Source: Clostridia bacterium (lineage in GTDB: Bacteria; Bacillota; Clostridia; Christensenellales; CAG-1252). From it: a DNA stretch of 40,707 nucleotides. Made by a program: the position numbers and the translations under genes. Below, in pieces: positions 1 to 40,707 of the stretch. The DNA lies in NCBI GenBank assembly GCA_017463565.1, contig JAFTOZ010000033.1:1-40707 (forward strand), read 5' to 3'. The notes under the pieces were generated by a model. The model had not been told where the DNA came from. It saw only the letters and a list, made by a program, of their open reading frames with translations, and did not search any database. Every line of letters begins with the position of its first letter. The stretch's first letter is position 1.

Positions 1-4
1 CGAT

Positions 5-131
5 AGTGAAGTTCACTTTGTGAGTGAAGTTTCGCCTGACGGCGAAGTGATGGGCAAACTTAACTTCACTTGTGCGTAGCACAAACTTCACTGCGTAGCA
101 ACTTCACTTTTGCGATAGCAAAAACTTCACT
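5..131. repeat. Array of a 9-bp repeat alternating with small hairpins
   Basis: AGTGAAGTT occurs at 5-13 and 23-31, and its reverse complement AACTTCACT at 62-70, 84-92, 100-108 and 123-131. Between copies lie different perfect mini-palindromes: CACtttGTG (14-22), TTCGCCtgacGGCGAA (31-46), TGTGCgtaGCACA (71-83), GCgtaGC (93-99) and TTTTGCgataGCAAAA (108-123). The whole block is therefore itself inverted, with forward copies on the left and reverse copies on the right. I see no open frame that makes sense here. It has the architecture of a MITE-like or REP-like extragenic element, but I cannot assign it to a named family. The window starts inside it, so it may extend further left. Confidence 0.85.
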
Positions 132-187
132 AACAGAAAAAAGAGATAACGTTTCGGCTACGAACCGATTTGTTATCTCTTTCTGTT
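132..187 (-). terminator. Long hairpin after the end-array, possible terminator downstream of recD2
   Basis: Arms at 132-150 and 172-187 pair over about 16 bases (AGAGATAAC / GTTATCTCT core). The loop holds a smaller CGG...CCG stem. On the minus strand the 3' arm contains a run of six T, as in an intrinsic terminator. It lies about 150 bases past the recD2 stop and directly abuts the repeat array, so it may instead be the last hairpin of that element. Confidence 0.45.
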
Positions 188-333
188 GTTATAAGGGTTT
201 GGGCTTAGCCCAGTTGCGGTTGACGATGCGGTGCTTGCACTTTTGTCAAAGTGTCAATTCTCCGCTAAGAACATCACCCTTTCCCCATAGATTATTTCCT
301 TTGCGCGGGTTTTATTTCTCCTATGAAAGAGGG
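188..333. other. Intergenic stretch without a recognisable gene
   Basis: Together with the array and hairpin this completes the 333 bases left of recD2. It holds two small palindromes, TGGGCTTAGCCCA near 200-213 and CACTTTtgtcAAAGTG at 238-253, and nothing I can identify as coding or as an RNA gene. Confidence 0.5.
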
Positions 334-2544
334 TCAGTCTGCCTTTTGCACCTCGTGAATGAAACGAACGAGAGCGGTATAGCGGCGCTCGGTACGCTTG
401 TTTTTTGTCATACGAATGAAGGCTTGTTTTCTGCCCACCAATACCACCATATCCTTGGCACGGGTGACGGCGGTATAGAATAGGTTTTTGTTGAGTACCA
501 TAGGGTTGTATTGGCTGATGACGAGAATCACCACCCTGAATTCGCTACCCTGCGACTTGTGCACGCTGATGGCGTATGCCAGGGAAAGGTCGGACAAGTC
601 CTCGGGGGTGTATTTGGCTACACGCTCGTCTTCGAAGCGTACCCATACCTCCAGGCTGCCACGGTCTATGCGGTCTACGGTGCCGACGTCTCCGTTGAAA
701 ACACCCTCGCCCGTGGACACCTCGCCGTGATGGTCACGCGTCCAGGTGATATCGTAGTTGTTGCGCGTTTGAATGACGCGGTCACCCTCTCTGAGCAGGG
801 TAAGACCCACCATCATCTCCCGTTTGAGGGGATTGGGGGGATTGAGTGCCTCTTGCAGACGGCGGTTGAGCTCGTTCACGCCTACGTCTCCCTTTTTGAG
901 GGGGGCTAAGACTTGGATATCGGCAGGGGTAACGGGTAGATAGGTGGCAATCCGCTTGGTACAGAATTGCACCACATCTTCCATCATACGCGCCTCGTCC
1001 TCCTGGTAGTCGAAGAAGAAGTCCTTACTGCCAGAGGCAGGCTCGGGCAGGATACCCTTGTTGATTTGGTGGGCGTTGGTGATGATATAGCTACCCTCTG
1101 CTTGGCGGTAGATATGATCCAACTCCACAACGGGCATAATGCCGGAGGTGATGATATCCGCCAGCACGCAACCTGCGCCGACCGAGGGAAGCTGATCTTG
1201 GTCTCCTACCAAAATAAGGCGGGAACCACGTTGCATGGCTCGCAAAAGCGCACCAAAGATCATTTCGTCTGCCATGGAGATTTCGTCTACGATGAGCACG
1301 TCGCAGGGCAGAGGATTTTGGTCGTTGTAACCAAAGCGGCCGCCCGTGTGGGGATTCATCTCCAACAGACGGTGTATGGTTTTGGCAACACGCTCGGTAG
1401 CCTCGCTCATACGCTTGGCCGCACGGCCCGTGGGGGCGGTGAGCATATAGGAAGTGCCGGCACGCTCCAAAAGGTGAATGATACACTTGATGATCGTGGT
1501 TTTGCCTGTGCCCGGTCCGCCTGTGATCACCACACCGCCGTTGTTCATAGCGGCGGCTACCGCCTGGCGTTGTTTGCTGTGGAGGGTGATACCGTAGAGT
1601 TTTTCGAAAAAGGCGATTTCGCTCTCGTAGTCAAAGGCAAAACTGGGCGCTTCTAACATCAGTTTGACAAGACGGCGCGCGATGGTTTGCTCACGCTGGA
1701 AGTGCTTGTCCAACATAATACCCGGACCGTCCTCGTCATTCAGGCGCACAACCTCGCCCATAATCTCCATTCCCTCGACCACGTCGATGACTGCCTGGGC
1801 GGAAGTATCGTCAAACTCCAACAGACGCAGGGTCATAGCGATCAGTTGGCCGTAGGGGAGATAGGTGTGGCCAAGACGGTTGGCACCGTCGTCGAGGGTG
1901 TGGCGCACACACGCACGGATACGGTTGGGATCGTCCTTGGCAAGACCCATAGCAAGTGCAATGGTGTCGGCGGTACGGAAACCGATACCGTCGATATCCT
2001 CTACCAGACGGTAGGGGTTGCTCTTGACGACAGACTCGGTGAGATCTTCGTAGAACTTCCAGATCTTGATGGAAAGGTTGAGGGAAACGTGATATTGCCC
2101 CAAAAAGAGAATGGCGTGTTGCATACGGCGCAAAGAGCCGTAGCGTTCGCCAATGTCGAGCGCCTTTTTGCGCGAGATGCCACGCACCTCGGCAAGCCGT
2201 TCGGGGTACATTTCCAACACGTCGAAGGTGTCGGCGCCAAACTTGCGCACGATACTGTCGGCGGTGACGGCGCCTACGCCGGGGAAAAGACCGCTGGAGA
2301 GATAGCGTTTCATATTTTCCTCGCTCTTGGGAGGAGAGACGATGACCTGTTCGACGACGAATTGGTCACCGTAGCGCGTGTTCTTTTTGTACTCGCCAAT
2401 CAATGAAACGTCTTCCCCCTCGGTGATGGGGGGAAAAATGCCCACGGCCGTGATGATGAGGCCATGGACATCTACCGCAGCAACGGTGTACCCGTTCTCG
2501 GCATTACGAAATATTAAGCCCTCTATGGTGCCCTTTATTTCCAA
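334..2544 (-). CDS. recD2: RecD2-type ATP-dependent 5'-3' DNA helicase
   Basis: Superfamily 1B helicase of the RecD2/RecD-like family, which acts in DNA repair without RecBC. The 736-residue product has an N-terminal OB-like segment, a helix-hairpin-helix region (residues about 75-200), a Walker A loop GGPGTGKTT near 338-347, a DEISM Walker B motif and a C-terminal UvrD-like motif ([14 protein letters not shown]). I chose a TTG start at 2544. It is preceded by AAAGGAG at good spacing, and the protein then begins LEIKGTIEG, as RecD2 proteins do. An ATG upstream at 2601 would add 19 unrelated residues and lacks such a site. The TTG lies inside the last codons of metK (10-base overlap), so translation is probably coupled. 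It is the last gene of the rpoB-rpoC-metK-recD2 run. Confidence 0.93.
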
Positions 2545-3722
2545 GCTTCTAACTCCTTTTTGATGGCGTCTACCCGATCGGTGCGCTCCCACGGCAAACA
2601 ACTCTTGCCAAAGTGGCCGTAGTTGGTGGTGGCGCTATAGATGGGATTGGTAAGACCCAATTGGTCGATGATGGCGGCAGGACGCAGATCGAAAACCTTT
2701 TTGATGATTTGCTCGATGACGTAGTCCTTTTTGATGCCTGTGCCAAAGGTATTGACACGCAAACTGACGGGATGCGCACGGCCAATGGCGTAGCTGACCT
2801 CCAGTTGGCAACGCTCGGCAAGCCCTGCTGCGACTACGTTTTTGCAGACGTAGCGTGCGTAGTAGGCCGCAGAACGGTCTACCTTGCTGGGGTCCTTGCC
2901 CGAAAATGCACCGCCACCGTGGGGGCAGTAGCCACCGTAGGTATCTACGATGATTTTGCGGCCGGTCAAGCCGCTGTCGCCGTTGGGACCGCCGATGACG
3001 AATCGACCCGTGGGGTTGACGTAGACAACGGTAGCCTCGTCCTGCATAAGAGAGGCTGGAATAGCCTCACAGATGACGTGCTCGATGATATCCTTGCGGA
3101 TTTGCTCTTGGGTGACGCTTTCGTCGTGTTGGGTGCTGACGACGATGGTATGCACGCGCACAGGCGTATAGCCGTCGTATTCCACCGTGACTTGGCTCTT
3201 GCCGTCGGGACGCAGATAGGGCAGTAGGCCGCTCTTGCGTACCTCGGTGAGGCGGCGGGTCAGACGGTGCGCCAGCGTGATGGGCAACGGCATCAGCTCC
3301 TCGGTTTCGTTGCAGGCATATCCGTACATCATGCCTTGGTCGCCGGCGCCTTGTCGGTCGTAGTCGCTGTCGCTGGTGAGGGATTCACCTGCGCGGTCTA
3401 CACCCATGGCTATGTCTGCCGATTGCTCGTGCAGGCGGTTGATGAAGGTAAGGGTATGGCCGTTGAAGCCCAATCCCTCGCGGTCGTAGCCTATGGCGCA
3501 AACGGTGTCGCGCACGATCTTTTCGACGTCAATGCTGTTGCCTTCTGCGCGCGTTTCGCCGAGCACCATCACCATATCGGTGGTAGCACAGGTTTCACAA
3601 GCGCAATGGGCATGCCGATCTTGGGTCAGCAGGGCATCCAATACGGCGTCCGAAATGGTATCGCACACCTTGTCGGGATGACCCTCGGTCACACTCTCGC
3701 TAGTTATTAATCTGTAGTTCAT
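2535..3722 (-). CDS. metK: S-adenosylmethionine synthetase
   Basis: Forms S-adenosylmethionine from ATP and methionine in the cytoplasm, feeding the many methyltransferases of the cell (in this window RsmG and TrmL). The 395-residue length is normal for MetK. The N-terminus runs into [12 protein letters not shown], the ATP-binding [12 protein letters not shown] lies near residue 125, and the phosphate-binding [19 protein letters not shown] near 270. CAGGAG stands just before the ATG. It follows rpoC after a 61-base gap containing a perfect 12-bp palindrome. Because there is no clear promoter in that gap, read-through from rpoC is the simplest source of transcript. Confidence 0.97.
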
Positions 3723-3740
3723 AGTTTCTCCTGTTGAGGA

Positions 3741-3768
3741 ACCGCCCGTACTGCCCAGTACGGGCGGT
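3741..3768 (-). other. Perfect 12-bp stem-loop between rpoC and metK
   Basis: ACCGCCCGTACT (3741-3752) and AGTACGGGCGGT (3757-3768) pair perfectly around a four-base loop. On the minus strand it is followed by TTCCTCAAC rather than a T-run, so it is not a standard intrinsic terminator. It ends only about 18 bases before the metK ATG, close to its ribosome site. It may be an mRNA-processing or stability hairpin, or a partial attenuator. Confidence 0.7.
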
Positions 3769-3783
3769 CAATCGTTTGTTGAA

Positions 3784-6700
3784 TTATTCTTCGTCGTCGA
3801 TGTCGGGGATTTCGATTTCTGCCTCTTGGATATTGCTGACAGGCATAGCGGTGATGTTGCTATACTGCTTCAAACCGGTACCGGCAGGAATGAGCTTACC
3901 CAGAATGACGTTCTCTTTCAGACCAAGCAGGGGGTCAACCTTGCCCTTGATAGCGGCATCGGTCAAAACGCGCGTGGTCTCTTGGAAGCTGGCTGCTGCA
4001 AGGAAGCTGTCGCTTGCCAGAGAAGCCTTGGTGATACCGAGCAGGCAACGCTTTGCGATAGCGGGCTCGCCACCGGCCTCTACGGTCTGCATATTGATCT
4101 CTTCGAAGCGAGCAATGTCTACCAGCTCGCCGGGCAACAGACGGGTGTCACCGGGCTTTTCGATGCGAACCTTGCGCAACATTTGACGAATGATGATCTC
4201 GATATGCTTGTCGTTGATGGCAACACCGGAAGATTGGTATGCCTTCTTGACTTCCCAAGTGAGGTAGTCTTGCACGCCCTTTGCAGACTTGGTACGCAAC
4301 AGATCTTGCAGATTGATGGAACCTGCGGTCAACTGGGTACCAGGCTCTACGATTTGGCCGTCCTCTACCAAAATCTTGGCGTTGTAGGCAGGATTGTAGG
4401 TCTTGGAATCGCCACCGCCAATAGGCTCGACGGTGATGACGGTGCGCTTGTCCTTTTCGGTGCGGGTAACCTTACCTGCGATATCCGAAATGATGGCTTG
4501 CGCCTTGGGATTGCGGCACTCGAACAGCTCTTCGACACGGGGCAAACCTGCGGTGATATCGTCTGCACCTGCAACACCACCCGTGTGGAAGGTACGCATG
4601 GTCAACTGAGTACCGGGCTCGCCGATGGATTGCGCTGCGATGGTACCAACTGCCTCACCGATTTTGACCAACTTGCCGTTGCTCATATCGGCGCCGTAGC
4701 ACTTGGCGCAGATGCCGTATGCACGCTTACAAGCAAGCACGGAACGGATACGCACCTTCTTGATGCCTGCGTCCTCGATCGCTTTGGCTTGGGCGACGGA
4801 AATCATGGTGTCGGCCTCGACCAGCACTTCGCCGGTGGTGGGGTCTACGATGTCTGCCACCGAGTAGCGGCCTACCAGACGTTCTCTGAGATGCTCGATG
4901 ACTTGGTCACGGCTACCGTAGATGGTTTCCACCTCGGTACCCTTGCGATCGCCACAGTCTTCTTCACGAATGATGATGGGTTGCGCAACGTCTACCAGAC
5001 GGCGGGTGAGGTAACCGGATTCTGCGGTCTTCAGTGCGGTATCTGCCAAACCTTTACGGCCACCGTGCGAGGAAATGAAGTATTCCAGAGCGGAAAGGCC
5101 TTCGCGGAAGTTGCTCTTTACGGGCAGCTCGATAACCTTACCGGTAGGATCTTTCATCAGACCACGCATACCGGACAGCTGACGGATCTGATCCATACTG
5201 CCACGGGCACCGGAGTGTTGCATCATCTTGATGGGGTTGAAGGTATCCAGACAATCCTTCAGGGCGGAAGACACACGGTCGGTGACGTCGTTCCACACTT
5301 CCACCACCTTGCGCTCACGCTCTTCGTTGGTGATGAATCCACGGTCGTAGAGACGTTGGATCTTGGCAACCTCGCGGTCTGCATCGGCGATGATTTGTTG
5401 CTTCTCGGCGGGTATGTGCATATCGAATACGCAGGTGGTCAGACCACTCAACGTGGAATACTTGTAGCCCAACGCCTTGATGCGATCCAATACGGCGGCA
5501 GTCTCGGTGTTGCCCTTGGCCTTGTAGCACTTGTCTACCAACTCTTTGAGCTTGCCCTTGGTCATCAGGCAGGAAACTTCCAGATCCAACTGTTGATCGA
5601 CGGTGTCACGGGGAACAAAGCCGATATCCTGGGGAATAGCCTCGTTGAAGATGAGGCGGCCAACGGTGGTTTGGATAAACTTGCCGTGAACCTTGCCGTC
5701 AATCTCCTTGCTGACCCACACGCGAATGGGGTTCTGCAAACCGATGTTCTTGGTTTGATATGCCATCTTGGCCTCGGCAACCGACATAAAGCTGCGGTTG
5801 GTGCGGCGCTTGTAGTCCAGATCGCTCTCGTCCTCGCCTTGGGGGTCGAAGGGACGCTCGATGGTGAGGTAGTAGCTACCCAAAATCATATCCTGCGTGG
5901 GGCTGACGATGGGTTGACCGTCCGACAGTTTGAGAATGTTGTTGGTGGACAACATAAGGAAACGTGCCTCGGCTTGTGCCTCGATGGAGAGGGGTACGTG
6001 TACTGCCATTTGGTCACCGTCGAAGTCGGCGTTGAATGCGGTACAAGCAAGGGGGTGCAACTTGAGCGCACGACCCTCGACCAACACGGGCTCGAAGGCT
6101 TGGATACCCAAGCGGTGCAGGGTAGGAGCACGGTTCAACAGAACGGGATGGTCCTTGATGACGTCGTCCAATACGTCCCACACCTCGGCACGGGCGCGCT
6201 CCACGTAACGCTTGGCGTTGCGGATATTGTTGCAGATATTGCGCTCTACCAACTCCTTCATAATGAAGGGCTTGAACAGCTCCAGCGCCATCTCCTTGGG
6301 CAGACCGCATTGGTACATTTTGAGTTCGGGACCGACAACGATAACCGAACGGCCACTGTAGTCTACACGCTTACCCAACAGGTTTTGGCGGAAACGGCCT
6401 TGCTTACCGCGCAACATAGCGGTCAAACTCTTGAGCTCACGCGATTTGCCGCTGGTGGACTTGGCACGCTTGGTGTTGTCGATGAGGTTGTCTACTGCAA
6501 CCTGCAACATACGCTTTTCGTTGCGAATCATAGCGTCTACACCGCCCGATTGCAAGAAGTTCTTCAGACGGTTGTTACGTCCGATTACGTAGCGGTAGAG
6601 GTCGTTGAGATCGCTGGTAGCGTAGCGGCCACCCTCGAGAGGAATCATGGGACGCAACTCGGGAGGAAGCACGGGCAGAGCCTCGAGAATCATCCACTCG

Positions 6701-7395
6701 GGCTTGTTGCCGGTCTCGCGGAAGGCTTCCAAAATCTCCAGGCGCTTTGCCATCTTCATACGCTTGGGCGCTTGGCTGTTTTCCTTGACGGAGTTCTGGT
6801 CCTTGGCGATAGCAGCACGCAGAGTAGCGATTTCGCCCTCGATATCCACTTCCATCAGGAATTGCTTGATGCTCTCGGCGCCCATACCAACCGTGAAGTT
6901 CTCACGGCCGTATTGCTCGCAAGCCTCGCGGAATTCGGCCTCGTTCAGCACTTGCTTTTTGTACAAGCCGGTGGTGCCGGGATCCATCACTACGTAGCTG
7001 GCGTAGTAGATGACGTGCTCAACCTCTTTGGGAGGCATATCCAAAATGGTGGCGATGCGGGAGGGGGTACCCTTCAGATACCACAGGTGTGCCACGGGAG
7101 CGGCAAGCTCGATGTGACCCATACGCTCACGGCGAACGCGGGATTGCTCTACCTTGACGCCGCACTTGTCGCAAACGACACCCTTGTGACGGATACGCTT
7201 ATATTTGCCGCAGGCACACTCCCAATCCTTGGTAGGTCCAAAAATCTTTTGGCAGAACAAACCGTCGGGCTCGGGCTTTTGGGTGCGGTAGTTGATGGTT
7301 TCGGGCTTTTTGACCTCGCCGTGCGACCATTCACGAATCTTTTCGGGCGATGCAAGCCCAATCTTTATAGAATCAAAATTGTTTACTTCAAACAT
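3784..7395 (-). CDS. rpoC: DNA-directed RNA polymerase subunit beta'
   Basis: Largest subunit of core RNA polymerase. The 1203-residue length fits the Bacillota form without the large proteobacterial insert. Visible motifs are the N-terminal zinc ribbon ([19 protein letters not shown], residues about 60-80), the catalytic Mg-binding [12 protein letters not shown] near 453-463, and the second zinc site with [11 protein letters not shown] near 890. The bridge-helix/trigger-loop region follows ([19 protein letters not shown]). GGAGG precedes the ATG. It lies 13 bases after rpoB and is surely co-transcribed with it. A long open frame on the opposite strand mirrors this gene and is a codon-bias shadow. 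Confidence 0.99.
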
Positions 7396-7408
7396 ATTGC
7401 TGCCTCCA

Positions 7409-10400
7409 TTAAATCAAACCGTCGTCGTCATTTGCACCGAACAAAGCCTCGAAGGGATCGGGCTCGAAGCCAGGCAAACCGCCCACGTCGTCGTCCTCTA
7501 CGAGGTCACCGCCAAACAGGTCGGTGAAGTCTACGTCGCTCATTTCCTTGGGCTCGTTGGACTCGTATGCCTCGTCGATGATGGTGTCGGGGATTTCCAT
7601 TGCGTTTTCACCCATGGGCTTGATGTCCAGACCCAAGGAGCGCATTTCGCGTACCAACACGCGGAAGCTCTCGGGGATACCGGGCTCGGAAATGTTTTGA
7701 CCCTTGGTGATGGATGCGTAGGCTCTTTCACGGCCGGATACGTCGTCCGACTTGACGGTCAGCATCTCTTGCAGTACGTTGGCTGCGCCGTATGCCTCGA
7801 TAGCCCAAACCTCCATTTCGCCCAGACGTTGGCCACCGAACTTGGCCTTACCGCCCAGAGGTTGTTGGGTAACCAGAGCGTAGCTACCGGTGGAACGGGC
7901 GTGAATCTTGTCGTCTACCAAGTGGATCAGCTTGAGCATATACATATATCCAACCGTGACGCGATTCTCGAAGGGCTCGCCGGTACGACCGTCAAACAGT
8001 TGCATCTTGCCGTCCTCGGGCAGACCGTTCTCGATGAGCAGATCACGAATTTCCTTCTCGGAAGCACCGTCGAATACGGGGGTGGTGATATGCCAACCTG
8101 CGGTCTTACAAACCAGACCCAAGTGAACTTCCAATACCTGACCGATATTCATACGGCTGGGAACGCCCAGGGGGTTCAGCACGATTTGCAGACTGGTACC
8201 GTTGGCCATGAAAGGCATATCGGCCTTGGGCAATACGCGGGATACGACACCCTTGTTGCCGTGGCGGCCTGCCATCTTGTCGCCTACGCCAAGCTTACGC
8301 TTTTGGGCGATGAAGACACGCACCAACTTGGTGGAACCGCTGTTGAGGTCGGCCTTGTTTTCCTTGGTGAACACTTGTACGTCCACAACCACACCGTGCT
8401 CGCCGTGGGGAACGGTCAGGGACACGTCACGCACGTCACGGCTCTTCTCGGCGAAGATGGAACGGAGCAAACGCTCTTCGGGAGTGGGATCGGCCTCGCC
8501 CTTGGGGGCTACCTTACCAACCAGGATATCTCCTGCGCGAACCTCGGCACCAACACGAACGATACCGTCTTCGTCCAAATCCTTCAGCATATCCTCGCTA
8601 CGGTTGGGAATGTCGCGGGTGATCTCTTCGTTACCCAACTTGGTGTTGCGGGCCTCGGTATCGTAGATACTGATGTGTACCGAAGTGAACACGTCGTCAC
8701 GAACCAATTCGTCCGAAATGAGGATAGCGTCCTCGTAGTTGTAACCTTCCCACGTCATGAAGCCGATGAGAATGTTGCGACCCAAAGCCAACTCGCCGTG
8801 GTCGGTAGCAGGACCGTCTGCCAGAACCTCGCCCACCTTGACACGTTGACCCACCGATACGATGGGGCGTTGGTTGATGCAGGTCTCGTGGTTACTGCGC
8901 TCGAACTTCTGCAGCTCGTAGACCTTGGTGACGTCGTCGTTTTCGACGGTGATGGCGTTGGCGGATACGTGGGTGACCATACCCTCGATATCAGACAGCA
9001 CCACAACGCCAGAGTCGGTAGCAACCTTGTACTCGATACCGGTACCAACCATGGGTGCCTCGGGAGTGATCAAGGGCACAGCTTGACGCTGCATGTTGGA
9101 ACCCATCAGCGCACGGTTGGCGTCGTCGTTCTCGAGGAAGGGGATCAAGCTGGCTGCAACCGAGACGAGCTGCTTGGGAGATACGTCCAAATAGTCCACC
9201 ATAGCACGGGGCACTTTGCGGATATCTTCACGAATACGGCAGGCAACCTCTTCGTTGAGAAGACGTCCGTCCTCACCGATAGGCTCGGTGGATTGGGCGA
9301 TGATATATTGATCCTCGGTGTCGGCGGTCATATACTCGATTTCGTCGGTGACGACGCCGGTTGCCTTGTCGATGCGACGGTAGGGGGTCTCGATGAAACC
9401 GTACTCGTTGACGCGGGCATAGGTAGCCAGAGAGTTAACCAGACCGATGTTTTGACCTTCGGGAGTCTCGATGGGGCACAGACGGCCGTAGTGCGAGTGG
9501 TTAACGTCGCGCACTTCCATGCCGGCACGCTCACGGTTCAAGCCGCCGGGGCCAAGGGCCGACAAACGGCGCTTGTGGGTCAGCTCGGCGATGGGGTTCT
9601 GTTGGTCCATAAACTGAGACAGTTGGGCGGTGTTGAAGAACTCCTTGACCTTGCTGGTGACGGGCTTGGTGTTGATGAACTTCTTGATCTCGGCGTCGTC
9701 TGCCGTGGTGGTGTTCATCTTTTCGACGATTTGACGCTCCATGTTTTGGAAGCCCTTGCGCATCTCGAGTTGCAACAGCTCGCCCACCGCACGGATACGA
9801 CGGTTGGACAGATGGTCAATGTTGTCGAAGGTGCCTACGCCGTGGCGCAGACCCAAGTTGTAGTTGACGATGGAGATGATATCGTCCATACGGATTTGCT
9901 TGCAGACCAGGCGGGGCAGATTGGCTTTGACTGCCTCGATCTTTTCCTCGTCGGTGGTAAGATCCTTCCAGATCTCCATCAGGGTGGGGTAGTGGACTTG
10001 CTCCAATACACCGATGGAAGCGGGATCTACGTCGATGAAGGCGTTGAGATCCACGGAGTTGTTACCAATGATTTTGACCTTGCTGCCGTCGGCACCGACA
10101 ACGTAGGCCACATTGATGCCCAGGTTTTGGATAGCACAGGCGGCGCGATAGTCCACAGAGGTACCCTTCGCAGCAAGCACTTCGCCGGTGGACTCGTCCA
10201 CGATATCCTCGGCCAGCTCACGCTCGGCAATACGTGCAGCCAAACCCAGTTTCTTGTTGTATTTGTTGCGGCCTACACGGCTCAGATCGTAACGCTTCTT
10301 GTCGTAGAAGATGGCAGGAATGTTGGCGTTGACACCCTCGGGGGTGATGACTTCGCCGTTACGAATGTTCTTGTAGAGCTCGGTCTTGGCGCTGAACAGG

Positions 10401-11113
10401 TCGCGATCGCTCTCCTTGTCACGCTCCATGGTCTTCAGAAGAACTTCGTCCTCACCAAAGACGCTGATGATATCGGCATCCTCTACCAAACCCAACGCAC
10501 GCAGCAACAGGGTGGTGGTGATCTTCTTCTTGCGGTCTACGTGCACCCACAGAATGTTGGTGCTGTCCATTTCGAACTCCATCCAGGCACCGTTCTTGGG
10601 AATGACGGTGCAGTTGTAGCTTTGGTCGCCGTTCTTGTCGGTGGCAGTCTCGCAGTACACGCCGGGAGAACGTACCAATTGGCTGACGACAACACGCTCG
10701 GCACCGTTGATGATGAAGCTACCGGTGTCGGTCATGAGGGGAATGTCACCCAAGAAAATCTCGTCCTCTTTGATGAGGTCGCCCTTTTCGCGAAGGATCA
10801 AACGTACCTTCACCTTGAGGGGGGCGCAGTAGGTGGTGACAAACTTGCACTTGCAGTCCTTAGCGCTGATCTTGGGTTCCTCGAAATAGTAGTCGCCGAA
10901 CTCCAAAACAAAACGCTCTTGGCCGCCTGCCGTTGCCTTTTGCACAATGGGAGAGAACTCGTCCAAAATTTCACGGATGCCTTCTTCCATGAACTTGCGG
11001 AACGAACTCTTTTGCAGTTCCATGAGATAGGGTAACTCCATGACCTGCCGTGTCTTGGAGAAACTCAATCGCTCGGTATTGCCATAACTGACCTTGGTTA
11101 ATTTGTGAGCCAT
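7409..11113 (-). CDS. rpoB: DNA-directed RNA polymerase subunit beta
   Basis: Second-largest RNA polymerase subunit, 1234 residues. The rifampicin-binding region near residues 490-520 reads [20 protein letters not shown] then LSALGPGG. The Asp, His and Ser positions where resistance mutations usually arise carry the sensitive residues, so I infer a rifampicin-sensitive enzyme. The active-site lysines lie in [12 protein letters not shown]. The C-terminus has an acidic tail of about 40 residues (many Asp/Glu, ending DDDGLI) beyond the conserved core, as in many Clostridia. GAGGAG stands before the ATG. It heads the rpoB-rpoC-metK-recD2 unit with its own promoter, because rplL is not directly upstream. 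Confidence 0.99.
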
Positions 11114-11169
11114 GTTTCACACTCCTCGTAAAAAATTCCTGATTTAGTGCTTTCCTACGCATATACGCT

Positions 11170-11193
11170 TATACGCGCACACATACGCGCATA
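11170..11193. repeat. 24-bp perfect alternating purine-pyrimidine tract in the rpoB leader
   Basis: Every base from 11170 to 11193 alternates pyrimidine-purine (TATACGCGCACACATACGCG then CATA). A further 13 alternating bases at 11156-11168 precede it after one break. Such tracts are prone to left-handed Z-DNA under negative supercoiling, which is established physical knowledge. It lies between the putative rpoB promoter and the rpoB ATG, so it would be in the transcribed leader. Confidence 0.85.
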
Positions 11194-11200
11194 GAAAGGC

Positions 11201-11237
11201 AATATACACTATAATTGATAGTAGTCAAATAAGTCAA
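11201..11237 (-). promoter_or_regulatory. Probable rpoB promoter (two overlapping sigma-A candidates)
   Basis: On the minus strand TTGACT (11232-11237) is followed after 18 bases by TATAGT (11208-11213). A second pair is TTGACT (11223-11228) with TATATT (11201-11206), 16 bases apart. The surrounding sequence is AT-rich, unlike the genes. Either pair gives a leader of about 80-95 bases before rpoB. The rest of 11238-11396 is AT-rich and carries no other clear signal. Confidence 0.6.
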
Positions 11238-11396
11238 ACACTTCTGTACGAAATGTTTAATATTAAATTTTGACTAACTTATATTAATTTTTCAATAATT
11301 TTTTATTTTCAGGCGAAATTGGATAAAAATGGGTGCTTGGGAGCGGAATTGGGGGCGTGTGGCATAAAATGAGGAGATTGGGGCAAGACTCATTTT

Positions 11397-11858
11397 ATGA
11401 GAAAATGTGTGGTTGTTTGTATTGGTTCCGACCGTATCAGCGGAGACGCTTTGGGTCCTATCGTGGGGACAATTTTGCGAGAAAAAGGGGTGAATTGCCC
11501 TGTTTTTGGGGTGGAAGGACAGCCGATTAACGGCATGAACGTCGAGGCTTACCGTGAGTTTTTCAAAAGATTTTACGCAGATTCGCTGGTGATTGCGGTG
11601 GACGCTGCCGTGGGAAAACCGCACGAGGTGGGGCAGATTTTGTGTAGACGAGGGGGCATTCGCGCAGGAGGTGCGCTGGGCCGTGAGGGGGATAGGATTG
11701 GCGATATTTCCCTCTTGGGTATCGTGGCGGAAAAAGAGGGGGAGGTGTTGCCCAGCCTATTGGCGACTCCTTTTCATCGGGTAGAGGAGATGGCGGAGCG
11801 CATTGCAGGGCGGCTTTTGCGTGCAATCGGCACCTCTCGGGAGGCGTGCAATGCCTAG
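11397..11858 (+). CDS. yyaC: YyaC-family putative spore protease (DUF1256)
   Basis: The 153-residue product starts MRKCVVVCIGSDRISGDALG and continues PIVGTILREKG, the N-terminal signature of the YyaC/DUF1256 family. Members share the fold of the germination protease GPR and are found in spore formers; the substrate is not settled. The start is uncertain. GGAG at 11373-11376 is about 20 bases upstream, too far for a normal site, and an in-frame stop at 11370 limits any upstream extension. A weak ATAAAAT at 11364-11370 could be a -10 element, possibly of a sporulation sigma factor. The gene overlaps the downstream DUF421 gene by 8 bases and stands opposite to all neighbours, between rpoB and rplL. 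Confidence 0.85.
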   Translation: MRKCVVVCIGSDRISGDALGPIVGTILREKGVNCPVFGVEGQPINGMNVEAYREFFKRFYADSLVIAVDAAVGKPHEVGQILCRRGGIRAGGALGREGDRIGDISLLGIVAEKEGEVLPSLLATPFHRVEEMAERIAGRLLRAIGTSREACNA

Positions 11859-12537
11859 TTATGCACAACTTTTGTTAAACGGCGTAGTCAGTTTTTTGGC
11901 TATGTTTTTGATTGCCAAAATACTGGGGAAAAAGCAGATTGCACAGTTGGATTTCGTGGACTATATCATTGGTATTTCCATCGGGAGTATCGCCGCAGAA
12001 ATGGCCTTTGATACCCAAAGACCCTGGTGGCATTACCTGGTTGGCATGGCTATCTTTGCCGCATTGGACTTGGTATTTGGGTTTTTGGCACGCAAATCCA
12101 GGCTTTGCAAGAAGTTATTCGTAGGGAGTCCGTTGATATTGATGGAGGAGGGAAAGTTGGTCTACCGCAACCTCAAACGGAGCAAGCTGTCGCTGAGTGA
12201 ATTCAAGTCCCTGTGCCGTGAGAAAGGGTATTTTAACCTGGAGGATATTGCCTATTGCATGCTGGAAACAGGGGGAAAGTTGAGCGTGCTACCTAAGCCG
12301 CAAAAAGCGGCGGCAACCGCCGTGGACGTGGGCGTTTGCCCATTAGAGCGGGCAAAACTGAGCAAGGACGTCGTGGAGGACGGATACGTGGTGAAAGCCT
12401 GTCTGGTGCAGTTGGGAAAGGACGAGGACTGGCTCTACGAGCGGTTGGGGGTGCAAAATCAAAAGGAAGTGCGCCGTATTGCCCTGGCAACCTACGACGA
12501 GGACACAGATCGCATGCGCGTGCATTATATGGAATAG
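11851..12537 (+). CDS. YetF-type DUF421 membrane protein
   Basis: This 228-residue protein matches the DUF421 (YetF/YrbG/YdfS) family. Hydrophobic segments near residues 5-25, 35-55 and 65-85 are followed by a soluble C-terminal half. The N-terminal LLNGVVSFLAMFLIAKILGK and DFVDYIIGISIGSIAAEMA are the recognisable stretches. B. subtilis relatives contribute to spore envelope and germination properties; the exact role here is inference. I start at the ATG at 11851 because GGGAGG precedes it by six bases. A longer frame from 11803 would place foreign sequence before the first membrane segment. The 8-base overlap with yyaC implies one operon and coupled translation. Confidence 0.87.
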   Translation: MPSYAQLLLNGVVSFLAMFLIAKILGKKQIAQLDFVDYIIGISIGSIAAEMAFDTQRPWWHYLVGMAIFAALDLVFGFLARKSRLCKKLFVGSPLILMEEGKLVYRNLKRSKLSLSEFKSLCREKGYFNLEDIAYCMLETGGKLSVLPKPQKAAATAVDVGVCPLERAKLSKDVVEDGYVVKACLVQLGKDEDWLYERLGVQNQKEVRRIALATYDEDTDRMRVHYME

Positions 12538-12553
12538 CGCACACGCAGGGGCG

Positions 12554-12578
12554 ATATACGCGCGCATACGCACGTATG
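12554..12578. repeat. 25-bp perfect alternating purine-pyrimidine tract between the DUF421 gene and rplL
   Basis: Bases 12554-12578 alternate purine-pyrimidine without a break (ATATACGCGCGCATACGCAC then GTATG). It shares the words ATACGCGC and GCATACGC with the tract at 11170-11193 on the other side of the yyaC-DUF421 pair. A shorter alternating run, GCGCACACGCA, precedes it. Confidence 0.85.
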
Positions 12579-12595
12579 AGGCAAGCAGCCGTACA

Positions 12596-12627
12596 AACAA
12601 AAAGCAACCGCACGAGTCGGTTGCTTT
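12596..12627 (-). terminator. Intrinsic terminator after rplL (possibly bidirectional)
   Basis: AAAGCAACCG (12601-12610) pairs perfectly with CGGTTGCTTT (12618-12627) around a 7-base loop. On the minus strand the stem is followed by TTGTTTGT after the terminal T-run, a good terminator for the rplK-rplL transcript. On the plus strand the following ACGTTTTG is poorer, but it could still stop yyaC-DUF421 transcripts. Confidence 0.85.
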
Positions 12628-12647
12628 ACGTTTTGTTCTGAAAGAAC

Positions 12648-13022
12648 TTACTTGATTTCGATCTCAGCGCCGAGAGCCTTCAGGGACTCAGCCAGCTTGT
12701 CGCTTTCTTCCTTGCTGATGTTCTCTTTCACAGCCTTGGGAGCGTTGTCAACCAGAGCCTTAGCCTCGCCGAGAGCCAAACCGGTCAGCTCACGAACAGC
12801 CTTCACAACTTGCAGCTTGTTGGGGCCAGCAGCCTTCAGGACCACGGTGAACTCAGTCTTCTCTTCCTCAACGGGAGCAGCAGCGGCAGCGGGAGCAGCA
12901 GCAACAGCCACGGGAGCAGCAGCGGAAACGCCGAACTCTTCCTCGAGAGCCTTCACGAGGTTGTTCAGTTCCAGAACGGTCATACCTTTAATTTCTTCAA
13001 TCAATTTAGCGATGTCAGCCAT
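12648..13022 (-). CDS. rplL: 50S ribosomal protein bL12 (L7/L12)
   Basis: Stalk protein that recruits translation GTPases to the ribosome. The 124 residues comprise an N-terminal dimerisation/L10-binding part ([19 protein letters not shown]), an Ala/Pro-rich hinge near 37-58, and the C-terminal domain with [13 protein letters not shown] and [10 protein letters not shown]-type sequence. I start at the ATG at 13022, with GGAGG eight bases upstream. A possible TTG at 13037 overlaps that ribosome site and is not the start. It is the last gene of its operon. In most bacteria rpoB follows directly; here a terminator and two opposite-strand genes intervene. Confidence 0.98.
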
Positions 13023-13083
13023 TTTTATATCCTCCAATATTTTCTTAAATTAGTTAGTTGCAACAGTGCGTTGCCAAATGTGT

Positions 13084-13623
13084 TTATGCCTCTTGCTTGT
13101 CAGCGATTGCCTTCAGTGCGATAGCCAATCCGCCGATAGTGCCGTTCAGTACGCGTACAAAACCGGTAATAGGTGCTTGCAGCATGCCCAACACTTTTGC
13201 GACCAAAACTTCTCTCGAGGGAAGCTCAGCCAATTCTTTTACGCCATTCACGTCAATGGCTACCTTGTCTACCAAACCACTCTTGACCTTGATCTTGCCA
13301 AACTTGCCGACGTACTCGGTGAGAATCTTGGCAGGAGCAACCGCATCCGCATAGCCGAACGCCAACGCGGTGGGGCCTTCCAAATCGTTGTCGAAGTCGG
13401 TGTAGCCCAGCTCGTTGAACGCGATCTTGACCAAACGGTTCTTCAATACGCGATACTCAACGCCTGCTTCACGCAACTTAGCACGCAATTCGGTGTCTTG
13501 TGCGGCGGTAAGACCTTGGTAACTCATCAAAACGATCGATTGTGCGCTTTCGATTTTGCCCTTGATTTCATCAATGACTTCTCTCTTTACGCCCAAGATG
13601 GCTTCTGATGCCTTAGATGCCAT
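13084..13623 (-). CDS. rplJ: 50S ribosomal protein uL10
   Basis: Base of the L7/L12 stalk, binding 23S rRNA and the L12 dimers; in bacteria the L10-L12 complex also represses its own mRNA. The 179 residues include the conserved LREAGVEYRVLKNRLVKIA and GPTALAFGY stretches and a C-terminal helix that binds L12. GGAGGTAGACAC precedes the ATG. An L10 leader RNA and a near-perfect promoter lie directly upstream, so rplJ-rplL can be transcribed and regulated apart from rplK-rplA. Confidence 0.98.
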   Translation of the reverse strand: MASKASEAILGVKREVIDEIKGKIESAQSIVLMSYQGLTAAQDTELRAKLREAGVEYRVLKNRLVKIAFNELGYTDFDNDLEGPTALAFGYADAVAPAKILTEYVGKFGKIKVKSGLVDKVAIDVNGVKELAELPSREVLVAKVLGMLQAPITGFVRVLNGTIGGLAIALKAIADKQEA

Positions 13624-13670
13624 GTGTCTACCTCCATTTATTTTCCACAGTTGATGATGTGGTCACATAT

Positions 13671-13780
13671 CAAAATATCCTCTCGCCCATACAAGACAAG
13701 AGGATACCATACGAACATTGTAGTTTGCATTCACCTCGGCAAGAAATTAAGGCCGTAGCCACTTGCTGTCTTTGTATGAA
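13671..13780 (-). ncRNA. L10 leader (ribosomal protein L10 autoregulatory RNA)
   Basis: The minus-strand sequence contains AGACAGCAAGTGGC, GGCCTTAATTTC and TTGCCGAGGTG in the order typical of Bacillota L10 leaders, which bind L10(L12)4 and control the rplJL transcript. Downstream, TATCCTCT and AGAGGATA (13676-13683 / 13699-13706) form a stem followed by ATTTTG, a plausible attenuator. The RNA would start near 13780, seven to eight bases after the -10 box. I recognise this by motif order, not by a covariance search. Confidence 0.85.
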
Positions 13781-13787
13781 CGATGCT

Positions 13788-13816
13788 ATTATACCGACCT
13801 TGCGGTCGTCTGTCAA
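13788..13816 (-). promoter_or_regulatory. Consensus sigma-A promoter for rplJ-rplL
   Basis: On the minus strand a perfect TTGACA (13811-13816) stands 17 bases from a perfect TATAAT (13788-13793). The spacer contains the palindrome CGACCgcaaGGTCG at 13795-13808. This is the strongest promoter match in the window. Confidence 0.92.
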
Positions 13817-13835
13817 CTATTTGGTGACAGAATTT

Positions 13836-14522
13836 TTATTTGCTGTAGCTGACCTTGACGCCAGGACCCATAGTGGTGGCAACAGCGATGCTCTTCAGGT
13901 ATTGACCCTTAGCAGCACTGGGCTTTGCCTTGACGATAGCGTCCATAACGGTTTCGAAGTTCTCGATCAGCTTGTCTGCGCCGAAGCTCACCTTACCGAA
14001 GGACACGTGAATGATAGCAGCCTTGTCCAAACGGTACTCAACCTTACCGGCCTTGATATCGTGGATAGCCTTGGTGATATCGTTGGTCACGGTACCACTC
14101 TTGGGGTTAGGCATCAAGCCCTTGGGACCCAGCAAACGAGCGATACGGCCTACCAGACCCATCATGTCGGGGGTGGTGATACATGCGTCGAAATCGAACC
14201 AGCTTTCCTTTTGGATCTTGGCGATCATTTCCTCTGCGCCTACGAAGTCTGCACCGGCAGCCACGGCCTCGTCAGCCTTGGCACCCTTTGCCAGAACCAA
14301 TACGCGCACCTTTTTACCGGTACCGTGGGGAAGAACGCACACGCCACGAACTTGTTGGTCAGCGTGACGGGGGTCAACACCCAAACGTACGTGCAGCTCG
14401 ACGGACTCGTCGAATTTGGCATTGGCAGCCTCGATAGCGGCCTTGATGCCCTCTACGTATTCATAAACCTTGCCGTGCTCGATCTTAGCAGCAGCCTCTT
14501 TATATCTCTTACTAGTCTTCAT
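13836..14522 (-). CDS. rplA: 50S ribosomal protein uL1
   Basis: Builds the L1 stalk at the ribosomal E site and in many bacteria represses the L11-L1 operon by binding its mRNA. The product is 228 residues, the usual length. The family signature is visible ([20 protein letters not shown] followed by PKSGTV), as is the C-terminal [10 protein letters not shown]. It lies 14 bases after rplK. GGAGG-type sequence (AGGAGGAGCC) precedes the ATG. Confidence 0.98.
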
Positions 14523-14536
14523 ATCGGCTCCTCCTA

Positions 14537-14962
14537 TTAGTCAACGACCACGATGCCCATGGAACGGGCGGTACCGGCGATCATGCTGCAAGCTGCCTCC
14601 AGGGAACCTGCGTTGAGATCGGGCATTTTCATTTTTGCGATTTCCTCTACTTGTGCCTTGGTGATGTTGGCAACCTTGCTCTTGTTGGGAGCTGCACTAC
14701 CACTTTGGATACCGCATGCCTTCAGAATGAGCACGGGTGCGGGAGGAGTCTTCAAAACGAAGGAGAAGGTGCGGTCAGCATAGATGGTCATCACTACGGG
14801 GATTACCAAACCTGCTTGCTTCGCAGTTTTCTCGTTGAATTCCTTGGTGAAACCGGGAATGTTGATACCGTGCGGGCCAAGGGTGCTACCTACGGGTGGA
14901 CCTGGGGTTGCTTTGCCTGCCGGCAGTTGTAATTTGACGATTGCTTTTACTTTCTTTGCCAT
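14537..14962 (-). CDS. rplK: 50S ribosomal protein uL11
   Basis: Binds the GTPase-associated centre of 23S rRNA. The 141 residues begin with [20 protein letters not shown] and end in [13 protein letters not shown], both characteristic of L11. AAGGAGG lies a few bases before the ATG. It opens the L11-L1 pair. The 101-base gap from nusG holds a leader hairpin but no clear promoter, so transcription probably comes from the rpmG promoter. Confidence 0.98.
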
Positions 14963-15033
14963 AGTGATACCTCCTTACTATGCAAATATGGTACGAACGA
15001 GAAGCATGATTGCGTATTTACTTCTCTCCCACC

Positions 15034-15051
15034 GCAACGCTTTCGCATTGC
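15034..15051 (-). promoter_or_regulatory. GNRA-capped hairpin in the nusG-rplK gap
   Basis: On the minus strand GCAATGC-GAAA-GCGTTGC forms a 7-bp stem (one G-T pair) with a GAAA tetraloop, about 70 bases before rplK. L1 is known to repress rplK-rplA by binding a stem in this leader, so this is a candidate site. That assignment rests on position only. Confidence 0.4.
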
Positions 15052-15063
15052 TATAAAACTTTG

Positions 15064-15591
15064 TTAGCAGCGCTCGATTTGGTTGAACTCGAGCTTGATG
15101 GGCGTGGGCTTGCCGAACATATGCAGAATAACTTCTACAACGCTGGCCTCGGCGTCGATCTTGTTGACCTCGCCATAGTAGCCCTCGAATGCACCCGCGA
15201 TGATGCGAACTTGGTCGCCCTCGTTGATGCCGAGATCCTCTGCCTTGACCTTCTCCAAACCCATGCGACGAATTTCGTCCGCGGAGAGTGCCTCGGGACG
15301 GCCACCTGCGCCTACAAAGCCGGTTACGCCCTGAATGGACGTGACCTTGTAGTAGACGTGGTCAGAGTAGATCATCTTGATGAAGGCGTAAGTGGGGAAC
15401 TTCTTCTTCATCACGATCTTACGCTTGCCGTTCTTCTCGACAATCTCTTCCTCCTCCAAAACCTTCACTTCGAAGATTTGATCTTGCAGGCCGTTGTTCT
15501 CGACCATCTTGAGGATGTTGTCACGAACTACCAACTCACGCGAAGGGGTGATATGGATAATGTACCAACACACTTTGTTAGTATCTGCCAT
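15064..15591 (-). CDS. nusG: Transcription elongation/antitermination factor NusG
   Basis: Binds RNA polymerase near the beta' clamp and links transcription with Rho or the ribosome. The 175 residues contain the N-terminal NGN domain (WYIIHITPSRELVVRDNILK), the TGFVGAGGRPEALS loop near the domain end, and a C-terminal KOW domain with GDQVRIIAGAFEGYYGEV. It follows secE by 15 bases. GGGAG stands ten bases before the ATG. The order secE-nusG-rplK is ancient and conserved. Confidence 0.98.
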   Translation of the reverse strand: MADTNKVCWYIIHITPSRELVVRDNILKMVENNGLQDQIFEVKVLEEEEIVEKNGKRKIVMKKKFPTYAFIKMIYSDHVYYKVTSIQGVTGFVGAGGRPEALSADEIRRMGLEKVKAEDLGINEGDQVRIIAGAFEGYYGEVNKIDAEASVVEVILHMFGKPTPIKLEFNQIERC

Positions 15592-15606
15592 AATACGCTC
15601 CCTTTA

Positions 15607-15858
15607 CTATTGGTTCAACAGTAGACGCAACAGCGCGGTCAGACCGGTATCAAACGCACCGGTGATTACCAAGAAAAACAACACCACTACCAGTACGACG
15701 CCGGTCTGTGCCATCACCTTGCCAAAGGTGGGCCAGCTGACCTTCTTCAGCTCGGAAATGATGCCCTTGAAACCTGCGCCAAGACGCTTGAAAAACTTAG
15801 CGGCCTTGTTCTCGCCGGGTTTCTTATTCTTTTCGGTATTTTTGGGATTCTTAGCCAT
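15607..15858 (-). CDS. secE: Preprotein translocase subunit SecE
   Basis: Small essential subunit of the SecYEG channel in the cytoplasmic membrane. The 83 residues have a lysine-rich cytoplasmic N-terminus of about 30 residues and the conserved amphipathic ELKKVSWPTFGKVM. A single membrane segment follows near residues 52-75 (TGVVLVVVLFFLVITGAF). GGAGG precedes the ATG. It sits between rpmG and nusG with short gaps. Confidence 0.97.
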   Translation of the reverse strand: MAKNPKNTEKNKKPGENKAAKFFKRLGAGFKGIISELKKVSWPTFGKVMAQTGVVLVVVLFFLVITGAFDTGLTALLRLLLNQ

Positions 15859-15872
15859 ATAGCCTCCAGTGA

Positions 15873-16037
15873 TTACTTAGACTCTTTGTGAAGGGTGTGC
15901 TTTCTGCAGAAAGGACAATATTTGCTGAACTCCAAACGATCGGGAGAGTTCTTCTTGTTCTTTTTGGTATTGTAGTTACGTTGTTTACACTCGGTACAAG
16001 CCAACGTGATTCTGGCTCTCGCCTCTTTCGCTGCCAT
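15873..16037 (-). CDS. rpmG: 50S ribosomal protein bL33
   Basis: A 54-residue protein beginning [20 protein letters not shown] and ending [14 protein letters not shown]. Four cysteines (C14, C17, C41, C44) form the zinc-binding C-plus version of L33. AAGGAG lies seven bases before the ATG. The stop is 15 bases before secE. It opens the rpmG-secE-nusG-rplK-rplA unit behind a near-consensus promoter. Confidence 0.96.
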
Positions 16038-16051
16038 AGTAAAACTCCTTG

Positions 16052-16077
16052 AAAAAAATTACACCCCACAGAGGTGC
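16052..16077 (-). promoter_or_regulatory. Leader hairpin with T-run upstream of rpmG
   Basis: On the minus strand GCACC and GGTGT pair (one G-T) around TCTGTGG and are followed by AATTTTTTT. This lies between the promoter and the rpmG ribosome site, where a weak terminator would act as an attenuator. The stem is short, so this is only suggestive. Confidence 0.4.
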
Positions 16078-16083
16078 TACCCT

Positions 16084-16112
16084 ACTATACCATCTATTGG
16101 GGTGGGTGTCAA
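16084..16112 (-). promoter_or_regulatory. Sigma-A promoter for rpmG-secE-nusG-rplK-rplA
   Basis: On the minus strand a perfect TTGACA (16107-16112) is followed after 17 bases by TATAGT (16084-16089). The start would be near 16076, giving a leader of about 40 bases. The remaining gap up to 16230 holds no gene; it contains the palindromic TATGCGCacgcgtaGCGCATA near 16199-16219. Confidence 0.88.
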
Positions 16113-16230
16113 CAAATTTAAGGGTTAATCCTGCAAAATTTTGTGTATTTTATAGAGATTTTTCAAAAACCTCCTTGCGTAGGCGGGGGCAAACGCATTA
16201 TGCGCACGCGTAGCGCATACGTAGGACGAA

Positions 16231-16266
16231 GAAAAAGACGGCAACTCCCAAGAGAGAAAGCCGTCT
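16231..16266 (-). terminator. Intrinsic terminator after the PH-like membrane protein gene
   Basis: AGACGGC (16236-16242) pairs with GCCGTCT (16260-16266). On the minus strand the stem is followed by TTTTCTTC. It lies about 30 bases past the stop codon at 16295. Confidence 0.8.
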
Positions 16267-16294
16267 GTTGCTCAAATGATCGGATTGAAAATTT

Positions 16295-17104
16295 CTATAG
16301 ATCGCGCTTGATTTCCACGATCTTGGCGCCCACCTCGGCTACGAAACGCTTGTAGTCCTTGCCGGGAGAGGAGATGACGACGGTGGTGTAGAGGTCGTGC
16401 TCGCCACGGCGAATGGGGGAACGGAAACTGATGAGCTGCTGAATGTCGTCGGTGAGAATGTTGAGCGCAAACTTGCGGCGGCTGCACTTTGCCAAAAGGC
16501 TCAGACCGATGATGCCAAGCACGCAACCAACACCCAATACTACCCATTGAATCCATGCAAAGTCACCGTATAGACCAAGCATAATATCCGAAATGGCAGG
16601 CACGGTGCAGGCAAGCACAGAAAAGACGCAGGCGGCAAGGAGCAAAACACCGAAGAACAGTTTGCCCCAGCTGATGATACTGCGACGCATACTGCTGACA
16701 CCGTGGACGTGCTCGATACCAAGCTCGGAACGGTAGGACGTGGCAAACAGCATACGGCGGTTGGTCAACACGATATGGCCACCGCGTACCACCTGGTAGT
16801 CCTCGTAAACACGCTCGCCCTCGGCAAGTACGAATCCGTGGACGGTGAGAGGCGCGGGCGCTTCCTCTACGACGGGAGCGGGCGCAGGTGCCTTCTTGGG
16901 GGCCTTCTTCGGCTCGCTCTTGGGCGCCTTTTTGGCGGCTTTCTTGGGAGCGGGAGCGGCCTCTGCCACAGGCTCCTCTACGGGTGCGCTACGCAAAGCG
17001 GCAGGCAACTCGGGTACTTCGAATACCACGGGGCCTTCCTCCGCAGGCGCAGAAATTTCGTCGAGAAGTTCGATATCTTCTATCATACGAGGATCTTCGT
17101 TCAT
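16295..17104 (-). CDS. Membrane protein with PH-like domain and Lys/Ala/Pro-rich linker
   Basis: I do not recognise a named family for this 269-residue protein. Its layout is clear. Residues about 1-45 are acidic. Residues about 46-85 are a low-complexity Ala/Pro/Lys linker with KKAPK- and EPKKAPKK-type repeats. A segment like bacterial PH domains follows (GHIVLTNRRMLFATSYRSEL), then two membrane segments near residues 145-170 and 182-205 (FFGVLLLAACVFSVLAC; WIQWVVLGVGCVLGIIGLSL). A basic cytoplasmic C-terminus ends VEIKRDL. The linker suggests a flexible tether; any ligand is unknown. AAAGGAT precedes the ATG. The gene is monocistronic, between its own promoter and terminator, and divergent from the TSCPD gene. 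Confidence 0.8.
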   Translation of the reverse strand: MNEDPRMIEDIELLDEISAPAEEGPVVFEVPELPAALRSAPVEEPVAEAAPAPKKAAKKAPKSEPKKAPKKAPAPAPVVEEAPAPLTVHGFVLAEGERVYEDYQVVRGGHIVLTNRRMLFATSYRSELGIEHVHGVSSMRRSIISWGKLFFGVLLLAACVFSVLACTVPAISDIMLGLYGDFAWIQWVVLGVGCVLGIIGLSLLAKCSRRKFALNILTDDIQQLISFRSPIRRGEHDLYTTVVISSPGKDYKRFVAEVGAKIVEIKRDL

Positions 17105-17149
17105 GGTCTACCATCCTTTCCTTTTTTCTCTGATTGCGCAGATACATCT

Positions 17150-17178
17150 ATTATAGCATTAAAATATGCGTTTGGGAA
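17150..17178 (-). promoter_or_regulatory. Promoter for the PH-like membrane protein gene
   Basis: On the minus strand TATAAT (17150-17155) carries the extended -10 TGC just upstream. A weak TTCCCA (17173-17178) stands 17 bases away. Confidence 0.65.
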
Positions 17179-17214
17179 GTACATAGTGCTTTTTTCTTGT
17201 TTTTTATGAATATA

Positions 17215-17244
17215 TTGACATAGAAAGCAGGTTTTTGCTACAAT
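17215..17244 (+). promoter_or_regulatory. Promoter for the TSCPD-domain gene
   Basis: TTGACA (17215-17220) is followed after 18 bases by TACAAT (17239-17244). The leader would be about 20 bases and contains GTGAGG seven bases before the ATG. Confidence 0.8.
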
Positions 17245-17272
17245 AGGGAAAGAAAAGAAGTGAGGTATCTAT

Positions 17273-17518
17273 ATGATTTATCATACGAAAGGCGTGTGCT
17301 CGCGCTCGATGGAAGTTGAGATCGACGAGCAAGGCATCATCACAAAGGCCGTGATTAACGGCGGTTGCCCCGGCAATACCACCGGTTTGGCAAAGTTGGC
17401 CGTGGGTCGCAAGGCAGAGGATATTATTGCTCTTTGCGACGGTATCCGCTGTGGCGGTAGGCCCACCTCCTGCCCCGACCAGTTGGCGCAGGCACTCAAG
17501 CAAGCCTTGGCAAAATAG
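17273..17518 (+). CDS. TSCPD-domain protein (TIGR03905 family)
   Basis: The 81-residue protein contains the TSCPD domain, best known from the C-terminus of some B12-dependent ribonucleotide reductases and here standing alone, as in the TIGR03905 family. Five cysteines are visible: C9, C32 (NGGCPGN), C55, C60 (IRCGGR) and C67 (TSCPD). The cysteines suggest metal or redox chemistry, but the function is not established. It has its own promoter and ribosome site. Its normal downstream region is occupied by the inverted-repeat element. If the outer arms of that element are its former terminator, the insertion has separated them. Confidence 0.88.
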   Translation: MIYHTKGVCSRSMEVEIDEQGIITKAVINGGCPGNTTGLAKLAVGRKAEDIIALCDGIRCGGRPTSCPDQLAQALKQALAK

Positions 17519-17613
17519 TTTTGGCAAAGAAAAAGCCGCTCCGAAAGGATTGTACTCTTAAGGACAGTTTTTGGAATACATTACCTACCGACAGAAAAAG
17601 CAGAAACCGCAGA

Positions 17614-17641
17614 TTGATTTTCTGCGGTTTTGTATTATAAT
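17614..17641 (+). promoter_or_regulatory. Candidate promoter of the cargo gene
   Basis: TTGATT (17614-17619) lies in the loop of the left hairpin. TATAAT (17636-17641) stands 16 bases downstream. Between it and the gene TTTATTTGT (near 17662) and ACAAATAAA (near 17701) form an inverted repeat that could be an operator or leader stem. Confidence 0.5.
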
Positions 17642-17732
17642 AGGGATAGGGACTAAACTTGATTTATTTGTTAATCAAAAGTGAAATTTGAATGAATCAG
17701 ACAAATAAACAAGAATTTGAAAAGGAAATAAT

Positions 17733-18098
17733 ATGGAACAAAAATATCAGATTGGTAATGAATATGGATCTATAATGTGGGACATCGAAAAGCTCCTCAA
17801 AGATATTGAAAAGTTTAGAATAAAAGCATTTGATGTTAAGCATCTCGTTCTCAGCAATCCGTTTCACGGAAATGAAGAATATGCTATGACCACCGAAATT
17901 ACTCAGCCTCTAATTATTGTCAATCTAACAGAAAATATAGACAAGCTAATTGATGGCAACCATAGATTACAAAAGGCATTGAAACTTGGTGTAGCAACGA
18001 TCGATGCTTATTATCTGTCGTTTGAAGAACATCGCAACTACATTATTGATTTTCACGAGGATATATATCACCATATAGTAAGTCATTGGAAAAATTAA
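17733..18098 (+). CDS. Small ParB/sulfiredoxin-like protein carried by the element
   Basis: This 121-residue product contains PLIIVNLTENIDKLIDGNHR followed by LQKALKLGVATIDAYYLS. The stretch resembles the nucleotide-binding core of the ParB N-terminal/sulfiredoxin fold, where a GxHR-type motif (here DGNHRL) forms the active or CTP-binding site. The DNA-binding helix-turn-helix of true ParB is missing, so this is not a partition protein in the usual sense. AAAGGAAA precedes the ATG at good spacing. Base composition is far more AT-rich than any neighbour, pointing to transfer. The family assignment is by motif only; I infer a stand-alone ParB-like enzyme or regulator with unknown target. Confidence 0.7.
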   Translation: MEQKYQIGNEYGSIMWDIEKLLKDIEKFRIKAFDVKHLVLSNPFHGNEEYAMTTEITQPLIIVNLTENIDKLIDGNHRLQKALKLGVATIDAYYLSFEEHRNYIIDFHEDIYHHIVSHWKN

Positions 18099-18226
18099 AT
18101 TCTAATTTGTCGAGAAATAAGGGAACGCTCATAGATAAAAGCCTCCCTTGTATAAAGGGATCCTTTTTTGTTCATCTATGCCTCGTCAATTTTCCTGACA
18201 AGCACTGCATTTGTGTCCACAAAGGC

Positions 18227-18265
18227 AAAATACGGCATACCTCTTTTGAGATATGCCGTATTTTT
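18227..18265 (+). terminator. Terminator-like hairpin at the right end of the element
   Basis: AAAATACGGCATA (18227-18239) pairs with TATGCCGTATTTT (18252-18264), followed by a T and then the right inverted repeat. Its stem is symmetrical in A and T runs, so it can work in both directions. A weaker hairpin, CCTCCCTTgtatAAAGGG with a following T-run, lies near 18144-18169. The 280 bases from 18099 to 18378 hold no other gene. Confidence 0.7.
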
Positions 18266-18320
18266 GAAAACTGTCCTTTAGAGTGACGCTCTAATGGGGC
18301 GGCTTTTTTGTTTTGTTTCA

Positions 18321-18389
18321 GACTAATCGGCTGTTTTAGGATTAGTCGACTGTTTTGAGATGAGTCGGTTGTTTGGGATTAGTCGTCGG
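18321..18389. repeat. Imperfect 19-bp tandem repeat across the MFS stop codon
   Basis: Units begin near 18322, 18341, 18360 and 18378. The core words are TAATCGGCTGTTTT, TAGTCGACTGTTTT, GAGTCGGTTGTTT and TAGTCGTCGG, spaced 19, 19 and 18 bases. The MFS stop codon (18379-18381) lies in the last partial unit, so the array replaces the expected terminator region. Confidence 0.75.
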
Positions 18390-20121
18390 CGCCGGCCAAC
18401 ATTTCCATCTTGTCCTTGGGGGCGGAGGGCTTGCTGTCGCCGTGTTTGACGAAAAGCATCGTGACGAAGGACAGAGCCACGAAGATGGCACCGTAGGGGA
18501 ACAAAACGGACATGGTATTGAGGGCGGTCATCAAGGCACCCGACAAAATGGGGGTGACGACCTGCGCCGCCATACTGGCCGTGTAGTAGTAGCCGGTGTA
18601 TTTGCCGATATTGCTGCCCTTGGCTAGCTCGACCACCATGGGGAAGCTGTTTACGTTGATGGTTGCCCACGCAATACCTGCCAAAGAGAACAGGAGAATG
18701 ATGAGCCAATCGGGAGAGGATGCGGTGACGAAAATGGCACCCGTGAATGCGGCGGTCAAAAGACCCACACCAATGAGAATGGAGAGCTTACGACCGATTT
18801 TGCTTGCCAACAGACCTACGGGGATATACGCCACGATAGCCGCCGCTTGGGCAATCAGCAGGGTAGTGTTGTAGTCCTTGTTGAGCACGTTGACGGCGTA
18901 GACGCTATACTTGGAAGTGATGGCGTTATAGCCGATAAACCACAGGGCAACCGAAATCATGATGAAGATAAGGGAGCGGAGTTTGTCCTTGGGGAGTTTG
19001 CCTTTGGCTTCCTCGGGGGTTTCTTCCTCCGCCTCGGGATTTTGTTGGTCCAGTTGCATTTGGGCATCCAACATATCCTGATTCCAACGCTTTTCTTTGA
19101 CGGTGAGCAGGAATACCACCAGGGCAACCACCATAATGCCGCAAACGGTGAGTACGAACCAAGTATAATTCATCATTTGGTTTTTGACTTGACCCGTGCC
19201 AAAGACCATACCCAATAGCAATACGAGTATGCCACCTGCGGTACCCATCAGGTTGATGATGGCGTTGGCCTTGCTACGCAAGGGCTTGACCACCACGTCG
19301 GGCATAAGTGCCACGGCAGGGGAACGGAAAATGGCCATAGAGATGAGCACCATCAAAAGCACGATGACGAAGATAGCCAGTATCCACACGTTGTTTTTGG
19401 TGACACCTGCGGCAAACTGTGCCTCTGCCTCGCTGACCAAAGCGGAATAGCCGTTGGTGGTGCGCTGTCCCTCGGGAAGGGGCGTGCCGTCCAGATAGGT
19501 ATATTCGGCGGAAGAAAGCAGGCCGCCTGCCTTGGTCTGGATACACAGACGGTAGCTCTCGGGCGCATCGGCGGTGGGCTTGGTGTACGCATAGACCGTA
19601 TCGTAGGTAAGCTCCTCGGTGTACCACTTTTTGAGGACGTCTTGCTCCTCGGGGGTCAACTCATCGTAGAGTTTGTTGTAGTAGATCTTGGCGGTATAGT
19701 CGCGCACGGTATAGGATTGGGCGACTTCGCCGTTGGTGATGGCGTGGAATTCGCGGTTTTCTACCTCGTAGTTTTCCTCCCAATAGGTGGCCTTGGTGCC
19801 CTCGCTGACCTTTTGCAGTTGGGCGCCGTCTACGAAGGTGAGTGCCATAAAGCAAACGACCGCCAAGATGGTACCGATGAGAATGAAGGGGGTACGCTTG
19901 CCGTGTTTGCCGTTGTGCTTATCCGAAATGGCACCGAACAAGGGCAACAGGACCAAGGCAAGAATATTGTCCAGCGACATGATGACGCCCGACCATACCT
20001 GATCCAAGCCGAATTTGTTGGTGAGCATAAGGGGAACGATGGTATCGTAGGCTTGCCAGAATGCACAGATCAAGAAAAAGGCAAAGCCAACGAGCAACGT
20101 GCGTTTATAGTTGAGTTTCAT
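18379..20121 (-). CDS. MFS transporter, probable sugar carrier, with large extracytoplasmic insertion
   Basis: The 580-residue protein of the major facilitator superfamily resembles the sugar-cation (SLC45/GPH-like) carriers of Clostridia. The N-terminus has SLDNILALVLLPLFGAISDK and a basic loop KHGKRTPF. Three helices precede residue about 95. An unusual hydrophilic segment of roughly 145 residues (about 97-240, many Tyr, Glu and Thr) comes before the next helix (VWILAIFVIVLLMVLISMAI). The remaining helices are normal, with a central cytoplasmic loop near residues 340-385 that is rich in Glu and Pro. AAGGAGG lies just before the ATG, 28 bases after the phosphohexomutase gene, suggesting uptake of a hexose or a disaccharide fed into hexose phosphate. 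The substrate cannot be told. Confidence 0.85.
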   Translation of the reverse strand: MKLNYKRTLLVGFAFFLICAFWQAYDTIVPLMLTNKFGLDQVWSGVIMSLDNILALVLLPLFGAISDKHNGKHGKRTPFILIGTILAVVCFMALTFVDGAQLQKVSEGTKATYWEENYEVENREFHAITNGEVAQSYTVRDYTAKIYYNKLYDELTPEEQDVLKKWYTEELTYDTVYAYTKPTADAPESYRLCIQTKAGGLLSSAEYTYLDGTPLPEGQRTTNGYSALVSEAEAQFAAGVTKNNVWILAIFVIVLLMVLISMAIFRSPAVALMPDVVVKPLRSKANAIINLMGTAGGILVLLLGMVFGTGQVKNQMMNYTWFVLTVCGIMVVALVVFLLTVKEKRWNQDMLDAQMQLDQQNPEAEEETPEEAKGKLPKDKLRSLIFIMISVALWFIGYNAITSKYSVYAVNVLNKDYNTTLLIAQAAAIVAYIPVGLLASKIGRKLSILIGVGLLTAAFTGAIFVTASSPDWLIILLFSLAGIAWATINVNSFPMVVELAKGSNIGKYTGYYYTASMAAQVVTPILSGALMTALNTMSVLFPYGAIFVALSFVTMLFVKHGDSKPSAPKDKMEMLAGADD

Positions 20122-20132
20122 AAGTCCTCCTT

Positions 20133-20146
20133 GCGGATCTCTCCGC
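20133..20146 (-). promoter_or_regulatory. Hairpin abutting the MFS ribosome site
   Basis: GCGGA-gaga-TCCGC forms a 5-bp stem on the minus-strand transcript and ends at the base before AAGGAGG of the MFS gene. It could modulate translation of the second gene relative to the mutase. Confidence 0.45.
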
Positions 20147-20149
20147 TTT

Positions 20150-21895
20150 TTATCCTAAGAAATGGGTGGAAAGGGCGGCGATGAGCCGTGCGGCCTTTTG
20201 GGTAGCGTCGAGCGCGCTATCTCCTTTGGCGGATACGTAGACCTTGAGTTTGGGCTCGGTGCCCGAGGGGCGGGCGCATACCCAATCGCCCGAGGTGAGT
20301 GCGTAGTACATCACGCGACTCTTGGGCAGGGTGATGGGCTCTACGCGGCCGTCTGCCCACGTGCGTGTGCGTGCAGTATAATTATCGGTATAGGCAACGG
20401 CAATGCCGTCCAATTCCTCCAAGTGGCCTTGCTCGAGGGCGGTCATTTTTTGATCCATTATACTCATACCGTCCAACCCCGGGAAGGTGGTGCTTTGGCT
20501 TTGCTCTACGTAGTAGCCGTGTGCCTGATAGAGGCTCTGCAGACGGTCGTAGATACCCACACCCTGCGACTTGTAGTAGCAGACCATTTCGGCAAAGAGC
20601 ATAGCGGAAACCACCGCGTCTTTGTCCTTGGCGTGGGTGCCACACAGATAGCCGTAGCTCTCTTCGTAGCCAAACATAAAGGTGTGCTCACCCGTTTCTT
20701 TCCATTGGTTGATCTTTTCGCCGATGAATTTGAACCCTGTCAGCACGTCGTAGCAGGTAACGCCGTAGCTTTGGGCAATCTGCTTGGCGAAAGAGGTGGT
20801 GACGATGGTTTTGACAACGGCTGCGTTAGCAGGCAGAGTGCCACGCTCTACGTGACGGCGCAAGATATAGTCCATCAAAAGGGCGCCGATTTGGTTGCCG
20901 TTGAGAAGCACGAAAGTGCCGTCCTCGCGGCGTACGGCGATACCCATACGGTCAGCATCGGGGTCGGTGCCGATGACTACGTCTGAGCCAAGTTTATTTG
21001 CCAAGTCGATACCCATAGAAAGGGCCTCAGGTTGCTCGGGGTTGGGCACCTTGACGGTGGAAAAATCACAGTCGGGCGCCGCTTGCTCCGCCACTACGTC
21101 GTAGGGAATGCCCATACGGCGCAAAATCTCGGTGACAGGTTTGTAGCCTGTGCCGTGAATAGGAGTGTAGACGATACGCAGTTGCTTGGATTGCTCTTTG
21201 ACCGCCTCGGGAGAAAGAGAAAGGGCGGAAATGGCCGCAAAATAGGCCTCGTCTACCTCCTTGCCCACCACGGTGATATGGGGACTGATTGCCGCTCCGT
21301 CCAGGCCCTTGATGGCACCCGGCTCTACCGAAATGGGTTCTTGCTTGATATTGAAATAGTCGAAACTGTCGATATACGCCACGACGCGTGCGGTATTCTC
21401 GGGACTCATTTGGGCGCCGTCTGCACCGTAGACCTTGTAGCCGTTATATTCCTTGGGGTTATGCGAGGCAGTAATCATGATGCCTGCAACCGTACCCAGG
21501 TGGCCGATAGCAAAGGAGCAAAGGGGAACGGGACGCACGTCCTCGAACAGATAGACCCGTATGCCGTTGGCACCCAGTACACGTGCGGCGGCAAGGGCAA
21601 ACTCGAAACTCATACGGCGTGTATCGTAGCTGATGAGAACGCCTTGGTCGCAAGCCTTTTGGCCAAGGGAATTGATGAACGCCGCCAAACCGCGCGTAGC
21701 GCGACGGACGGTGTAGAGATTCATACGGTAGGTGCCAAGACCCAGTACACCGCGCATACCGGCGGTGCCAAAAGCCAAGGGTAGACTAAAGCGGTCGGCA
21801 AGCTCTTTGTCCTCGCGGGCAAGCGCCAAAAGTGCTTCTTTGTCTGCGGTATCTACGTTTGCTAACCAACGCTCGTAGTTGTTGAGATAGTGCAT
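20150..21895 (-). CDS. pgcA: Phosphohexomutase (phosphoglucomutase/phosphomannomutase, PgcA type)
   Basis: Interconverts hexose 1- and 6-phosphates in the cytoplasm, supplying UDP-glucose and envelope precursors. The 581 residues match the long Bacillota alpha-phosphoglucomutase form. Visible are the phosphoserine loop TASHNPKEYNGYKVYG near residue 142, the metal-binding DPDADRMG near 310, the sugar-binding GYEESYGYL, and the phosphate-binding RPSGTEPKLKVY near the C-terminus. I start at the ATG at 21895 because GGAGG is five bases upstream. A GTG at 21907 overlaps that site. It is first in a two-gene unit with the MFS transporter. PgcA versus mannose specificity is not decided by sequence. 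Confidence 0.9.
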   Translation of the reverse strand: MHYLNNYERWLANVDTADKEALLALAREDKELADRFSLPLAFGTAGMRGVLGLGTYRMNLYTVRRATRGLAAFINSLGQKACDQGVLISYDTRRMSFEFALAAARVLGANGIRVYLFEDVRPVPLCSFAIGHLGTVAGIMITASHNPKEYNGYKVYGADGAQMSPENTARVVAYIDSFDYFNIKQEPISVEPGAIKGLDGAAISPHITVVGKEVDEAYFAAISALSLSPEAVKEQSKQLRIVYTPIHGTGYKPVTEILRRMGIPYDVVAEQAAPDCDFSTVKVPNPEQPEALSMGIDLANKLGSDVVIGTDPDADRMGIAVRREDGTFVLLNGNQIGALLMDYILRRHVERGTLPANAAVVKTIVTTSFAKQIAQSYGVTCYDVLTGFKFIGEKINQWKETGEHTFMFGYEESYGYLCGTHAKDKDAVVSAMLFAEMVCYYKSQGVGIYDRLQSLYQAHGYYVEQSQSTTFPGLDGMSIMDQKMTALEQGHLEELDGIAVAYTDNYTARTRTWADGRVEPITLPKSRVMYYALTSGDWVCARPSGTEPKLKVYVSAKGDSALDATQKAARLIAALSTHFLG

Positions 21896-21921
21896 AGTGT
21901 CCTCCACGCGTGATATTTCTC

Positions 21922-21950
21922 ATTATATCAGTAAATCCCAGTTTTTACAA
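21922..21950 (-). promoter_or_regulatory. Promoter for the phosphohexomutase-MFS unit
   Basis: On the minus strand TTGTAA (21945-21950) is followed after 17 bases by TATAAT (21922-21927), with TGA before the -10 as a partial extended element. Confidence 0.8.
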
Positions 21951-21989
21951 TAGGTATATTGAAAAACACTACCTCTTCCTAGGGGAATG

Positions 21990-21998
21990 TGCTATAAT
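21990..21998 (+). promoter_or_regulatory. Extended -10 promoter placing the trmL start at its ATG
   Basis: TGCTATAAT is an extended -10 box. The TATAAT ends six bases before the trmL ATG at 22005, so transcription would start at or next to the ATG. No good -35 box stands 16-18 bases upstream. Confidence 0.7.
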
Positions 21999-22004
21999 AC
22001 ACCT

Positions 22005-22493
22005 ATGAATATCGTATTGCTTGAACCTGAGATTCCACAAAATACCGGCAACATTGCACGCACTTGTGCCGCAACCGGGGCGAAATTGCACTTGATTGAG
22101 CCTTTGGGCTTTCGCGTGGACGACCGCTCGCTGAAACGGGCAGGGTTGGACTATTGGGATAAGTTGGACGTGCGTATCTATCCAAATTGGGAGGCTTTCG
22201 TGGAGGCTAATCCCGAGGCGAGGTTGTGGTTTGCCTCGACCAAGGCACCGCAAAACTATACCGTACCCCAGTACACGCCTAACGATTATTTTGTGTTTGG
22301 TAGGGAATCGCACGGTTTGCCTGAGCCGCTGCTTGCGGCAAATTACGACAAATGCATTCGTATCCCCATGCGACCCAATTTGCGCAGTTTGAATCTGTCG
22401 AACAGCGTGGCGGTGGTGATATACGAAGCGTTGCGCCAACAGGATTTTGAAGGGTTGCAACAAGAGGGTCATTTGACGGGAAGACCCGATTAA
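22005..22493 (+). CDS. trmL: tRNA (cytidine/uridine-34 2'-O)-methyltransferase TrmL
   Basis: SPOUT-class enzyme that methylates the wobble ribose of certain leucine tRNAs using S-adenosylmethionine. The 162-residue length is typical. The N-terminal EPEIPQNTGNIARTCAATGA, the knot motif FGRESHGLP, and the C-terminal RSLNLSNSVAVVIYEALRQ are all present. I start at 22005; a frame from 21987 would begin upstream of the -10 box and cannot be transcribed from it. No Shine-Dalgarno sequence stands before the ATG (AGGGG is more than 20 bases away), consistent with a leaderless mRNA. It is on the plus strand, alone, with a strong terminator. Confidence 0.96.
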   Translation: MNIVLLEPEIPQNTGNIARTCAATGAKLHLIEPLGFRVDDRSLKRAGLDYWDKLDVRIYPNWEAFVEANPEARLWFASTKAPQNYTVPQYTPNDYFVFGRESHGLPEPLLAANYDKCIRIPMRPNLRSLNLSNSVAVVIYEALRQQDFEGLQQEGHLTGRPD

Positions 22494-22510
22494 GATTGAT
22501 TCGAAAAGAA

Positions 22511-22540
22511 AAGGGGAGTTGCGGCGGTAACTCCCTTTTT
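22511..22540 (+). terminator. Intrinsic terminator of trmL
   Basis: GGGGAGTT pairs with AACTCCC around GCGGCGGT and is followed by five T. It lies about 20 bases after the stop. Confidence 0.9.
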
Positions 22541-22544
22541 GCAT

Positions 22545-22578
22545 AAAAAAAACTGCGCCTACCCGAGGGTAAGCGCAG
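22545..22578 (-). terminator. Intrinsic terminator of the PrsA-like lipoprotein gene
   Basis: On the minus strand CTGCGCTTACCC pairs with GGGTAGGCGCAG (one mismatch) and is followed by eight T. It stands back to back with the trmL terminator in the 103-base tail-to-tail gap. Confidence 0.92.
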
Positions 22579-22596
22579 AATTTTGTACCGTCTTAC

Positions 22597-24993
22597 TTAG
22601 CCGTTTTGTTGCTCTTGTACTTGCTCGAGCAGATACTTGTAGCCGTTGGGATAGTATTGAATGTTGTCCTCCTTGAGGTTGTCGGCGTAGAAGTCACGTT
22701 GGAACTTGGCCTTTGCAGCGGAGATAGCATCGGCATACAGACTATCGTAGACGTATGCGGCGATGGTGCCCTTTGCCAAGTAGTAGGTGCTGCCGTCTTC
22801 CTTGGAAACCTTGTACTCGTTGCCGGAGGTGACTACTTCGTAGTCGTAGTTACGCACAACGTAGTCCAGACCCAACTCGACGTATTGGACGTCGTCTACG
22901 AGTTGACCGTTGTTAACGGTGCCTGCGGCGGAGTCTGCAACGTAGGCAGTCAAGGTCACGAAGTGAACGCCGTAGGTGGATACGCAGTATGCATAGCCGC
23001 CCTTACCGCCCTTGGTGGTGAGCATAAACACACCTTCTTCTTCCAACTCGGCAAGCTCGCTGGCGGGGATTGCCACACCGTCGTACTTAGCCAACATACG
23101 GCAAGCCTTGTCGAAGCTGTCGACCATACCGGAGGTGATACCCTCGGGAGTCATCACGTAGCCGTACTCTTTGTCCTTGATAGCGGTGAAAGCACCGGGA
23201 TCTTCGTTAGCCTTGTAGATCCAAGCGTTGATAGCCTCCAGTTGGGCGGCCAAACGCTCGCTCTCGGTGGCGTATACGGTGGAGTTGACAACGTCCAAGT
23301 CGGCGCTGATTTGGTCCATCACGTCGAGCACGTTCACGGGCTCGTCGTTGAGGTACTTGTTGCTGGGGCAAGCGGCGCAAGTGCAACCGTCGATGCAGCT
23401 GTACCATTGGTCAAGGGTGGTGTACTCTACACGCTCGCCCTCGTAGTTAGCACAGTGGGGGCAGGTGCAGGTCTCTTCCTCGCAAACAGCGTTGGGATCG
23501 TAGTCGGGGTTGGACAGCCACACACCAATCTTCTTGGCTTGTTGGTTACGCAAGAATTGGATAGCCTCGTCGGTAGCGGTCTTTTCGTTCTCGAAATCCT
23601 TGATGATAGCGGATTGCTCTGCGCCAAAGGAGAAGAGCACTTGAGAAATGTAGTAGTGACCGTAGGAGGGAGCGTCGTTCTCGTCCACATAGGTGGGATG
23701 AACGATGGTCAGCGCATTGTCCAAAGAGGTGGAGCTATAGGGAGTGGTGAGATATGCGGCATATTGCTCGGCAATCAAACGCTCGTACTCTGCCTCGAGT
23801 TCTGCCTCGCTGATGAGCACGGTAGCGGTGATCATATCGTCCACAGCGTTACGGATTTGGGTGGTCATATAGGAGAGCAGATAGTCGTCGTAGGTACGGA
23901 AGTTGTCCTCCAGCTGACCCAAAACACGGCTCATAGCGGTGCGGGCATACTTGAGCTCATCGTAAGCCTTGTCCAACTCGTCGCCCAAAAGACCCTCGGT
24001 GATATAGTCGTCCTCGGCGATTTCGAAGGAGAAGCGATCCAACAGAACGCTGTTGTCCTCGGCCTCGGTTTCCTCTTCCTTGGCGGGTTGCTCACGGTCG
24101 GGGCGAGCAACGACTACGCTGATAGAGAATACCTCGGAATAGTCACCGTAGGTAACCTTGATCTCCACGTCTTCTGCGGCGGTCTTGCCGTTGTAGGTAG
24201 CGATGCTGAGATACTCAACGGGAATCTCTACCTTGGAGCCGTCCTCGTAGATGGCGTTAACAACCAAACCGCGGGTGTCGATCTTGGCGGCTTCTTCGGT
24301 GCCAACCTCGTAGACCAAACGAATGGGCTTCGCTGCAAGCTCGATATCCACGAAACCGGCGGGAACTACGCTCTCTTCGTCAACCTGCACCTCGTTCTCT
24401 TGGCGAACTTCTGCCAGGTGTTGGTCGAACAACTTTTGCATTTCCTCGTTGGTGGCACGGATAGCGGCGTTGACGTAGCTATAGTCGCTGTAGCAAGCCA
24501 GAATGAGTTGCATCTCGTTCAGACGGTCGCGACGGTATGCTTTGTACTCGTCCAACTTGGTGAAGTCGTAGCGCTTGCCGGCGGTAGAGGCGGCCTTCAT
24601 AGCGGCAACCTTCACGGGGTCGGCAGTAGCGGATGCGGCATAGTAGTTGAACAAATAGTCCACACACTTCACGGTGTACAGCGCGCTCTTGGCCAAAGAC
24701 TCGTTGCTGTCTTCAAAAACTTCGTCCAGATTGTTCATATAGTTCTGGAAGGTGGCAGCATCGATGTAGCCGTATTGATAGTATTGATAGAGGTAGTTGT
24801 AGTAGCTGTAGAAGGAGGAGTAGATCTCGTTCACGTCCACAGTACCCACTCTATCACCGAAGTTGACGGTGGCGGTTACTTGATTGCCGGCACGCTCTGC
24901 GTTCAAAGGGAACATAGCGGTGTCGCAGGCAGTCAACGTAAACATAGAAGCCACGAGCATCAAAACGATAACACATAGGATGGATTTTTTCAT
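22597..24993 (-). CDS. PrsA/SurA-like secreted lipoprotein with Ig-like domain and cysteine-rich insert
   Basis: The 798-residue exported lipoprotein has a signal peptide with lipobox LTAC (cysteine near residue 23), so it is anchored outside the membrane. Residues about 30-200 are a helical, Tyr-rich, SurA/PrsA-like N-terminal region. Residues about 216-294 look like a bacterial Ig-like domain (AIYEDGSKVEIPVEYL). An acidic linker and a second helical chaperone part follow. Residues about 498-542 form an insert with two CTCxxC units. Residues about 604-690 resemble a reduced parvulin domain (YCVSTYGVHFVTLTAYV). I infer an extracytoplasmic foldase-like protein. Whether the isomerase centre is active is unclear. 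It has its own promoter, AAGGAG site and terminator. Confidence 0.78.
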   Translation of the reverse strand: MKKSILCVIVLMLVASMFTLTACDTAMFPLNAERAGNQVTATVNFGDRVGTVDVNEIYSSFYSYYNYLYQYYQYGYIDAATFQNYMNNLDEVFEDSNESLAKSALYTVKCVDYLFNYYAASATADPVKVAAMKAASTAGKRYDFTKLDEYKAYRRDRLNEMQLILACYSDYSYVNAAIRATNEEMQKLFDQHLAEVRQENEVQVDEESVVPAGFVDIELAAKPIRLVYEVGTEEAAKIDTRGLVVNAIYEDGSKVEIPVEYLSIATYNGKTAAEDVEIKVTYGDYSEVFSISVVVARPDREQPAKEEETEAEDNSVLLDRFSFEIAEDDYITEGLLGDELDKAYDELKYARTAMSRVLGQLEDNFRTYDDYLLSYMTTQIRNAVDDMITATVLISEAELEAEYERLIAEQYAAYLTTPYSSTSLDNALTIVHPTYVDENDAPSYGHYYISQVLFSFGAEQSAIIKDFENEKTATDEAIQFLRNQQAKKIGVWLSNPDYDPNAVCEEETCTCPHCANYEGERVEYTTLDQWYSCIDGCTCAACPSNKYLNDEPVNVLDVMDQISADLDVVNSTVYATESERLAAQLEAINAWIYKANEDPGAFTAIKDKEYGYVMTPEGITSGMVDSFDKACRMLAKYDGVAIPASELAELEEEGVFMLTTKGGKGGYAYCVSTYGVHFVTLTAYVADSAAGTVNNGQLVDDVQYVELGLDYVVRNYDYEVVTSGNEYKVSKEDGSTYYLAKGTIAAYVYDSLYADAISAAKAKFQRDFYADNLKEDNIQYYPNGYKYLLEQVQEQQNG

Positions 24994-25049
24994 GTTTTCT
25001 CCTTGACTTGCGATCGCTTACGCGACCGCGCGTATAATTACACGCAACT

Positions 25050-25078
25050 ATTATACATAAAAATGTCTGTATGGGCAA
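25050..25078 (-). promoter_or_regulatory. Promoter for the PrsA-like lipoprotein gene
   Basis: On the minus strand TTGCCC (25073-25078) is followed after 17 bases by TATAAT (25050-25055). The leader of about 55 bases contains the CG-rich alternating words GCGCGTATA and TTACGCG. The rest of the gap to mfd has only a weak CTTTTGGCAAAAG palindrome after the mfd stop. Confidence 0.75.
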
Positions 25079-25141
25079 ACGTTTTGTGAATCATTTCGCT
25101 GAAAATAATCGTTATTCTTGAATCTTTTGCCAAAAGTTGGG

Positions 25142-28100
25142 TTAATATTCCCCTCCTGCGTAGGTCAAAAGGCGAGTAACCACCTGCATCTTGTAGCTGA
25201 CGAGCTGTTTGGGGGGAAACAGGACGACCGACGCGTGGTCTTGAATGACGGTGCATTCGTCCTTGATACGGCGCAGGGCAGACTGGACGGCAACCGACTG
25301 CAAATAGCCCTCGTTGCTCCACCGCACACGGCAGGTTTTGGCGTCGATTTCGATCTTGGTAACCCCTACGCGACTGCCCAAAACGCGAAGCAAACTGACG
25401 GATAGCAGACGGCTGACCTCGGGGGGTACTTTGCCGTAGAGTTCGCCAATATCCGCAAGGATATCCTCTTTTTCTTTGGCACAGGTGAGAGATGCAATAC
25501 GCTGATAGAGGCGCAAACGCTCCCTCTCTACCTTGACGTAGGTATCGGGAATATAGGCGTCGACGTTGATGGCAACCTCCGTGTTGGCAAGGGTGGCAAC
25601 CGGCTCGCCCTTCATAAGGGCGATCGTTTCCTTGAGAAGTCGGCAGTACATATCGTAGCCGATACGCTCGACATGGCCGTGTTGCTCGCGACCCAGCACG
25701 TCTCCTGCGCCGCGAATCTCCAGATCCATCAGGGCAAGGCGGTAGCCTGCGCCAAGGCCTGCGTTGTCGGTGAGGGCGGTGAAACGCTTGTCTACGTCGC
25801 CTGTGGGCACGTAGCCAGAGGGATAGGTGAAGTAGGCAACTGCGTTGCGCGTGCTACGGCCGACGCGACCCTTGAGTTGGTACATTTGCGACAAACCAAG
25901 CCGTTGGGCGTCCACGACGAAAAGGGTGTTGGCGTTGGGGACGTCGATACCGTTTTCGATGATGGTGGTTGCCAACAAAACCTGCGCTTCTTTGTTGTAG
26001 AAGCGGTAGATATTGCGCTCTAACTCGGTGGCGCTCATTTGGCCGTGACCCACCACGATGCTGACGTCGGGAAGAAGGGTTTCCAACTGGTGGTAGAAGG
26101 AATAGATATGCTCCACGCTGTTGTAGAGAATGAACACCTGTCCACCGCGAGCAAGCTCTGCTCGGACGGCGTCGGTGAGAAGACCGTCGCTATATTCACC
26201 CACCACCGTTTCTACGCTTTGGCGACCCACGGGCGGGGTTTCCAGCACGCTGACGTCTCGGATACCCGAGAGCGCCATGTGCAGGGTGCGCGGAATGGGG
26301 GTGGCCGACATAGAAAGCACGTTGACGTTGTGGCGCAGGGTTTTGATACGCTCTTTGTGCTCTACGCCAAAACGTTGCTCCTCGTCCAAAACCAATAGTC
26401 CCAGATCGTAGAAGTCTACGTCTTTGCTGAGCAATCGGTGGGTGCCAACCACCACGGAAAGGGTGCCGTTGGCAAGGTTTTTGAGAATGCTCTGCACCTC
26501 TTTTGCCGAGCGGAAACGGGACAGACAAGCTACCTTGACACCAAAGGGAGCAAGGCGGGATAGGACCGTCATATAGTGTTGCTCAGCAAGAATGGTGGTG
26601 GGGGCCAAAAAGACCGCTTGCTTGTTTTGCATAATGGTCTTGAAGATGGCACGCAGGGCAACTTCGGTTTTTCCAAAACCGACGTCTCCGACGAGAAGTC
26701 TGTCCATAACCCTGCCTGCTTGCATATCACGCTTGATTTGTTCTACCGCCAACGCTTGGTCGGGGGTGAGTTCGTAGTCGAATGCGGCCTCGAATTCCTG
26801 TTGGAAGGGGGTGTCGGGGGGATAGCGGTAGCCCACGCTTTGCTCTCGCTTGGCGTACAGCTCCAATAGGTCGAAAGCAAGCTTGCGGATAGACGCGCGT
26901 GCTTTGGCCTTTTGCTGTTTGAATTCCTCTTTGTTGGGGTTGGAGAGTTTGGGTGCTGCTTCTTTGCCTGCGTAGCGGGAAAGCATATTCATCTGGTGCA
27001 TAGGCACGTAGATTTTGTTTTCGCCTGCGTACTGCAAAACCAAATAGTCCATTTCGCCAACGAAACTCTTGACGTGTTGGACACCCAAACATTGACCAAT
27101 ACCGTATTCTTCGTGCACCACGTATTCGCCAACACTGGGGGCAACTACGCGTGCACCCGGACGGTCGGTGGTGGCGACGGCGGTGGGTTGGCTCATATCG
27201 GCGGTGCCAACCACCACACATTTGCCGCCGCGATAGACGAAGCCTTTGTCCAAACGGTCGGGCAGATAGTTGAGTTTGAGGTCCCCCAACATGGCACGCA
27301 TAGCGTTGACACGCTCTTTGCTGCCGCAACAGAGGGTGACGGAATAGCCACGGCGGATATAGTCCTCGAGGTCACGCAATAGTAGGTTGACGTCCTTGCA
27401 GTAGGCAGGTAGGTTGGTACTGCCCGGCGCAAACCGTCCCTCTTCCTCGTTGATTTCGCCTGCCATATAGTTGCTGAATCCAAGGCGGGGCCAGGGAGAA
27501 AGGCGCTTGCTGACATCTTCGGCGGAAAGGCGCACGTGGCGGTGTTGCTTGAGGGCGTCTCCCTCTGCGACCAAACGGTTGAGGCGCTCGGCTTGCTCTC
27601 GCTCTACCTTGCCCAACTCCTCGAAAAGTTGTTGGGGCTCGTCCATCACCACCAGCGTGTCTGCAGAAAGATAGTCGAAAAGAGTTTCGAAATCCTCGCG
27701 AATGAAGGGAATAATCCACCCAAGAGAGGGGTCCCGTGGGTTGGCAGAAAGGCGAAGTGCTACCTCGCTGAACAGTTCGTCGGTGCGGGCGCGTGCTTTG
27801 GGGGTTTGCAACACCCTGGCTTTGTCCATTCGGCTAAGCACCTCGGCAGGGGTAATGCCGTAGAGCATATCGCTGGCAGGACCTACCGTCAGGGTTTGGG
27901 TGCGCCCCACACCCTGCATGGTTTCGGGGTGGAAAAACTTGATGGACTCGATGGTATCGTAGTCCAACACGATACGTGCAGGCATTTCCTCGGCAGGACT
28001 GAAAAGCTCCACCACCTCGCCAAGTACGGCGTAGGTGCCTTTACTGTCGGCGTGCTCTCCCCTTTCGTATCCCATATCGGATAGACGGTCGGCAAGCACC

Positions 28101-28525
28101 GTGGGGTCGATAGACTCGCCAACACGCAGGGTGACTGTGGCTTGTTTAAGGCGGCTACGCTTGGGCACCCATTGGCTGAGTGCTTTTGGTCCTACCACGA
28201 GGGCATCCAACCGTCCGTGCAGCAGGTCGGCAAGGCAAGACAAGCGAATGCTGATATTGGAAAGGTTGGCTTGTCCGCGCAAAATCATCATATCGAAGGG
28301 CGCAGGCATAGCCTTGACACGGGCGCCAAGTTGGGAAAGGGTGGCGGCAACTGCATCCACACGGTCTTCCTCTGTGACGTACAAAAGCTTGCGCCCCGTG
28401 TTGAGTGCCAACAGGGCGCGGTGGGTGGCGGCTACCGAAAACAGGACGGTAGCGGAGCGCCGGCAGCAGGAATCGTTGACGGCCTGTTGCAGACGGTCGG
28501 AAAAGGAAAAGTGTAGGCGTTTCAT
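25142..28525 (-). CDS. mfd: Transcription-repair coupling factor Mfd
   Basis: SF2 translocase that removes RNA polymerase stalled at DNA lesions and recruits UvrA. The 1127 residues are close to the usual length. In order: UvrB-like N-terminal domains, the polymerase-interacting CarD-like domain near residues 455-520 (VGEYVVHEEYGIGQCLGVQ), Walker A GDVGFGKTEVA near 610, the DEEQRFG box near 712, the SATPIPRTL motif, and the TRG/TRCF C-terminal region. The start lies one base after the pth stop with no strong ribosome site, so translation is probably coupled. This is the last gene of the rpmH-to-mfd run. Confidence 0.98.
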   Translation of the reverse strand: MKRLHFSFSDRLQQAVNDSCCRRSATVLFSVAATHRALLALNTGRKLLYVTEEDRVDAVAATLSQLGARVKAMPAPFDMMILRGQANLSNISIRLSCLADLLHGRLDALVVGPKALSQWVPKRSRLKQATVTLRVGESIDPTVLADRLSDMGYERGEHADSKGTYAVLGEVVELFSPAEEMPARIVLDYDTIESIKFFHPETMQGVGRTQTLTVGPASDMLYGITPAEVLSRMDKARVLQTPKARARTDELFSEVALRLSANPRDPSLGWIIPFIREDFETLFDYLSADTLVVMDEPQQLFEELGKVEREQAERLNRLVAEGDALKQHRHVRLSAEDVSKRLSPWPRLGFSNYMAGEINEEEGRFAPGSTNLPAYCKDVNLLLRDLEDYIRRGYSVTLCCGSKERVNAMRAMLGDLKLNYLPDRLDKGFVYRGGKCVVVGTADMSQPTAVATTDRPGARVVAPSVGEYVVHEEYGIGQCLGVQHVKSFVGEMDYLVLQYAGENKIYVPMHQMNMLSRYAGKEAAPKLSNPNKEEFKQQKAKARASIRKLAFDLLELYAKREQSVGYRYPPDTPFQQEFEAAFDYELTPDQALAVEQIKRDMQAGRVMDRLLVGDVGFGKTEVALRAIFKTIMQNKQAVFLAPTTILAEQHYMTVLSRLAPFGVKVACLSRFRSAKEVQSILKNLANGTLSVVVGTHRLLSKDVDFYDLGLLVLDEEQRFGVEHKERIKTLRHNVNVLSMSATPIPRTLHMALSGIRDVSVLETPPVGRQSVETVVGEYSDGLLTDAVRAELARGGQVFILYNSVEHIYSFYHQLETLLPDVSIVVGHGQMSATELERNIYRFYNKEAQVLLATTIIENGIDVPNANTLFVVDAQRLGLSQMYQLKGRVGRSTRNAVAYFTYPSGYVPTGDVDKRFTALTDNAGLGAGYRLALMDLEIRGAGDVLGREQHGHVERIGYDMYCRLLKETIALMKGEPVATLANTEVAINVDAYIPDTYVKVERERLRLYQRIASLTCAKEKEDILADIGELYGKVPPEVSRLLSVSLLRVLGSRVGVTKIEIDAKTCRVRWSNEGYLQSVAVQSALRRIKDECTVIQDHASVVLFPPKQLVSYKMQVVTRLLTYAGGEY

Positions 28526-28526
28526 T

Positions 28527-29084
28527 CTATTGCAAAACCTGCATTGCCTTGCTGATACTACGCTCTTTGATATAGGCGTCTAAGACAGCGGCGGCACGCT
28601 CGATACCTGCGGTAAGGGCGGTGGCAACCTCTCCCTTGGGTTGGGAAAGCACGTAGTCGTAGAGGGGTTGCATACCCACGGGCTTGCCGATACCTACACG
28701 CAGGCGGGGCATTTTGTCTCCGCAAAGAGAGACGATGGAGCGCATACCGTTGTGGGTGCCTGCGGAACCGTGCTCACGCATACGCAACTCCCCTACCCCA
28801 AGATCTATATCGTCGTAGACGATGATCACTTCTTCGGGTTTGGCGTGATAACGACCCATCAGCTCGCGTACGCACTCCCCCGACAAGTTCATATAGGTTT
28901 GGGGCTTGGCGACCACAACCGTTTCGCCGCCTACGTAGAGCTCGCAAATTTTGCCCTTGCAAATGCTACGCTTGAAACTGCCGCCACGAGAGGCGACGAG
29001 CTTGTCCACCACGGCAAAGCCCGTGTTGTGGAAGGTCTTTCGGTATTTGAGGCCAGGATTGCCTAATCCAACGATAATCAACAT
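28527..29084 (-). CDS. pth: Peptidyl-tRNA hydrolase
   Basis: Releases tRNA from prematurely dropped peptidyl-tRNAs. The 185 residues are a normal length. N9 and the catalytic H19 are seen in GLGNPGLKYRKTFHNTGF. The TYMNLSGE and VYDDIDLGVGELR segments supply the other conserved active-site Asn and Asp. The residue before the catalytic His is Phe (F18), where most bacterial enzymes have Arg. AAGGAG stands before the ATG. The pth-mfd adjacency is conserved in Bacillota. Confidence 0.97.
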   Translation of the reverse strand: MLIIVGLGNPGLKYRKTFHNTGFAVVDKLVASRGGSFKRSICKGKICELYVGGETVVVAKPQTYMNLSGECVRELMGRYHAKPEEVIIVYDDIDLGVGELRMREHGSAGTHNGMRSIVSLCGDKMPRLRVGIGKPVGMQPLYDYVLSQPKGEVATALTAGIERAAAVLDAYIKERSISKAMQVLQ

Positions 29085-29108
29085 AATCTGCTCCTTTGCG
29101 GATATGGT

Positions 29109-29570
29109 TTAGTTCTTTTTCTTTTCCAAGCGTTTCTTGGCGAAAAAGTTGGTGAGAAGGGCGGCACATTCTTCCTCGAGAATGCCCCCTTGTACCGTCA
29201 TACGGTGGTTGAGACGGCCGTCTCCAACAAGATTGTAGACACTGCCCAAGCAACCGCTCTTGGGGTCGTAGGCGCCAAAGTAGACGGCCTTAAGACGGCT
29301 GAGAATGATAGCACCCGTACACATAGCGCAGGGCTCGAGGGTGACGTAGAGTTCGCACTCGTCCAGATACCAATTCTTTTCCTTGGCGGCGGCTTCTACG
29401 ATGGCAAGGATTTCCGCGTGTTGTACGGCGCAGAGATCTCGCTCTTTGCGGTTGGCGGTGACGGCAAGAATTTCCTCGCCACGTACCATAACGGCACCCA
29501 CCGGCACCTCGTCGAAGGTGGCGGCTTCACGTGCTATCTCGATTGCCTTTTTCATATACAGTAGGTTCAC
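29109..29570 (-). CDS. tadA: tRNA-specific adenosine deaminase
   Basis: Zinc enzyme converting adenosine 34 to inosine in arginine tRNA. The 153 residues carry the metal-binding and catalytic H51-A-E53 and the P80-C81-A-M-C84 box. A GTG start at 29570 is chosen: AGAGG is six bases upstream, and NLLYMKKAIEIAREA aligns with the usual TadA N-terminus. A later ATG at 29555 lacks a site. It follows the M14 peptidase gene after three bases and precedes pth by 24. Confidence 0.95.
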   Translation of the reverse strand: MNLLYMKKAIEIAREAATFDEVPVGAVMVRGEEILAVTANRKERDLCAVQHAEILAIVEAAAKEKNWYLDECELYVTLEPCAMCTGAIILSRLKAVYFGAYDPKSGCLGSVYNLVGDGRLNHRMTVQGGILEEECAALLTNFFAKKRLEKKKN

Positions 29571-29573
29571 TCT

Positions 29574-30419
29574 TTACCTCTCTTTCCACTCGTTTGCGAC
29601 GAGCTGTACGATGCCTTTGTTCTCCGCAAGAATGCGGGGCAGGTCTTCCATAGGATAGGGGTGGGGATATTCGTCCTTGCCTACCTCTACGGTGAGGGCA
29701 GACACGGCAGAATCCAAACGGGTGTGCCAATCCTTGTAGCCACCTGCGGAGCCAACGCTTTGGCTGGCGGTGTAACCCAGGTAGTCGGCAACGAGCAGGG
29801 CAAGGCGTTGTCCTTGGTGGGCGTGCGCCCCCTCTCCGTAGCCGTAGTAGACAACGCTACCCTTTGCGTGGTAGCTAAGACTCCAACGGTAGCGGTAGGT
29901 CCGGGTCAGGCGCACCAGCGCACGGCTCTCGGGCTCGCTATGGGGGTGGGGCCCGATATAGTTTTCTGCCCCTGCCGTCCGTAGGTTTTGCTTGCCACTC
30001 CCCCAATCCGCGTCAAAGTTGACGTTGAGGTCTACCCCAATCCCGTTGGCTTTCCACAAACTGAAGGGACTTCCCCGCGAGATAGCGGTCAGATAGGCTC
30101 GGTGGACAGGCGGGACCGTGGATAGGCCGTGGATTGCCAACTCTACCCCATCGGGATTGACCATAGGTAGAAAATCTACCGTGGGCATACCCAGCCGGTA
30201 TTGGGCGGCATATTCCTGCATAAGCGCATAGACCACGTGCGCCGTGATATGCTCACGTGCGTGGATAGCACCGTGAATCAGGCCTTGCGGTCTATCCGTG
30301 CCGACTCGCACGAGATAGAGTCCTCGCCCAAACCTCGAAAGCCCCACTCGTAGAATCCGTGGGGGGTGAGGGAGCGTGTGGAGCGCTTGGGTATAGGCGG
30401 TGTAGTCGAAGGGTTGCAT
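29574..30419 (-). CDS. M14-family zinc carboxypeptidase-like protein, no signal peptide
   Basis: The 281-residue protein has the M14 metallopeptidase signature. H53 and E56 (GAIHAREHIT) bind zinc. NPDGVELA and a DLNVNFDADWG segment shape the substrate site. A later SYHAKGSVVYYG supplies the third zinc His. Glu in VEVGKDEYPHPYP is the catalytic base. Related Bacillota enzymes cleave gamma-D-glutamyl-diaminopimelate bonds of cell-wall peptides. There is no signal peptide or cell-wall domain, so a cytoplasmic or forespore role in murein peptide recycling is inferred. No ribosome site is evident, and a -10-like box ends five bases before the ATG. Confidence 0.88.
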   Translation of the reverse strand: MQPFDYTAYTQALHTLPHPPRILRVGLSRFGRGLYLVRVGTDRPQGLIHGAIHAREHITAHVVYALMQEYAAQYRLGMPTVDFLPMVNPDGVELAIHGLSTVPPVHRAYLTAISRGSPFSLWKANGIGVDLNVNFDADWGSGKQNLRTAGAENYIGPHPHSEPESRALVRLTRTYRYRWSLSYHAKGSVVYYGYGEGAHAHQGQRLALLVADYLGYTASQSVGSAGGYKDWHTRLDSAVSALTVEVGKDEYPHPYPMEDLPRILAENKGIVQLVANEWKER

Positions 30420-30424
30420 ATTAC

Positions 30425-30454
30425 ACTATATGCCACCCTATATAGATGGGTCAG
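30425..30454 (-). promoter_or_regulatory. Candidate internal promoter in front of the M14 gene
   Basis: On the minus strand CTGACC (30449-30454) overlaps the tsaD stop codon and is followed after 18 bases by TATAGT (30425-30430). The -10 ends five bases before the ATG, so the transcript would be leaderless. Confidence 0.5.
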
Positions 30455-31491
30455 TTGGCTCGCTTTGCTTTGAGGGGCAAAGTTGCCTGGGCATCCAACT
30501 CCAAAGAGGAGAAGGGGGTGCCGGCGCGAATTTGTACCGTGGCCTCCATGGCGATCATAGCGGCGTTGTCGGTGCAAAAACGCTTGGGTGGGAAATAGAC
30601 GTGGATACCGTAGGGCGCTGCCTTTTCGGTGAGCACTTGGCGCAAACGGCCGTTGGCACCTACGCCGCCTGCGATAGCAATATGCTTGCTTTTCTTTTCG
30701 CGAGCCAGGGCAACTGCGTGCTCGGCAAGAACACCGACTGCGGCATCTTGGAAAGAGCAGGCTACGTCGGCAGGGTTGATTGCCTGCCCTTTTTGACCTG
30801 CGGTATGGACGTAGTTGATGACGGCGGTTTTGAGACCGCTATAGCTGAAATCGTATCTGCCTGCCGTATGCACCTTGGGCATAGGAATGCAGGGGGTGCC
30901 GCTTTGGGCAAGCTTTTCGATTTCGGGACCGCCCGGATAGGGCAGGTTGAGGACGCGTGCCACCTTGTCGAAAGCCTCGCCAACGGCATCGTCTACGGTA
31001 GAACCGTAAATCGTCATTTCGGTGGGGGTCTCTACCCACGCTACGGCGCTATGGCCGCCGCTGACGATGAGAGATACGTAGGGGGGCTTGAGGTCGGGGT
31101 GCGCCAAATAGTTGGCGGCAATGTGGCCACGGATATGGTTGACGGCAACGAGGGGTTTGCCCAAAGCAAAAGCCAAGCCTTTGGCGTAGCTGACACCCAC
31201 CAAAAGAGCGCCGATGAGCCCTGCGCCGTAGGTGACGGCAATAGCATCGACCTCCTCCAGCGTGATCCCTGCGCGATGGATAGCGTCGTCCACCACCGCG
31301 TTGACGTTGACGGCGTGGTTGCGTGAGGCAATCTCGGGAACGACACCGCCGTAGAGACGGTGAATGTCGATCTGCGAACTGATACTCTCGCCAAGAACGA
31401 CACCGTCCCGCACGATGGCGCAGGCGGTTTCGTCACAACTGGACTCGATAGCAAGTACCGTTAGGTTTTGTTTGTTTTCCAACCCGTTCAT
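30451..31491 (-). CDS. tsaD: tRNA N6-threonylcarbamoyladenosine synthase subunit TsaD
   Basis: Transfers the threonylcarbamoyl group to adenosine 37 of ANN-decoding tRNAs with TsaB/TsaE. The 346 residues have the ASKHA fold with LAIESSCDETACAIV at the N-terminus and the metal-binding H119 and H123 in NHIRGH. GYSGLKTA-like sequence (YSGLKTAVINYV) and a C-terminal DNAAMIA follow. I start at 31491, where the protein aligns with the family. A frame from 31572 would add 27 residues overlapping prfB. The start is two bases after the prfB stop. Confidence 0.97.
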   Translation of the reverse strand: MNGLENKQNLTVLAIESSCDETACAIVRDGVVLGESISSQIDIHRLYGGVVPEIASRNHAVNVNAVVDDAIHRAGITLEEVDAIAVTYGAGLIGALLVGVSYAKGLAFALGKPLVAVNHIRGHIAANYLAHPDLKPPYVSLIVSGGHSAVAWVETPTEMTIYGSTVDDAVGEAFDKVARVLNLPYPGGPEIEKLAQSGTPCIPMPKVHTAGRYDFSYSGLKTAVINYVHTAGQKGQAINPADVACSFQDAAVGVLAEHAVALAREKKSKHIAIAGGVGANGRLRQVLTEKAAPYGIHVYFPPKRFCTDNAAMIAMEATVQIRAGTPFSSLELDAQATLPLKAKRAN

Positions 31492-31493
31492 AG

Positions 31494-32591
31494 TTAACTC
31501 TTGCGCAAATAATCGATGATGAAGGGCTCCAATTCGCCGTCCATTACGGCGGCAATGTTGCCTGTTTCGCACCCCGTGCGATGGTCCTTGACCATAGTGT
31601 AGGGACAGAAAACGTAGGAGCGGATTTGGCTACCCCACTCGATACGCTTGAGTTCTCCCTTGATTTCATTTGCCTTTTCCAACTGCTCCCGCTCTTTCTT
31701 TTCGGCAAGCTTGGCGCGGAGCATAGTCATGGCAACCTCGCGGTTTTGCATTTGGGAACGCTCGTTTTGGCATTGCACCACGATCCCTGTGGGCAAGTGG
31801 GTGATACGCACGGCAGAGTCGGTACGGTTGACGTGTTGACCGCCTGCGCCACCTGCACGGTAGGTGTCGATTTTGAGGTCTTCGCTGTTGATGACGATTT
31901 CGCCGTCGTCGGGAATGACAGGCATAACCTCAAGAGAGGCAAAAGAGGTGTGGCGGCGGCTATTGGCATCAAAGGGAGAGATGCGCACCAGACGGTGGAC
32001 ACCCTTTTCTGCTTTCATATAGCCGTAGACATTGTCACCCGTCAGCTCGAAGGTAACGCTCTTGATACCTGCCTCATCGCCTGCGAGCAGGTCGATCGTC
32101 TTCTGTTGGTATCCCTTTTGCTCGGCATAGCGGCTGTACATACGGTAAAGCATACTCACCCAATCTTGCGCTTCGGTGCCGCCTGCGCCTGCGTGCAGGG
32201 TCAAAATGGCGTCACAACCGTCGTAGGGACCGGTGAGAAGGGCGGCAAGGCGCATTGTTTCGATCTCGGAATGGAGACGTGCAACCTCTGCTTCCAGACC
32301 CTCCAACTCTCCTTCTTCTTCCATTTCGGCTGCCATTTCTGCCAAGTCGAGCGCATCACGAACACCTTGTTGAAGCTTGCGGTAGGCGTTGATTTTATTG
32401 TTGACTTTTTTGGCTTCTTGTGCGACCTGTTGGGCACGTGCAAGATCCGACCAAAGATTTTGGTCGTCTTGGAGGGCGGCAAGCTCGGCGGCGCGTGCTT
32501 CCAGCGCCTCTATATCCAAAGCCTCCGCCACCCCCAAAAGGGTGCGTTCCTCTGCGATTAATGCACTTTTGATATCGTCGAACGTGATCAT
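31494..32591 (-). CDS. prfB: Peptide chain release factor 2
   Basis: Recognises UAA and UGA and triggers peptide release. The 365 residues carry the RF2 codon-recognition motif SPF near residue 205 and the catalytic GGQ near 250. The frame is continuous from the ATG: the autoregulatory UGA frameshift found near codon 25 of many prfB genes is absent. At that place the message reads GGAGGCTTTGGAT, coding A-L-D in frame. AGGAG stands before the ATG. It is 8 bases after rsmG. Confidence 0.97.
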   Translation of the reverse strand: MITFDDIKSALIAEERTLLGVAEALDIEALEARAAELAALQDDQNLWSDLARAQQVAQEAKKVNNKINAYRKLQQGVRDALDLAEMAAEMEEEGELEGLEAEVARLHSEIETMRLAALLTGPYDGCDAILTLHAGAGGTEAQDWVSMLYRMYSRYAEQKGYQQKTIDLLAGDEAGIKSVTFELTGDNVYGYMKAEKGVHRLVRISPFDANSRRHTSFASLEVMPVIPDDGEIVINSEDLKIDTYRAGGAGGQHVNRTDSAVRITHLPTGIVVQCQNERSQMQNREVAMTMLRAKLAEKKEREQLEKANEIKGELKRIEWGSQIRSYVFCPYTMVKDHRTGCETGNIAAVMDGELEPFIIDYLRKS

Positions 32592-32599
32592 ATTTTCTC

Positions 32600-33277
32600 C
32601 TATACGATAGGCTCCAGGCGGGGCTTGTTGCCCATACGAGGGTATTTGGTGGGGGTTTTGACTACCTTGCGGTAGATGAACAGACAGCGCTTGGCGCCCT
32701 CTATTTCGTAGGGTTGCGTTTGGATAAGTTCCAATCCAAACAGTTTGGCGGCTTTGGAGGCCTGTTGAATCTCTTGCTCGTCCGTTTTGTAGACCACCAC
32801 GTGACCCCCTACCTTTGCCAAAGGCGCAAGATACTCCAATAGAGTGGGCAGCGCCGCAACGGCTCGGGCGGTGACGGTGTCGAAACTTTCACGCAGAGGG
32901 CCTTTGCCCACCTCTTCGGCACGTGCGTGGAGGGTTTTCACCCCATCTAATCCCAACTCGGTGGCTACGTGGGAGAGAAAATTGACCTTTTTGCCCACGC
33001 TATCCACGAGGGTGAAACTGTCCGCCGCGCCTACGATTGCCAAGGGCAACGAGGGAAAGCCTGCGCCTGCGCCGATATCGCATACTGCGCCTTGCATCCA
33101 TTCGGCTCCGTAGAGACTGTCGGAAAAGTGCTTGCGATAGACGGCTTCTTTTTCGGTGATGGCCGTTAGATTAAATTTTTCATTCCACTCCACAAGGAGA
33201 GAGTAGTAACGTTCAAACTGTGCCGCTACTCTTTCATTGGGCAATTCAACCAAGGGTGGACGTAAACATTCTATCAT
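32600..33277 (-). CDS. rsmG: 16S rRNA (guanine-527 N7)-methyltransferase RsmG
   Basis: Methylates G527 of 16S rRNA; loss gives low-level streptomycin resistance in other bacteria. The 225 residues show the Rossmann-like AdoMet motif DIGAGAGFPSLPLAI near residue 66 and the RsmG stretch EWNEKFNLTAIT. It follows mnmG by six bases; GAGGG close to the ATG overlaps the mnmG stop region. The mnmE-mnmG-rsmG order is conserved. Confidence 0.97.
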   Translation of the reverse strand: MIECLRPPLVELPNERVAAQFERYYSLLVEWNEKFNLTAITEKEAVYRKHFSDSLYGAEWMQGAVCDIGAGAGFPSLPLAIVGAADSFTLVDSVGKKVNFLSHVATELGLDGVKTLHARAEEVGKGPLRESFDTVTARAVAALPTLLEYLAPLAKVGGHVVVYKTDEQEIQQASKAAKLFGLELIQTQPYEIEGAKRCLFIYRKVVKTPTKYPRMGNKPRLEPIV

Positions 33278-33283
33278 ATTCCC

Positions 33284-35143
33284 TCACTTTTTTCGCAACA
33301 GATAGATGATCAAAACGTTGATATCTGCCGGCGAAATGCCCGATATGCGGGCGGCTTGCCCCAACGTCAGGGGGCGAATGGCGTTTAGTTTTTGCCTTGC
33401 TTCCAGGCGAAGATTGTCCAGCTGGCCATAGTCGATATCCGCAGGCAGGCGTTTGTCCTCCAGCGCCATAGCTTCTTGGCGCATCAGTTGCTCCTGTTTG
33501 AGATAGCCCTCGTATTTGCAATCCACCGCCGCTTCGCGAAGAATCTCGGTGGGATAGGTGTCGAAGGGAGCAAGGGCGGCTACGTCCTGCCATACCACAC
33601 CCGAGTGGCGGAATAGGTCTCGCACACGAATACCTGCCTTGGGGGGTTGCTCGCCACCCTTGAGCAAAATGGGGGTGGTAACAGACGGAGGAAGAATGAT
33701 ATCCAGATCCGCCTCAAGCCGGGCGCGGACGGCACACTTTTGTTGGAAATTTTGCCACCGCTCGTCGGTGACTAATCCCCACTCTCTGCCAAGTGGCGTC
33801 AGACGGCGGTCGGCGTTGTCTTGGCGAAGACTGATGCGGTACTCGGCACGAGCCGTCATCATACGGTAGGGCTCGTTGGTGCCACGTGTGACTAAATCGT
33901 CCAACAGTACGCCGATATAGGCTTGGTCTCGGCGAAGGACTACGGGAGATTGCCCAAGCAGGGCGCGTGCGGCGTTGATACCTGCCATCAAGCCCTGTGC
34001 GGCGGCCTCTTCGTAGCCGGAACTGCCGTTGACCTGTCCTGCGCAGTATAGCCCCGGGATATGCTTGCTCTCCAGGGTGGGCAACAATGCCAACGGATCC
34101 AAACAATCGTACTCGATGGCGTAGGCGTATTGAAGGAAAACGCAATCCTCCAGGCCGGGAATGGTGCGATACATAGCCTCTTGTACGTCGCGAGGCAAGG
34201 AACTGGACATACCCTGGATATACATGGTGTCGCCATCCTTGGTTTCGGGCTCGACGAAGATTTGGTGGCGGTCGTGCGAGGCAAACCGCATAACCTTGTC
34301 CTCGATAGAGGGACAGTAGCGAGGCCCTACCCCTTGGATACTGCCGTTGTACATAGGCGCACGGTGTATGTTGTCTCGAATGATACGGTGCGTTTCGGCG
34401 TTGGTGTAGGTCAGATAGCAGGGAATCTGCTCCAAAAGGGGCTGGGTGCTGAGATAACTGAAGTGGAGAATATCTTCGTCACCGTCCTCTCTTTCCATAC
34501 ACTCGTAGTGAATGCTGTCCTTGGCAATACGTGCAGGCGTACCCGTTTTGAAACGGCGCATAGGGATACCGTGTGCGGCAAGATTGGTGGAAAGCTCTTC
34601 GCTACGGGCAAAGCCTGCAGGCCCCTCGGCGTAGTTTTCCTCTCCTCGAATGATACGGGCATTCATATAGACACCCGTGGCAAGCACAGCCACGCGGCAG
34701 GGTATCGTTTGCTCCTCTCCGTCTTTGCGAATGATCACACCGCAAATGCGACCCTCCCGGGTGGCAACGTCCAGCGCTTCTGCCTGCCAAAGGGTCAGGT
34801 TTGGCTCGGAGCGCAAGGTGGCGAGCATATTGTCGTGATAGACGTTTTTGTCCGTCTGTCCACGCAAACTCTGCACCGCTGCGCCTTTGGTGGCGTTGAG
34901 CATTTTGATCTGCAACAGACTTTGGTCGGCGCAGATACCCATTTGGCCGCCGAGTGCGTCTATTTCGCGCACGAGGTGTCCTTTGGCGGTGCCACCTACG
35001 TTGGGGTTGCAGGGCATATAGGCAACCGTGTCGATTTGGGTCGCCAACAGCAAAACGCGCACCCCCAGCCTGGCAAGGGCAAGGGCGCTTTCACAACCGG
35101 CGTGACCGGCTCCGATAACGATGGCGTCGAATTGCAGACTCAT
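33284..35143 (-). CDS. mnmG: tRNA uridine-5-carboxymethylaminomethyl modification enzyme MnmG (GidA)
   Basis: FAD-dependent partner of MnmE that modifies the wobble uridine of several tRNAs. The 619 residues begin with the FAD-binding VIGAGHAGCESALALARLG. The catalytic-loop segment CNPNVGGTAKGHLVREIDAL and the C-terminal helical domain ending ISGISPADINVLIIYL are also present. It overlaps mnmE by four bases (ATGA), a sign of coupled translation and equal dosage of the two partners. Confidence 0.98.
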   Translation of the reverse strand: MSLQFDAIVIGAGHAGCESALALARLGVRVLLLATQIDTVAYMPCNPNVGGTAKGHLVREIDALGGQMGICADQSLLQIKMLNATKGAAVQSLRGQTDKNVYHDNMLATLRSEPNLTLWQAEALDVATREGRICGVIIRKDGEEQTIPCRVAVLATGVYMNARIIRGEENYAEGPAGFARSEELSTNLAAHGIPMRRFKTGTPARIAKDSIHYECMEREDGDEDILHFSYLSTQPLLEQIPCYLTYTNAETHRIIRDNIHRAPMYNGSIQGVGPRYCPSIEDKVMRFASHDRHQIFVEPETKDGDTMYIQGMSSSLPRDVQEAMYRTIPGLEDCVFLQYAYAIEYDCLDPLALLPTLESKHIPGLYCAGQVNGSSGYEEAAAQGLMAGINAARALLGQSPVVLRRDQAYIGVLLDDLVTRGTNEPYRMMTARAEYRISLRQDNADRRLTPLGREWGLVTDERWQNFQQKCAVRARLEADLDIILPPSVTTPILLKGGEQPPKAGIRVRDLFRHSGVVWQDVAALAPFDTYPTEILREAAVDCKYEGYLKQEQLMRQEAMALEDKRLPADIDYGQLDNLRLEARQKLNAIRPLTLGQAARISGISPADINVLIIYLLRKK

Positions 35144-36444
35144 TTTCCTACACAGAAACGGCTGAATATGCCGTCGATAATTTGGTCGGTGGCGGTAGCA
35201 CCGTCTATTTCGCCCAGCGCAGAATAGGCTTGGCGAAGGGATAGCGCAACGGCATCGAGGGGCATCGTTTCGTATGCCTCACGCGCGGTGCGAAGATGAG
35301 CAAGCGCACGGCTGACCGCCTGGACGTGGCGATCTTCTACGAGCATACCGCCCACGGCGTGGGTGGTATTGACAAGGGCGGCAAGGTCTGCCAAAAGGGA
35401 GTCGATACCCAACCCCAGTTTGGCGCTGACGGTGGGATAGTCCCTCTTTTGCGTGCCGAGGTCACTCTTGTTGCGCACCACAAACAGGTGCTTGCCCTCT
35501 ACCCTGGCGAGTAACTGAGGGTCGGGCTCTTGGTCTCCGTCCAGCACGTAGACCACGGCGTCTGCTTTGTCGGCGGCAGCGTAGGCACGCTCTACACCGA
35601 TGGATTCCACCACGTCCTCTGTTTGGCGAAGACCTGCGGTATCCAGCAAATTCAAGCGCACACCGCCCACCGTGACCGACTCGCAAAGGGTGTCGCGCGT
35701 GGTGCCTGCAATCTCGGTGACGATGGCTCGATCCTCGTGCAAAATAGCGTTCAGAAGGCTGCTTTTGCCTGCGTTGGGACTGCCTACGATGGCTACGGAG
35801 ATACCGTGGCGAGCGAGTTTGCCGTCGCCTGCTGTGGCGGCAAGGGCGGAAAGGTCGGCGAGCACTTCGGCAAGCAGGGGCGCAAAGTTGCCGTCCAACT
35901 CCTCTTGCATTTCGTCGGGATAGTCAAGAGAGGCTTCGACGGAGGCCAGTAGCACCTCGAGTTTGGACAAGGAGGGAGCAAGACGCGCGGCAAGACTACC
36001 CTGCATAAGCGCACCTGCTGCGGCAAGCTCGGCGGCACTCTCTGCCTCGATGACACCCAATACTCCCTCGGCGGCAGACAAAGACAGTTTGCCGTTGAGG
36101 AAGGCGCGGCGAGTGAATTCGCCGGGAGCGGCGAGGCGAGCGCCTGCTTCGATGAAGGTACGCAATACCAAATTGGTGACGGTGACACCGCCGTGCACCT
36201 GCACCTCGACCATATCCTCGCCGGTATAGGAGCGAGGCGCCTTGAAGTAGACCATCATGCATTGCTCGCTGAAACCCTCGCCCACAAAGCGACCCAAGTA
36301 CATCACGTTGGGGGTGGGCTCGTGCGTATAAGCGCGCGTATGAAAAAAGCGCTCGACCAAGGGCAAACACCCCTCGCCCGACACGCGGACAATACTGATG
36401 GCACCCATACCTATGGGCGTTGAAATGGCCGTAATCAGCTGCAT
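35140..36444 (-). CDS. mnmE: tRNA modification GTPase MnmE
   Basis: GTPase that works with MnmG on wobble uridines. The 434 residues comprise an N-terminal tetrahydrofolate-binding domain and a helical domain that encloses a Ras-like G domain. The G domain shows GSPNAGKSSL near residue 220, DTAGLRQTEDVVE and NKSD. The C-terminal motif FCVGK keeps the essential cysteine. I start at the ATG at 36444, where AAAGGAG stands a few bases before it and MQLITAISTPIGMGAISIVR matches the family. A longer frame from 36531 would overlap jag. Confidence 0.97.
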   Translation of the reverse strand: MQLITAISTPIGMGAISIVRVSGEGCLPLVERFFHTRAYTHEPTPNVMYLGRFVGEGFSEQCMMVYFKAPRSYTGEDMVEVQVHGGVTVTNLVLRTFIEAGARLAAPGEFTRRAFLNGKLSLSAAEGVLGVIEAESAAELAAAGALMQGSLAARLAPSLSKLEVLLASVEASLDYPDEMQEELDGNFAPLLAEVLADLSALAATAGDGKLARHGISVAIVGSPNAGKSSLLNAILHEDRAIVTEIAGTTRDTLCESVTVGGVRLNLLDTAGLRQTEDVVESIGVERAYAAADKADAVVYVLDGDQEPDPQLLARVEGKHLFVVRNKSDLGTQKRDYPTVSAKLGLGIDSLLADLAALVNTTHAVGGMLVEDRHVQAVSRALAHLRTAREAYETMPLDAVALSLRQAYSALGEIDGATATDQIIDGIFSRFCVGK

Positions 36445-36472
36445 ACTCTCCTTTTTGGGCGTACCTCGCCCA

Positions 36473-36497
36473 CACAAAAACACCCCCTTGCGGGGGC
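36473..36497 (-). terminator. Hairpin terminator/attenuator between jag and mnmE
   Basis: On the minus strand CCCCC-GCAA-GGGGG is followed by TGTTTTTGTG. It lies just past the jag stop and before the mnmE ribosome site, so it would lower read-through from rpmH-jag into mnmE. No strong promoter is seen between it and mnmE. Confidence 0.75.
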
Positions 36498-36505
36498 ATT
36501 CGCGT

Positions 36506-37189
36506 TTAGAATCTTCTTTTTTTGCCCCCAAAGGAACGGGTTTTCATTCCTGCCGTGCGGAAGGACTTGTTGGTGCCATAGGTCACTTCGCGCTCTTTGG
36601 GCAAAATGGTTACGTAGCGGTTGGGCTCGTCTCCTTGGGACTCGGTGGTGACACGGTCGTCGTCTACCAAGGTCTCGTGAATGATACGGCGGTCTTGGTT
36701 GTTCATAGGCTCCAAGTCCACCTTTTTGCCCTCGCGGACGGCCTTGTCTGCCAAGCGGCGAGCAAGGGCACGCAGGGTTTCGCTACGACGGCCACGGTAG
36801 CCCTCGACGTCTACTGCCATCTTGACGTAGTTCTTTTCGTTGCGGTTGACGTAGATGGTAGCCAAGTATTGAATGGCGTCCAGCACCTCGCCACGGTAGC
36901 CGATGACGGAGGCGGCGTCCTTGCCGCTGACGTTGGCGGAATAACCGCCCTCCATCTCCTCCAACTCTACCTCGCAATCCAGACCCATACGCTCGATAAG
37001 TCCGACCAAATAGTCGCAAGCCTCGTCCTTGGGTGTGGTCTTGACGGTCAGGCGCACCTTTGCTTTGGCGAGCAAACCGCCTTTTTTGAGTACTTCGATA
37101 TCAACCTCGTCCTCGTCCATGCCCAGCTGTTCTAAGCCCAGAGCAATGGCCTCCTCGACGGTTTTTCCTTCTTTTTCGATATAAGTCAT
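36506..37189 (-). CDS. jag: RNA-binding protein Jag (KhpB/EloR type)
   Basis: SpoIIIJ-associated RNA-binding protein, linked to control of cell elongation and cell-wall genes in Bacillota. The 227 residues comprise a Jag-N domain (residues 1-50, EGKTVEEAIALGLEQLG), a type II KH domain near 85-150 (VIGYRGEVLDAIQYL), an R3H domain (RRLADKAV ... RRIIHETL) and a basic tail ending GGKKRRF. It follows yidC by 10 bases, and AAGGAG lies in that gap. The yidC-jag pairing is a Bacillota hallmark. Confidence 0.97.
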   Translation of the reverse strand: MTYIEKEGKTVEEAIALGLEQLGMDEDEVDIEVLKKGGLLAKAKVRLTVKTTPKDEACDYLVGLIERMGLDCEVELEEMEGGYSANVSGKDAASVIGYRGEVLDAIQYLATIYVNRNEKNYVKMAVDVEGYRGRRSETLRALARRLADKAVREGKKVDLEPMNNQDRRIIHETLVDDDRVTTESQGDEPNRYVTILPKEREVTYGTNKSFRTAGMKTRSFGGKKRRF

Positions 37190-37199
37190 TCTCTACTCC

Positions 37200-38309
37200 T
37201 TATAGACCGCGACGGTAGGGAGCGTCCAAGCGGGCTTGCTCCTCGGCGGCATCCTTCTTCTTGGTAGCCAAGTTGAAAATCACGTTGATGAGCACGGTCA
37301 ACAAGCTGTTGGTGAACATATAGATGGTGAATGCGGCGCTGTAGAACAGAGCGAAGATACCCATCATAATAGGCATAATCCACGTCATCATCTTCATGCT
37401 GCCGGCAGCACCCGGAATGGGCTTGCCGTTCTCGTCCGTTTGCTTGGGAGGCTCGGGTTGTTGGCCACGGGTCAAGCGGGTGGAGAGAATGCTCAAAACG
37501 ATACTCAAAACAGGCAGTACCAAATAGCCGTTCCAACGGCCCATTTGCCAGAAGCCCTTCGTAAACAGTTCGTTGGAGACCTTGTTGTACTCCTTCATAG
37601 CAGGCTCGAGCAGAGCGTTGTACATAGAATCGTAGTGCGCTACGCTAAACTCCAAGTTGCCGCTGGGCAGGTCGCCGTTCAAGTTGCCAAGACCGGAGCC
37701 GGTGAAGGTGGTTTGGTCGGGCACGGGGTTTGCCCAAGTGTCGGGCATAAACACGTTCTCTACCCAGAGCCATTTCCACTTCTTCTGACCCTTTTCGTTG
37801 ACACCCAACTTGTTGTAGGCGTCCAACATGATTTGTTGCTCCGTCTCCAAGTCGCCGTTCAAAAGCCCTGCGTCCACGATCTGCTCTTGGTAGACGTCTG
37901 CCAGTTGCTCGATGACACGTTGGTTTTCGTAGCGAACGCAGGCGTTGAAGCCCGAGAACACCACGAAGAAGATGATCATCGTGATGAGCATAGGCAAACA
38001 AGCACCCATCATGGAATAGCCGTGCTCCTTGTAGAGGGCGCGTTGCTTTTGGTTGAGAACTTGGGGATTGTCGCCGTAGGCGCTCTTCAGACGATCCAAC
38101 TCGGGCTGCATGATCTTCATGGCCTTGTTGTTTTTGCGCGTAGCGACCTTCTGCCAAATATCAAAAGGAGACACCAGTACCTTCAGACAGAGGGTGAATA
38201 CCACAACCGTCCATCCAAAGTTACCGATTGCCTCGTACATGGCATACAAAAGTTTACCAATCACATTGGTCAACTCGGCATCTGCCAAAAGTAAACTCAA
38301 ATTAACCAT
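37200..38309 (-). CDS. yidC: Membrane protein insertase YidC (SpoIIIJ/OxaA type)
   Basis: Inserts membrane proteins alone or with SecYEG. The 369 residues start with a first helix near 28-45 (GWTVVVFTLCLKVLVSPFD), a coiled-coil loop (MQPELDRLKSAYGDNPQ), then LPMLITMIIFFVVFSGF. A hydrophilic stretch of about 110 residues (about 130-240) comes before the last helices near 255-340. There is no lipobox. In place of the groove Arg of SpoIIIJ the first helix seems to have Lys (K43). It overlaps yidD by 13 bases. Confidence 0.95.
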   Translation of the reverse strand: MVNLSLLLADAELTNVIGKLLYAMYEAIGNFGWTVVVFTLCLKVLVSPFDIWQKVATRKNNKAMKIMQPELDRLKSAYGDNPQVLNQKQRALYKEHGYSMMGACLPMLITMIIFFVVFSGFNACVRYENQRVIEQLADVYQEQIVDAGLLNGDLETEQQIMLDAYNKLGVNEKGQKKWKWLWVENVFMPDTWANPVPDQTTFTGSGLGNLNGDLPSGNLEFSVAHYDSMYNALLEPAMKEYNKVSNELFTKGFWQMGRWNGYLVLPVLSIVLSILSTRLTRGQQPEPPKQTDENGKPIPGAAGSMKMMTWIMPIMMGIFALFYSAAFTIYMFTNSLLTVLINVIFNLATKKKDAAEEQARLDAPYRRGL

Positions 38310-38539
38310 TTTATTTTTCCTCGATAATTCTCACGCACAGGGTCAAAACCACCCTTGGCTAAAGGATTACAACGCAAAATACGCAATCCACCCAGAAAGC
38401 ATCCTATCCAAAAACCGTATTTTTCGATGGCCTGATAGGTAAAAGAGGAACAAGTGGGCACATAGATACAATTCGCCGCTAATGCTGGGGAAATGTACTT
38501 TTTATAGAAGCGCAGGAGCGCCCTTGCTATCCATTTCAT
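38297..38539 (-). CDS. yidD: Membrane protein insertion efficiency factor YidD
   Basis: Small membrane-associated protein that assists YidC-dependent insertion. The 80 residues show LLRFYKKYISPALAANCIYV, the PTCSSFTYQAI cysteine motif and RCNPLAKGGFDPV near the end. It overlaps rnpA by four bases (ATGA) and yidC by 13, so the three are translationally linked. Confidence 0.96.
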   Translation of the reverse strand: MKWIARALLRFYKKYISPALAANCIYVPTCSSFTYQAIEKYGFWIGCFLGGLRILRCNPLAKGGFDPVRENYRGKIKWLI

Positions 38540-38880
38540 GCCAATTGCAGTTTGCCTGCTTTTTGAAGAAGCGTCCTCAGATCTGAGGACAGCGCATGAT
38601 AGTCCAGCTCGGCGGCGCGATTGCGGGCGAGCACGATATAATTATACCCCTTTTTGACCTGGGGAATGAGAGCGTAGAATGCCTCGCGCAGACGGCGTTT
38701 GACCTTGTTGCGAACAACGGCCTTGCCTACCTTTTTGCTCACCACGAACCCTACCTTGGGTACGGAATAGCGGCTGGGTAAGGACACTACGACCAAACTA
38801 TCGCATGAAACACTCTTGCCCCGTTTGTAAATTACATCGAAACTACGCGCTGAGCGCAGCCGATACCGGGAAGGCATCAT
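38536..38880 (-). CDS. rnpA: Ribonuclease P protein component
   Basis: Protein cofactor of the RNase P ribozyme that matures tRNA 5' ends. The 114 residues include the signature RNKVKRRLREAFYAL near residues 54-69 and an aromatic N-terminal half. Two adjacent ATG codons (38880 and 38877) are possible; the first overlaps the rpmH stop by one base (TAATG), as is common for this pair. Confidence 0.96.
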   Translation of the reverse strand: MMPSRYRLRSARSFDVIYKRGKSVSCDSLVVVSLPSRYSVPKVGFVVSKKVGKAVVRNKVKRRLREAFYALIPQVKKGYNYIVLARNRAAELDYHALSSDLRTLLQKAGKLQLA

Positions 38881-39020
38881 TAGGCGGACAATACCTTTCT
38901 GCCACGGGCACGACGGCGTGCCAACACGTTACGACCGCTCTTGGTGGCCATACGAGCACGGAAACCGTGCACCTTGCTACGATGTCTCTTCTTGGGTTGA
39001 TAAGTTCTGAACATTGACAT
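38880..39020 (-). CDS. rpmH: 50S ribosomal protein bL34
   Basis: A 46-residue basic ribosomal protein: [20 protein letters not shown] and [18 protein letters not shown] are diagnostic. The ATG at 39020 is favoured because GAGG is seven bases upstream. An ATG two codons later (39014) would give the textbook 44-residue form. It is the first gene of the long minus-strand run ending in mfd. Confidence 0.96.
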
Positions 39021-39051
39021 AATCTATCCTCACTTTTGATAATTTTTCGTC

Positions 39052-39078
39052 AAAAAATTACTATTGCCGGGCAATAGT
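39052..39078 (-). promoter_or_regulatory. Leader hairpin followed by a T-run before rpmH
   Basis: On the minus strand ACTATTGC-CCG-GCAATAGT is a perfect 8-bp stem followed by AATTTTTT. It lies just downstream of the start expected from the consensus promoter, so it has the form of an early intrinsic terminator or attenuator. Confidence 0.6.
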
Positions 39079-39085
39079 TGAGTCC

Positions 39086-39114
39086 ATTATATACGAGTGG
39101 ACGGCTCTTGTCAA
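39086..39114 (-). promoter_or_regulatory. Consensus sigma-A promoter for rpmH-rnpA and downstream genes
   Basis: On the minus strand a perfect TTGACA (39109-39114) is followed after 17 bases by a perfect TATAAT (39086-39091). The transcription start would be near 39078. No DnaA-box cluster is seen in the 185-base gap to glmM, and no clear promoter for glmM either. Confidence 0.92.
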
Positions 39115-39205
39115 ACGTTTTTACGTAAATCGCACCGCTCACCTTTGGTGGGTACTTCTATTCTTGGCGGTTTTGGCATAGCATAAACCACAAAAGGAGA
39201 CGGCT

Positions 39206-40516
39206 ATGTTTTTTGGTACTGACGGGATTCGAGGCCACTTTGGCGCAGGGCTGGTTGCGACCGCCTACCGCTTGGGGCAGGTATTGGAGGGCTACGTATT
39301 GGTGGCAGAGGATAACCGCCCCTCTTCGCCACAGTTGGCGGCTGCCCTGTTGGCAGGATTGAAAAAGGGGGCGGCACGTGTGATTTATTTGGGGGTTTTG
39401 CCGACCCCCGTTCTTTCCTTTTTGGTACGGGCCTGGGGCGCAGATTGGGGGGTGATGATCACCGCCTCGCACAACCCCTCTGTCGATAACGGACTGAAAC
39501 TGATCACAGCAGACGGAGAAAAACCCACCGAAAAAAAGCAAAAAGGGTTGGAAAAAGAGATGGAGAAAAAGGACGGTTTGCCGGGGAAAATACCTGCTCC
39601 CTGCCCCACCGCAGACGCGGCAAAGCGAGGTATGCACGCATATTTGGAGAGTTTGCCCACCGAAAACCTGCGTGGGCTACGCGTGGCGGTGGACTGTGCT
39701 AACGGTGCGGCGTATTCTTTGGTGAAGCAAGCGTTTTTGTCGCGCGGGGCAACGGTGCGCTGTGTTGCACACGGCAAGGGAAACCGCATTAACGCAGGGT
39801 GTGGCGCCCTCTACCCTGCCTACGTGCATAGCCAAATGCAGGGGGATGATATTGCGTTTGCCCTGGACGGCGATGGGGATCGGTGTGTGGGCGTACTGCC
39901 CTCGGGCAGGATTTTGGACGGGGATTGCATACTCTATCTGCTCGCCTTGCATTGGAAAAGGCAGGGGTTGCTATGGCAGAGCACGGTAGTGGGCACGGAA
40001 CTGGCGAACGGTGCGCTGGAGGGGGCTTTGGGCGCACACGGCATTGGGATAGAGAGGGTGAACGTGGGTGATGCGAACGTGTGGGAGCGTATGAAAGAAA
40101 AGGGGTACGTATTGGGCGCAGAGCCAAGCGGACACGTGTTGATGCACTCGGCAATATCCTGCGGCACGAGAACGGCTTTGGCAGTAGCAGGAATCTACGG
40201 GGAAATTGAAAAAGATCTGCAGGGGTACTCTCCCCTGCCACAAGTTAGGCGGGATCTGCCTTTGGGAGAGAAAGACGTGGAAAAACTGTGCGTTTACGCA
40301 GAGGACGAAAGGGTGATCGAGGAAGCACTATCCCAGCACCTGGGGCAACGCATAGAGGTAGAGAGAGGCAAGGTGTGCAAGGCGCACCCTTGTAGGGTAC
40401 TGCTTCGCCCAAGCGGTACCCAACCCCTCGTGCGGGTGATGGTGGAGCACGATGACCCTCTGTTTGCCACCCACCTTGCAAACAAACTCGCCTCGGCGCT
40501 ATCGGTGGGCAAATAA
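39206..40516 (+). CDS. glmM: Phosphoglucosamine mutase
   Basis: Converts glucosamine 6-phosphate to glucosamine 1-phosphate for UDP-GlcNAc and peptidoglycan. The 436 residues begin MFFGTDGIRG, the GlmM hallmark. The phosphoserine loop ITASHNPSVDNGLKL lies near residue 85, the metal-binding DGDGDRCVG near 220, the sugar-binding AEPSGHV near 310, and a C-terminal RPSGTQPLVRVM. The last motif has Gln where most family members have Glu. AGGAG precedes the ATG by seven bases. It is divergent from rpmH. Its downstream side runs into the right-hand repeat array with no evident strong terminator. Confidence 0.96.
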   Translation: MFFGTDGIRGHFGAGLVATAYRLGQVLEGYVLVAEDNRPSSPQLAAALLAGLKKGAARVIYLGVLPTPVLSFLVRAWGADWGVMITASHNPSVDNGLKLITADGEKPTEKKQKGLEKEMEKKDGLPGKIPAPCPTADAAKRGMHAYLESLPTENLRGLRVAVDCANGAAYSLVKQAFLSRGATVRCVAHGKGNRINAGCGALYPAYVHSQMQGDDIAFALDGDGDRCVGVLPSGRILDGDCILYLLALHWKRQGLLWQSTVVGTELANGALEGALGAHGIGIERVNVGDANVWERMKEKGYVLGAEPSGHVLMHSAISCGTRTALAVAGIYGEIEKDLQGYSPLPQVRRDLPLGEKDVEKLCVYAEDERVIEEALSQHLGQRIEVERGKVCKAHPCRVLLRPSGTQPLVRVMVEHDDPLFATHLANKLASALSVGK

Positions 40517-40573
40517 AACGCTTGCGGTTGGTTTTCTCATTTTTGCGGAAAGGGGCAACTCCTCTTACGGTTA

Positions 40574-40703
40574 GCGTGTTATCCTTAACGGAGAACACGC
40601 AATGAATTGCAACCTTGCGGTTGCGTGAATTGAAAGCCGTGCTTTCGTGAATTGCCTGCGGCATGAATTGTGCCTTACGGCACATTGGTTGCAATTCAAT
40701 TCA
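40574..40703. repeat. Array of TGAATTG repeats alternating with small hairpins
   Basis: TGAATTG occurs at 40603-40609, 40626-40632, 40648-40654 and 40664-40670, and its reverse complement CAATTCA twice, overlapping, at 40692-40703. Between copies lie different perfect hairpins: CAACCttgcGGTTG, GAAAGCcgtGCTTTC, GCCtgcGGC and TGTGCCttacGGCACA. A larger one, GCGTGTT...AACACGC (40574-40600), precedes the block. The plan is the same as in the array at the left end of the window, but the repeat word differs. The window ends inside or right after it. The 57 bases between glmM and the array hold nothing I recognise. Confidence 0.85.
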
Positions 40704-40707
40704 TGGA

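Follow-up and report, generated by a model that had tools for sequence, protein, structure and literature searches.

A putatively mobile one-gene cassette with serine recombinase-like ends in the terminator of a TSCPD gene of a Clostridia bacterium

A one-gene element behind the TSCPD gene

The window analyzed here, i.e., the whole 40,707-nucleotide stretch represented by contig JAFTOZ010000033.1 of the Clostridia bacterium assembly GCA_017463565.1, carries a TSCPD-domain gene (positions 17273 to 17518, from the ORF list) the terminator of which is the insertion target of a compact cassette of 747 bp plus a 2-bp core (ca. 0.75 kb). This cassette is a real one-gene element, whose mobility we infer from sequence comparison. 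Features are on the forward strand except for the left and right hairpins, to which no strand is assigned.

Two pairs of inverted arms delimit the region, an inner one at 17554 to 17571 and 18267 to 18284 (18 nt, 94% complementary) and an outer one at 17530 to 17542 and 18296 to 18308 (13 nt, 92% complementary). A previous sequence-only reading had interpreted them as the two-part inverted ends of the element. Both pairs are indeed present in the sequence, but the outer arms are host terminator and vary between copies. The true element ends are the inner arms, spanning 17546 to 17571 and 18267 to 18292, and the boundary is a directly repeated AA dinucleotide (17544 to 17545 on the left, 18293 to 18294 on the right), which other copies likewise show as a 2-bp direct repeat and which is further supported on the left by a filled/empty site pair (see below). 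The 11-bp gaps between the arms are accounted for by the remainder of the element's own ends, the repeat, and the terminator loop. The outer arms, in turn, represent one half each of the TSCPD terminator, which the insertion has split: the left arm AAAAAGCCGCTCCG (17530 to 17543) pairs with the right arm and T-tract TGGGGCGGCTTTTTT (18295 to 18309), and when the site is rejoined, its fold is AAAAAGCCGCUCC-GAAU-GGGGCGGCUUUUUU (−20.6 kcal/mol). Their host origin follows from the fact that the flanks differ in every copy yet pair with each other, and from the undisturbed terminator, AAAAAAGCCGAC-TATTT-GTCGGCTTTTT, that follows the TSCPD ortholog in a genome of the same genus (G004). The suggestion that the outer arms mimic a terminator is hence discarded, as they are the target terminator itself.

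Inward from the left boundary, the 26-bp end AGGATTGTACTCTTAAGGACAGTTTT (17546 to 17571), a putative attachment half-site conserved at all copies and an inverted repeat of 18267 to 18292, is followed by the sub-terminal motif TTACCTACCGACAG (17581 to 17594), which most copies share despite carrying different cargo, and by a hairpin terminator (17600 to 17633; −17.2 kcal/mol, z −5.2) also present in many other copies. A sigma-70-like cargo promoter, TTGATT-16-TATAAT (17614 to 17641; 10 of 12 consensus positions), overlaps this hairpin, an arrangement shared by a second copy in the same genome. The sole ORF, of 121 aa (17733 to 18098), precedes a cargo terminator hairpin (18137 to 18169; −10.9 kcal/mol, z −3.5), a conserved sub-terminal segment CTGACAAGCACTGCATTTGTGTCCACAAAGGCA (18195 to 18226) also found in copies with other cargo, a bidirectional hairpin terminator consisting of A-tract, stem, and T-tract (18227 to 18264; −20.8 kcal/mol, z −6.7), and the right end AAAACTGTCCTTTAGAGTGACGCTCT (18267 to 18292), likewise a conserved putative half-site and one that in other genomes adjoins large serine recombinase (LSR) genes. 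Altogether there are four terminator-like sites compared to 0.4 expected from shuffled sequence, and an Rfam search returned no significant family within the element. The cassette encodes no transposase. The original description of a single small gene with its own promoter and a hairpin at each side was therefore correct in these respects, and the layout also supports the proposal that the inner hairpins may insulate the gene, the left one probably blocking transcripts that enter from the host gene upstream. The stretch from the element to the neighboring MFS gene contains, at 18316 to 18385, TTTCAGACTAATCGGCTGT as a 19-bp tandem repeat of three imperfect copies plus a partial fourth.

The cargo gene carries an IDGNHR motif and is weakly ParB-N-like according to profile matches. 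Its designation as ParB-like stands as a weak similarity to PHROG ParB-like models (E value 5e-4), with no Pfam family scoring over its cut-off. No match to the gene was obtained in a phage search or with PADLOC; for one other cassette's cargo, the latter gave weak ThsA matches. A copy was found within an element at an unrelated locus in G246, a genome from another family, with 106 of 121 residues (88%) and 334 of 363 nucleotides (92%) identical and a left end 95% identical to that of the window cassette. The gene is absent from the same-genus genomes searched and is thus not a conserved resident of the TSCPD locus. Homologs 59 to 64% identical also occur outside elements, and such genes therefore seem to be recruited as cargo.

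Recurrence of the ends, cargo exchange, and target preference

The second copy in this genome, identified with a 74-nt left-end query, lies on contig C101. This copy encodes a different protein, of 136 aa, and has the left end, hairpin-promoter block, and right inner segment of the window cassette (82% identity in the right end region) but has lost the right tip. An order-level search gave matches in 10 of 396 genomes, and a contig scan with the end-tip 17-mer AAACTGTCCTTTAGAGT matched at least 117 genome stretches; of the matches listed, nearly all belong to Clostridia and Oscillospiraceae MAGs from the ruminant hindgut. The end pattern was detected in 22 of 24 genomes, most of which had been reached from end-bearing loci, with up to 12 matches each; the backward control pattern gave zero. 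The copy set, gathered via one exact 17-mer, is biased to intact ends and comes mostly from MAGs. With the ends recurring at more than 100 loci, the prediction of a non-autonomous cargo element with shared ends and varied cargo is upheld.

Complete copies span 0.35 to about 2.9 kb and typically carry unrelated single genes, or none, as in three copies of about 350 to 390 bp with no convincing gene. The cargo includes methyltransferase, NUDIX, S51 peptidase, DUF4932, Exo_endo_phos, HNH, AbiU2-like HEPN, ADP-ribosyltransferase-like, SHOCT/DUF4429, DUF6591, DUF4304, and ParB-like proteins, as well as lipoproteins and unknowns. The APH-like, CAAX protease, and kinase genes next to one-ended copies may be either cargo or neighbors. 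The same cargo recurs at unrelated loci, for instance in the pairs window/G246, L062/L134, and L060/L128. Three cassettes (L047, L051, and L061) encode a small protein that is rich in Cys and contains the motif CLGNGEQGFECCCDECDYYLLCFPEF. Two further copies from different MAGs (L113 and L125) share their cargo and an identical right flank and have different left flanks, as a result of rearrangement, tandem insertion, or misassembly.

Outside the conserved ends the sequence is unique to each copy, but within any one copy the left flank pairs with the right. Among 44 reliable two-ended copies, the best stem centered on the insertion had a median score of 12 and reached at least 8 in 38; shuffled arm pairs did so in 8.6% of cases, and random AA/AT/TT sites from the contigs carrying these copies in 1.1%. 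The combination of A-tract and T-tract occurred in 41 of the 44 copies (1.1% of random sites), with a median spacing of 22. Rejoined flanks folded into strong terminators, at −22.8 kcal/mol for G246 and −21.5 kcal/mol for L128. These data substantiate the targeting of terminators, which had been suggested from the window alone. Six of the 44 copies, including L106, lacked a good hairpin centered on the core, which is why the spacing of the tracts, rather than the hairpin, may be the feature recognized. In one pair of orthologous spacers from two species (L094 and L156), the insertions differ, one being cargo-less and about 330 bp and the other 715 bp, and so do the stems; this looks like repeated use of one spacer.

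The core dinucleotide and serine recombinases beside the same end

Sequence conservation begins 10 nt outside an ACTCT motif on both sides, and in 31 of 35 copies, compared to 14.8 expected, the two outermost conserved positions have the pattern of a 2-bp direct repeat; some of the nonconforming rows, including that of the window, are offset by small indexing shifts. One subfamily has AA as its repeat, the other mostly AT. Read along the element, and with three copies (L047, L059, and L093) turned because their hairpin side showed them to be misoriented, AA was observed 25 times and TT never. Duplication of a palindromic target should give both orientations; such a bias is instead predicted for serine recombination, in which the core dinucleotide is shared. 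The search for an empty site that had been recommended yielded a single usable pair in an all-against-all comparison of joined flanks. In L106 (positions 3545 to 5250, reverse strand), a tRNA-linked spacer is duplicated, with one copy filled by a cassette and the other empty. The filled site reads ...GTGGTT/AGGG...CCAT/TTTGG, and the empty one ...GTGGTTTGG, from which a 2-bp duplication of TT (AA on the other strand) is deduced. The core lies off-center here, and the short piece that was folded gave a weak hairpin.

Serine recombinases (PF00239) were found in 13 of 22 host genomes, and at 2 of the 30 LSR loci read the cassette end adjoins the LSR gene (G077, contig C82; G401, contig C75). In both, the cassette right end and its hairpin come directly after the LSR stop codon, the hairpin lying between gene and end, and are flanked by AA and a terminator arm. 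The left ends of these two elements were not found on their contigs. The best relative, an LSR 64% identical in G177, also has the end 3′ of the gene, and here the other end could be located upstream of the LSR gene, defining a complete element of about 4.9 kb: AAAAACAGCCTGCG-AA-TGCTAAGTGTTCTGAAGGACAT ... CTGTCCTTTAGAACACCGTTCT-AA-AGCAGGCTGTTTTTT. Rejoining its flanks gives a perfect terminator with a GAAA loop. The G177 ends fit the cassette consensus in part (10 of 14 positions in the left core). Besides its LSR, the element codes for TnpV, sigma-70-like, and HTH proteins; that of G077 additionally encodes ParB and relaxase. All three LSRs possess Resolvase, Recombinase, zinc-ribbon (Zn_ribbon_recom), and DUF4368 domains, and those of G077 and G401 cluster together (support, 97/95). 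A complete element with a putative mobilizing enzyme, for which the sequence-only reading had advised a search, exists in G177, the only complete autonomous element found, but the enzyme is an LSR; the evidence points to a DUF4368 LSR and not to the IS/MITE transposase that had been implied.

No serine recombinase above threshold was present in the window's own assembly (93.5% complete), and IMG/VR contained no relatives of the LSR. The best relative in a plasmid search (61%) was from Enterococcus faecalis pGTC3, where the ends do not match. Located 3′ of sister LSR genes (54 to 57% identical) in L269 and L271 is another possible end in common, CTTCCTTATGCG, which suggests parallel families with other ends.

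Proposed mobilization in trans, known systems, and rival explanations

The window cassette is very probably a non-autonomous one-gene element whose ends would be the half-sites of the attachment site of a multi-targeting, DUF4368-type LSR. The LSR of the sister elements presumably acts on the cassettes in trans, and the cassettes would still be mobile. According to this model, an LSR from the larger elements would excise the cassette as a circle with a nearly palindromic junction (right half-site, AA, left half-site; half-sites of 24 to 26 bp) and would join it to an intrinsic terminator with A- and T-tracts about 22 bp apart, at an AA within the loop or close to it. The host terminator would be split by the insertion, and the left hairpin, about 55 bp inside the element, would replace termination for the upstream gene; the right hairpin could act in both directions, and the cargo has its own terminator. 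With a cassette hairpin near each end, termination would be preserved for the cargo and for the host genes on both sides.

One rival is a classical cargo MITE, or mobile insertion cassette (MIC), moved by a DDE transposase, e.g., of the IS30 family. MICs likewise have short ends around passenger genes and no transposase. MIC231-type cassettes carry IS231/IS4-family ends and are moved by a DDE transposase, and the IS30 family generates 2- to 3-bp duplications and prefers palindromic targets; the 26-bp inverted ends, the 2-bp direct repeat, and the palindromic targets found here would all fit. However, an AA duplication of fixed orientation (25 to 0) is unexpected if derived from the target, the IS30-type HTH_38 domain occurs in just 6 of 22 host genomes and at none of these loci with similar ends, which led us to reject an IS30-type transposase as the mobilizer, and no transposase family was seen beside the ends (63 ORFs scanned, best 25 of 81 Pfam families). 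The ends match instead those of a serine recombinase element, the same end adjoining LSR genes, so that movement by a DDE enzyme is improbable.

The cassettes might also be immobile remnants, that is, LSR integrative elements that were internally deleted and kept both ends, like decayed CIMEs, which retain both attachment ends and have lost the integration and transfer genes (PMC5704250). The window cassette has just this composition, with attL and attR kept and the integration and transfer genes lost, and some copies are damaged, e.g., that on C101. But CIMEs are described as lying in tandem at specific sites, whereas no tandem partner adjoins the window copy and the cassettes are one-gene units at many scattered terminators with recurrent cargo turnover. 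The finding of the same cargo and ends at different terminators in different families (e.g., the pairs above) and of up to 12 end matches in a genome makes decay an unlikely account. Of negligible probability is a regulatory or insulator structure that was inherited vertically behind the TSCPD gene, with inverted repeats arising by chance: its location exactly in the intergenic terminator would agree with this, but it is refuted by the recurrence of the ends, and the same-genus ortholog has a plain terminator and no such cargo gene was found in the same-genus genomes searched.

Multi-targeting LSRs with DUF4368 are already described (TndX/TnpX-like; Cp36, Pc01, and Enc9), and the reported Cp36 target (A-rich arm, AA core, T-rich arm) has the layout of the cassette target found here; the terms transcriptional terminator and hairpin do not occur in that report (PMC10083194). 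As in DUF4368 LSR elements, the window cassette has two inverted half-sites around a shared 2-bp core, but the LSR is encoded by relatives with the same end (G077, G401, and G177). Tn4451/Tn4453-type IMEs and IME_Rho_tet, the latter defined in Roseburia hominis with an ORF and not a terminator as its reported site, have the LSR near the 3′ end and inverted ends of about 21 bp (PMC5704250, PMC12904643), and Tn4451 integrates with low specificity (PMC5704250). The TnpV gene in the G177 element and the relaxase in that of G077 recall this group, the members of which, unlike the window cassette, are larger and encode recombinase and relaxase. The cassette thus appears to work like an LSR element, as a non-autonomous derivative and not itself an IME. 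Integron gene cassettes are also one-gene and exchangeable, but the present copies do not form tandem arrays, have two inverted ends instead of a single attC, and possess their own promoter and terminators; the integron reading was set aside on account of the isolated copies with two inverted ends. A literature search, with most subscription journals outside its coverage, retrieved no paper linking LSR targets to terminators and no description of one-gene LSR cassettes.

We rate as evenly balanced the probability that a clade of multi-targeting LSRs naturally lands in intrinsic terminators and runs a cassette economy in gut Clostridia. If so, single genes with their own promoter and replacement terminators would be traded between species with little harm to neighbors, and the A-rich, AA, T-rich motif of Cp36 would be a terminator motif. 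Published descriptions of multi-targeting LSR targets speak of an A/T-rich sequence preference; terminators would give the motif targeted by these enzymes, which are used in genome engineering, a biological meaning that can be tested. Entering a terminator hairpin and supplying replacement terminators would amount to a safe-harbor rule for mobile elements whose host genomes are compact, and the single-gene cassettes, apparently LSR dependent, would constitute a route for orphan and defense-like genes among uncultured gut Clostridia.

As a separate observation, eight copies (L034, L035, L045, L055, L069, L103, L134, and L146) harbor in their right part another element, nested within the terminator that belongs to the cassette itself. 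This second element is bounded by GGGAGGTGGCACGCG..GGAGGGATTGT / ACAATCCCTC..AAGGGAGCC, usually carries a DUF559 gene, and is likewise located at a terminator hairpin.
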